From Bacteroidales bacterium (GTDB lineage Bacteria > Bacteroidota > Bacteroidia > Bacteroidales > Tenuifilaceae): a DNA stretch of 39,026 bases. Both the position numbers and the translations under genes were made by a program. The stretch covers positions 1 to 39,026 of the forward strand of contig JAFWUG010000152.1 in NCBI GenBank assembly GCA_017524185.1, written 5' to 3'. The notes below the pieces were generated by a model. The model did not search any database and had not been told where the DNA came from. It was given only the letters and a program-made list of their open reading frames with translations. Below, piece by piece: positions 1-39,026 of the stretch (positions within the stretch are counted from its first letter, which is position 1; each line of letters starts with the position of its first letter).

Positions 1-392
1 TTAAGCATGATTTTCGAGAAGGCGATTTGGATCATGGCCTCGGAGGATTCGGAGTAGAACTCGTAGTCCAAGGCAACCCTCCTGAAGTTGTACAGCCAAG
101 CGAAAGACCTTTCGACAATCCATCTCAAAGGGATGACGTTGAACTTCTTAGGGCTTTCATCGGGACGAAGCACGACCTCAAATTGGCATCCCAGCCTCTT
201 TCGGGCCGTCTCCTTCAGTCTGTCGCCCCTGTAGCCACCGTCGGCAAGTATCTTCTTCAGCCCCGGGAGCTTGTGGGCAAGTTTCCCTAATGCCGATTCT
301 GCGCCCTTGCTGTCATGTATGCTTGCTCCGTGGACGGAGACGGCCATCGGGAACCCCAGCGTGTCAACCACGACCTGGTCTTCTCTATTCAT
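1..392 (-). pseudogene. IS5-family transposase, C-terminal fragment, open at the left edge
   Basis: Reading leftward from an ATG at 392, 130 codons stay open to the window edge with no stop seen. The translation has the C-terminal half of an IS5/IS1031-type DDE transposase: VVDTLGFPMAVSVHGA, then ADGGYRGD (second catalytic Asp) and RWIVERSFAWL with the catalytic Glu, followed by the usual R-rich and DYE segment. The N-terminal region with the first catalytic Asp is absent. Upstream of the ATG the sequence turns AT-rich and does not look like transposase. No terminal inverted repeat is visible on the right side. I read it as a remnant that cannot transpose on its own; the rest of its 3' end lies outside the window. 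Confidence 0.8.
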
Positions 393-412
393 ATCTAAAT
401 GAATGGAAACCA

Positions 413-420
413 CAAAGATA
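413..420 (-). promoter_or_regulatory. Bacteroidota -7 box facing the transposase fragment
   Basis: The minus strand reads TATCTTTG, a perfect TAnnTTTG. It lies 20 nt upstream of the ATG of the transposase fragment, so transcription would start about 14 nt before that ATG. No TTTG sits at the ideal -33 spacing. It may once have served another gene truncated together with the element. Confidence 0.4.
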
Positions 421-477
421 CGAATAAATATCCAATTAACCTACTGATTGTCAATTGTTTATACAACTTTTTCTGTC

Positions 478-519
478 ATCCATACAATTTTTTTTTATCC
501 ATTTTTAAACAGTTTCTTA
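478..519 (+). repeat. 42-nt direct repeat, copy 1
   Basis: This copy matches 735-776 at 39 of 42 positions with no gaps. It starts ATCCATACAATT and ends AAACAGTTTCTTA, and is rich in T. Confidence 0.8.
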
Positions 520-641
520 AACTGCTTCTAATTTTGGTAGTATAGACATCCCCATTTCGTTGGATATAATACTTGCTGATAATCAGAAGTTTAGATGTAA
601 ACTATTGCCGTTTGTCCTTTGTTTATCCCCTTTTTTCGGTA

Positions 642-672
642 TTGCCCGCCGAACTTAGAAGCCGTTACTTTG
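642..672 (+). promoter_or_regulatory. Candidate promoter of the heme operon
   Basis: TTG at 642-644 is followed after 20 nt by TTACTTTG at 665-672. This matches the Bacteroidota -33/-7 spacing, with one mismatch to TAnnTTTG. The start point would be near 679, giving a leader of about 100 nt that contains repeat copy 2. Confidence 0.5.
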
Positions 673-734
673 CAGCCGCTAAACAAGTTCGTTTCATTCA
701 CAAAATAATACGCGTTATGAAGAGCATTGCAATT

Positions 735-776
735 ATCCATACAATTCTTTTTTATCCATTATTAAACAGCTTCTTA
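735..776 (+). repeat. 42-nt direct repeat, copy 2
   Basis: This is the second copy, 257 nt downstream of the first and ending 5 nt before the receptor start codon. It differs from copy 1 at three positions. Its place immediately before the ATG suggests copy 1 is a relic of a duplicated gene start or leader. Confidence 0.8.
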
Positions 777-781
777 TCATC

Positions 782-2839
782 ATGAAATGTTTGTTCACTG
801 CATCGGCATTCGTTATAATATCGACCAGTTCTCTCTTTGCGCAGCAAACTGCCGATACGGCTGGGCTGTATCTCAATCAAGGCGACCCGTTTTTGATCGA
901 TCAACTGGTGGTTACCGCCACCCGTACGCCCAAGAAACTCAAGGAGGTGCCCGTAATCACGCAGATAATAACGGCTAAGCAGATTGAGGAACGCGGCCTG
1001 CACGACATCCAAGAGCTGCTGATGCAGGAAACTCCAGGCATCAATTTTCAGGAAGTGGGCTACGGCACCGACATCAGCCTGCAGGGATTAGGGGCTAAGC
1101 ATATTCTATTCCTAATCGATGGGGAGAGAATAGCGGGCGAGAACAGCGGCAATATCGACTACCAGCGGTTAAACCTTCAAAATGTTGAGCGCATTGAGAT
1201 TGTGAAGGGCGCATCATCGGCGTTATATGGGTCGCAGGCCATGGGCGGGGTCATCAACATCATCACCAAAAAGGCGCAGCAGCCCTTAGAAGCCCAGCTG
1301 GGGCTGCGCTATGCGAGCCCGAACCAGCGCAACTTCGAAACGGTGAAGCCCGACGATGAGCAGCGTCGCTTTAAGATTAACCTCGATAGGCCCAACATGG
1401 TGGCCAACGCATCGCTGGCCGGAAGGCTGGGCCCTATGCGGGCGAGTGTCGATGTGGTACGCAAGAGCAGCGATGCCTATCAGCTATTCGATAGGGCTGG
1501 ATTGCAAAAACGGTTCGTGCAATACGGCATCACCGTTGATGAACCCGTCAGCCCAAAACCTACCAGTATATCGGGCTATGAGGATTTGCAGGCTAGCCTG
1601 CGCATCGATGCGCAACCCCTCGATGCGCTGTCGTTGCGGGGGCATCTTACCTATTATACGCTCAATAAGTACGACTTTGAACCCAATAATATCTTCGACC
1701 AGTCGGTCGATTGGGCTTTTGGCGGGGGTGTGGCCTATATGATTGACACAGCCCGCCGCATTGAGTTCAGTATGCATGCCGACCGTTACAGCCGCTACGA
1801 TAAGTTTGAGCGCAAAGACGGACGGAGGCTCGAGTATGCCAACAATATTGAGCAGCCTAGGCTGAGCTACTTTAGTGCGGCCTTGCCCAAGCAGGAGCTG
1901 AGCCTAGGGCTAGAGTTATATAGAGAGTCGCTGCTCAGCGATAAGTTCGCAGCCAATGTCAAGGAAACTAAGGCCCAGTGGTATGTTTCTCTCTATGCGC
2001 AGGACGATTATCGCGCCACCGATTTGCTTTCCGTTGCCATCGGCGCACGCGCCGACTATCACAAAGAGTATGGGCTCACCATAACTCCAAAGGTATCGGC
2101 TATGCTCATGCTGCGCCCGTTCACGCTCCGCGCCAATTATGCACGCGGATACCGTTCGCCTACGCTCAAAGAACTCTACATGAACTGGGATCATCTGGGC
2201 ATGTTCTGGATCTATGGCAATGCTGCTCTTAGGCCCGAAACCAATCATTACGTATCGCTCTCGTCCGAGTTCACAAATCGATGGCTGAGCATCAGCGCAA
2301 ATGCTTATGCTAATCATTTCCGCGATAAGATTGAGGGCATATGGACGGCCAGTCAGACGGAACTCCGCTATACCAATATCGGCAAAAGCCTTCTTATGGG
2401 ACTCGAGTCGATGGCAAAGCTACGCATATGGCAACCATTGGTAGTATATGCCTCGTACTCATATCTTTATGTAAAAAAGACAGATGGGGTAAGGCTTAGC
2501 TCTGCCGCTCCGCATTCGGGTACGCTGCGCCTAGAGCTTAGCTCCATGCAAAAGCGCTACCCTACAGTGCTCAACATAGCGGCGAGCATCACCGGGGGCA
2601 AGGAGTTCGATGTGCTCGATGAGCTCAATATCGATGGGCAGGAGGTGGAAGCCTACTATCGGGTGAACGTTGCGCCATACAGCCTGTGGATCATCTCCAT
2701 AGCCCAGCATTTGCACCGATACGCCATGTTGTCGGCGGGAGTTGAGAATCTGTTCAATCACACTGCCGACCGGGTGAACTTTAACACATCAACATCGCCC
2801 GGGCGGAGCTTCTTCGTGGCCTGCACGCTGAAATGGTGA
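782..2839 (+). CDS. TonB-dependent outer-membrane receptor, HmuR-like (heme uptake)
   Basis: The 685-residue protein has a signal peptide (cleavage probably after Ala20, SLFA), a TonB-box-like DQLVVTATRT at about 40-49, a plug domain to about residue 155 (including VERIEIVKGASSALYGSQAMGG and VINIITKK) and a C-terminal beta-barrel ending in the aromatic CTLKW expected for outer-membrane assembly. Around residues 457-490 a YRSP motif is followed by DHLG and NAALRPE. These resemble the FRAP/YRAP and NPDL motifs of heme receptors such as P. gingivalis HmuR. The HmuY-like lipoprotein gene starts 37 bp downstream, which supports heme as the substrate. In the P. gingivalis hmu locus hmuY comes first, so the order here is reversed. 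A cobalamin or other siderophore substrate cannot be excluded from sequence alone. Confidence 0.88.
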   Translation: MKCLFTASAFVIISTSSLFAQQTADTAGLYLNQGDPFLIDQLVVTATRTPKKLKEVPVITQIITAKQIEERGLHDIQELLMQETPGINFQEVGYGTDISLQGLGAKHILFLIDGERIAGENSGNIDYQRLNLQNVERIEIVKGASSALYGSQAMGGVINIITKKAQQPLEAQLGLRYASPNQRNFETVKPDDEQRRFKINLDRPNMVANASLAGRLGPMRASVDVVRKSSDAYQLFDRAGLQKRFVQYGITVDEPVSPKPTSISGYEDLQASLRIDAQPLDALSLRGHLTYYTLNKYDFEPNNIFDQSVDWAFGGGVAYMIDTARRIEFSMHADRYSRYDKFERKDGRRLEYANNIEQPRLSYFSAALPKQELSLGLELYRESLLSDKFAANVKETKAQWYVSLYAQDDYRATDLLSVAIGARADYHKEYGLTITPKVSAMLMLRPFTLRANYARGYRSPTLKELYMNWDHLGMFWIYGNAALRPETNHYVSLSSEFTNRWLSISANAYANHFRDKIEGIWTASQTELRYTNIGKSLLMGLESMAKLRIWQPLVVYASYSYLYVKKTDGVRLSSAAPHSGTLRLELSSMQKRYPTVLNIAASITGGKEFDVLDELNIDGQEVEAYYRVNVAPYSLWIISIAQHLHRYAMLSAGVENLFNHTADRVNFNTSTSPGRSFFVACTLKW

Positions 2840-2876
2840 TGCGTAATGACGAATAAATCCTGTAAATATTCATAAT

Positions 2877-3485
2877 ATGTTGAGCAAAAGTAAATTGAGA
2901 ATCGTTTGGGCCATTGCCATTATGGGTATGATGGCTATGACGGCCTGCTCTAAGACCGAAGAGCAGCAGCCAGAAGACACCACCAAGTCGAAAAATGTAA
3001 CGTTGAGCCGTAAGACCGATTATGGCGACGACTGGATCTATTTCTCGCTGCGCGAGGGTAAGGAGCTAAGCATCGCCGAGGCCAATCACAAGACCGACCT
3101 CTCGTGGGACTTGGCCTTTAATCGTTACAATGTGCGCACCAACAGCGGCCTATCGGGGAACGGACAGGGCGGAGCGCTCAAAACCGAGAGTACCAGCTTC
3201 GACGATGTGAACGCCGTGCCCGCAGGCCAGTTCGCTATCGACACGGTTTACATCATATCGGCACCGGGGTCAGGATTCCCGCCTCCCACCATGGAGTCCA
3301 CTGCCAACTTAGTGCTCTGCGAGGCTATAGCCTTCTCCGGGCCTCCGCCAGCCTATACGCCTAGCCCCAATGTGTTTATAGTGCGGCTGGCCGATGGTCG
3401 CTACGCCAAGTTCATGGCCATTGGTTTCTACAACGACGAAGGGGTATCGGGTTATTATACCTTTAAGTACGCCTTGCTCGATTAG
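2877..3485 (+). CDS. hmuY: HmuY-family heme-binding lipoprotein
   Basis: The 202-residue protein has a lipoprotein signal with the acceptor Cys24 in MTAC. The mature part has HmuY-family features: DDWIYFSLREG, SWDLAFNRYNVRTNSG followed by the Gly-rich SGNGQGGA, and a C-terminal FIVRLADGRYAKF / YYTFKYA segment. HmuY proteins are exported hemophores that pass heme to the TonB receptor. The P. gingivalis protein binds heme through two His residues. Here the only His is His71, in the N-terminal part, whereas Met139 and Met180 lie in the region where homologues such as PinO use Met ligands. Met ligation is an inference. The gene lies between the receptor and a PepSY-type membrane protein in one apparent operon. 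Confidence 0.85.
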   Translation: MLSKSKLRIVWAIAIMGMMAMTACSKTEEQQPEDTTKSKNVTLSRKTDYGDDWIYFSLREGKELSIAEANHKTDLSWDLAFNRYNVRTNSGLSGNGQGGALKTESTSFDDVNAVPAGQFAIDTVYIISAPGSGFPPPTMESTANLVLCEAIAFSGPPPAYTPSPNVFIVRLADGRYAKFMAIGFYNDEGVSGYYTFKYALLD

Positions 3486-3563
3486 CCACAGTTGTGTGTT
3501 TTTGCGGCATCAATGTCATTGTGCCATTAAAATGCCGTTCACCTCAATTGTCCATAAGTCATC

Positions 3564-5075
3564 ATGAATAAGCAGCATAGGAAGGGCAAAAGATGGATGG
3601 CCATCCATAAATGGGGCGGGCTGGTGTTCGCGGTGTTCATCCTCATATTCTGCCTATCGGGTATCGTGCTTAATCACCGACGGGCAGTATCGCATATCGA
3701 TGTAAGCCGCCGTTGGATGCCCGCTTCGTATCGTTACGACAATTGGAACAACGGCTTCATAAAGGGCACAGCTATGCTCCCCAGCGGCGAATTGCTCGCC
3801 TATGGGAATGCGGGCATATGGCTTACCGATTCGGCTTTCAGCTGTTTTACGCCAATGAACGAAGGAATAGAGCGGGGCATCGACTGCCGTAAAATATCGC
3901 GTATAGTAGTCCGCCCTGACAGCTCGGTATGGTGCGCCGCGCAGTGGGACGTGTATCGGCTCAATGCACAGCGGCAATGGCAGCGCATGCCCATCGGCAA
4001 TGGAGCCGAGCGCATAGCCGATATCGAGTGCCGGGCCGACACGCTGGTGGTGCTCTCACGTTCGCATCTGTTCGTATCGGGCGGCAATGGTGCGCCATTC
4101 GTGCGCAGTGAGCTGTTGTGCCCCGATGGATTCTCGACAAAGGTAACGCTCTTTCAAACGGTTTGGAAGCTGCATAGCGGCGAATTGTTCGGTCTTCCAG
4201 GGCAGATCTTTGTTGATATTGTGGCCTTAGCGCTTGCTGCGCTGTGCATCACAGGAGTGACCATCACGCTGCTCAAACCGATACTCAGGCATCGCTCTCG
4301 CCGGCAGCAATCCGCAACCGCGCCGGCAGGAGCCTTGCGCATCGCCATCCGGTGGCACAATTATTTGGGAGCATGGCTATTGGTGTTCTCCTTGATGCTG
4401 GTACTCACGGGGGCCTGCCTCCGCCCTCCGCTCATGGTGCCATTGGCCCTTACCAGCACCGAGCCTATACCAGGCACTACTATGGCATCGAGCAATCCAT
4501 TCCACGATAGGCTAAGGGCCATCCGTTGGGATGAACATCGGCAAGCATGGCTGCTTTCCACCACGAATGGATTCTACTGCATGCGGCATCTCAACCAGCG
4601 GCCTGCGGCTCTAAAACCCGCACCGCCCATCAGCCCTATGGGCATCAATGTATTTGAACTACATGATAGCACGCAATGGTTAATTGGTTCATTTAGTGGT
4701 ATTTATGTATGGAATATAGATAACGCTACTATTATTGATGCCATCAGCGGTAAGGCTGTACCATCGGGGCGTGGACGGCCAGTGGCCTCGCACGCTATTG
4801 CCGGATACTCCCCGCACCTCGGCGTGCTATTCGATTACGCTAAGGGAGCCATGACCCCTGTTGCTCCAATGCCGCTTGAGGCGCAGTCCCAGCCCATATC
4901 GCTATGGAATTTCGCGTTGGAGCTTCACGTGGGCCGTTGCTATAGGCCATTTCTGGGGCCTTTGTCGGAGCTATTCGTTTTTGTTGCGGGTACGCTTTCG
5001 ACGTTAATCCTCGTCTCGGGCAGCATTATATATCGGAGGCGGCATCGCCAGCAGAATGATGATTGCGCTGGCTGA
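3564..5075 (+). CDS. PepSY-associated TM helix (iron-regulated-type) membrane protein
   Basis: The 503-residue inner-membrane protein opens with HKWGGLVFAVFILIFCLSG, the PepSY_TM signature with a His-Trp-Gly start. A large periplasmic segment follows (about 50-205) with blade-like repeats. Then come a second helix near 213-235, a third after IRWHNYLGAWLL near 262-290, another periplasmic part, and a last helix near 470-490 ending in an RRRHRQQ tail. Proteins of this kind are often linked to siderophore or heme uptake in Bacteroidota, and some relatives act as reductases. It is the last gene of the apparent heme operon, 78 bp after hmuY. The biochemical role is not shown by the sequence; heme or iron processing after import is an inference. 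Confidence 0.8.
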   Translation: MNKQHRKGKRWMAIHKWGGLVFAVFILIFCLSGIVLNHRRAVSHIDVSRRWMPASYRYDNWNNGFIKGTAMLPSGELLAYGNAGIWLTDSAFSCFTPMNEGIERGIDCRKISRIVVRPDSSVWCAAQWDVYRLNAQRQWQRMPIGNGAERIADIECRADTLVVLSRSHLFVSGGNGAPFVRSELLCPDGFSTKVTLFQTVWKLHSGELFGLPGQIFVDIVALALAALCITGVTITLLKPILRHRSRRQQSATAPAGALRIAIRWHNYLGAWLLVFSLMLVLTGACLRPPLMVPLALTSTEPIPGTTMASSNPFHDRLRAIRWDEHRQAWLLSTTNGFYCMRHLNQRPAALKPAPPISPMGINVFELHDSTQWLIGSFSGIYVWNIDNATIIDAISGKAVPSGRGRPVASHAIAGYSPHLGVLFDYAKGAMTPVAPMPLEAQSQPISLWNFALELHVGRCYRPFLGPLSELFVFVAGTLSTLILVSGSIIYRRRHRQQNDDCAG

Positions 5076-5172
5076 AGTAGCGCAGCGCTGGCTCGGCGGC
5101 CATGTATGCCTCTATGAGGTGCAGTTTTGCGCTGATGCGCCTATGCTGCCCAATTCTGCTATCGTGTTCACG

Positions 5173-6288
5173 CTACAGCTCATAGTCAGGCGGTATTACG
5201 CGGAGTTCTGATTGCTCAACAACCTTGCCATCAACATTATGAAAAGGATCGTAGTTGGGCTTTTTATTGGGTTGTATGCTGGTTACGTTGTTGTTTGTTA
5301 CAACATAGTCGAATGTGTATATGCAGTTATTTCGCTCCCCTTTCTTTGTTTCGTGAGTAACATCAGATTCAGTTCGAGCATATTTTAAAACGTATTTTTC
5401 ATCTAAATTTTTTTCATATTTCGAATATATTTTCCAAGAGTTTAAATATAACTTGTTACCTCGAATGCTTTTTTTATACGGTTTTTGCCCAGTTGATTTA
5501 TGAGTATAATCCATCGATAGAATGGCGTTATCATTTACATGGTAATGAATCGTAATAAAACCAGGTATATCCGTCCAGGAATATTTGAGTGTGCAACGAA
5601 ACACATATACAGAACTACTTCCATCGTCTGATGTGGATATATCGTGTAATGTCCAATTATGTGACTTAAACAAAACATTATATGCATTATATAACTGAAC
5701 ACAATTCGCAACTTGAAAGTACATAAAACTCTCAAATAATGTATTATTTTTTGTCAAAACAATATTTTCAGTAGCAACCCGTACATTACCACGTTCACCC
5801 TTGACTGTTTTATCACTACAATACAACTCGCACTCGCCTAAAAACGCCAATTTTCCATTTTCTACCATCTGCTTGCGATATACTCCACCTAGCACTGGAT
5901 ACGGATCGGGATATGATGCCAAAGCCATGCTCTTTATTTCCTGCAACAAACTATCAATGTTTATCGGTTTTACAACCACTTCTCTAATCTGATATATTCG
6001 TGGCTGTAGCATCACTGAGGCATTGTGCATAAGCTGTGCAACTGAAAACACCCTGCGCTCATATCCCACCGCTGAAAAGGCAATGGAGTCAAACTGTTGA
6101 GCGTTATTTACAATATAATCTCCATTAACATTCGCAATAGTCCCATTGGTAGAATTGCTGCCCAAAACAATGGTGCAAAAAGGAATAGGCTCCCGTGTTT
6201 GCACGTCATGCACAGTGCCACTGATGGTTTGGGCGTAAACATTTATCGTTGAGAACAAAGCAAAAAATAAAAACACAAATCGTGGCAT
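5173..6288 (-). CDS. Exported protein with carboxypeptidase-like regulatory domain
   Basis: The 371-residue protein has a signal peptide (cleavage near YAQ, residue 20) and an N-terminal carboxypeptidase-like regulatory beta-sandwich (TISGTVHDVQTREPIP, GDYIV, FSAVGYERR), residues about 21-95. A longer region of unknown function follows, starting with SLLQEIKSMALASYPDPYP. The same architecture occurs in the gene at 25573-26820, so the two look like diverged paralogues. The domain is common at the N-terminus of outer-membrane proteins in this phylum, but no barrel or protease motif is evident here. The gene is visibly AT-richer than the heme operon. No -7 box was found upstream, so read-through from the polymerase operon 61 bp away is possible. 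Confidence 0.65.
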   Translation of the reverse strand: MPRFVFLFFALFSTINVYAQTISGTVHDVQTREPIPFCTIVLGSNSTNGTIANVNGDYIVNNAQQFDSIAFSAVGYERRVFSVAQLMHNASVMLQPRIYQIREVVVKPINIDSLLQEIKSMALASYPDPYPVLGGVYRKQMVENGKLAFLGECELYCSDKTVKGERGNVRVATENIVLTKNNTLFESFMYFQVANCVQLYNAYNVLFKSHNWTLHDISTSDDGSSSVYVFRCTLKYSWTDIPGFITIHYHVNDNAILSMDYTHKSTGQKPYKKSIRGNKLYLNSWKIYSKYEKNLDEKYVLKYARTESDVTHETKKGERNNCIYTFDYVVTNNNVTSIQPNKKPNYDPFHNVDGKVVEQSELRVIPPDYEL

Positions 6289-6349
6289 AATCCATAATTT
6301 TTTGTTGTAGATTTGTAATTTTTAATAGGCGTTGAGGTGCATGTGTTTT

Positions 6350-6559
6350 TTAAATCGATTGGAAATCGTCCCAGCATTCATCGCTATCGATTTCGTCAAT
6401 GCTGTCGTTTGTGCGAATTGTATCTTCAATCGCCTCTGAATGGCCTGTTATTGCAGCAAATGGGGCAAACTGAGCTGCTCGTTTTTCCATGCTTAGGCGA
6501 GGTCGTGTTTCCGACACGTGGTGCGGTAAATCAATTATGTCGTCGTAGTTGTCAGTCAT
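6350..6559 (-). CDS. Small YolD-like-type partner of Y-family polymerase
   Basis: The 69-residue protein has DDIIDLPHHVSETRPRLSM followed by KRAAQFAPFAAITGH and an acidic C-terminus rich in Asp and Glu. The RAAQFAPFAALTGY-type motif is characteristic of short proteins encoded beside UvrX/UmuC-like polymerases in Firmicutes and Bacteroidota. Its start codon overlaps the polymerase stop codon (ATGA), so translation is probably coupled. The function is not established. A role in controlling or targeting the polymerase is an inference from the conserved pairing. Confidence 0.75.
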   Translation of the reverse strand: MTDNYDDIIDLPHHVSETRPRLSMEKRAAQFAPFAAITGHSEAIEDTIRTNDSIDEIDSDECWDDFQSI

Positions 6560-8049
6560 GCCTTATGTCCTCCTATTTGCTCGTTGCGTTCTTTGGCCGT
6601 TGCGCCGTCTTTAAAATTTATACCCTTGAGAATTGAATTTTTTCCAAATCGACCTTTAATTTCAATTACTGTTTCTTGTAGTTTTCTTTCCTTTGCTTTT
6701 TGCTTTTCTTGTTCTTGACGCTGGGCTTCGAGCGTGTCAATATCAGAAAAAAGGTTGTATTGAACGACAGCTTTTGGCTGTCTTTGGGCAACCTCTTCGC
6801 TAATTACGTGAGCAAAGGTGAGGGTTATTCGTCGTACAAGAAGCTCGTGTTTTGTGATTTTTTCAAATAGTTTTGTTGTGGCCTCAACAATAGTACTGCT
6901 CAGCGATGTATGGTTTTCGAGGTTTATTGTTCCATGCGAGTGTTTCGGTACGCTACGGCCATAATAGTCGGTGGCTATTTCGCCTGTGTACGAGCTGTTT
7001 AGGCTTTCAGTATCGTAGTTTATTGTTAGTACAATTTTGTTGGTTACAAGCCTGTGTTTCACCATGTTGAGTGTTAGGTCGTCGGCCATCTCTGCAACCA
7101 CAATTTTTGCCTTTTCGTATTCGTAGCCTTTCGACAGAACCTGCCCACGGCTAAGCGAATTTGTGGCAGGTTTGTATCGCTTAACGTCTTCCATGCCAAC
7201 GGGTTCCCATCCCCAAGCATGGTCGATTAGCAGTTCGGCATTCACACCAAACAGGCTGTATAGCAAATCCTCGTTTTGCAGACTACAGCGGGCTATTTTG
7301 CCCATGGTGTCGATACCATAAGCCTCTAGTTTTGAGGCTGTTCCATGCCCGATGCGCCAAAAGTTAGTTAGCGGTCTATGATTCCACAGTTTGTGCCGAT
7401 AGCTCATCTCGTCTAATTTGGCTATTCTTGCGCCGTTTTCGTCGGGTTCGATATGTTTAGCCACAATATCCATGGCCACCTTGCACAAATACATATTTGT
7501 GCCAATGCCTGCTGTTGCTGTAATTCCAGTCTGTATTATAACATCTTTTAAAATTTTTCTAACCAAAGATTTTGCATCGAGTTTGTATGTTTTTAAATAT
7601 GCTGTAGCATCAATAAACACTTCGTCGATAGAATAAGGATAAATGTCTTCGTGTGAAATATATTTCAAATAAACTTTGTATATTTTTGTGCTGTAATTTA
7701 TATAATGAGCCATTCGTGGCGGTGCAACAATATAATCTAACTCTAAGTCTGCATTTGCTTGCAAAGTTGGATGATGATAAGATTTTGCAGTAAACGGCCT
7801 ATAGCCAATGGCTCTTTGGCGTTCGTTGTTTACGGCTCTAACGCGCTGCACCACCTCAAAAAGTCGCGGACGGCCGCCAATGCCGTATGTTTTCAGCGAT
7901 GGCGAAACGGCCAGGCATATTGTTTTGTCGGTACGGCTCTTGTCGGCCACCACCAGGTTGGTTGTAAGCGGATCTAGCCCGCGCTCAACGCATTCAACCG
8001 ATGCGTAGAACGATTTCAGGTCGATTGCTATATATGTCCGCTCTTTCAT
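6556..8049 (-). CDS. Y-family translesion DNA polymerase (UmuC/DinB/UvrX-like)
   Basis: The 497-residue protein has the Y-family catalytic motifs: IAIDLKSFYASVE with Asp10 and the SIDE motif at 140-143 (Asp142, Glu143), followed by a helix-hairpin-helix thumb region (FWRIGHGTASKLEAYGI) and a little-finger domain. The tail after about 440 is charged and contains QRQEQEKQKAKERKLQE. The length and the small downstream partner fit the UvrX-like subgroup better than a classical DinB. It copies damaged DNA with low fidelity. It has its own promoter at 8139-8170. I saw no LexA-type palindrome between the promoter and the start. Confidence 0.88.
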   Translation of the reverse strand: MKERTYIAIDLKSFYASVECVERGLDPLTTNLVVADKSRTDKTICLAVSPSLKTYGIGGRPRLFEVVQRVRAVNNERQRAIGYRPFTAKSYHHPTLQANADLELDYIVAPPRMAHYINYSTKIYKVYLKYISHEDIYPYSIDEVFIDATAYLKTYKLDAKSLVRKILKDVIIQTGITATAGIGTNMYLCKVAMDIVAKHIEPDENGARIAKLDEMSYRHKLWNHRPLTNFWRIGHGTASKLEAYGIDTMGKIARCSLQNEDLLYSLFGVNAELLIDHAWGWEPVGMEDVKRYKPATNSLSRGQVLSKGYEYEKAKIVVAEMADDLTLNMVKHRLVTNKIVLTINYDTESLNSSYTGEIATDYYGRSVPKHSHGTINLENHTSLSSTIVEATTKLFEKITKHELLVRRITLTFAHVISEEVAQRQPKAVVQYNLFSDIDTLEAQRQEQEKQKAKERKLQETVIEIKGRFGKNSILKGINFKDGATAKERNEQIGGHKA

Positions 8050-8138
8050 GGATTAACTATAAGCTGTGCTTATAACGTTCTGTTAGTGTGTGTTGCTGCT
8101 GTGGAAAAGTTAATTTTGTTCTTTTGCTTTCGATGATG

Positions 8139-8170
8139 CAAATGTAGTATTTGTGTGTGTAATTCCCAAA
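8139..8170 (-). promoter_or_regulatory. Promoter of the Y-family polymerase operon
   Basis: On the minus strand TTTG (8170-8167) is followed after 20 nt by TACATTTG (8146-8139), a full match to the Bacteroidota consensus. The transcript would start near 8132, leaving a leader of about 83 nt before the ATG at 8049. Confidence 0.7.
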
Positions 8171-8323
8171 TTTTTTATGCTAAGCCTATTTTGTTGTTGT
8201 GTTTTAGTATGGCTCTGTATATTATTTAGATGTTGTTTTTGTAGTGAGTTTTGAATTTCTCAAACCTTAGTTATGTCGAATTTGTAGAATATTCGAGCCT
8301 AATTTTTGTCCATTATATCGATT

Positions 8324-8707
8324 CTACACCATTCCCCTAAGCATTCGATTGAGCCATCTGTAGCATGCTATGGCGGCAAGAACGCCGGCCAAATCGGCCA
8401 GCCAGTCAAGTGCGCTGGAGCTGCGGCCAATCCACGTTGTGCCCTGAATCAATTCCACCAGCAAGCCCAAGGCTGCACCCACAATCAGTCCATGCCTGAG
8501 GGCAACACGCGTAACATCGCCGTGCCGCCGTAGCGCATTGCTCTCTGATATTACAAGCGTTGCAAACGCTGCCCATAGGCCAAAATGCACCAGCTTGTCG
8601 AAATGCGGAAACGGCATACGTGAAACGCCGCTTGTTGGCGCAAAGCATAGCAGGCATATTAGAAACGCCCACAGCAACGAATTTCTATACTTTTTTATAA
8701 AACTCAT
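8324..8707 (-). CDS. VanZ-like family membrane protein
   Basis: A small membrane protein with about four helices and the VanZ-family pattern: DKLVHFGLWAAFATL, a Glu-Leu-Ile-Gln in the third helix and a conserved S-rich SALDWLADLAGVLAA near the end. I start it at the ATG at 8707 (MSFIKKYRNS, 127 residues) because an AGGGA stretch lies about 5 nt upstream. The longer start at 8740 lies inside the -7 box and so upstream of the expected transcript start. VanZ itself gives low-level teicoplanin resistance, but most chromosomal homologues have no known role, and none is assigned here. Confidence 0.75.
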   Translation of the reverse strand: MSFIKKYRNSLLWAFLICLLCFAPTSGVSRMPFPHFDKLVHFGLWAAFATLVISESNALRRHGDVTRVALRHGLIVGAALGLLVELIQGTTWIGRSSSALDWLADLAGVLAAIACYRWLNRMLRGMV

Positions 8708-8737
8708 ATAATCCCTAAATCGTAGAATTGAACTGTG

Positions 8738-8745
8738 CAAATGTA
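8738..8745 (-). promoter_or_regulatory. -7 box of the VanZ-like gene
   Basis: The minus strand reads TACATTTG, a perfect TAnnTTTG. Transcription would begin near 8731, between the two candidate ATGs, which supports the downstream start at 8707. No TTTG is found at the ideal -33 spacing. Confidence 0.5.
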
Positions 8746-8782
8746 ACCATTTTTTATTACTTACGTCTTAGAATCACAAAAT

Positions 8783-9664
8783 ATGCTACGTCAACTCTGT
8801 ATTATTGTAATTGTACTCTTTGCTGGTTTAACGCAAAATGTTAGTGGACAAGTTTTTAAGCGTCCGCTACAGAATGTTCAACGTGTGGTTGTTACATTCA
8901 GATATGAGGTGCAGAATGGAGAAAGAACATCTAATTCGTGCGTTGTTCAGCAAGAAATTAAAGATTCGCTTAATCGGCTTCACACCGTTCTTTTTTGGAA
9001 TTGTCAAACGCAAAAAGTAGATAGTTGCGTGTGGCATGCGTTTGAAGGAAGAAAAATAGTTTATACGCAAACCTTCCGCGATGGAAAAATGTGCTTACAG
9101 CAAAATTATACGTATAATGCTGATTCTACGCTTGTTTCGGAGCATATTGTGCGTATAGCACCAGGCGATACTACTCTTTACGCCACACTGCACTACAAAC
9201 GGAGTGGCAATAAACTCCGCGTAGATGCCTTTGATGCGTTTGGCAAACGCGTGTGGTGCACCCAAAGCAAGTTAAATCAGCAGGGGATAGAAACAAGCCG
9301 TAAAACCAAGGTTAAAAACGGTTTTGCTCCTCTCGACTCCATAGTGGAACGTCGTTGTTGGCCCACCTACGACAGTTTGAACCGTTTGACCCACGAACGC
9401 ATTGAGCAGAAGCACATTAATGGCCATCGAGCAGTGCAGCGCATAGCCTACAGCTATAATGCTAAAGGTCAGCTAATTCAGCGCACTTTGTGCGATGCAC
9501 ATGGACACACCGTTCACTACGAGCGTATGGAATATAGTCAGCATGGTGCGCTCAAATCCATTAGCAAATACAATTCCGACGGAGTGCTAATAGACTTCCA
9601 CTTCAAGCGCTACGAGTTCTATCCCACAACCAACCGTCAGCAGCGTATCATAGAGCACATGTAG
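8783..9664 (+). CDS. Exported protein of unknown function with RHS/YD-like strands
   Basis: The 293-residue protein has a signal peptide ending near residue 22 (NVSGQ). The rest is rich in short repeating beta-strand units such as YTYNADSTLVSEH, IAYSYNAKGQLIQRTL and MEYSQHGALKSIS. These resemble degenerate YD/RHS repeats, in which strands pair around Y-x-Y and G-x-L. There is no C-terminal T9SS sorting domain and no catalytic motif that I recognise. It stands alone: divergent from the VanZ-like gene and 204 bp before the T9SS cluster. I found no promoter match. Function unknown. Confidence 0.6.
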   Translation: MLRQLCIIVIVLFAGLTQNVSGQVFKRPLQNVQRVVVTFRYEVQNGERTSNSCVVQQEIKDSLNRLHTVLFWNCQTQKVDSCVWHAFEGRKIVYTQTFRDGKMCLQQNYTYNADSTLVSEHIVRIAPGDTTLYATLHYKRSGNKLRVDAFDAFGKRVWCTQSKLNQQGIETSRKTKVKNGFAPLDSIVERRCWPTYDSLNRLTHERIEQKHINGHRAVQRIAYSYNAKGQLIQRTLCDAHGHTVHYERMEYSQHGALKSISKYNSDGVLIDFHFKRYEFYPTTNRQQRIIEHM

Positions 9665-9868
9665 CCTAAAAACGGACATCCATAATACATACTAAAGGTG
9701 TGTGTTTTTTAAAGCATTGATATTCATCGTATTGCTATGTGTGGAATAATATTTGCTTTATATGTTTGGGTGTACAAAATGATGTTATACTGAACATTTT
9801 ACGATCACGTGCGTAAAACCGAAATCTAGAACCTCACTAAAGTCAAACAACACAAATTTCTATAGGTT

Positions 9869-10780
9869 ATGAAAACCGCGAAACTCTTTCCAACCATCTT
9901 TGTTGCAGCAATGCTGTGCGCCGCTGGTGTATCAGCGCAAACCAACCCAGCAGGCATCCCATCGCAGTACGTGCAAAACACTGAAACAATTTTCCAAACC
10001 AAGGGAAAAAAGATGAGGCTCTACGTAGCCCCCGACCCCCTTTATTCGCCGTCAGCCATCAACGCGGAATCGCGGTGGCGCTGGGAGGACGGTACCGCTT
10101 GGACGGGCTCGGGTGCCGCCTTAAAGGATTGGAGCAACGAGAATTGGGTTGAAATAACACCGACAGCCAATATGAATATACACGTAAAAGAGCGTTTTGG
10201 TGCTATGGGATGCGAAAGTTCAGATGCTACAACCAAAAACGTTGTCGCCGTTGATGCGCCTACCTATACTTCAATTGTTGTGGATAATTCGTCTTCCGAG
10301 TGGCTTGTCAGTGGTTCTACTTACACCAAATGTCAAAACACTGTGGATGCAAGCGTTTCCGTAAAACTGGATGGCCTCAGTGAGAATGGGCTTACTGATG
10401 ATGCATTGAAATTGTATGGATTAACCTACACTGTTGAATATCAAACTGCAGATAATGCTGGAGTTTGGAGTAGTTCTGTTGTGGTGAGCAACGTTGCAAA
10501 TGATGTGTTGCAAAGTTTTCCTTTAAGCATAAATGTTGCAATGAAAACAAATAGCGGAGGTGCTGTTGTTCCTACCCGATACAAAATAAAATTTATTGAA
10601 AATACGCTGCAATCAAAAATATCACGAGTGTCCGACAAAAGAGCTTTTATAGCCGACGGTGGAACCGATTTGAGTGCTGTTACCTATAGTACATTCACAG
10701 CACCTGGTGCAGAATTGGAAATAAATCTTTACCCAGTTCCCACAACAGGCCCCATCTATCATATTCCTAATAATTTCTAA
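9869..10780 (+). CDS. Exported protein of unknown function, first gene of T9SS type B cluster
   Basis: The 303-residue protein has a signal peptide ending in GVSAQ (residue 24). The middle looks like Ig-like beta-sandwich sequence (SRWRWEDGTAWTGSG, then EWLVSGSTYTKCQNTVDASV). The protein ends in NLYPVPTTGPIYHIPNNF. That tail is not the usual T9SS type A or B domain, but it is compact and motif-like. It lies 27 bp before the CHU_C protein gene and belongs to the same apparent operon. The second half is noticeably AT-richer than its neighbours. It may be a structural partner or substrate of the same secretion event, which is an inference from position only. Confidence 0.6.
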   Translation: MKTAKLFPTIFVAAMLCAAGVSAQTNPAGIPSQYVQNTETIFQTKGKKMRLYVAPDPLYSPSAINAESRWRWEDGTAWTGSGAALKDWSNENWVEITPTANMNIHVKERFGAMGCESSDATTKNVVAVDAPTYTSIVVDNSSSEWLVSGSTYTKCQNTVDASVSVKLDGLSENGLTDDALKLYGLTYTVEYQTADNAGVWSSSVVVSNVANDVLQSFPLSINVAMKTNSGGAVVPTRYKIKFIENTLQSKISRVSDKRAFIADGGTDLSAVTYSTFTAPGAELEINLYPVPTTGPIYHIPNNF

Positions 10781-10807
10781 AGAATCGGCACGCCGAGCAA
10801 TTGCCCT

Positions 10808-11992
10808 ATGAAACGCGCCTTTAGCATAGCAATTATAGCATTTATGCTTATGATGCTCCCATTGTGGGTGCAGGCGCAATCGTATGATTTGCCCAGTGTG
10901 TGCGCTGGAACCACCGAACGCTATGGGGTAAAGGGCTTCAACGGACACTCGATGTTCAACTGGACAATAATCGATCCCAACGGCAATTACCTCGGCCCCG
11001 AACGATACGCCGTTATGGCTCGCGGCGATTCGGTTGACATACGCTGGGGTACAGATTTGCCTGCCGGTATATACACCATCATGGTGTCGGAACGTAGCGA
11101 TTTCGGATGTTTTGGGCAGGTAATAAAACAAGAGGTGGTGCTGAATACCCCCGATATTTTTATACCTATATCCACCGAATTAGAAAAATCTGTAGGTTTT
11201 TGCGTAAATAGTGTAAATCCGCTGGAATTGAACCCTGGTAGTGGATTTTTAAAATACCTTTGGCAGGATGGTTCCACAAATCAGATCTACTACACTGGCG
11301 AGGCTGGGACATACACTGTTAGGCTTGTTAGCGATTATACCTACATTGCAGTTAACCCCGACCTAACAGAGCAGCCCATGCGCACCTACTCGTGTACCTA
11401 CGATTCGATACACGTGGTGAAATGGTCGCCACCCTTGCTGAATATACCCTCCGACACAATAATTGGCCCAACGGATATGCTGCAAATTAGTGCATATCCG
11501 CTCGACACCATTCTGCAATACCCAGGGCTAATTTATAATTGGAACACAGGCGAGGTTTCGCCCGAAATCACTGTGCACGGCTCTGAACTGCTAAACACGC
11601 CCGACGGTTTTCAGCGACTGTGGATAACTGTTAGCGACGAGCATGGCTGCAAACTCACCGACACCACTATTGTGCACGTGGGAACAATCGACAACTTCCG
11701 CATTCCCGCTGCTTTCACGCCCAACGGCGATGGGTTTAACGACACTTGGACAGTGCCAGCCCCCGACCTGGAAACAGGGTTCTCGCTGCGCGACTACATC
11801 GCCGAAATCGACATCAAGGTGTTCAACCGCCATGGCACTTTGGTGTGGCAAAACAAGGGGCGACCCAAATCGTGGGACGGGCGTGCTTTTAACGGCAAGC
11901 CGCTACCCATGGATTCGTATCACTACGTTATAAAGGTTGTTTTCACCGGACGAACCTACGATTTTAAAGGCACGGTAACCATTGTGCGATAG
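10808..11992 (+). CDS. T9SS type B sorting domain (CHU_C, gliding-type) secreted protein
   Basis: The 394-residue protein has a signal peptide (to about residue 24, VQAQ) and Ig/PKD-like beta domains (about 25-295; for example FLKYLWQDGSTNQ with GTYTVRLV). A C-terminal gliding-motility-associated domain starts near residue 298: IPAAFTPNGDGFNDTW, IKVFNRHGTLVW, WDGRAFNGKPLP, and YHYVIKV to the end. This domain directs export through the type IX secretion system as a type B cargo. Type B cargos usually require a SprF/PorP-like protein encoded beside them, and such a gene starts 11 bp downstream. No enzymatic domain is visible, so an adhesive or structural surface role is the best inference. Confidence 0.88.
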   Translation: MKRAFSIAIIAFMLMMLPLWVQAQSYDLPSVCAGTTERYGVKGFNGHSMFNWTIIDPNGNYLGPERYAVMARGDSVDIRWGTDLPAGIYTIMVSERSDFGCFGQVIKQEVVLNTPDIFIPISTELEKSVGFCVNSVNPLELNPGSGFLKYLWQDGSTNQIYYTGEAGTYTVRLVSDYTYIAVNPDLTEQPMRTYSCTYDSIHVVKWSPPLLNIPSDTIIGPTDMLQISAYPLDTILQYPGLIYNWNTGEVSPEITVHGSELLNTPDGFQRLWITVSDEHGCKLTDTTIVHVGTIDNFRIPAAFTPNGDGFNDTWTVPAPDLETGFSLRDYIAEIDIKVFNRHGTLVWQNKGRPKSWDGRAFNGKPLPMDSYHYVIKVVFTGRTYDFKGTVTIVR

Positions 11993-12003
11993 ATATAGAG
12001 AGA

Positions 12004-13005
12004 ATGGGTGTAAGTATAAACATAAAACGCTTCTGCCTTTGGTTGCTCTGCTGTGTTGCGGTTCTACAAGCTGGCGCGCAGCAGCAGCCGCTCTATAGCC
12101 AATACATGATGGACGCCTTTTTGGTGAATCCCGCTGTTGCTGGAGCCGAGGGTGTAACAGCATTCAATCTCACGGCTCGTAAACAGTGGGCGGGCTACGG
12201 CGAGGGGCCTAGCACATTCGCAATCAGCGGTCAGCACCGCGTGCTAAAAACCAGCCATCGACATCGCAGTCGTCTCATAAAGAGTCACATACGTCGCCGT
12301 AGGCCGAGCGGCAGAACAGGTTTGGGCGGTTTTATATTCAACGACAACAATGGGCGCATACATCGCACGGGGATGCAGGGTACGTATTCGTACCACATAC
12401 AGCTCGACCGCGAATTGCAGCTGAGCCTCGGAGCATCCATCGCTTTTTTTCAATTCCGCGCAAATGTGAATTCCGAAGATGGCGAAATGCTGAACGACCC
12501 CCTGTTGATTAGCAAAACGTCGAAATTTGCGCCCGACGCCAATGTGGGCATACTAATAAGTTCTAGCGAATTTTATGCAGGTTTGTCGGTTACTTCGTTG
12601 TTCCAAAGCTCAATACAATTTGGCAATAACACAAACACCGAAACAGCCTACCGATTGCTACGTCAGTATTACCTTGTGGGCGGTTATCGTTACAGTCCAC
12701 GGGGGAGTAATTTGGCCGTAGAACCCTCGCTGCTATTCACCATCACGGAACGTTTTCAGTATGCCGTAGATTTTAATGTAAAGGGTTATTATTTAGAGGA
12801 TTATTGGGCTGGTGTTTCCATAAAATCGAGCGGTGCGGTTGCTGCTATGTTTGGTCTAAAATATCAGAACTATTATTTTGGATATGCATTCGACTATCCG
12901 TTCAATGGAGCAACAGGACTTTCAAAATTTGGCTCGCACGAGGTTATGATTGGTGTTAAATTTGGCGACGGCATGCGCCGCTATCGTTGGTTAAATAGGT
13001 TCTAA
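12004..13005 (+). CDS. PorP/SprF-family type IX secretion outer-membrane protein
   Basis: The 333-residue protein has a signal peptide ending in LQAGAQ and then the family signature PLYSQYMMDAFLVNPAVAG, followed by ARKQWAGYGEGPSTFAISG. The rest has the alternating pattern of a membrane beta-barrel and ends near the motif-like GVKFGDGM. PorP/SprF proteins are needed for secretion or surface attachment of T9SS cargo and bind PorE/PorK/PorN complexes in known systems. Its position directly behind a type B cargo gene suggests it is the dedicated partner of that cargo. The Arg/His-rich stretch at about 80-100 (HRHRSRLIKSHIRRRRPSG) is unusually basic. Confidence 0.85.
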   Translation: MGVSINIKRFCLWLLCCVAVLQAGAQQQPLYSQYMMDAFLVNPAVAGAEGVTAFNLTARKQWAGYGEGPSTFAISGQHRVLKTSHRHRSRLIKSHIRRRRPSGRTGLGGFIFNDNNGRIHRTGMQGTYSYHIQLDRELQLSLGASIAFFQFRANVNSEDGEMLNDPLLISKTSKFAPDANVGILISSSEFYAGLSVTSLFQSSIQFGNNTNTETAYRLLRQYYLVGGYRYSPRGSNLAVEPSLLFTITERFQYAVDFNVKGYYLEDYWAGVSIKSSGAVAAMFGLKYQNYYFGYAFDYPFNGATGLSKFGSHEVMIGVKFGDGMRRYRWLNRF

Positions 13006-13017
13006 CATGTTTGTTTT

Positions 13018-13761
13018 ATGATATTTAGCACTTATGGCGATGTCGATAGGCCGAATTTGATGTTGCTCCCTGGTTTAGGCGTGTCGCACGAAATTTTTCT
13101 ACCCCTAATAGAAGCGCTACAAAATCATTTCCATATAGTTGCAATAGGTATTGATGGTTTTTTGTTGGGGCAGCATTCACGCTTTACGAGCATCGACGAT
13201 CAGGCCAAGCAGGCTATTGCCTATATTGTTGAAAATCATCGTGGTAGGATAAATGTGGCCTACGGCCTTTCGTTGGGCGGCAAAATACTATCGCGTATGC
13301 TCGAACTCAACACCATTGCCATAGACCATGCCGTTATGGATGCTGCTCCGCTGCTTCCGCTGCCCCGATGGCTAATGAATCCGCTGCGCTACTATCAATG
13401 CTTCAATGTGTGGACATGCTACCGATTTACTTGGTTCTGGAAATGGGTTTTCCGCTCGCACTATTTCGATGTGTTGCTTAATGAATGTCGCAAGGTGTAT
13501 CCCTATGGCAGGAGGCAAGCCGTGTTGGATGGCTATAAGGATGTTTATACCAACAAATTGGAATGGATAGCAAACACTGATATACACTACTGGTATGGCT
13601 CAAAGGAAGCGTTTGTTGCAAGGCCGCAAATTGCGCACCTGCGCCAAATCAATAGCAACGTCAAGGTGGAAATGTTTCAGGGCATGAATCATGGCCAGTT
13701 TCTTGTCGATTGTCCTCGCAAGGTTGCCCAAATGTTGTTGGACATTGCCGCAGATTCGTAG
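13018..13761 (+). CDS. Alpha/beta hydrolase
   Basis: The 247-residue cytoplasmic-looking protein shows an oxyanion region LLPGLGVSHE, a nucleophile elbow GLSLGG with Ser85, and a late MNHGQF carrying the catalytic His. The acid is probably the Asp in the segment before it. The fold matches small esterase/lipase-like hydrolases. A run of aromatic residues (about 117-150: YYQCFNVWTCYRFTWFWKWV) forms a hydrophobic cap. It follows the PorP/SprF gene by 12 bp and probably shares the transcript, though no functional link to T9SS is known to me. The substrate is not predictable. Confidence 0.75.
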   Translation: MIFSTYGDVDRPNLMLLPGLGVSHEIFLPLIEALQNHFHIVAIGIDGFLLGQHSRFTSIDDQAKQAIAYIVENHRGRINVAYGLSLGGKILSRMLELNTIAIDHAVMDAAPLLPLPRWLMNPLRYYQCFNVWTCYRFTWFWKWVFRSHYFDVLLNECRKVYPYGRRQAVLDGYKDVYTNKLEWIANTDIHYWYGSKEAFVARPQIAHLRQINSNVKVEMFQGMNHGQFLVDCPRKVAQMLLDIAADS

Positions 13762-13827
13762 GTTTTGATGCTTTGTGCGAGAGGTGCAGCAGGGAGAGGT
13801 CAGTTGGTTTGCAATTCTATTTTTGTG

Positions 13828-13859
13828 AAAAAAAATGGCGAGGCGTAACTGCGCTTCGC
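13828..13859 (-). terminator. Rho-independent terminator after radC
   Basis: On the minus strand an 8-bp stem GCGAAGCG / CGCCTCGC (one G-U pair) with a 6-nt loop is followed, after CA, by eight T residues. It begins 4 nt after the radC stop codon. Confidence 0.75.
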
Positions 13860-13863
13860 GTTG

Positions 13864-14589
13864 CTATACCTCCATCATGCCTTCATCGGTGAACGAAAAG
13901 TAGCGGCCGTTGGTGATGATTATATGGTCGATTAGTTTGATGGTGAACAGTTTTGCAGCCTGTCCAATTTGCTGGGTAAGGGCTTTGTCGTTGGGACTGG
14001 GTTTGCAATTGCCCGATGGATGATTGTGTACCAGCACAATGCTCGCTGCTAACCGTTCAATGGCGGGCTGTATAATCATGCGAACATCCACAACTGTGCC
14101 CGAAATGCCGCCCTGACTTATCCGCAGTTTATCTATCACGCGGTTGGAGCGGTTTAGAAATAAAGCCCAAAACTCCTCGTGCGGAAGGTCGGCCAGAAGG
14201 GGCTGCATAATGCGCACCACGTCGGAGCTACTGCTAATGGTTGGACGTTCGGTGCCAGCCATGGTTCCACGCCTTCGCCCCAGCTCCAGAGCGGCCATCA
14301 CGGTGATGGCCTTGGTTGGGCCAACCCCTTTGAGGCGCGTTAGTTGGTGCAAGCTGAGTTGCCCCAAATCGTTGAGGTTGTTGTTGGCCATGTTCAGCAT
14401 TTGCTGGGCCACCTCAATCACGGTGCAATCGGTGCTGCCCGAGCGTAACAATATGGCCAGCAACTCTACGTTGGTGAGGCTGGCAACGCCTAATCGTTGC
14501 ATCTTTTCGCGCGGGCGGTCGTCTTCCGACAAGTCTTTGAGTGTTAATCGCTTGGGCAGGTTGTTGTCGCTGTCGGGAGGGTATGCCAT
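13864..14589 (-). CDS. radC: RadC family JAB-domain protein
   Basis: The 241-residue protein has an N-terminal helix-hairpin-helix part (RLKGVGPTKAITVMAA, 85-100) and a C-terminal JAB/MPN metalloprotease-like domain. It carries the zinc motif HNHPSG at 188-193, Asp201 in SPND and Glu138/139 in LPHEEFW. RadC was once thought to act in recombinational repair, but its role remains unclear in most bacteria. It is the last gene of a minus-strand group with the S41 protease and a membrane protein; 12 bp separate it from the latter. A hairpin terminator follows it. Confidence 0.92.
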   Translation of the reverse strand: MAYPPDSDNNLPKRLTLKDLSEDDRPREKMQRLGVASLTNVELLAILLRSGSTDCTVIEVAQQMLNMANNNLNDLGQLSLHQLTRLKGVGPTKAITVMAALELGRRRGTMAGTERPTISSSSDVVRIMQPLLADLPHEEFWALFLNRSNRVIDKLRISQGGISGTVVDVRMIIQPAIERLAASIVLVHNHPSGNCKPSPNDKALTQQIGQAAKLFTIKLIDHIIITNGRYFSFTDEGMMEV

Positions 14590-14601
14590 TGCGATGCAAT
14601 T

Positions 14602-15114
14602 TTAGAATAGCATGATTCCAATTGATGTGAATGTAGCCGTAAAGGCGGCCATTTCAGCCCAAAATGTGAGCGAGGTGCGCAGCGAGCGGGTGCATAGTGC
14701 CAATATAAGCATAAGCAACACGGCAATTGGTATTAAATACCACATGTGCGCAACCAGTATGCACCATAGCACGGCCGATATGGCGCATAGCAATGCCGAT
14801 GTGAAGTGAACTATGCCCTCCCAGCGATTTTTGAATCGCGGTGCGGCAGCCACAAAGGCTAGTGCGGCTGGAAAAAAGAAGGCAAGCATTTGCCAATTGC
14901 TGTTTTTAGAGAGTTCGAGCCCCACCATCATTACGCCGAATACGAGCAGGATGTTCACAATGTAGAACGATATGCCGCTGCCTGGTTTAGCCTCCTCCCA
15001 GAGGTAGTAGAAGTTTGAGTAGGACTTGGTGAGGCCAAATTTGCCAATAGTTACGGCCAAATATCCCAAAAATAGAGCCATAGAAAGGCAGTAGATGATT
15101 TGGAATGTAAGCAT
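14602..15114 (-). CDS. Hypothetical membrane protein
   Basis: The 170-residue protein has five likely transmembrane segments: near the N-terminus (QIIYCLSMALFLGYLAVTIG), around 47-66, 75-93, 107-138 and 148-170. A loop with YSNFYYLWEEAKPGSG follows the first helix. I do not recognise the family. It sits 20 bp after the S41 protease gene and 12 bp before radC, so all three are probably co-transcribed. Confidence 0.65.
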   Translation of the reverse strand: MLTFQIIYCLSMALFLGYLAVTIGKFGLTKSYSNFYYLWEEAKPGSGISFYIVNILLVFGVMMVGLELSKNSNWQMLAFFFPAALAFVAAAPRFKNRWEGIVHFTSALLCAISAVLWCILVAHMWYLIPIAVLLMLILALCTRSLRTSLTFWAEMAAFTATFTSIGIMLF

Positions 15115-15134
15115 AACTGCAAAAATTTTAGGGG

Positions 15135-16751
15135 TTAGTTCGTTTCGTCCTCCAGTTCGGCAATGGCTCGGAGCAGGGTTTCGTCAATATCCTTTATATA
15201 GGGGTAGAAGCCATCGTTGTCGATGATGTTGCGCGCAATCACCGCCCGAAGCTGCGTTTCGAGGACGAAACGCGATTGGCGTAGCTGAGCCTGGTTGGTC
15301 GATACGCCGTTTTTGCTTGCGTAGGTCACAAAATCGGTAAATAGGTCGAAGCGCTGTAAAAAGGCATCAACCTGCTCAAAGGTCTTCAGCGGGCGTGTTT
15401 CGAGGCGATGCTGCTCCACAAAGCGGAAGGCGTAGCGATAGACCAAATTGCGGCGCGTTACTCGGATATAGTAGTCGGTAACGCCTGTGGTGTCGAGCGG
15501 TACGAATATATCGGGCATTATTCCTCCGCCGCCATAAACTAGTCTGCCGCCCACGGTGTAGTAGCGTAGCGTGTCGGTGAATTGTATGCTGTCTTGCTCG
15601 CTGAATTCGCCGTGCATGTAGCGTCGAACGATGTCGGCATAGTAGTCGTCGTTGTTGTCGCCCGATTTGTAGGGTTTCTGTATGCAGCGTCCCGAGGGGG
15701 TGTAGTAGCGCGCAATCACCAGGCGCATGGCCGAGCCATCGGAGAAGAAAATCTGCTCCTGCACTAGTCCTTTACCAAACGAGCGTCGCCCAATGATTTG
15801 CCCACGGTCGTTGTCTTGTAGCGCACCGGCCAGAATCTCGCTGGCCGAGGCCGACTGCTCGTCGATTAGCACGGCCACATCCACATCACGCAGGCGGCCA
15901 TAGCCATCGGAGAAGACGTCTTTGCGCGGTCGATTGTTGCCCTGGGTGTAAACAATAAGCCTATTCACGGGGAGAAGTTCGTTGGCTATGCGGGTGGCGG
16001 CCTCCATGTAGCCGCCTGGATTGCCGCGCAGGTCGATTATGAGCCGTTGCATTCCCTGCCGTTTGAGCTTGGCCATGCCCTCCATGAACTCGTCGTGGGT
16101 GTTTTTGGCAAACGAGTTTATTTTGATGTAGCCCGTGGTGGCCGACACCATAAAGCTTACATCGACGCTGTAGATGGGTATGCGGTCGCGTATCAGGCTA
16201 AACAGAATTGGTTCAGGCTCCTCCTTTCGTTGCACCAGCACCTCCACACGCGTACCATGTGGCCCTTTGAGCAATCGCGGAACGCTGTCGAAGGGGAACT
16301 TAACACCAGCGATGTTTTTACCATCTACGGCCACAATGCGGTCGCCCGCAAGCAGACCAGCCCGATCCGAAGGGCCATTGGGTATCACGTTGATTACTGT
16401 GGCCGTGTCGGCTGTCATGTTGAACTGTATGCCAATACCATCGAATTCGCCCTCAAGCGGCGCGTTCACCGACTCCAAATCCTTGGCGGGTATATAGATT
16501 GAATGCGGATCAAGGTTCTTGAGCAGGGCAGGTATGGTGTTCTCCACCAGCGTTTTAATAGAAACGGTGTCCACATATTCCTCGCTGATATAGTTGAGGA
16601 TATTGCTCAGTTTGTCGGTTTTGGGGTACACGGTAAGATTTGGCCGCTTGTCGCGCGAGGACAAGAACATACCAATCACAATGCCCACTATTACGGCCAA
16701 TGCAAGCAGCACTGGCATTGCTATGTCTCTTTTGCTATTGGAGTAGCCCAT
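15135..16751 (-). CDS. S41 family C-terminal processing peptidase (CtpA-like)
   Basis: The 538-residue protein is anchored by one N-terminal helix (residues 12-31) and projects into the periplasm. Residues about 45-95 form the N-terminal helical part, 97-175 a PDZ domain (GEFDGIGIQF, GPSDRAGLLAGDRIVAV), and 200-365 the tail-specific protease core. The core has LRGNPGGYMEAA, the nucleophile Ser within SASASEILAGALQD (about 301-314) and the general-base Lys327 in SFGKG. Such proteases cleave substrates from the C-terminus in envelope quality control or maturation. A perfect -7 box lies about 40 nt upstream. It heads the operon with the membrane protein and radC. Confidence 0.92.
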   Translation of the reverse strand: MGYSNSKRDIAMPVLLALAVIVGIVIGMFLSSRDKRPNLTVYPKTDKLSNILNYISEEYVDTVSIKTLVENTIPALLKNLDPHSIYIPAKDLESVNAPLEGEFDGIGIQFNMTADTATVINVIPNGPSDRAGLLAGDRIVAVDGKNIAGVKFPFDSVPRLLKGPHGTRVEVLVQRKEEPEPILFSLIRDRIPIYSVDVSFMVSATTGYIKINSFAKNTHDEFMEGMAKLKRQGMQRLIIDLRGNPGGYMEAATRIANELLPVNRLIVYTQGNNRPRKDVFSDGYGRLRDVDVAVLIDEQSASASEILAGALQDNDRGQIIGRRSFGKGLVQEQIFFSDGSAMRLVIARYYTPSGRCIQKPYKSGDNNDDYYADIVRRYMHGEFSEQDSIQFTDTLRYYTVGGRLVYGGGGIMPDIFVPLDTTGVTDYYIRVTRRNLVYRYAFRFVEQHRLETRPLKTFEQVDAFLQRFDLFTDFVTYASKNGVSTNQAQLRQSRFVLETQLRAVIARNIIDNDGFYPYIKDIDETLLRAIAELEDETN

Positions 16752-16788
16752 GCTATTGACGGGGAGTTATATTGCTTATCTGCGGGAG

Positions 16789-16796
16789 CAAAGGTA
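16789..16796 (-). promoter_or_regulatory. -7 box of the S41 protease operon
   Basis: The minus strand reads TACCTTTG, a perfect match to TAnnTTTG. The expected start point is near 16782, about 30 nt before the ATG. A TTG lies 24 nt further upstream, longer than the usual spacing. Confidence 0.55.
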
Positions 16797-16917
16797 ACAA
16801 AACTATTTCAGAACGCACCGCAATGGCCAAAGTCAATTTTTAGGGCACAAAACATGGCCATTTTGATTATAAATTGTTATATTTACAGCAAAATTAGTAA
16901 CAAACTGTAAGTAGCCT

Positions 16918-17406
16918 ATGTCCGAAACCACATACCGTGTAGATGAGATTGATCAGAAAATACTTTCGTATCTGGTCAAAAACGCCCGTATGCCTTTCCT
17001 TGAGATTGCCCGCGAATGCGGTATATCGGGTGCTGCCATACACCAGCGCGTAAAAAAGATGGAAGAGGCCGGCATAATAAACGGCTCGCGCATGACGGTG
17101 AAAGAAAAGACTTTAGGTTTCGATGTTTGCTGCTTTGTGGGCATCGAACTGGTATCGACCAATCGCTATCACGAAGTGGTGGAACACCTGCGGCAGATGC
17201 CAGAAGTTGTTGAGTGTCATTTTATTACAGGTCAGTTTGCCATGCTCATCAAAATATACTGTCGCAACAACGAGCACCTGATGGATGTGCTGGTGAATAA
17301 TATCCAAAATATAGAGGGAATATCGCGCACCGAAACCTTTATATCGCTCGACCGCACCATTGAGCGGCCAGTGTATGTTAAGGACAAGAATGTTGTGAGC
17401 CGATAG
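16918..17406 (+). CDS. Lrp/AsnC family transcriptional regulator
   Basis: The 162-residue protein has an N-terminal winged helix-turn-helix (QKILSYLVKNARMPFLEIA, then SGAAIHQRVKKMEEAGII) and a C-terminal RAM/AsnC ligand-binding domain from about residue 65, with the typical VVECHFITGQFAMLIKI and IEGISRTETFISLD. Lrp/AsnC regulators sense amino acids or related metabolites and form octameric rings. The AEC transporter gene starts 21 bp downstream, so it is a likely target, and the two probably form an operon. The ligand cannot be inferred. Confidence 0.9.
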   Translation: MSETTYRVDEIDQKILSYLVKNARMPFLEIARECGISGAAIHQRVKKMEEAGIINGSRMTVKEKTLGFDVCCFVGIELVSTNRYHEVVEHLRQMPEVVECHFITGQFAMLIKIYCRNNEHLMDVLVNNIQNIEGISRTETFISLDRTIERPVYVKDKNVVSR

Positions 17407-17427
17407 CCTCTGCTCCTCCAATCGGTT

Positions 17428-18378
17428 ATGATTAGTAATCCCATACTAAACCAGCAGCTGTTGCTCGGCATCTTGGTGCTGCTGGGCGTTGTGCTGGCGC
17501 GAACGGGTGTGATTGGCGAGGGCATGAAGGAGTCGCTTGCGCGGCTCATTATCGACATCACGCTGCCCTGCCTTATCCTATCCACCTTTGCCCGTGCCGA
17601 GTTCGACCCCTCGGTGCTACGCAACGCGCTATGGGTGGGCGCGCTCACGCTGGTGAACATAGGCGTGCTGATGGCCGTGGGTACGTTGGCTGCGCGCACC
17701 ATGCGTCTGTCGCCACCCGATGCAACCGTACACGTGCTGCACACCATGTTCGGAAATATTGTGTTTTTAGGATTTCCGGTGCTTACCGCCCTTTTCCCCG
17801 ATGGCACGGGCGTGCTTTACGGTGCTGTTTATCAGCTGGCTTCAAACACCATCACCTTCACCTACGGCATATACCGCCTAAGTCAGGGTCAGCAGCGTGG
17901 CGGATTGCGTAATCTGATTAACCTTAACTCTGCCGCCCTACTGCTTGGTGTAGTGCTGCTAACAACGCGCCTTCCGCTGCCCACCATGCTTGTGGAAGCG
18001 GTGGGCAGTGTGGGGCAATGCACCAGCCCGCTGTCGATGGTCTATGTGGGTGCGCTCCTCTCGTCGATGAACATGCGTCAGGCACTACGTCGCCCCAGCA
18101 TCTACCTCATATCGCTCAATAAGTTAATATTGATACCCGCGCTGTTGGCCGTGGTTTATGCTTATATGCTGATGGCAATGGGCAGGCCCATGTCGTTTGC
18201 AGCTTTTGCGGTGGTGGTGCTCGAAGCAGCAATGCCGTGCCAAACAATAGTGGTGGTGCTAACAAAACGCTACGGAGGCAATTTTGAACTTGCCGCATCA
18301 AACATGCTCATAACCACCATACTAAGCCTTGCCACGCTCCCCTTAATCTATCGATTGATTGAGAGGGTATATTTGTAG
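17428..18378 (+). CDS. AEC (auxin efflux carrier) family transporter
   Basis: The 316-residue protein has about ten hydrophobic helices and the AEC-family pattern: N-terminal QLLLGILVLLGVVLARTGVI, DITLPCLILSTFARAEF, and GNIVFLGFPVLTALF with a broken helix in the first half. The second half has PLSMVYVGALLSS and EAAMPCQTIVVVLTKRYGG. Bacterial members export or import organic acids and amino-acid-like molecules. Its placement directly behind an Lrp/AsnC regulator suggests an amino-acid-related substrate, which is an inference. The stop codon lies 44 nt before dtd. Confidence 0.87.
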   Translation: MISNPILNQQLLLGILVLLGVVLARTGVIGEGMKESLARLIIDITLPCLILSTFARAEFDPSVLRNALWVGALTLVNIGVLMAVGTLAARTMRLSPPDATVHVLHTMFGNIVFLGFPVLTALFPDGTGVLYGAVYQLASNTITFTYGIYRLSQGQQRGGLRNLINLNSAALLLGVVLLTTRLPLPTMLVEAVGSVGQCTSPLSMVYVGALLSSMNMRQALRRPSIYLISLNKLILIPALLAVVYAYMLMAMGRPMSFAAFAVVVLEAAMPCQTIVVVLTKRYGGNFELAASNMLITTILSLATLPLIYRLIERVYL

Positions 18379-18421
18379 TACAGCGAAAATAATTGATATT
18401 CAACAATATAATTCCAATGCG

Positions 18422-18874
18422 ATGCGAGCCATAATACAGCGAGTGAGCCATGCTCAGGTTGATGTAGAGCAGCAAACCATTGGCCGAATTGGGTCAGGAA
18501 TGCTCATTCTGGTTGGTTTTGAGCCAGCCGATACCGATGAGGATCTAACCTGGCTAAGCGGCAAGATTGCCCGTTTACGTTTATTCGACGATGGCCATGG
18601 AGCCATGAATCTATCGCTGGCCGACATTGGCGGTCAGGTGCTGGTGGTGAGCCAATTCACGCTGCATGCACGCACAAAAAAGGGGAATAGGCCGTCGTTT
18701 GTGGCCGCCGCCCCGCCAGCTCAGGCTCTCGACCTCTATAATCGCTTTGTGAAAACACTCAGCGCTGAACTCGGACAGCCCGTGCAAACAGGGCAGTTTG
18801 GTGCCAACATGCAGGTGAGCCTGCTTAACGATGGGCCAGTAACCATTTTTATTGACACCCAAAACCGCGAATGA
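18422..18874 (+). CDS. dtd: D-aminoacyl-tRNA deacylase
   Basis: The 150-residue protein matches Dtd over its whole length: MRAIIQRVSHAQV at the start, the SQFTLHA motif (Ser-Gln-Phe-Thr) and a C-terminal NDGPVTIFIDT with the Gly-Pro motif. It removes D-amino acids, and in some lineages glycine, mis-charged on tRNA. I use the ATG at 18422; an upstream extension to 18359 adds 21 non-conserved residues that overlap the AEC gene. Its stop overlaps the next start (ATGA at 18871), so it is translationally coupled to the MazG-like gene. Confidence 0.93.
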   Translation: MRAIIQRVSHAQVDVEQQTIGRIGSGMLILVGFEPADTDEDLTWLSGKIARLRLFDDGHGAMNLSLADIGGQVLVVSQFTLHARTKKGNRPSFVAAAPPAQALDLYNRFVKTLSAELGQPVQTGQFGANMQVSLLNDGPVTIFIDTQNRE

Positions 18875-19212
18875 TGTATAAGCAACTAACCCTACAGCAG
18901 GCTCAAGCAACTGTGGATGAGTGGATAAAGACCGTTGGTGTGCGCTATTTTAACGAGCTCACAAACACAGCTTTGCTCATGGAAGAGGTGGGCGAACTGG
19001 CACGTATCATGGCGCGTCAATACGGTGAGCAATCGTTCAAACCCGGCGAGAACGCCAACGCCTTGGCCGACGAAATGGCCGATGTGCTATTTGTGCTTAT
19101 TTGTTTGGCCAATCAAACCAGCATCGACCTAAACGCCGCTCTGCAGCGCAACATCGAAAAGAAGTCGAAACGCGATGCGCAAAGACATAAGCAAAATCCA
19201 AAATTGTTGTAA
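18871..19212 (+). CDS. MazG-like nucleotide pyrophosphohydrolase
   Basis: The 113-residue all-helical protein carries the MazG metal-binding pattern: LLMEEVGELARIMARQ (EEVGE) and, 25 residues on, ALADEMADVLFVLICLA (DEMAD). One helical bundle domain is present, so it is the short type rather than full-length MazG. Such enzymes hydrolyse non-canonical NTPs to NMP and pyrophosphate. The order dtd, MazG-like, deoC is one I associate with Bacteroides-type genomes. Its stop codon overlaps the deoC -7 box. Confidence 0.87.
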   Translation: MMYKQLTLQQAQATVDEWIKTVGVRYFNELTNTALLMEEVGELARIMARQYGEQSFKPGENANALADEMADVLFVLICLANQTSIDLNAALQRNIEKKSKRDAQRHKQNPKLL

Positions 19213-19217
19213 CTTTG
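19210..19217 (+). promoter_or_regulatory. -7 box of deoC
   Basis: TAACTTTG is a perfect TAnnTTTG and overlaps the MazG-like stop codon. The start point would be near 19224, which rules out the TTG at 19215 as translation start and supports the ATG at 19257. Confidence 0.55.
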
Positions 19218-19256
19218 AGGCCAACAAAACTTGCAACAAATCAAAATAGCCAAGCT

Positions 19257-20132
19257 ATGGTTAATATCGAAGAGAAATTCAATCTCGACGCCGACGAAGC
19301 TCAAGTACGCACAGCTCTCATACAGATAGCCGCAACGGCTCAGGCGCGGCACAACAGTACGCCCGACCTAAAGCGTTGCTTGGCCAGCATCGACCTAACC
19401 ACGCTGAATGCCACCGATGGGCAGGGACGCGGCCAGCAGTTTGCCCAGCGTGTGAGCGCATTCAACGAGCATTTTGGCCCCGACATGCCCAATGTGGCTG
19501 CCATCTGCGTATATCCCACCCTTGTGGCCAGTGTGCGCGAGCATCTAACTGTTCCTGGTGTACGCATTGCCGCTGTGGCTGGTGGTTTCCCTTCGTCGCA
19601 AACATTCATTAGCATCAAAGCTGACGAGTGTCGACAAACCATAGCCGCTGGTGCCGACGAGATTGATGTGGTTATATCGTGCGGCGCATTCCTCGAGGGC
19701 GATTATTTTACAGTTTACGACGAACTGAAACAGCTGAAAGAGGCCTGCGGCAAGCATCATTTAAAGGTGATTCTCGAAACGGGCGTAATTCCTTCGCTTC
19801 GCGATGTTAGGCTCGCATCGTTCCTTGCCATGGAGGCTGGAGCCGATTTCATAAAAACATCAACCGGCAAGCTCGAACCCGCTGCCACGCCCGAGGCCGT
19901 ATATACCATGTGCCAGTGCATTGCTGAGTTCCACCGCAAAACTGGACGGCGTGTGGGAATAAAACCTGCTGGCGGTATGACCACCAGTGCCGACGCTCTG
20001 CTCTACTACAGCATTGTGGAGTCGGTGCTGGGCAAAGATTGGCTCAGCCCCGAACTGTTCCGCTTGGGCGCAAGCCGCATGGCCAACAACCTGCTCACCG
20101 ACATTGTGGGCTCGGAGGTACGCTACTTCTAA
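19257..20132 (+). CDS. deoC: Deoxyribose-phosphate aldolase
   Basis: The 291-residue protein is a class I aldolase TIM barrel. The Schiff-base Lys is Lys200 in GADFIKTSTGKL, and Lys236 in GIKPAGGM is the second conserved Lys. AAVAGGFPSSQ and EIDVVISCGAF are further family motifs. It converts 2-deoxyribose-5-phosphate to glyceraldehyde-3-phosphate and acetaldehyde in deoxynucleoside breakdown. It is longer than the compact bacterial type (about 220 residues) and closer in size to the E. coli enzyme. I chose the ATG at 19257 because a -7 box ends at 19217. trxA follows after 72 bp. Confidence 0.93.
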   Translation: MVNIEEKFNLDADEAQVRTALIQIAATAQARHNSTPDLKRCLASIDLTTLNATDGQGRGQQFAQRVSAFNEHFGPDMPNVAAICVYPTLVASVREHLTVPGVRIAAVAGGFPSSQTFISIKADECRQTIAAGADEIDVVISCGAFLEGDYFTVYDELKQLKEACGKHHLKVILETGVIPSLRDVRLASFLAMEAGADFIKTSTGKLEPAATPEAVYTMCQCIAEFHRKTGRRVGIKPAGGMTTSADALLYYSIVESVLGKDWLSPELFRLGASRMANNLLTDIVGSEVRYF

Positions 20133-20204
20133 CCCCATTTTGGCACGCATTATGATAGCCAACAACGCAAATCAACATCAAACCAAATAAATACACAAAC
20201 AACA

Positions 20205-20522
20205 ATGGCACAGCAAGTTAATGACTCGAACTTTGATTCGATTGTAATGGAAAGCGGAAAGCCTGCGCTGGTTGATTTTTGGGCCGAGTGGTGCGGCCCC
20301 TGCCGCATGATTGCTCCGCTGGTGGACCAAATAGCCGACGAGTATGCCGACCGCGCTAACGTGGTTAAGGTGAATGTGGACGACAGCCCCGAAACAGCCG
20401 CCCGCTTTGGCATACGCAATATCCCCACCTTGCTATTCATCAAAAATGGTGAGGTGGTCGACAAGCAGGTAGGCGCAGCCGCCAAACCCGCCATTGTCGC
20501 CAAGCTCGATGCCATTCTGTAG
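20205..20522 (+). CDS. trxA: Thioredoxin
   Basis: The 105-residue cytoplasmic protein without a signal peptide has the redox motif WCGPC (Cys30, Cys33) inside VDFWAEWCGPCRMIAP and the cis-Pro loop IRNIPTLLFIKNG. It reduces disulfides in ribonucleotide reductase and other targets. The terminator at 20553-20581 follows it, and thyA lies beyond. No separate -7 box was found in the 72-bp gap to deoC, so co-transcription with deoC is likely. Confidence 0.95.
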   Translation: MAQQVNDSNFDSIVMESGKPALVDFWAEWCGPCRMIAPLVDQIADEYADRANVVKVNVDDSPETAARFGIRNIPTLLFIKNGEVVDKQVGAAAKPAIVAKLDAIL

Positions 20523-20552
20523 GCATCAAACCTGCAAAGCATAGCTTTAGGC

Positions 20553-20581
20553 GCATCCCGCTCAGCAGCGGGGTGCGTTTT
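20553..20581 (+). terminator. Rho-independent terminator after trxA
   Basis: A 10-bp stem GCATCCCGCT / AGCGGGGTGC (one G-U pair) with a CAGC loop is followed by GTTTT. Confidence 0.7.
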
Positions 20582-20609
20582 GCTATGCAAACATATAGCA
20601 TTCAACGCC

Positions 20610-21404
20610 ATGCAACAATATCTCCATCTGCTCAAGCACATACTCACCAACGGGACTCGTAAGGACGACCGTACTGGTACAGGCACTCTAAGCGTTTTTG
20701 GTTACCAGATGAGGTTCGACCTGCAACAGGGTTTTCCGCTGCTCACCACCAAAAAGCTGCACCTAAAATCTATAGTGCACGAATTGCTTTGGTTTCTTAC
20801 GGGTAGCACTAATATTGCTCCGCTCAAGGCCAACGGCGTTAGTATTTGGGACGAGTGGGCCGATGCGCATGGCGAGCTGGGGCCTGTTTACGGCCATCAG
20901 TGGCGGTCGTGGCCCACGCCCGATGGCGGCCATATCGATCAAATTGCGCAGGTGGTGCAATCGCTTCGCCACAATCCCGACTCGCGCCGGCATGTGGTGA
21001 GCGCGTGGAACGTGGCCGACATCGACCGCATGGCTCTGCCCCCGTGCCACATGATGTTCCAGTTCTATGTGGCCAACGGAAGGCTCTCGTGCCAGCTCTA
21101 TCAGCGCAGCGCCGATACATTTCTTGGCGTTCCATTCAACATTGCATCCTACGCTCTGCTCACTCTGATGATGGCGCAAGTGTGTAGCCTTCAGCCTGGC
21201 GAGTTTATTCACACGCTGGGCGATGCTCATATCTATCTGAACCATATAGAACAGGCGCAGTTGCAACTTAGCCGTGAGCCCCGCCCGTTGCCCACCATGC
21301 GTATAAATCCGAGCGTTAATGATATTTTTGGCTTCGCCTACAGCGATTTTGAACTTGCTGACTACAATCCGCATCCGCATATCAAGGCCGAGGTGGCTGT
21401 GTAG
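20610..21404 (+). CDS. thyA: Thymidylate synthase (ThyA)
   Basis: The 264-residue protein has the same length as the E. coli enzyme and the catalytic Cys at the equivalent residue 146 in LPPCHMMFQ. Other landmarks are [15 protein letters not shown] near the N-terminus, YGHQWRSW at 94-101, [19 protein letters not shown] and the C-terminal IKAEVAV. It methylates dUMP to dTMP using methylene-tetrahydrofolate. I use the ATG at 20610; the upstream TTG extension at 20580 lies in the tail of the trxA terminator. No dihydrofolate reductase gene follows in this window. Confidence 0.96.
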
Positions 21405-21409
21405 CAAAA

Positions 21410-21453
21410 AGAAGAACCGACCATCCCCTAGATAGTCGGTTTCTTCTGTTTTT
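21410..21453. terminator. Bidirectional terminator between thyA and the acyltransferase gene
   Basis: An imperfect 14-16 bp stem pairs AGAAGAACCGACCAT with the matching TAGTCGGTTTCTTCT arm (one bulged base). It is followed by five T residues, with an A run on the other side. It lies between two convergent genes. Confidence 0.7.
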
Positions 21454-21466
21454 GGCGGGCGTGTAG

Positions 21467-22579
21467 TCATTGCTTCCTCTCGCCCAGCACGCACCATCGC
21501 ACGAACGGAATTCTCCGCAATACCTCATAAATTGTGGGCGAAAGCAGCATCACGGCAACGAAAAGAACGACATACATCATCCACGGTGCCAGCGAAGTAT
21601 GCACTTTCATCATGTAGCCCAGCGAGACAATAACCAGATAATGAACTACATAGATGCCGTAACTGGAGCGGGTCATATAGCCGGCGAAAGTTCCTGTGCG
21701 GTTGAATCTTGCCTTGAACCAGCCCATCATCGCCAGGCACATCAGCCAGCCGTAAAGGCAATTGAGCGGACTGCCCAAATACTGCGGCGAGGTATAGTCC
21801 TGCCCAAAAGTGCTGACAACCAGCACAATGCCCGACGCAACGGCACAAGCCATCAGCGGAATCCAGGCCTTTTCTAATTTTTCTTGAACCTCGTCGTGGG
21901 CAAATACGAAATAGCCCAAGAGGAAAGGAATGAGGTAGAAAAGCGGCTTGTAAAGGTTCACGAGGCCATCAAAAGACTCGGGGCGGGGATGCTTGATGAG
22001 GGTTTGCTCGCCAACCCAAAACAACACGCCTAAAAGAATGACAAGCACATAATTGGCTTTGCCACAGAAGTTATAGAATCGGTCTTTGCGGTCGATGGCG
22101 CGAACCAGCAGCAGCACCAAACACAGCAGCCAAAGCACCTGTACAAACCATAGCGGCCCCATGCCACTGATGGCCCAAATGATGTATTTCGCAAATGCGG
22201 GCAATCCGTCGGCCATGTTCTCACCAATGAGCAACGGCTTCATCGAGTTGAAATAGCCCGTCATCCATTGGAACACGAAAAGGCCTATTGTGCTTGGCAC
22301 CAGCAGTTTGCGGGTGCGCGACTTGATCCATTCCCTGCCCGGTTGCTTTTGCAGTGCATAACGTGCCCCGATGCCCGCCAAAAGAAACAGCAAAGGCATG
22401 AAAAAAGGATAGAGAGCGTATAATACAACGTCTTGATATTGTTTGCATTGCGGGTAATCGCCGAAACCGCCTATGCCGCCAAACACGCCTTTGTTGTTGT
22501 AGAAATAAACGACGTGATAAAACAGCACCAAAAGCACTGTTGCCCAGCGCAGATTGTCAATCCAATGCTTGCGCTCCAT
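21467..22579 (-). CDS. Acyltransferase 3 family membrane protein
   Basis: The 370-residue membrane protein has about ten helices. The N-terminus shows the family pattern ERKHWIDNLRWATVLLVLFYH with the conserved Arg11 and His22, and a later segment reads LLFLLAGIGARYALQK. Acyltransferase-3 proteins acetylate or acylate sugars of surface glycans, peptidoglycan or small molecules. Nothing here fixes the substrate. It is the last gene of a four-gene minus-strand operon starting at 23677. Only 2 bp separate it from the small membrane protein before it. Confidence 0.85.
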   Translation of the reverse strand: MERKHWIDNLRWATVLLVLFYHVVYFYNNKGVFGGIGGFGDYPQCKQYQDVVLYALYPFFMPLLFLLAGIGARYALQKQPGREWIKSRTRKLLVPSTIGLFVFQWMTGYFNSMKPLLIGENMADGLPAFAKYIIWAISGMGPLWFVQVLWLLCLVLLLVRAIDRKDRFYNFCGKANYVLVILLGVLFWVGEQTLIKHPRPESFDGLVNLYKPLFYLIPFLLGYFVFAHDEVQEKLEKAWIPLMACAVASGIVLVVSTFGQDYTSPQYLGSPLNCLYGWLMCLAMMGWFKARFNRTGTFAGYMTRSSYGIYVVHYLVIVSLGYMMKVHTSLAPWMMYVVLFVAVMLLSPTIYEVLRRIPFVRWCVLGERKQ

Positions 22580-22581
22580 GG

Positions 22582-22764
22582 TTAGTTTTCTTGTTGCTTA
22601 ACGTGCCCCTCCGAAATGGCAACCAGCGATAGGCAGGCTAGTCCTAGACCAAGCATCGCTATGGCGTGGTGCGTTGGTATCTGCTGCATAGCCGATAGAG
22701 CTGTAACAGCTACGCCCATGGCCAGCGCCACTGCTTTGAAGATTAGGTTGATTGTGTACTTCAT
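22582..22764 (-). CDS. Small membrane protein, hypothetical
   Basis: The 60-residue protein has two predicted helices (about 5-24 and 32-50) joined by MQQIPTHHA and a short polar tail SEGHVKQQEN. I do not recognise the family. Its placement between the regulator and the acyltransferase, in the same direction with a 2-bp gap downstream, supports it as a real gene. Confidence 0.55.
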   Translation of the reverse strand: MKYTINLIFKAVALAMGVAVTALSAMQQIPTHHAIAMLGLGLACLSLVAISEGHVKQQEN

Positions 22765-22805
22765 TGTAATTCAGTTGTTTGGGTTAGTTAAAGAATACTT
22801 CGCGC

Positions 22806-23096
22806 CTACATGCCCGTTTTCAGGTACGCCTTGATGGCCTCCACATAGGTTTTGAAGGCTTCTACACCCGCAGGCGTTATGACGCAAGTGGTACAAGGGC
22901 GTTTGCCCTTAAACTCCTTGGTAACAGCAATATACCCAGCTGCTGATAGCTTATCAATCTGCACGCTCAGGTTACCTGCGGTGGCCTTGGTTTGGTCCTT
23001 TAGGTAGGTAAAATCGGCCTGCTCCACACTCGCCAGAATCGACATCACGGCCAGGCGCAGCTCCGAATGTAGCAGGGGGTCGAGTTTCGGAAGCAT
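22806..23096 (-). CDS. Winged-helix transcriptional regulator
   Basis: The 96-residue single-domain regulator starts MLPKLDPLLHSELRLAVMS, the signature of the short MarR/ArsR-like winged-helix group often annotated as transcriptional regulator in Bacteroidota. It continues with a recognition helix ATAGNLSVQIDKLSAAGYI and a wing with KEFKGKRPCTTCVITPAG. The two Cys in PCTTC are notable as possible redox or metal contacts. It lies 5 bp after the membrane protein at 23102-23677 and probably controls the whole operon. A perfect palindrome over the promoter is a candidate binding site. Confidence 0.8.
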   Translation of the reverse strand: MLPKLDPLLHSELRLAVMSILASVEQADFTYLKDQTKATAGNLSVQIDKLSAAGYIAVTKEFKGKRPCTTCVITPAGVEAFKTYVEAIKAYLKTGM

Positions 23097-23101
23097 GGCC
23101 T

Positions 23102-23677
23102 TTAGCGTTGTTGTAGTTTAATTGCTATTCCTGTAACCAGCAGCAGCAACCCGCCAAGGGCTACCAGAAGCACCTGCGACTCGCCGCTGAGAATTTTGCC
23201 CATTGCAATGCCGCCCACGCCCAGAATAAAGCCAGCAATAGCCACTGGCCAACTGCGCAGCAACACGCCCGACATGCTTTCGGCAATGCCCAGTAAAAGC
23301 ACCACCAGCAGCGTTATGGGCAGCGGCACCACCAGTACGCTCACCAGGGCTAAGCCCACACAAAACACGCCGTATGTGGCCCAAACCATGCCCATCATGC
23401 GGCCAATCTCGCTTTTTGGCATGGGCTGCTTGTTGCGCCCCGTAAGCCATACGCCGAGGTAGCCCACAGGGGTGATGCCGAACCACAGCCAATTCCACGC
23501 CACGTTTCCGGTGCTGATCCACATTAGGTAAACCGCCAGCGAGAATACAGCTATGCAAAGTCCCCAAATCAGAAAATGCCGTGCGCTATCCTTCAATAGG
23601 CTTCTGCGGCTGTTGTTCAACACCTCGGCTATGAGAGTTAGGCTCTCCTCTGCCGTCATTTGCTTGTTGTTGTCCAT
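23102..23677 (-). CDS. Membrane protein, regulator-linked, unknown function
   Basis: The 191-residue protein has a soluble N-terminal helix (TAEESLTLIAEVLNNSRR) and about six hydrophobic segments after residue 30. This arrangement, a short cytoplasmic start and then helices, is common in proteins encoded directly upstream of this type of winged-helix regulator. No transporter motif is visible. It is the first gene of the operon, with the -7 box 71 nt upstream. Confidence 0.65.
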   Translation of the reverse strand: MDNNKQMTAEESLTLIAEVLNNSRRSLLKDSARHFLIWGLCIAVFSLAVYLMWISTGNVAWNWLWFGITPVGYLGVWLTGRNKQPMPKSEIGRMMGMVWATYGVFCVGLALVSVLVVPLPITLLVVLLLGIAESMSGVLLRSWPVAIAGFILGVGGIAMGKILSGESQVLLVALGGLLLLVTGIAIKLQQR

Positions 23678-23747
23678 TGTAATTGTTTGTTAATGAGTTG
23701 TTTGTGTGATTCTATTCCAGCTGCGCAGACAGGTAGGAATCACGGTG

Positions 23748-23755
23748 CAAAGATA
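23748..23755 (-). promoter_or_regulatory. -7 box of the membrane/regulator operon
   Basis: The minus strand reads TATCTTTG, a perfect TAnnTTTG. The -33 position falls at about 23775-23778, where the minus strand reads TTAG (3 of 4 matches to TTTG). This lies inside the palindrome 23773-23786. Confidence 0.65.
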
Positions 23756-23772
23756 AATAAGTTTACATTATA

Positions 23773-23786
23773 AACTAAATTTAGTT
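23773..23786. promoter_or_regulatory. Candidate operator, 14-bp perfect palindrome
   Basis: AACTAAATTTAGTT is identical on both strands and covers the -33 region of the promoter at 23748-23755. A dimeric regulator bound here would block RNA polymerase. The winged-helix protein at 22806-23096 is the obvious candidate. This is inferred from position and symmetry only. Confidence 0.5.
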
Positions 23787-23976
23787 ACAAAATATTGTCG
23801 GAAAATTTATTGCTGCATGTGTAATAGTTTGATTTTTTGATGTTTATACATCATTCGGTTTTTGTATAAATCGAGTAGTTATCAGTAAATCAACATCAAA
23901 CAGTGAGTCGATAAGGCGTATCGAAGATTGAGTAAAAAAATTGATGTTCAATGAACAATGTTTGTGAATAAAGCAT

Positions 23977-23984
23977 TATCTTTG
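23977..23984 (+). promoter_or_regulatory. -7 box of metK
   Basis: TATCTTTG is a perfect TAnnTTTG. The start point would be near 23991, about 10 nt before the SAM-II aptamer, giving a leader of about 180 nt. No TTTG at ideal -33 spacing was found. Confidence 0.65.
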
Positions 23985-24000
23985 TTCATCGATTTGGATC

Positions 24001-24048
24001 GTGGACAGATTTGGCTGATTGCAACCACACTAAAAATGCTAAAACAGC
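24001..24048 (+). ncRNA. SAM-II riboswitch aptamer upstream of metK
   Basis: The segment fits the SAM-II pseudoknot. The P1 stem is GTGG (24001-24004) with CCAC (24025-24028). The P1 loop contains the conserved GATTTG and TGATTGCAA blocks. Downstream comes the conserved CTAAAAA...GCTAAAA strand. The P2 pseudoknot pairs loop bases GCTG (24014-24017) with CAGC (24045-24048). The 20-nt spacing inside P1 and the order of conserved blocks match the known metA/metX examples from Alphaproteobacteria and environmental sequences; the class is also known from Bacteroidota. It starts about 10 nt after the predicted transcription start of metK, which makes the ligand of the aptamer. The exact mode of control is not clear (see findings). 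Confidence 0.9.
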
Positions 24049-24172
24049 GTGCAGGCTTGCGCTTGATGCCATTTTTCCACAGCCCATATTCGTATTTTAG
24101 TCCCCATCATGCACAACATGATGTTGGCAATGTTGTGTTGTAAAAAACTGTAAATCAACAAAATAAACGATC

Positions 24173-25429
24173 ATGGGATACTTATTCACTTCAGAAAGCG
24201 TATCGGAGGGCCATCCCGACAAGGTGGCCGACCAGATTTCCGACGCATTGCTCGATGAGTTTCTGCGCCACGACCCCAACTCCAAGGTGGCCTGCGAAAC
24301 GCTTGTAACCACTGGCTTGGTGGTGCTTAGCGGCGAGGTGCGCACCAAGGGCTACATCGACGTGCAGGAGGTGGCGCGGCGCGTTATCAACCGTATTGGC
24401 TACACCAAGCAGGAGTATTGCTTCGATGGCCAGTCGTGCGCCGTAATCTCGAGCATCCACGAGCAGTCGCCCGACATCAACCGTGGCGTGGTGCGCCAGA
24501 GCGAGGACGAGCAGGGTGCTGGCGATCAGGGCATGATGTTTGGCTATGCCTGCCGCGAAACCGAGGAGTACATGCCCCTATCGCTCGCCCTCTCGCACGT
24601 GCTGCTGCTTGAGCTGGCCGCCATCCGCCGCGAGGGTAAGCAGATGACCTACCTGCGCCCCGATGCCAAGTCGCAGGTTACGCTGGAGTACGACGACAAC
24701 CATCAGCCCAAGCGCATCCACACCATTGTGGTGTCAACCCAGCACGACGAGTTCGACACCGACGACGACCGTATGCTATCTGCCATTCGCCGCTATGTGG
24801 AGCAGATACTCATCCCCCGCGTAAAGGCGCGTTTCTCCGAGCGCGTGCAGCAGCTGTTCGACTCCAATATTGTGCTGCACGTGAACCCTACGGGCAAGTT
24901 TGTGATTGGCGGTCCTCACGGCGACACAGGCCTCACCGGTCGCAAAATTATTGTTGATACCTACGGTGGCAAGGGAGCGCACGGTGGTGGCGCATTCTCG
25001 GGCAAAGACTCGTCGAAGGTGGACCGCTCGGCGGCCTACGCTGCCCGCCACATCGCCAAAAACCTGGTGGCCGCTGGTGTGGCCGACGAGGTGCTGGTGC
25101 AGGTGGCCTACGCCATCGGCGTAGCGCAGCCCGTGGGGCTGTATGTGAACACCTACGGCACGGCTCACGTGCAGCTCACCGACGGCCAGATTGCCGAGCG
25201 CGTTCAAAAGCTGTTCGATATGCGTCCAGCGGCTATCGTTAGGCGATTTGGGCTAAAGAACCCCATATTTGAGGCTACCGCATCGTATGGCCACTTTGGC
25301 CGCGACCCGCGTTGCGTTGTGGAGAAGTTCTACGAGAATGGCCACACCGTTGAGCGCGAGGTGGAGCTCTTCGCATGGGAGAAGCTCGACTATGTTGACG
25401 CTGTGCGCAAAGAGTTTGGGATAGCATAA
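24173..25429 (+). CDS. metK: S-adenosylmethionine synthase
   Basis: The 418-residue protein makes S-adenosylmethionine from methionine and ATP. Conserved features are [13 protein letters not shown] at the start with His14, the DQGMMFGYA loop, [20 protein letters not shown], and [22 protein letters not shown] (only part quoted) in the second half. It is longer than the E. coli enzyme (384) but typical of Bacteroidota. A SAM-II riboswitch in its leader suggests feedback control by the product. A strong terminator follows 26 bp after the stop codon, so the gene is monocistronic. Confidence 0.96.
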
Positions 25430-25455
25430 GCACCACACACATCAACGCACAACAC

Positions 25456-25491
25456 AAGGGGCTGCTCCAAAATATGGGGCAGCCCCTTTGT
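25456..25491 (+). terminator. Rho-independent terminator after metK
   Basis: A 13-bp stem AAGGGGCTGCTCC / GGGGCAGCCCCTT (one G-U pair) with a 7-nt AT-rich loop is followed by TTTGTCTTT-like sequence. This is the strongest terminator hairpin in the window. Confidence 0.85.
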
Positions 25492-25572
25492 CTTTCATCC
25501 TAAATATGTCAGGTGTCTTCCACCCTGCAATCGTAAACGCTCATTTCCTGTGTGCTGCAGCAAGTCGATGGT

Positions 25573-26820
25573 CTATCGCTGCTGTTTTTTCAGACGCCCT
25601 ATGGCATTTTCGAGCGATTCGGAGGGCTCAATAATGTTGTATGAACCCCAAAAATCGGCATCGTAGAAATCCGACACTCTGTCGCTGAGAGCCTGATTTT
25701 GCTTAAATGCGTATTTGTTGTTGGTGTTTGCTGGATTAAAATCGTTTCTGTCGGTGGTTACCATTTCTGATACTACAGCATAGTTGGTGTGGAACAGGCG
25801 CTTGCGCCAATCGCACCGGAAACGCATATCGCTGCGGACGTAGTAGAGATAGCTGCGTCCGTTATGCTGCCGGTACGACACCACATAGTTCATGCTGTTT
25901 AGGTCGAAACGAACCCCAGCTGGCTTCTTGCGCAGCATTTCGCGTTCGGCTTTCTGTAGGTCGCTATTGGCAACCGACACCTCGGCGCGGCTGATGGTGT
26001 GCGTGGCCTCGTCGATATAGAGCGTGCCGCAGAACAGCGCGTAGTCGGCCAGTAGGCGCGGCTCAAATGCAATGGCATAGTGATTCCTGTTATCGATGCT
26101 AACCACTGAGCCGTAGGTGAACGTGTAGTTGTCGATTTCGCGACGGTCGAACATAAAGTTTCTGTTTTTCACTATGTCGAGATACACAGTGCCAACAGGT
26201 CCACCCAAAAGCTTGACTGCCAGCGTGTCGCCGCGTTTTTGGTCAATCAATTTTCGCCCTTTGTATATATGGGTTCGGTCGTTATTGATGTCTTTGCTAT
26301 AGGGCGATTTCGATACGCCCACAATTGCTTCAGTAACATTGACATAGTGCCTACGTTTTTGGATTATTTCGCGATAGAATCCGGTGAGCATACTATTTGC
26401 ATTGTCGTAGTTGTCGGCAATTTTGCTCACAGCATCAAGCACTAGGTCGCGTGCATCGCCGCCGTGAATAGTTACTTCGGCGAGGCTATATGGGTTGGGG
26501 GTTAGAAAAATTTTCAATCCATTCTGGCTCGTTTTGCCAATGGTCATCAGGGCGTTGGCGTAGCCTACGTGCGATACGAGCAGTTGCGTGGCTCCAAGGC
26601 TATCGTTCACCTTGATAGTGAAATGCCCATCGGTGTTGGTGATTGTGCCTATGTTGGTGTTGGGAATGGTGATGTTGGCGGCCTCAACTCGCTTTTTGGT
26701 TTGGTTATCCATCACAGTACCGCTGATGGTGATGAAACGCTCTTGCGCTACACCAGTGCTGAGAGCAAATAAACTTAGAGCAAAAGCAGCTAGTCCTTTG
26801 GTGAAAGTAAATCTATTCAT
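25573..26820 (-). CDS. Exported protein with carboxypeptidase-like regulatory domain
   Basis: The 415-residue protein has a signal peptide ending near GVAQ (residue 25) and an N-terminal beta-sandwich of the carboxypeptidase regulatory type (TISGTVMDNQTKKRVEAA, GHFTIKV, VSHVGYANA), then LAEVTIHGGDARDLVLDAV. The C-terminal two thirds have no family I recognise; a segment MLTGFYREIIQKRRHYVN resembles the corresponding region of the shorter paralogue at 5173-6288. It is probably periplasmic or surface-exposed. It is convergent with metK and has a 450-bp gap upstream in which I found no matching -7 box on its strand. Confidence 0.65.
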   Translation of the reverse strand: MNRFTFTKGLAAFALSLFALSTGVAQERFITISGTVMDNQTKKRVEAANITIPNTNIGTITNTDGHFTIKVNDSLGATQLLVSHVGYANALMTIGKTSQNGLKIFLTPNPYSLAEVTIHGGDARDLVLDAVSKIADNYDNANSMLTGFYREIIQKRRHYVNVTEAIVGVSKSPYSKDINNDRTHIYKGRKLIDQKRGDTLAVKLLGGPVGTVYLDIVKNRNFMFDRREIDNYTFTYGSVVSIDNRNHYAIAFEPRLLADYALFCGTLYIDEATHTISRAEVSVANSDLQKAEREMLRKKPAGVRFDLNSMNYVVSYRQHNGRSYLYYVRSDMRFRCDWRKRLFHTNYAVVSEMVTTDRNDFNPANTNNKYAFKQNQALSDRVSDFYDADFWGSYNIIEPSESLENAIGRLKKQQR

Positions 26821-27131
26821 AGTTTTTTTAGTTTTATCTTGATTATAGTTTATGTATCAGTGTTTTATGTACGAAAAAATGTAATCAAATGTTATGGTTT
26901 TACAGTCCCTTTTTCTTCAGCATAAAATCATTAGAATTGGTGCGAGCCATATCATTCGTATGCGTATAAAATTCACCAACTGAGCTGAGGGCTGTACTCT
27001 AAAAATCCAGGTTGTTTATCACTCAATAGAAACAACACTAATATTGTTGCCCCAGTATAGGTTTTACGCAATCTTGTACGGTTGATGTGTCAATTGTAGG
27101 AACAGGTTGCTTTCCGTTCACGGATTTTTCG

Positions 27132-27139
27132 TACCTTTG
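27132..27139 (+). promoter_or_regulatory. -7 box of typA
   Basis: TACCTTTG is a perfect TAnnTTTG. TTG triplets occur 12 nt and 25 nt upstream, neither at the usual spacing. The leader to the ATG would be about 125 nt, long enough for regulation. Confidence 0.6.
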
Positions 27140-27171
27140 CGGGGCAAAATATTGGCACCAGATTGTTTTAA

Positions 27172-27194
27172 GTTGTTGATTTATAGCCAACAAC
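27172..27194 (+). other. Stem-loop in the typA leader
   Basis: GTTGTTG (27172-27178) pairs perfectly with CAACAAC (27188-27194) across a 9-nt loop. It lies in the predicted 5' untranslated region. No T-run follows, so it is not a terminator. Confidence 0.5.
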
Positions 27195-27270
27195 GGCAAA
27201 AACATCTATATTAGGGTTATCAATTGTAATGGGTGCTAATGATTAGTAATCAACGCTTTAAACGTACAGT

Positions 27271-29079
27271 ATGCAGGCCATACGCAACATCGCCATCATT
27301 GCTCACGTGGATCACGGCAAAACCACGCTTGTGGACAAAATGATACTCCAGGGTAAGCTCCTCCGCGACCACGAGAAACACGGCGACCTTATTCTCGACA
27401 ACAACGACCTCGAGCGTGAACGCGGTATTACCATATTGGCAAAAAACGTGTCGGTTGAGTATAAGGGAGTAAAAATCAATATTATAGATACCCCTGGCCA
27501 CTCCGATTTTGGAGGAGAAGTGGAGCGCGTACTCAACATGGCCGATGGTGTGTTGCTGCTGGTTGATGCCTTTGAGGGCACCATGCCGCAAACCCGATTT
27601 GTGTTGGAAAAGGCTTTGGCTTTGGGGTTGCGCCCCATTGTGGTTATCAACAAAGTCGATAAGCCCAATTGTCGCCCCGAAAACGTGCAGGAGCAGGTGT
27701 TCGAACTCATGTTCAATCTCAACGCCACCGAGGAGCAGCTCGATTTTCCCACAATCTACGGAAGTGCTAAGCAGAATTGGATGTCCGACGACTGGCGCAA
27801 GCCATCATCCGACATCACCCCGCTGCTCGACAAAATTATAGAATATGTGCCTGCGCCAAAGCAACTTGAGGGTACGCCCCAAATGCTTGTAACCTCGCTC
27901 GACTATTCCAACTATGTTGGACGCATCGCCATTGGCCGTTTGCATCGCGGTAGCCTCACCACGGGGCAGCAGGTGGCATTGGCCAAGCGCGACGGCCGTA
28001 TCATCCGCACCCGCATCAAGGAATTGCTCACATTTGAAGGGCTACAGAAACGCACCGTGGAGCGTGTCGATTGTGGCGACATTTGCGCCTTGGTAGGCAT
28101 CGAGGGCTTCGAGATTGGCGACACCATCACCGACATCGAAAACCCCGAGCCGCTGCCAACCATAGCCGTTGACGAGCCAACCATGAGCATGCTCTTCACC
28201 ATCAACGATTCGCCTTTTTTCGGTAAGGAGGGCAAGTTCGTTACTTCGCGCCACATAAAAGAACGTTTGCAGCGCGAACTTGAGAAAAACCTTGCTTTGC
28301 GTGTCGAGGATACCGATTCGGCCGATACTTTCACTGTGTATGGTCGTGGCGTGCTGCACCTCTCCGTGCTTATTGAAACCATGCGCCGCGAGGGCTACGA
28401 GTTGCAGGTGGGACAGCCCCGCGTTATCATAAAACATATCGATGGTCAGCGTTGCGAACCCATCGAGTACCTAACGGTCGATTTGCCTGAAGATGTGTCG
28501 GGTCGTGCCATTGAGCTGGTTACACGTCGCAAGGGTACCATGACCCTCATGGAACGTCGTGCCGATCGCATTCACCTTGAGTTTGAGATACCCTCGCGCG
28601 GTATTATCGGCCTGCGCAACATGCTGCTCACGGCCACAGCGGGCGAGGCCATCATGGCTCATCGGTTTAAGGGTTTTGAGCCTTACAAAGGCGAAATCGA
28701 AACCCGAACCAATGGCTCAATCATTGCCATGGAGAGTGGCACGGCCTATGCCTACGCGCTCAACAAGTTGCAAGATCGTGGTCGATTCTTCATCGAGGAC
28801 CACGAGGAGGTGTACGCTGGTCAGGTGGTGGGCGAAAATACTCGCGCTGGCGACCTGGTGGTGAATGTAACCAAGTCGAAGAAACTCACCAACATGCGTG
28901 CTGCTGGTTCCGACGAGAAAGCATTCCTTGCACCGCCCGTGCGCTTCTCGCTCGAGGAAGCTCTGGAGTATATTCAGGCCGACGAGTATGTTGAGGTTAC
29001 GCCCAAATCGATGCGTATGCGCAAAATCTACCTCGACGAGAATGAGCGTAAACGCGCCGAAAAACGTGCAGCCGAGTAA
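27271..29079 (+). CDS. typA: Translational GTPase TypA/BipA
   Basis: The 602-residue translation factor has the G-domain motifs AHVDHGKTT (10-18), the switch region ERERGIT, DTPGHSDF and NKVDKP, followed by domains II, III, V and the BipA-specific C-terminal domain. It contains the conserved ESGTAYAYALNKLQDRG and ends in KKR-like basic residues. TypA binds the ribosome and assists assembly and stress or low-temperature growth. The full length and conserved motifs indicate a functional gene. It lies 71 bp before the alkyltransferase gene. Confidence 0.96.
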   Translation: MQAIRNIAIIAHVDHGKTTLVDKMILQGKLLRDHEKHGDLILDNNDLERERGITILAKNVSVEYKGVKINIIDTPGHSDFGGEVERVLNMADGVLLLVDAFEGTMPQTRFVLEKALALGLRPIVVINKVDKPNCRPENVQEQVFELMFNLNATEEQLDFPTIYGSAKQNWMSDDWRKPSSDITPLLDKIIEYVPAPKQLEGTPQMLVTSLDYSNYVGRIAIGRLHRGSLTTGQQVALAKRDGRIIRTRIKELLTFEGLQKRTVERVDCGDICALVGIEGFEIGDTITDIENPEPLPTIAVDEPTMSMLFTINDSPFFGKEGKFVTSRHIKERLQRELEKNLALRVEDTDSADTFTVYGRGVLHLSVLIETMRREGYELQVGQPRVIIKHIDGQRCEPIEYLTVDLPEDVSGRAIELVTRRKGTMTLMERRADRIHLEFEIPSRGIIGLRNMLLTATAGEAIMAHRFKGFEPYKGEIETRTNGSIIAMESGTAYAYALNKLQDRGRFFIEDHEEVYAGQVVGENTRAGDLVVNVTKSKKLTNMRAAGSDEKAFLAPPVRFSLEEALEYIQADEYVEVTPKSMRMRKIYLDENERKRAEKRAAE

Positions 29080-29150
29080 AGCCGGGCTTTCGAATCGAAG
29101 TCATAATGTGCCAGTAGCCCAATCTCGTTTCTCATAGAGGACGTTGCCTG

Positions 29151-29663
29151 ATGGACTACATTGCCCACTATCATTCGCCGCTGGGCGGCATCACCATGGC
29201 CAGTGATGGGAAAGCTCTTGTTGGCTTATGGTTCGATGGCCAACGGCATTTTGCCCAAACGCTTAGTGCGCAGCACACCGTATGTTCCAATCTACCTGTG
29301 TTTGAGCTAACGCGACATTGGCTAAACCTATATTTCAGTGGCATAGAGCCGTCTTTTACACCGTCTATTGTTCTGCGTACCAGCCATTTCCATCGGTGTG
29401 TGAGTGCGATTGTGCAGAATATACCCTTTGGGCATACGTCCACCTACGGTGATATTGCTCGCGCAATTGCCCGTCAGCACGGGGCAGTGGCTGTATCGGC
29501 TCGTGCTGTTGGCAGCGCAATTGGACACAACAGTATAATGCTTATAGTCCCGTGCCATAGGGTGCTTGGTGCGAATGGAAAGCTTACGGGTTATGCTGGT
29601 GGTATCAAGCTAAAGGCTCAGTTGCTCCAACTGGAGCAATGGAGGGGCGGAATTACCCTATAA
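29151..29663 (+). CDS. ogt: Methylated-DNA--protein-cysteine methyltransferase
   Basis: The 170-residue suicide enzyme repairs O6-alkylguanine in DNA by transferring the alkyl group to Cys135 in the motif IVPCHRVLG. IPFGHTSTYGDIARAIA is the helix-turn-helix segment, and ANGKLTGYAGG completes the active-site loop. The size fits the Ogt type without an Ada regulatory domain. No promoter was found between typA and this gene, so read-through from typA is possible. Confidence 0.93.
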   Translation: MDYIAHYHSPLGGITMASDGKALVGLWFDGQRHFAQTLSAQHTVCSNLPVFELTRHWLNLYFSGIEPSFTPSIVLRTSHFHRCVSAIVQNIPFGHTSTYGDIARAIARQHGAVAVSARAVGSAIGHNSIMLIVPCHRVLGANGKLTGYAGGIKLKAQLLQLEQWRGGITL

Positions 29664-29772
29664 ATTCGACAAACAGAATTGCTTAGTCGACCATCGGTGC
29701 TGTTCGACCCAAGAACACTTTTAGGTATGCTTTTATTTTTTTTCTATTTCGTTGGTATTTTGGCAGATAGGG

Positions 29773-29802
29773 TTTGTGTCAATTGAAACAATAATCGTTT
29801 TG
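29773..29802 (+). promoter_or_regulatory. Candidate promoter of the chemotaxis receptor gene
   Basis: TTTG (29773-29776) is followed after 18 nt by TCGTTTTG (29795-29802), which matches TAnnTTTG except for one base. The start point would be about 30 nt before the ATG at 29841. Confidence 0.45.
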
Positions 29803-29840
29803 CGCTGTATAACACAGACGCGACAACGATTTTAGTTCCT

Positions 29841-31721
29841 ATGAAAATTAAACTGAGCATCCGCCAAAAACACCTTCTGCTTATATTGCCTACGGTGGTT
29901 CTCATCTATGTTGTGATTGTGGGGTATATACTTACCGTTACCGCCAGCAACATGATGGCTGAGGCCGAGCGGAACACCCACACCGAAGCGCGTTTAGCGG
30001 CCAGTCGTATGTCAGACTTGTTTAATAGCGAGTTGGCTTTGGTTAATGGCTTGGCCGAATCCATGGGAGTGTATCGCACCATGGCTCCTGATGAGTGGGC
30101 CAAGCATTTCACCAACATGTTGGTGGAGGTGAAGAATGCTCAGCCACACATCTATGCGCTTTGGATGGGCATAGAATTTAGTGCTTATATGCAGAATCCG
30201 CCTGGTCTCGGACGTCGTCAGTTGGCCGCTTGGTATGAGAAAGGCGAACTGCGTACAATCGATGTGCATAAGGGTACTGATGGTGATTCGGAGCTCTATT
30301 CACAGGTTCGCCATAGCGAGTATGGACGCCTATGGGAGCCCTATCTCGACGAAGGAGCAGGTATTGAGGAACGCATACTAATGGTTAGTTTTGTGGTGCC
30401 CATACGCGATGCCAAGGGCAAATTTGCGGGCATTGCAGCTTCCGACCTCGGACTGTCGTCGTTGCAAAAACTGGTGGAGGGTATCAACCCAGTTGAGGGT
30501 AGCCATGCTTTTGTGGTATCCAACGGCGGCATCATAGCTGCTCATCCCAACAATCAGTTTATAAACACCACCATTGGAGCAACATTTCCCGACGATGCAG
30601 CCGCCCATCGTATAGCCGAACGTGTTGCGGCAGGTGAAGAATTTAGTTACACCCATCTCGATGCCAATGGACGGCAATATCTGATGTGCTATTCGCCTGT
30701 GGAAATTGGTAAAATAGGAACGCCGTGGTCGTGCGCCATAGCCATGCCGCTTGATGTGATTAGCGCCAAAACCAAGCGTGTGGTGTCCATAGCCACTGTG
30801 CTGAGCGTTATAGGTCTGGTTATACTCATTGTGGTAATTCTGGGCGTGAGCAATGGCATTAGCCGTCCTGTGGTTAGCATGATTAACAGTTTGCGCCTGT
30901 TGGCCAATGGCGAAATTGGCCGTCATGTGGAGCAGTTGCACACGGGCGATGAGTTAGAGGAGATGTCCATCGCGCTCCAGAACATACGCAACAATCTGAA
31001 CAATATAGTTCGCGAACTCAACGCCGACGTGGTGAACCTGTCGGCCAGCAGCAACCGTCTCGACGACATATCGCGAGACGTATCGCGAGGTGCAGCCGAT
31101 CAAGCGGCCAGCGTACAGGAAATCTCTTCGAGTATGGAGGAGATGGCTGCTAACATACAGCAGAACAGTGATTTTGCTCAGCAGGCTAATGCCATAGCGC
31201 TGAGCGTAGCCGATCGCATCAGGGAAATGGGTAAATCGTCATCGCATAGCTTGGAAAGCGCACGCAACATTGCCCAAAAAATCAATATAATTAACGACAT
31301 AGCGTTTCAAACCAACATTTTGGCACTCAATGCAGCCGTTGAGGCTGCCCGTGCTGGAGAGGCTGGGCGTGGTTTTGCCGTTGTGGCCAGCGAGGTGCGC
31401 AAATTGGCTGAAAACAGCCGCAGCGCAGCCGATGCCATTGTGAGCATGGCCGATGAGAGCGTGAAGGTGAGTCAGCACTCAGCCGAGTTGATGCAGTCGA
31501 TTATACCTCAGGTTGAGAAAAACGCGCAGATTGTTGAAGAAATATTTGCTGCTAGCCAAGAGCAGAGCACCGGAGCGCAGCATATTAACACCGCCCTACA
31601 GTCGCTCAATAGTGTTACGCAGCATAATGCCCAAAGCAGTCAGGAAATGTCGAATGATGCCGATATGCTCAATAGAAATGCAAGCAAAATAAAGGAGTTG
31701 ATAGAGTTCTTTAAGTTGTAG
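29841..31721 (+). CDS. Methyl-accepting chemotaxis protein with Cache-type sensor
   Basis: The 626-residue receptor has a first transmembrane helix near 12-33, a large periplasmic sensor domain of the double-Cache type (about 35-310, with WGIEF-like [18 protein letters not shown]-like and [18 protein letters not shown]), a second helix near 314-337, a HAMP domain to about 390 and a cytoplasmic signalling coiled coil. The highly conserved hairpin tip is at about 490-527 ([38 protein letters not shown]). It ends without a CheR-binding pentapeptide. No che, flagellar or gliding motor gene accompanies it here, so partners must be elsewhere. Cache domains usually sense small organic molecules; the ligand is unknown. 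Confidence 0.92.
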
Positions 31722-31863
31722 GGAACATCTTATTTTCTCGATATATCTATCTTGTTTGCTGACGCCTTTACCGTGTTAGTTTAGCAATGGTTTGTTGCTG
31801 CAATTTTGTGTTTACAACGAGTTCAAATCAATGGCTTTGGCGGGCTAGTTTGTAGTTTGCAAC

Positions 31864-31895
31864 AAAAAAACGCTGCGCTCCCAAAGAGCGCAGCG
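31864..31895 (-). terminator. Rho-independent terminator after tRNA-Gln
   Basis: On the minus strand a perfect 10-bp stem CGCTGCGCTC / GAGCGCAGCG with a 5-nt loop is followed by seven T residues. Confidence 0.85.
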
Positions 31896-31900
31896 CGGGG

Positions 31901-31976
31901 TGGTTGTCCTACCAGGGGTCGAACCTGGACTCTTCTGATCCAGAGTCAGACGTGTTGCCAATTACACCATAGGACA
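31901..31976 (-). tRNA. tRNA-Gln (anticodon CTG)
   Basis: The 73-nt cloverleaf (31904-31976) has a 7-bp acceptor stem (TGTCCTA / TAGGACA), D-arm, an anticodon stem TCTGA / TCAGA with loop CTCTGGA giving anticodon CTG, a 5-bp T-stem with TTCGACC loop and discriminator A. CCA is encoded directly after it (31901-31903). It reads CAG codons and lies 83 bp downstream of glnS, on the same strand. Confidence 0.95.
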
Positions 31977-31993
31977 GCGTAATTTTTCGGCTG

Positions 31994-32001
31994 CAAAGAT
32001 A
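31994..32001 (-). promoter_or_regulatory. -7 box of tRNA-Gln
   Basis: The minus strand reads TATCTTTG, a perfect TAnnTTTG, 17 nt upstream of the mature tRNA 5' end. So the tRNA can be made from its own promoter as well as by read-through from glnS. Confidence 0.6.
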
Positions 32002-32059
32002 CAACTTTTTCTTTTCGGTTGTATTGTTAGGTGCAATTTTTTTGCAACATTCTTGTTGT

Positions 32060-33739
<1,680 letters not shown>

Positions 33740-33807
33740 AGTTTTGATGTTGCATGGGCTTTATTTTCACAGCGCTGTGCGATGTTTGCCTCCTCCCAAT
33801 GCAACCG

Positions 33808-33815
33808 CAAAGTTA
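33808..33815 (-). promoter_or_regulatory. -7 box of glnS
   Basis: The minus strand reads TAACTTTG, a perfect TAnnTTTG. The start point would be near 33801, with a leader of about 60 nt. Confidence 0.55.
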
Positions 33816-33907
33816 ATCTAAAACAACCCTATGTTGGCATTGTTGGAGCGAAATTTTGGTGCTATGTGGATTAAAATCGATACCTTGCGGGCAAATTTTT
33901 ATGCGCT

Positions 33908-34258
33908 ATGGCTGTAATTGAGATTGAGAGTATGGAGTTTTATGCCTTCCACGGACATTTCCGCGAGGAGCAGGTGGTGGGCAATCGGTTTTTGGTTGAT
34001 GTGCGCTTAGAGGTGGATACCACCGCTGCCCAGCACAGCGACGAGTTGTCTGATACGGTGAACTATGTACATGTTTATCAGATTATTAAGGAGCAGATGG
34101 CCATAAAGTCGAAACTGCTCGAACACCTGGCCGAGCGTATTGTGTCGGCCATCAAATTGGCCTTACCCGAAGTGCAGCATCTACGGCTAAAGGTGTCGAA
34201 GATGAATCCGCCAGTGGGCGGAAAAATGACGTGCGTAAGCTTCACGCTTGAGCGTTAA
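33908..34258 (+). CDS. folB: Dihydroneopterin aldolase
   Basis: The 116-residue single-domain FolB has IEIESMEFYAFHGHFREEQ at the start (conserved Tyr-x-x-His-Gly), DTVNYVHVYQIIKEQM (Asp-Thr-Val-Asn-Tyr-x-x-Val), LLEHLAERI with the conserved Glu, and KMNPPVGGKM near the end. It converts dihydroneopterin to 6-hydroxymethyl-dihydropterin in folate synthesis. It is followed 13 bp later by the DUF3820 gene. Confidence 0.93.
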   Translation: MAVIEIESMEFYAFHGHFREEQVVGNRFLVDVRLEVDTTAAQHSDELSDTVNYVHVYQIIKEQMAIKSKLLEHLAERIVSAIKLALPEVQHLRLKVSKMNPPVGGKMTCVSFTLER

Positions 34259-34271
34259 TCTGTTGATAACG

Positions 34272-34505
34272 ATGGAAATACCGTTTGCCGATCGTTCGGC
34301 ACTTATTGACTTGGTTACGATGGAAATGCCTTTTGGCAAGTATAAGGGGTGCAAACTAAAGTATTTGCCTGAGCCTTATGTGGTTTGGTTGCGTCAGAGC
34401 GGCAACATGCCTAAAGGGCGATTGGGTATGTTGCTCGAAACGCTCTACGAAATCAAGTTAAATGGGCTGGAGTTTTTGCTCGATGAGCAGTCTTTGTGCA
34501 AATAA
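34272..34505 (+). CDS. DUF3820 family protein
   Basis: The 77-residue protein has the family core TMEMPFGKYKGCKLKYLPE followed by PYVVWLRQSG. The function is unknown despite the old annotation as a quorum-sensing-regulated virulence factor. I use the ATG at 34272; a TTG start at 34248 would overlap folB and adds 8 non-conserved residues. It shares a probable transcript with folB. Confidence 0.82.
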   Translation: MEIPFADRSALIDLVTMEMPFGKYKGCKLKYLPEPYVVWLRQSGNMPKGRLGMLLETLYEIKLNGLEFLLDEQSLCK

Positions 34506-34576
34506 TTTATAGTGCTGATAATCATTTGTTTGTGGCTAAGAGTATAATGGTCAAAGAAAATTTTTCGTCAAAAAAT

Positions 34577-34607
34577 TTTGGTGGGAATAAATTTCGATGT
34601 ACTTTTG
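34577..34607 (+). promoter_or_regulatory. Promoter of tRNA-Lys
   Basis: TTTG (34577-34580), 19 nt, TACTTTTG (34600-34607) matches both elements and the spacing of the Bacteroidota consensus. The transcript would start about 22 nt before the mature tRNA. Confidence 0.8.
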
Positions 34608-34635
34608 CGCCCAGTTTATTGTGCATAATGTAAGG

Positions 34636-34711
34636 CGGTCCGTAGCTCAGCTGGTAGAGCAATTGACTCTTAATCAATGGGTCCAGGGTTCGATCCCCTG
34701 CGGACCGACCA
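34636..34711 (+). tRNA. tRNA-Lys (anticodon CTT)
   Basis: The cloverleaf has a 7-bp acceptor stem CGGTCCG / CGGACCG, D-arm GCTCAGCTGGTAGAGC, an anticodon stem ATTGA / TCAAT with loop CTCTTAA giving anticodon CTT, T-arm CAGGG / CCCTG with loop TTCGATC, discriminator A and an encoded CCA (34709-34711). It reads AAG codons. Confidence 0.95.
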
Positions 34712-34716
34712 CCAAA

Positions 34717-34744
34717 AAGGCCATCCATTCGGATGGCCTTTTTT
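34717..34744 (+). terminator. Rho-independent terminator after tRNA-Lys
   Basis: A perfect 10-bp stem AAGGCCATCC / GGATGGCCTT with an ATTC loop is followed by four more T residues. The A-run on its left side may also let it stop metG transcription coming from the right. Confidence 0.85.
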
Positions 34745-34770
34745 GATATGTTTCAGGCGGTTGTGGAAGT

Positions 34771-36807
34771 CTATCCCACTGTTGAGCCGCTACCCATGGT
34801 TGCGTTGGGCTGTAGCAGGCGTAGTTCGCCGGTGAGGTCTTCGGCCATTAGCACCATGCCGTGCGACTCGATGCCCTTTATTTTTCGCGGTTCGAGGTTG
34901 GCCAGCACAGGCACTTGCTTGCCAATCAGTTCTTCGGGTGTAAAATGTTCGGCAATGCCCGAAACCAGTGTGCGTATATCAATGCCAGTATCTACCTTTA
35001 GTTTGAGCAATTTTTGGGTTTTTGGCACTTGCTCGGCCTCCAGCACGGTGCCAATGCGGATGTCCATGCGGGTGAAGTCGTCGAAACTGATAGCGGGTTT
35101 CTCTGGTGCAGCCTTGGCGGCCAAGCGCTGGTTCTGCTCCTTGATGGTTTGCAGTCTGTCGAGCTGAGCCTGTATGGTGCTGTCGTCAATCTTCTCAAAC
35201 AGCAGCTGGGCAGGACTAAGCGTGTGCCCCTGGGGTAGAATGTTGGCGTTGCCTGCGTTGTCCCAGGGCGTGTTGGGTAGGTTAAGCATTTGGGATATAC
35301 GTGCAGCGGTGAATGGCAGGAAGGGTTCGGTCAGCACTGCTATGTTGGCCGTAATTTGAAGCGCAATGTGCAGTATGGTGCCTACGCGCTGTGGGTCGGT
35401 GGCCTGTAGTTTCCAAGGCTCGGTGTCGGTCAGGTATTTGTTGCCTAAGCGGGCAATGTTCATGGCTTCTTTCAGCGCCTCGCGGAATCGGAAAGCCTCC
35501 ATGTTCTCCTCAATGGCGGCTTTTAGGCGGGGTAGTTCGGCGAGCGTTTGCTGGTCGTAGTCGGTGAGCTGGGCTATGGGTGGCACAATGCCGCCAAAGT
35601 GCTTGTGGGTTAGCACCATGGCGCGGTTCACAAAGTTGCCCAAAATGGCCACCAGTTCGCTGTTGTTGCGGGTTTGGAAGTCTTTCCATGTAAAGTCGTT
35701 GTCTTTGGTTTCGGGCATGTTGGCCGTTAGCACGTAGCGCAGCACGTCCTCTTTGCCGGGGAACTGGTCGAGGTACTCGTGTAGCCACACCGCCCAGTTG
35801 CGCGAGGTGGATATTTTGTCGCCCTCAAGGTTCAGGAATTCGTTGGCCGGCACGTTGTCGGGCAGTATGTAGCCCCCGTGGGCATGGAGCATTGCGGGGA
35901 AAATGATGCAGTGGAACACGATGTTGTCCTTGCCAATGAAGTGGATCAGACGGGTGTCGTCGTCTTTCCAATATTTTTCCCAGTCGGGCGTTAGCTCCTT
36001 GGTGGCCGAGATGTAGCCAATGGGAGCATCGAACCACACGTAGAGCACCTTGCCATCGGCATTGGGCAGCGGCACGGGTACGCCCCAGTTGAGGTCGCGG
36101 CTCACTGCACGGGGCTGTAGCCCCTGATCAAGCCAGCTTTTGCATTGCCCATAAACGTTGGTTTTCCACTCTTTATGCTCGGTCAGTATCCATTTTTCGA
36201 GCATGGGCTGCAGCTGGTCGAGGGGGAGGAACCAGTGCTTGGTGTCGCGCAGCACGGGTGCCGCGCCGCTCAGCGTTGAGCGTGGATTCACTAAGTCGGT
36301 GGCGTTGAGGCTGGTTCCGCAGCGTTCGCATTGGTCGCCGTAGGCGGATTCGTTGCCGCAGTGGGGGCAGGTGCCGGTGATATAGCGGTCGGCCAAGAAT
36401 TGTTCCACCTGCTCGTCGTAGTATTGCTGGCTTGTTTTCTCGATGAATACGCCTTTATCGTGCAGATGCTTGAAGAAATCGGCAGCGGTTTTGTGGTGCG
36501 TTGGGTTCGATGTGCGTGAGTAGATGTCGAACGATATGCCGAATCGGGCAAACGCGTCTTTGATTATGGCGTGATACTTATCCACCACCGTTTGTGGCGA
36601 CACGCCCTCCTGCATGGCCTTTATGGTGATTGGCACACCATGTTCGTCGGAACCGCACACCCACATCACCTCGCGCCCACGGTTGCGCAGGTAGCGCACG
36701 TAGATGTCGGCTGGTATATATACGCCGGCCAGGTGGCCGATATGTACAGGCCCATTGGCATAGGGCAGGGCTGTGGTAATCATGTACCGTTTGAACTCTT
36801 TTGCCAT
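34771..36807 (-). CDS. metG: Methionyl-tRNA synthetase
   Basis: The 678-residue class I synthetase has HIGH at 22-25 ([10 protein letters not shown]), a zinc knuckle with two Cys pairs near 146-165 (CPHCG and CERCG), the KMSKS-equivalent [11 protein letters not shown], and a C-terminal tRNA-binding domain of the Trbp111 type ([20 protein letters not shown], then LLKLKVDTG). It charges tRNA-Met for initiation and elongation. I choose the ATG at 36807 ([12 protein letters not shown]), because the upstream extension of 51 codons is non-conserved and overlaps the promoter. A -7 box lies 28 nt upstream. Confidence 0.96.
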
Positions 36808-36834
36808 CGCATTTATAGGGATTTGTTTGCGCCG

Positions 36835-36842
36835 CAAAATTA
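36835..36842 (-). promoter_or_regulatory. -7 box of metG
   Basis: The minus strand reads TAATTTTG, a perfect TAnnTTTG. The start would be near 36828, about 21 nt before the chosen ATG, which supports that start. Confidence 0.55.
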
Positions 36843-36938
36843 CTAAAAGTGCTGCAATGTTAGCCTTTTTTATGCCCATAACGTAACAAAATGATGCCAA
36901 AATTGCTATATTTATCGTACAAAACGTTGGCTTTGTAT

Positions 36939-37874
36939 ATGAACAGAATAACACCTCCACCTCTTCAACGTGGCGACACCATTGGGCTTGTGGCCCCAGC
37001 GCGTTATGTAACGCAGCAAGAGATGCGGGCGGCTATTCATTTTTTCACCTCTCAGGGGTTCATGCTCAAAACATCGCCCCATTTGTTTTCGAGGCATTTT
37101 CAGATGGGAGGCACCGATATTGAGCGGGCAGCCGATTTTATGGCCATGGTAGAAGATACCGATGTGAAGGCCATTGTGTGCGCTCGGGCAGGATATGGCA
37201 GCGTGCGCATATTGGAGCATATCAATCTGCGTCGCTTGCAGGCAAATCCTAAGTGGATTGTGGGCAATGGCGATATAACGCAGCTGCATAGCATTATCTG
37301 CAATTGGTATGGAGTTGAGGTTTTGCAGGGCATATTGCCCTCCGAACTGCCCGCAGAGCCAGAAGCCAACGAGTCGTGCCAGATGCTCATCAGGGTGCTG
37401 TTGGGCGAAAATCCGCAATATGAGGTGCCAGCGCATTCGCTCAACCGTTTGGGCGAAGCAAGGGGGCAGCTTGTGGGTGGCAATTTGGCCACCCTGTCGA
37501 TGCAGATTGGTACCGATGGCGATGTGGTGCCGCAGGATAAAATTCTGTTCTTGGAGCAGGGGCATTGCCGTCCGTCGGAGGTGGATCGCATGATGATGCA
37601 CCTGAAACGTAGCGGAAAGCTCAAAGCAGTTGCAGGTTTGGTGGTTGGCTCGTTCCACAGCTTCATTGCCGAGGCCGAACCATTTGGGCTGTCGCCCTAC
37701 GAGATTGTACACGAAATTATGCAGGACTACGATGTTCCCATCTGCTTTGGTCTGCCATCGGGAACTGGCAATCGTAATCTTCCGCTTATCATGGGGCGCG
37801 AGGTGCATTTAGACGTAACGCCCACGGGTAGTCGTCTTGCATTTTCGGCCGCTCCCTATAACAGCCTCGTGTAG
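36939..37874 (+). CDS. S66 (LD-carboxypeptidase/MccF) family protein, catalytic residues altered
   Basis: The 311-residue protein has the S66 fold markers: [19 protein letters not shown] at the start, [47 protein letters not shown] and [17 protein letters not shown]. In active members the nucleophile Ser sits in G-x-S-D and the general base His follows the late P-x-G. Here these positions read Gly111 (GNGD) and Thr276 (SGTG); the Glu in FLEQ is kept. So a classical Ser-His-Glu triad is missing. I start at the ATG at 36939, where family-like sequence begins; 36891 would add 16 residues. Active relatives trim tetrapeptides in peptidoglycan recycling or hydrolyse microcin C7. Confidence 0.82.
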
Positions 37875-37886
37875 TGCGGTAAATAT

Positions 37887-38249
37887 ATGGCCACCAAAGA
37901 GTTAGGCGACAAGGGAGAGCGTTTAGCGGCTGAATATTTAGCCGCTAAGGGCTATACCATTTTGCATACCAATTGGCGTTGGCAGCATAAGGAATTAGAT
38001 TTGGTTGCCTTGCAAGGACAAGAGCTGGTGGTGGTAGAGGTAAAAACGCGTCAGAGTTTGCAGTGGCAGATGCCCTACGAGGCGGTGAGCCGTAAAAAGC
38101 AGCGCAACATAGTGCAGGCGGCCGATGCCTATGCCAGCCGCCTCGATGCCGACTACGATGTGCGTTTCGATGTAATATCAATTGTTTGGAATAACGGAAG
38201 CTACATCGTTGAACATATTGAAGATGCTTTTACGCCGTTGTTGCTGTAG
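37887..38249 (+). CDS. YraN family (UPF0102) endonuclease-like protein
   Basis: The 120-residue protein has the YraN pattern: LGDKGERLAAEYLAAKGY at the start, the nuclease-like core ELDLVALQGQELVVVEVKTR (Glu, Asp, Glu-Val-Lys) and the conserved AVSRKKQRNIVQAADAY helix. The fold belongs to the restriction-endonuclease-like superfamily, with Asp and the ExK pair as candidate metal ligands. The biological role is not established. It lies 12 bp after the S66 gene and probably shares its transcript. Confidence 0.9.
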   Translation: MATKELGDKGERLAAEYLAAKGYTILHTNWRWQHKELDLVALQGQELVVVEVKTRQSLQWQMPYEAVSRKKQRNIVQAADAYASRLDADYDVRFDVISIVWNNGSYIVEHIEDAFTPLLL

Positions 38250-38293
38250 GATATTGTTTTTCGTACGTGGTAGGTGATTTTCCGCGCATGTAC

Positions 38294-38314
38294 GGACGCG
38301 ATTTTATCGCGTCC
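38294..38314 (+). repeat. REP-like hairpin, copy A
   Basis: GGACGCGAT, loop TTT, ATCGCGTCC, a perfect 9-bp stem preceded by GTAC. It belongs to the same family as the hairpins at 38454 and 38676. Confidence 0.85.
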
Positions 38315-38324
38315 TATGTAGTGG

Positions 38325-38344
38325 CGAACGCCTCCGAGCGTTCG
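38325..38344 (+). repeat. Hairpin with CTCCGAG centre, copy 1
   Basis: CGAACGC pairs with GCGTTCG across a 6-nt loop CTCCGA. The centre CTCCGAG recurs in the hairpin at 38763-38779 with a different stem. Confidence 0.6.
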
Positions 38345-38372
38345 TGGGTACAGGCGTTTGTGGCATGGGCGC

Positions 38373-38391
38373 GGACGCACGCGGTGCGTCC
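38373..38391 (+). repeat. Hairpin GGACGCAC / GTGCGTCC
   Basis: A perfect 8-bp stem with loop GCG. The first five bases of the stem equal those of the GGACGCGAT family, so it may be a variant of it. Confidence 0.6.
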
Positions 38392-38453
38392 ATACAGTGC
38401 CAATATACACACAAATAGTTGGTTATTAAGTATTTATGCATACATGTCTGTAC

Positions 38454-38473
38454 GGACGCGATTTATCGCGTCC
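38454..38473 (+). repeat. REP-like hairpin, copy B
   Basis: GGACGCGAT, loop TT, ATCGCGTCC, preceded by CTGTAC. A GGGACAA unit follows 42 nt downstream of its start. Confidence 0.85.
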
Positions 38474-38495
38474 TCTTGCGCCGTTGCTCGCGAAT

Positions 38496-38527
38496 GGGAC
38501 AATGGATCATACTCTCCTTGTTTTGCG
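38496..38527 (+). repeat. GGGACAAGG-type unit, copy 1
   Basis: GGGACAATGG, a 10-nt centre, CTCCTTGTTTTGCG. It is a diverged relative of the units at 38718 and 38864. Confidence 0.55.
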
Positions 38528-38559
38528 CCCATACGCTGTTCTCGGCAGCGGCAATGCCA

Positions 38560-38590
38560 CAGCCAAACATGCATTGCGAGGTTTTGGCTG
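38560..38590 (+). repeat. Long hairpin CAGCCAAA / TTTGGCTG
   Basis: An 8-bp perfect stem with a 15-nt loop. Further pairing outside (AGCGG with CCGCT) could extend it. Confidence 0.55.
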
Positions 38591-38675
38591 GCCGCTGAGC
38601 CTGCCGAAGCGAAAAGCAGCGCGGCAAGGCTGCGGCAGCCTCAGCCATGGAATGCATCCCCCATGTTGCTGTACG

Positions 38676-38693
38676 GACGCGATTTATCGCGTC
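38676..38693 (+). repeat. REP-like hairpin, copy C
   Basis: GACGCGAT, loop TT, ATCGCGTC, preceded by CTGTACG. Again a GGGA unit follows about 42 nt downstream. Confidence 0.85.
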
Positions 38694-38717
38694 ATCATAC
38701 CCGACCTTTGTTCGGAA

Positions 38718-38746
38718 GGGATAAGGGCGTATGCCGCCTTGTTTCG
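38718..38746 (+). repeat. GGGACAAGG-type unit, copy 2
   Basis: GGGATAAGGGCG, TATGCCG, CCTTGTTTCGCG. It is intermediate in sequence between copies 1 and 3. Confidence 0.55.
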
Positions 38747-38762
38747 CGCTGTACCAACACGA

Positions 38763-38779
38763 TGCTCTCTCCGAGAGCA
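38763..38779 (+). repeat. Hairpin with CTCCGAG centre, copy 2
   Basis: TGCTCTC pairs with GAGAGCA across a 3-nt loop TCC. The centre shares CTCCGAG with the hairpin at 38325. Confidence 0.55.
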
Positions 38780-38820
38780 CAAACGGCAAGGATGCAGTTT
38801 GACTCCATAGCTGCTCCACG

Positions 38821-38851
38821 AAAAAAGCGGCCTGCATTGCTGCAAGGCCGC
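38821..38851 (-). terminator. Probable terminator of the right-edge gene
   Basis: On the minus strand GCGGCC pairs with GGCCGC, with additional TGCA pairing inside, and six T residues follow. It lies 51 nt after the stop codon of the partial gene at 38902. Confidence 0.7.
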
Positions 38852-38866
38852 CTTTTCTCGCTTGGG

Positions 38867-38888
38867 ACAAGGGGGCATGCCCCCTTGT
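38867..38888. repeat. 22-bp perfect palindrome (GGGACAAGG-type unit, copy 3)
   Basis: The two 11-base halves (ACAAGGGGGCA and TGCCCCCTTGT) are exact reverse complements with no spacer. Flanks GGG and TTC match copies 1 and 2. It lies between the partial gene and its terminator hairpin. Confidence 0.75.
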
Positions 38889-38901
38889 TTCACGTGCTGG
38901 A

Positions 38902-39026
38902 TTATTTCTTCAGCAATTGCTCAACCAATTTCTTGAGTTCATCAACCTGCTGTTTCAGTTCGTCTTTCTCGGCTTTTAATTCCTTTATGGCCTCAACCAA
39001 CACAGGAACAACCGAGCCATACTCAA
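38902..39026 (-). CDS. C-terminal end of a tail-fibre/endosialidase-chaperone-like protein (partial)
   Basis: Only the last 40 residues plus the stop are in the window: EYGSVVPVLVEAIKELKAEK and then a heptad-rich coiled coil DELKQQVDELKKLVEQLLKK. The pattern YGSVVPVLVEAIKE is typical for the end of the intramolecular chaperone of endosialidase (S74-like) in tail-fibre-domain proteins of Bacteroidota. Such proteins are surface or phage-derived fibres whose C-terminal domain trimerises and may be cleaved off. With only the tail visible, the full gene's role cannot be judged. Confidence 0.6.
   Translation of the reverse strand, partial: EYGSVVPVLVEAIKELKAEKDELKQQVDELKKLVEQLLKK

Follow-up and report, generated by a model that had tools for sequence, protein, structure and literature searches.

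Which riboswitch precedes metK in an uncultured Bacteroidales genome, and how could it pass the SAM signal on to the gene? The window analysed here, that is, the whole stretch of 39,026 nt, comes from a Bacteroidales bacterium of the Tenuifilaceae (GCA_017524185.1, forward strand of contig JAFWUG010000152.1). When it was searched as a whole and on both strands with cmscan, three matches exceeded the threshold, two tRNAs and a single match to RF01726 (SAM-II long loop), which covers the full model from position 1 to 60 and scores 57.5 bits (E 1.3e-8) against a gathering cut-off of 44 bits. This upholds the SAM-II identity claimed in a preliminary description of the locus, and every conserved block that it had named in the metK leader was found in its place (Table 1). 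The RF01726 order is kept, with the P1 stem followed by the loop GAUUUG..UGAUUGCAACC and then the AAAAAUGCUAAA strand, the P2 pairing is backed by covariation, and the element lies on the same strand as metK, in its leader and behind a promoter. The preliminary description had named RF00521 (SAM_alpha) as the covariance model to use; the above-threshold match came with RF01726, and RF00521 matched nowhere in the genome, with control genomes equally silent. We are all but sure that the element is a SAM-II aptamer. It occurs once in the 2.5 Mb genome, as does the SAM-II core pattern, no covariance match to SAM-I (RF00162) was obtained anywhere in the genome, and a permissive covariance scan of the metK leader returned nothing credible besides RF01726.

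Table 1. Features of the metK leader in the window (positions in window coordinates).
Feature	Position	Strand	Remarks
-7 promoter box TATCTTTG (TAnnTTTG, Bacteroidota)	23977..23984	+	consensus from PMC9723704
SAM-II (long loop) aptamer RF01726	23995..24052	+	57.5 bits, E 1.3e-8
P1 5' strand GTGG	24001..24004	+	pairs with 24025-24028
Loop block GATTTG	24008-24013	+	
P2 pseudoknot 5' strand GCTG	24014..24017	+	pairs with 24045-24048; covariation in relatives
Loop block TGATTGCAA	24016-24024	+	
P1 3' strand CCAC	24025..24028	+	pairs with 24001-24004
CTAAAAA strand	24030-24036	+	
GCTAAAA strand	24038-24044	+	
P2 pseudoknot 3' strand CAGC	24045..24048	+	pairs with 24014-24017
Candidate anti-aptamer strand AGGCTTGCGCTTGATGCCATTTTTCCACA	24053..24081	+	predicted pairing with aptamer 5' half, 24001-24026
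Candidate anti-start strand CCCAT(AT)TCGT	24083..24093	+	predicted pairing with 24167-24177
Extra hairpin CATCATG-CACAA-CATGATG	24105..24123	+	enclosed by anti-start helix
Start-codon region ACGATCATGGG	24167..24177	+	target of candidate anti-start strand
metK, methionine adenosyltransferase, 418 aa	24173..25429	+	TIGR01034, 518.7 bits

The statement that the riboswitch adjoins the gene for SAM synthesis itself also holds, as the open reading frame matches TIGR01034 far above the cut-off of 309 bits. The -7 box was likewise recovered upstream; on the basis of its position and of the spacing of -12 to -5 between box and start in Flavobacterium (PMC9723704), transcription probably begins near 23989, which puts about 12 nt between the start and P1, compared with the roughly 10 nt estimated earlier. 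Elsewhere in the window, on the minus strand, glnS (glutamine-tRNA ligase) is followed after about 80 nt by a tRNA gene with the anticodon CTG (Gln) (31904-33739), and metG (methionine-tRNA ligase; 34771-36960, also minus strand), about 9 kb downstream of metK, is not preceded by a SAM-II match.

RF01726 was found in all 27 family genomes searched, in 50 of 60 relatives, in 197 of the 295 genomes of the order and in 45 of the 296 genomes of a phylum sample. By parsing, SAM-II is followed by metK in 204 of 211 fetched loci, and the other seven comprise four parsing failures, one short distance, one below-threshold element (L080) and one metH-like gene (L131); the SAM-II pattern was also present in 54 of 80 named metK loci. 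A -7 box (TAnnTTTG) is located at most 40 nt upstream of P1 in 179 of the 204 related leaders. The P1 stem occurs as GTGG/CCAC, GAGG/CCTC, ATGG/CCAT or GCGG/CCGC among the relatives, and one pair of P2 covaries in 151 non-redundant relatives (T-A 47 and C-G 44 versus T-G 10 and C-A 9; Fisher 4e-12). SAM-II was first found in 2005, in the Bacteroides group among others, and the sources given at that time already included B. thetaiotaomicron (PMC1273637); the long-loop form RF01726 was assigned to the Bacteroidetes by Weinberg et al. in 2010 (PMC2864571), in agreement with the occurrence in Bacteroidota given in the preliminary description. SAM-II upstream of metK is here nothing unusual and has been described before; the riboswitch extends a known feedback arrangement to one more uncultured Bacteroidales genome.

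Some relatives depart from this layout. In one Bacteroidales genome (G402), a second SAM-II copy precedes the metH-like gene of L131 (1-1059 in C269), which carries an LDGAMGTMIQ motif. The leader of this gene is similar to that of the SAM-II metK locus L130 in the same-genus genome G504, which suggests that the whole switch was duplicated. A SAM-II variant of one family (L059 in G197, near 1501-1581) contains an extra hairpin, GTTTCTTTTTAGGAAAC, inserted in the P1 loop after TTTG and before GATTGC, whereas the usual long-loop insertion lies elsewhere. In flavobacterial loci (L045, L047, L050, L051, L053-L058 and L060), the P1 3' strand is separated from the A-rich strand by long hairpin insertions, which are probably the long loop that gives the family its name.

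Inspection of the leaders revealed that the sequence after the aptamer resembles the reverse complement of the aptamer 5' half; in some flavobacteria, for instance, GAGGAAAAAT...GATTGC lies opposite GCAATTATTTTTCCTC. We measured this pairing as duplex energy, against dinucleotide shuffles and against swapped partners, where each aptamer was combined with the downstream strands of other species and row and column effects were removed. Across 79 loci, the aptamer 5' half and the downstream strand paired with a mean z of -2.07 relative to dinucleotide shuffles, and at 46 of these loci at most 10 of 200 shuffles were as good. In 50 non-redundant loci, native partners reached -16.0 kcal/mol versus -13.5 kcal/mol for swapped ones, an advantage of about 2.4 kcal/mol that none of 20000 permutations attained, and again none of 20000 when the permutation was confined to loci of the same P1 type. 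The signal was replicated in 100 loci that were fetched later and do not resemble those examined first (z -9.3, with none of 20000 permutations reaching it), and it appeared once more in 52 loci of named records, which are partly from the same species (z -6.8). The parser lost the first two P1 bases in some loci, an error that weakens both the native and the swapped scores, and sequence relatedness was controlled indirectly, by non-redundancy, by permutation within P1 groups and by the flat control segments described below. We also looked for a simple covariation of single bases that would link GATTGC or GCTTGC, the A/C variant of the aptamer, with CAAT or CAAG downstream, and it proved weak (Fisher 0.03-0.05).

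Co-variation of the same downstream region extends to the start of metK. In the new set of 100 loci, the platform, that is, the anti strand with its 3' neighbours, paired with the metK start region with an observed value of -1.35 versus -0.34 +/- 0.16 for the composition control (z -6.8, 0/20000). The signal peaked at -10 to +10 (z -7.0). The anti strand alone gave a weaker signal (z -2.6 in the new set, -3.9 in all loci). Compared with shuffles, the anti-start pairing is weaker than the anti-aptamer pairing, with a mean z of -0.52, and partly reflects composition. Pairing of the start with the aptamer 5' half and with the aptamer 3' part was flat, as was that with the segment before the anti strand, and 20 metK leaders without SAM-II had no such signal (z +0.7). 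Direct pairing between aptamer and start region was looked for and not found. At least three anti-start pairs fall inside the anti-aptamer strand in 73% of loci, so that the two pairings compete for the same bases. One genus (L022 and relatives) illustrates the overlap, as CCCATAG lies opposite CTATGGG and its CCAT also lies opposite the GTGG of P1. In equilibrium predictions without pseudoknot or SAM, as all structures reported here are, the unpaired fraction at -6 to +8 is 0.500 in the free leader and drops to 0.426 when the aptamer is occupied (Wilcoxon 1.5e-10) and to 0.413 when it is shuffled (5e-16). Across the set, these folds support the strand release proposed below.

Our main reading, to which we assign a probability of roughly 0.6, is that the element is a SAM-II (long-loop) OFF switch of metK, with a translational strand-release mechanism proposed for the group. 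Ligand binding, the OFF direction and translational control are what we infer, and they are not equally firm. Binding of SAM to the pseudoknot would lead to less of the SAM-making enzyme; based on the known class and the logic of the pathway, SAM should lower metK expression, and an OFF switch of metK is therefore highly probable. For action at the level of translation we see about even odds. Three points favour this level: the leaders rarely contain intrinsic terminators, co-variation links the platform to the start region, and initiation in Bacteroidetes does without Shine-Dalgarno sequences and is tuned by structure around the start codon (PMC6847099). As a tentative model, which we hold at slightly below even odds and which is read from sequence comparison, the SAM-II leaders of Bacteroidota metK genes might operate by a three-way strand exchange, in which the downstream strand sits either on the aptamer 5' half or on the start region. 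In the absence of SAM, the aptamer would hold the C/U-rich downstream strand by its 5' half, leaving the start of metK open. With SAM, the aptamer would close and release the strand, which could then pair with about -10 to +10 of metK and hinder initiation.

For the window itself, we infer the switch mechanism from the relatives. In its minimum-energy fold, the aptamer pairs with the downstream strand through GUGGA:UCCAC, UGGC:GCCA and GCAACC:GGCUUGC, and a second helix covers the start codon, formed by CCCAU(AU)UCGU (24083-24093) and ACGA(UC)AUGGG (24167-24177); these two helices do not overlap. The anti-aptamer helix (-19.4 kcal/mol) was equalled by 55 of 200 shuffles and the anti-start helix (-12.8 kcal/mol, seventh of 148 loci) by 263 of 1000, and neither is significant alone. 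Start accessibility came out at 0.365 in each of the two modelled states, so that folding predicts no switch in the window. An overlapping competition between GGCTG (24013-24017) and CAGCC (24080-24084), modelled at -8.7 kcal/mol, is possible. The leader of a same-genus genome (G001) differs in sequence and has the strongest anti-start helix of all 148 loci (-15.0 kcal/mol); its anti-aptamer pairing is not significant (z +0.39), and its predicted start accessibility falls from 0.358 to 0.274.

These observations on the genus bring up the idea of a decayed or constitutive element, in which the aptamer was kept and the platform no longer switches. Such decay would fit the unchanged accessibility predicted in the window and the fact that anti-aptamer pairing is weak in the two members of the genus; however, none of the conserved aptamer blocks is damaged (57.5 bits), the promoter box is retained as well and selection on an idle aptamer is hard to explain, and we consider it very unlikely. 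A chance likeness to SAM-II is so improbable as to be negligible, given the E-value of 1.3e-8, the position on metK that is conserved in the family and the covariation of P1 and P2.

The remaining alternatives place control at the level of transcription. Intrinsic terminators of -6 kcal/mol or better were predicted in the stretch after the aptamer in only 3 of 50 leaders, and we rejected a conserved intrinsic terminator as the general mechanism on this ground. The anti-aptamer hairpin followed by a U-run does not serve either, as four T in a row occur within 12 nt in only 12 of 49 leaders and such a terminator would turn SAM into an activator of metK. An intrinsic terminator could nonetheless act in this species, because the window does contain a hairpin, GCGT(G)CAGGC-TTGC-GCTTGATGC (24047-24069), followed by CATTTTT, and other SAM-II switches, mainly in Proteobacteria, are often located upstream of terminators (PMC1273637; PMC2258182). 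We regard this as improbable, since 115 of 200 shuffles fold as well as the hairpin, since such terminators are not conserved in relatives, and since the 5' side of the hairpin shares two bases with the P2 3' strand, an overlap that would set SAM against the terminator, which is the wrong sense for feedback. Rho-dependent termination is a serious rival, which we nevertheless think rather unlikely. Here, SAM would free a C-rich, G-poor and untranslated strand for Rho loading, which would be hidden in the anti-aptamer helix when SAM is missing. The 60 nt after the aptamer consist of 22.7% C and 9.7% G in 50 loci, a composition that, like the near absence of intrinsic terminators, speaks for Rho, and the anti-aptamer co-variation fits this explanation equally well. 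On the other hand, the excess of C over G is in part simply the complement of the G/A-rich aptamer strand, and the co-variation with the start-codon region is left unexplained by Rho.

The added value of the present analysis lies in the conserved, co-varying expression platform, as riboswitch action without Shine-Dalgarno sequences has been little studied. The three-way exchange, if true, would give a phylum that lacks Shine-Dalgarno sequences a translational mode of riboswitch control, and it predicts specific base pairs that are open to compensatory mutation tests in cultured Bacteroidota. No published account of a Bacteroidota SAM-II expression platform was found in the main texts of the open-access literature. 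The closest known system is RF01726 itself (PMC2864571), which shares the covariance model and the phylum and lies on metK in the relatives examined; its model consensus has P1 as GaGG/CCuC, whereas the window has GTGG/CCAC, and the main text of that paper describes no expression platform. The SAM-II/metA element RF00521 (Corbino et al. 2005, PMC1273637) has the pseudoknot architecture and the ligand class in common with the present element, but many of its members are associated with intrinsic terminators, which are nearly absent in the Bacteroidota leaders studied here. A predicted translational action, in which the initiation site is made inaccessible, has also been described for the SAM-II riboswitch of S. 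meliloti metA (PMC9373788). There, P2 covers the Shine-Dalgarno sequence, whereas here the start codon is about 120 nt away and we propose that it would be covered by a released third strand.
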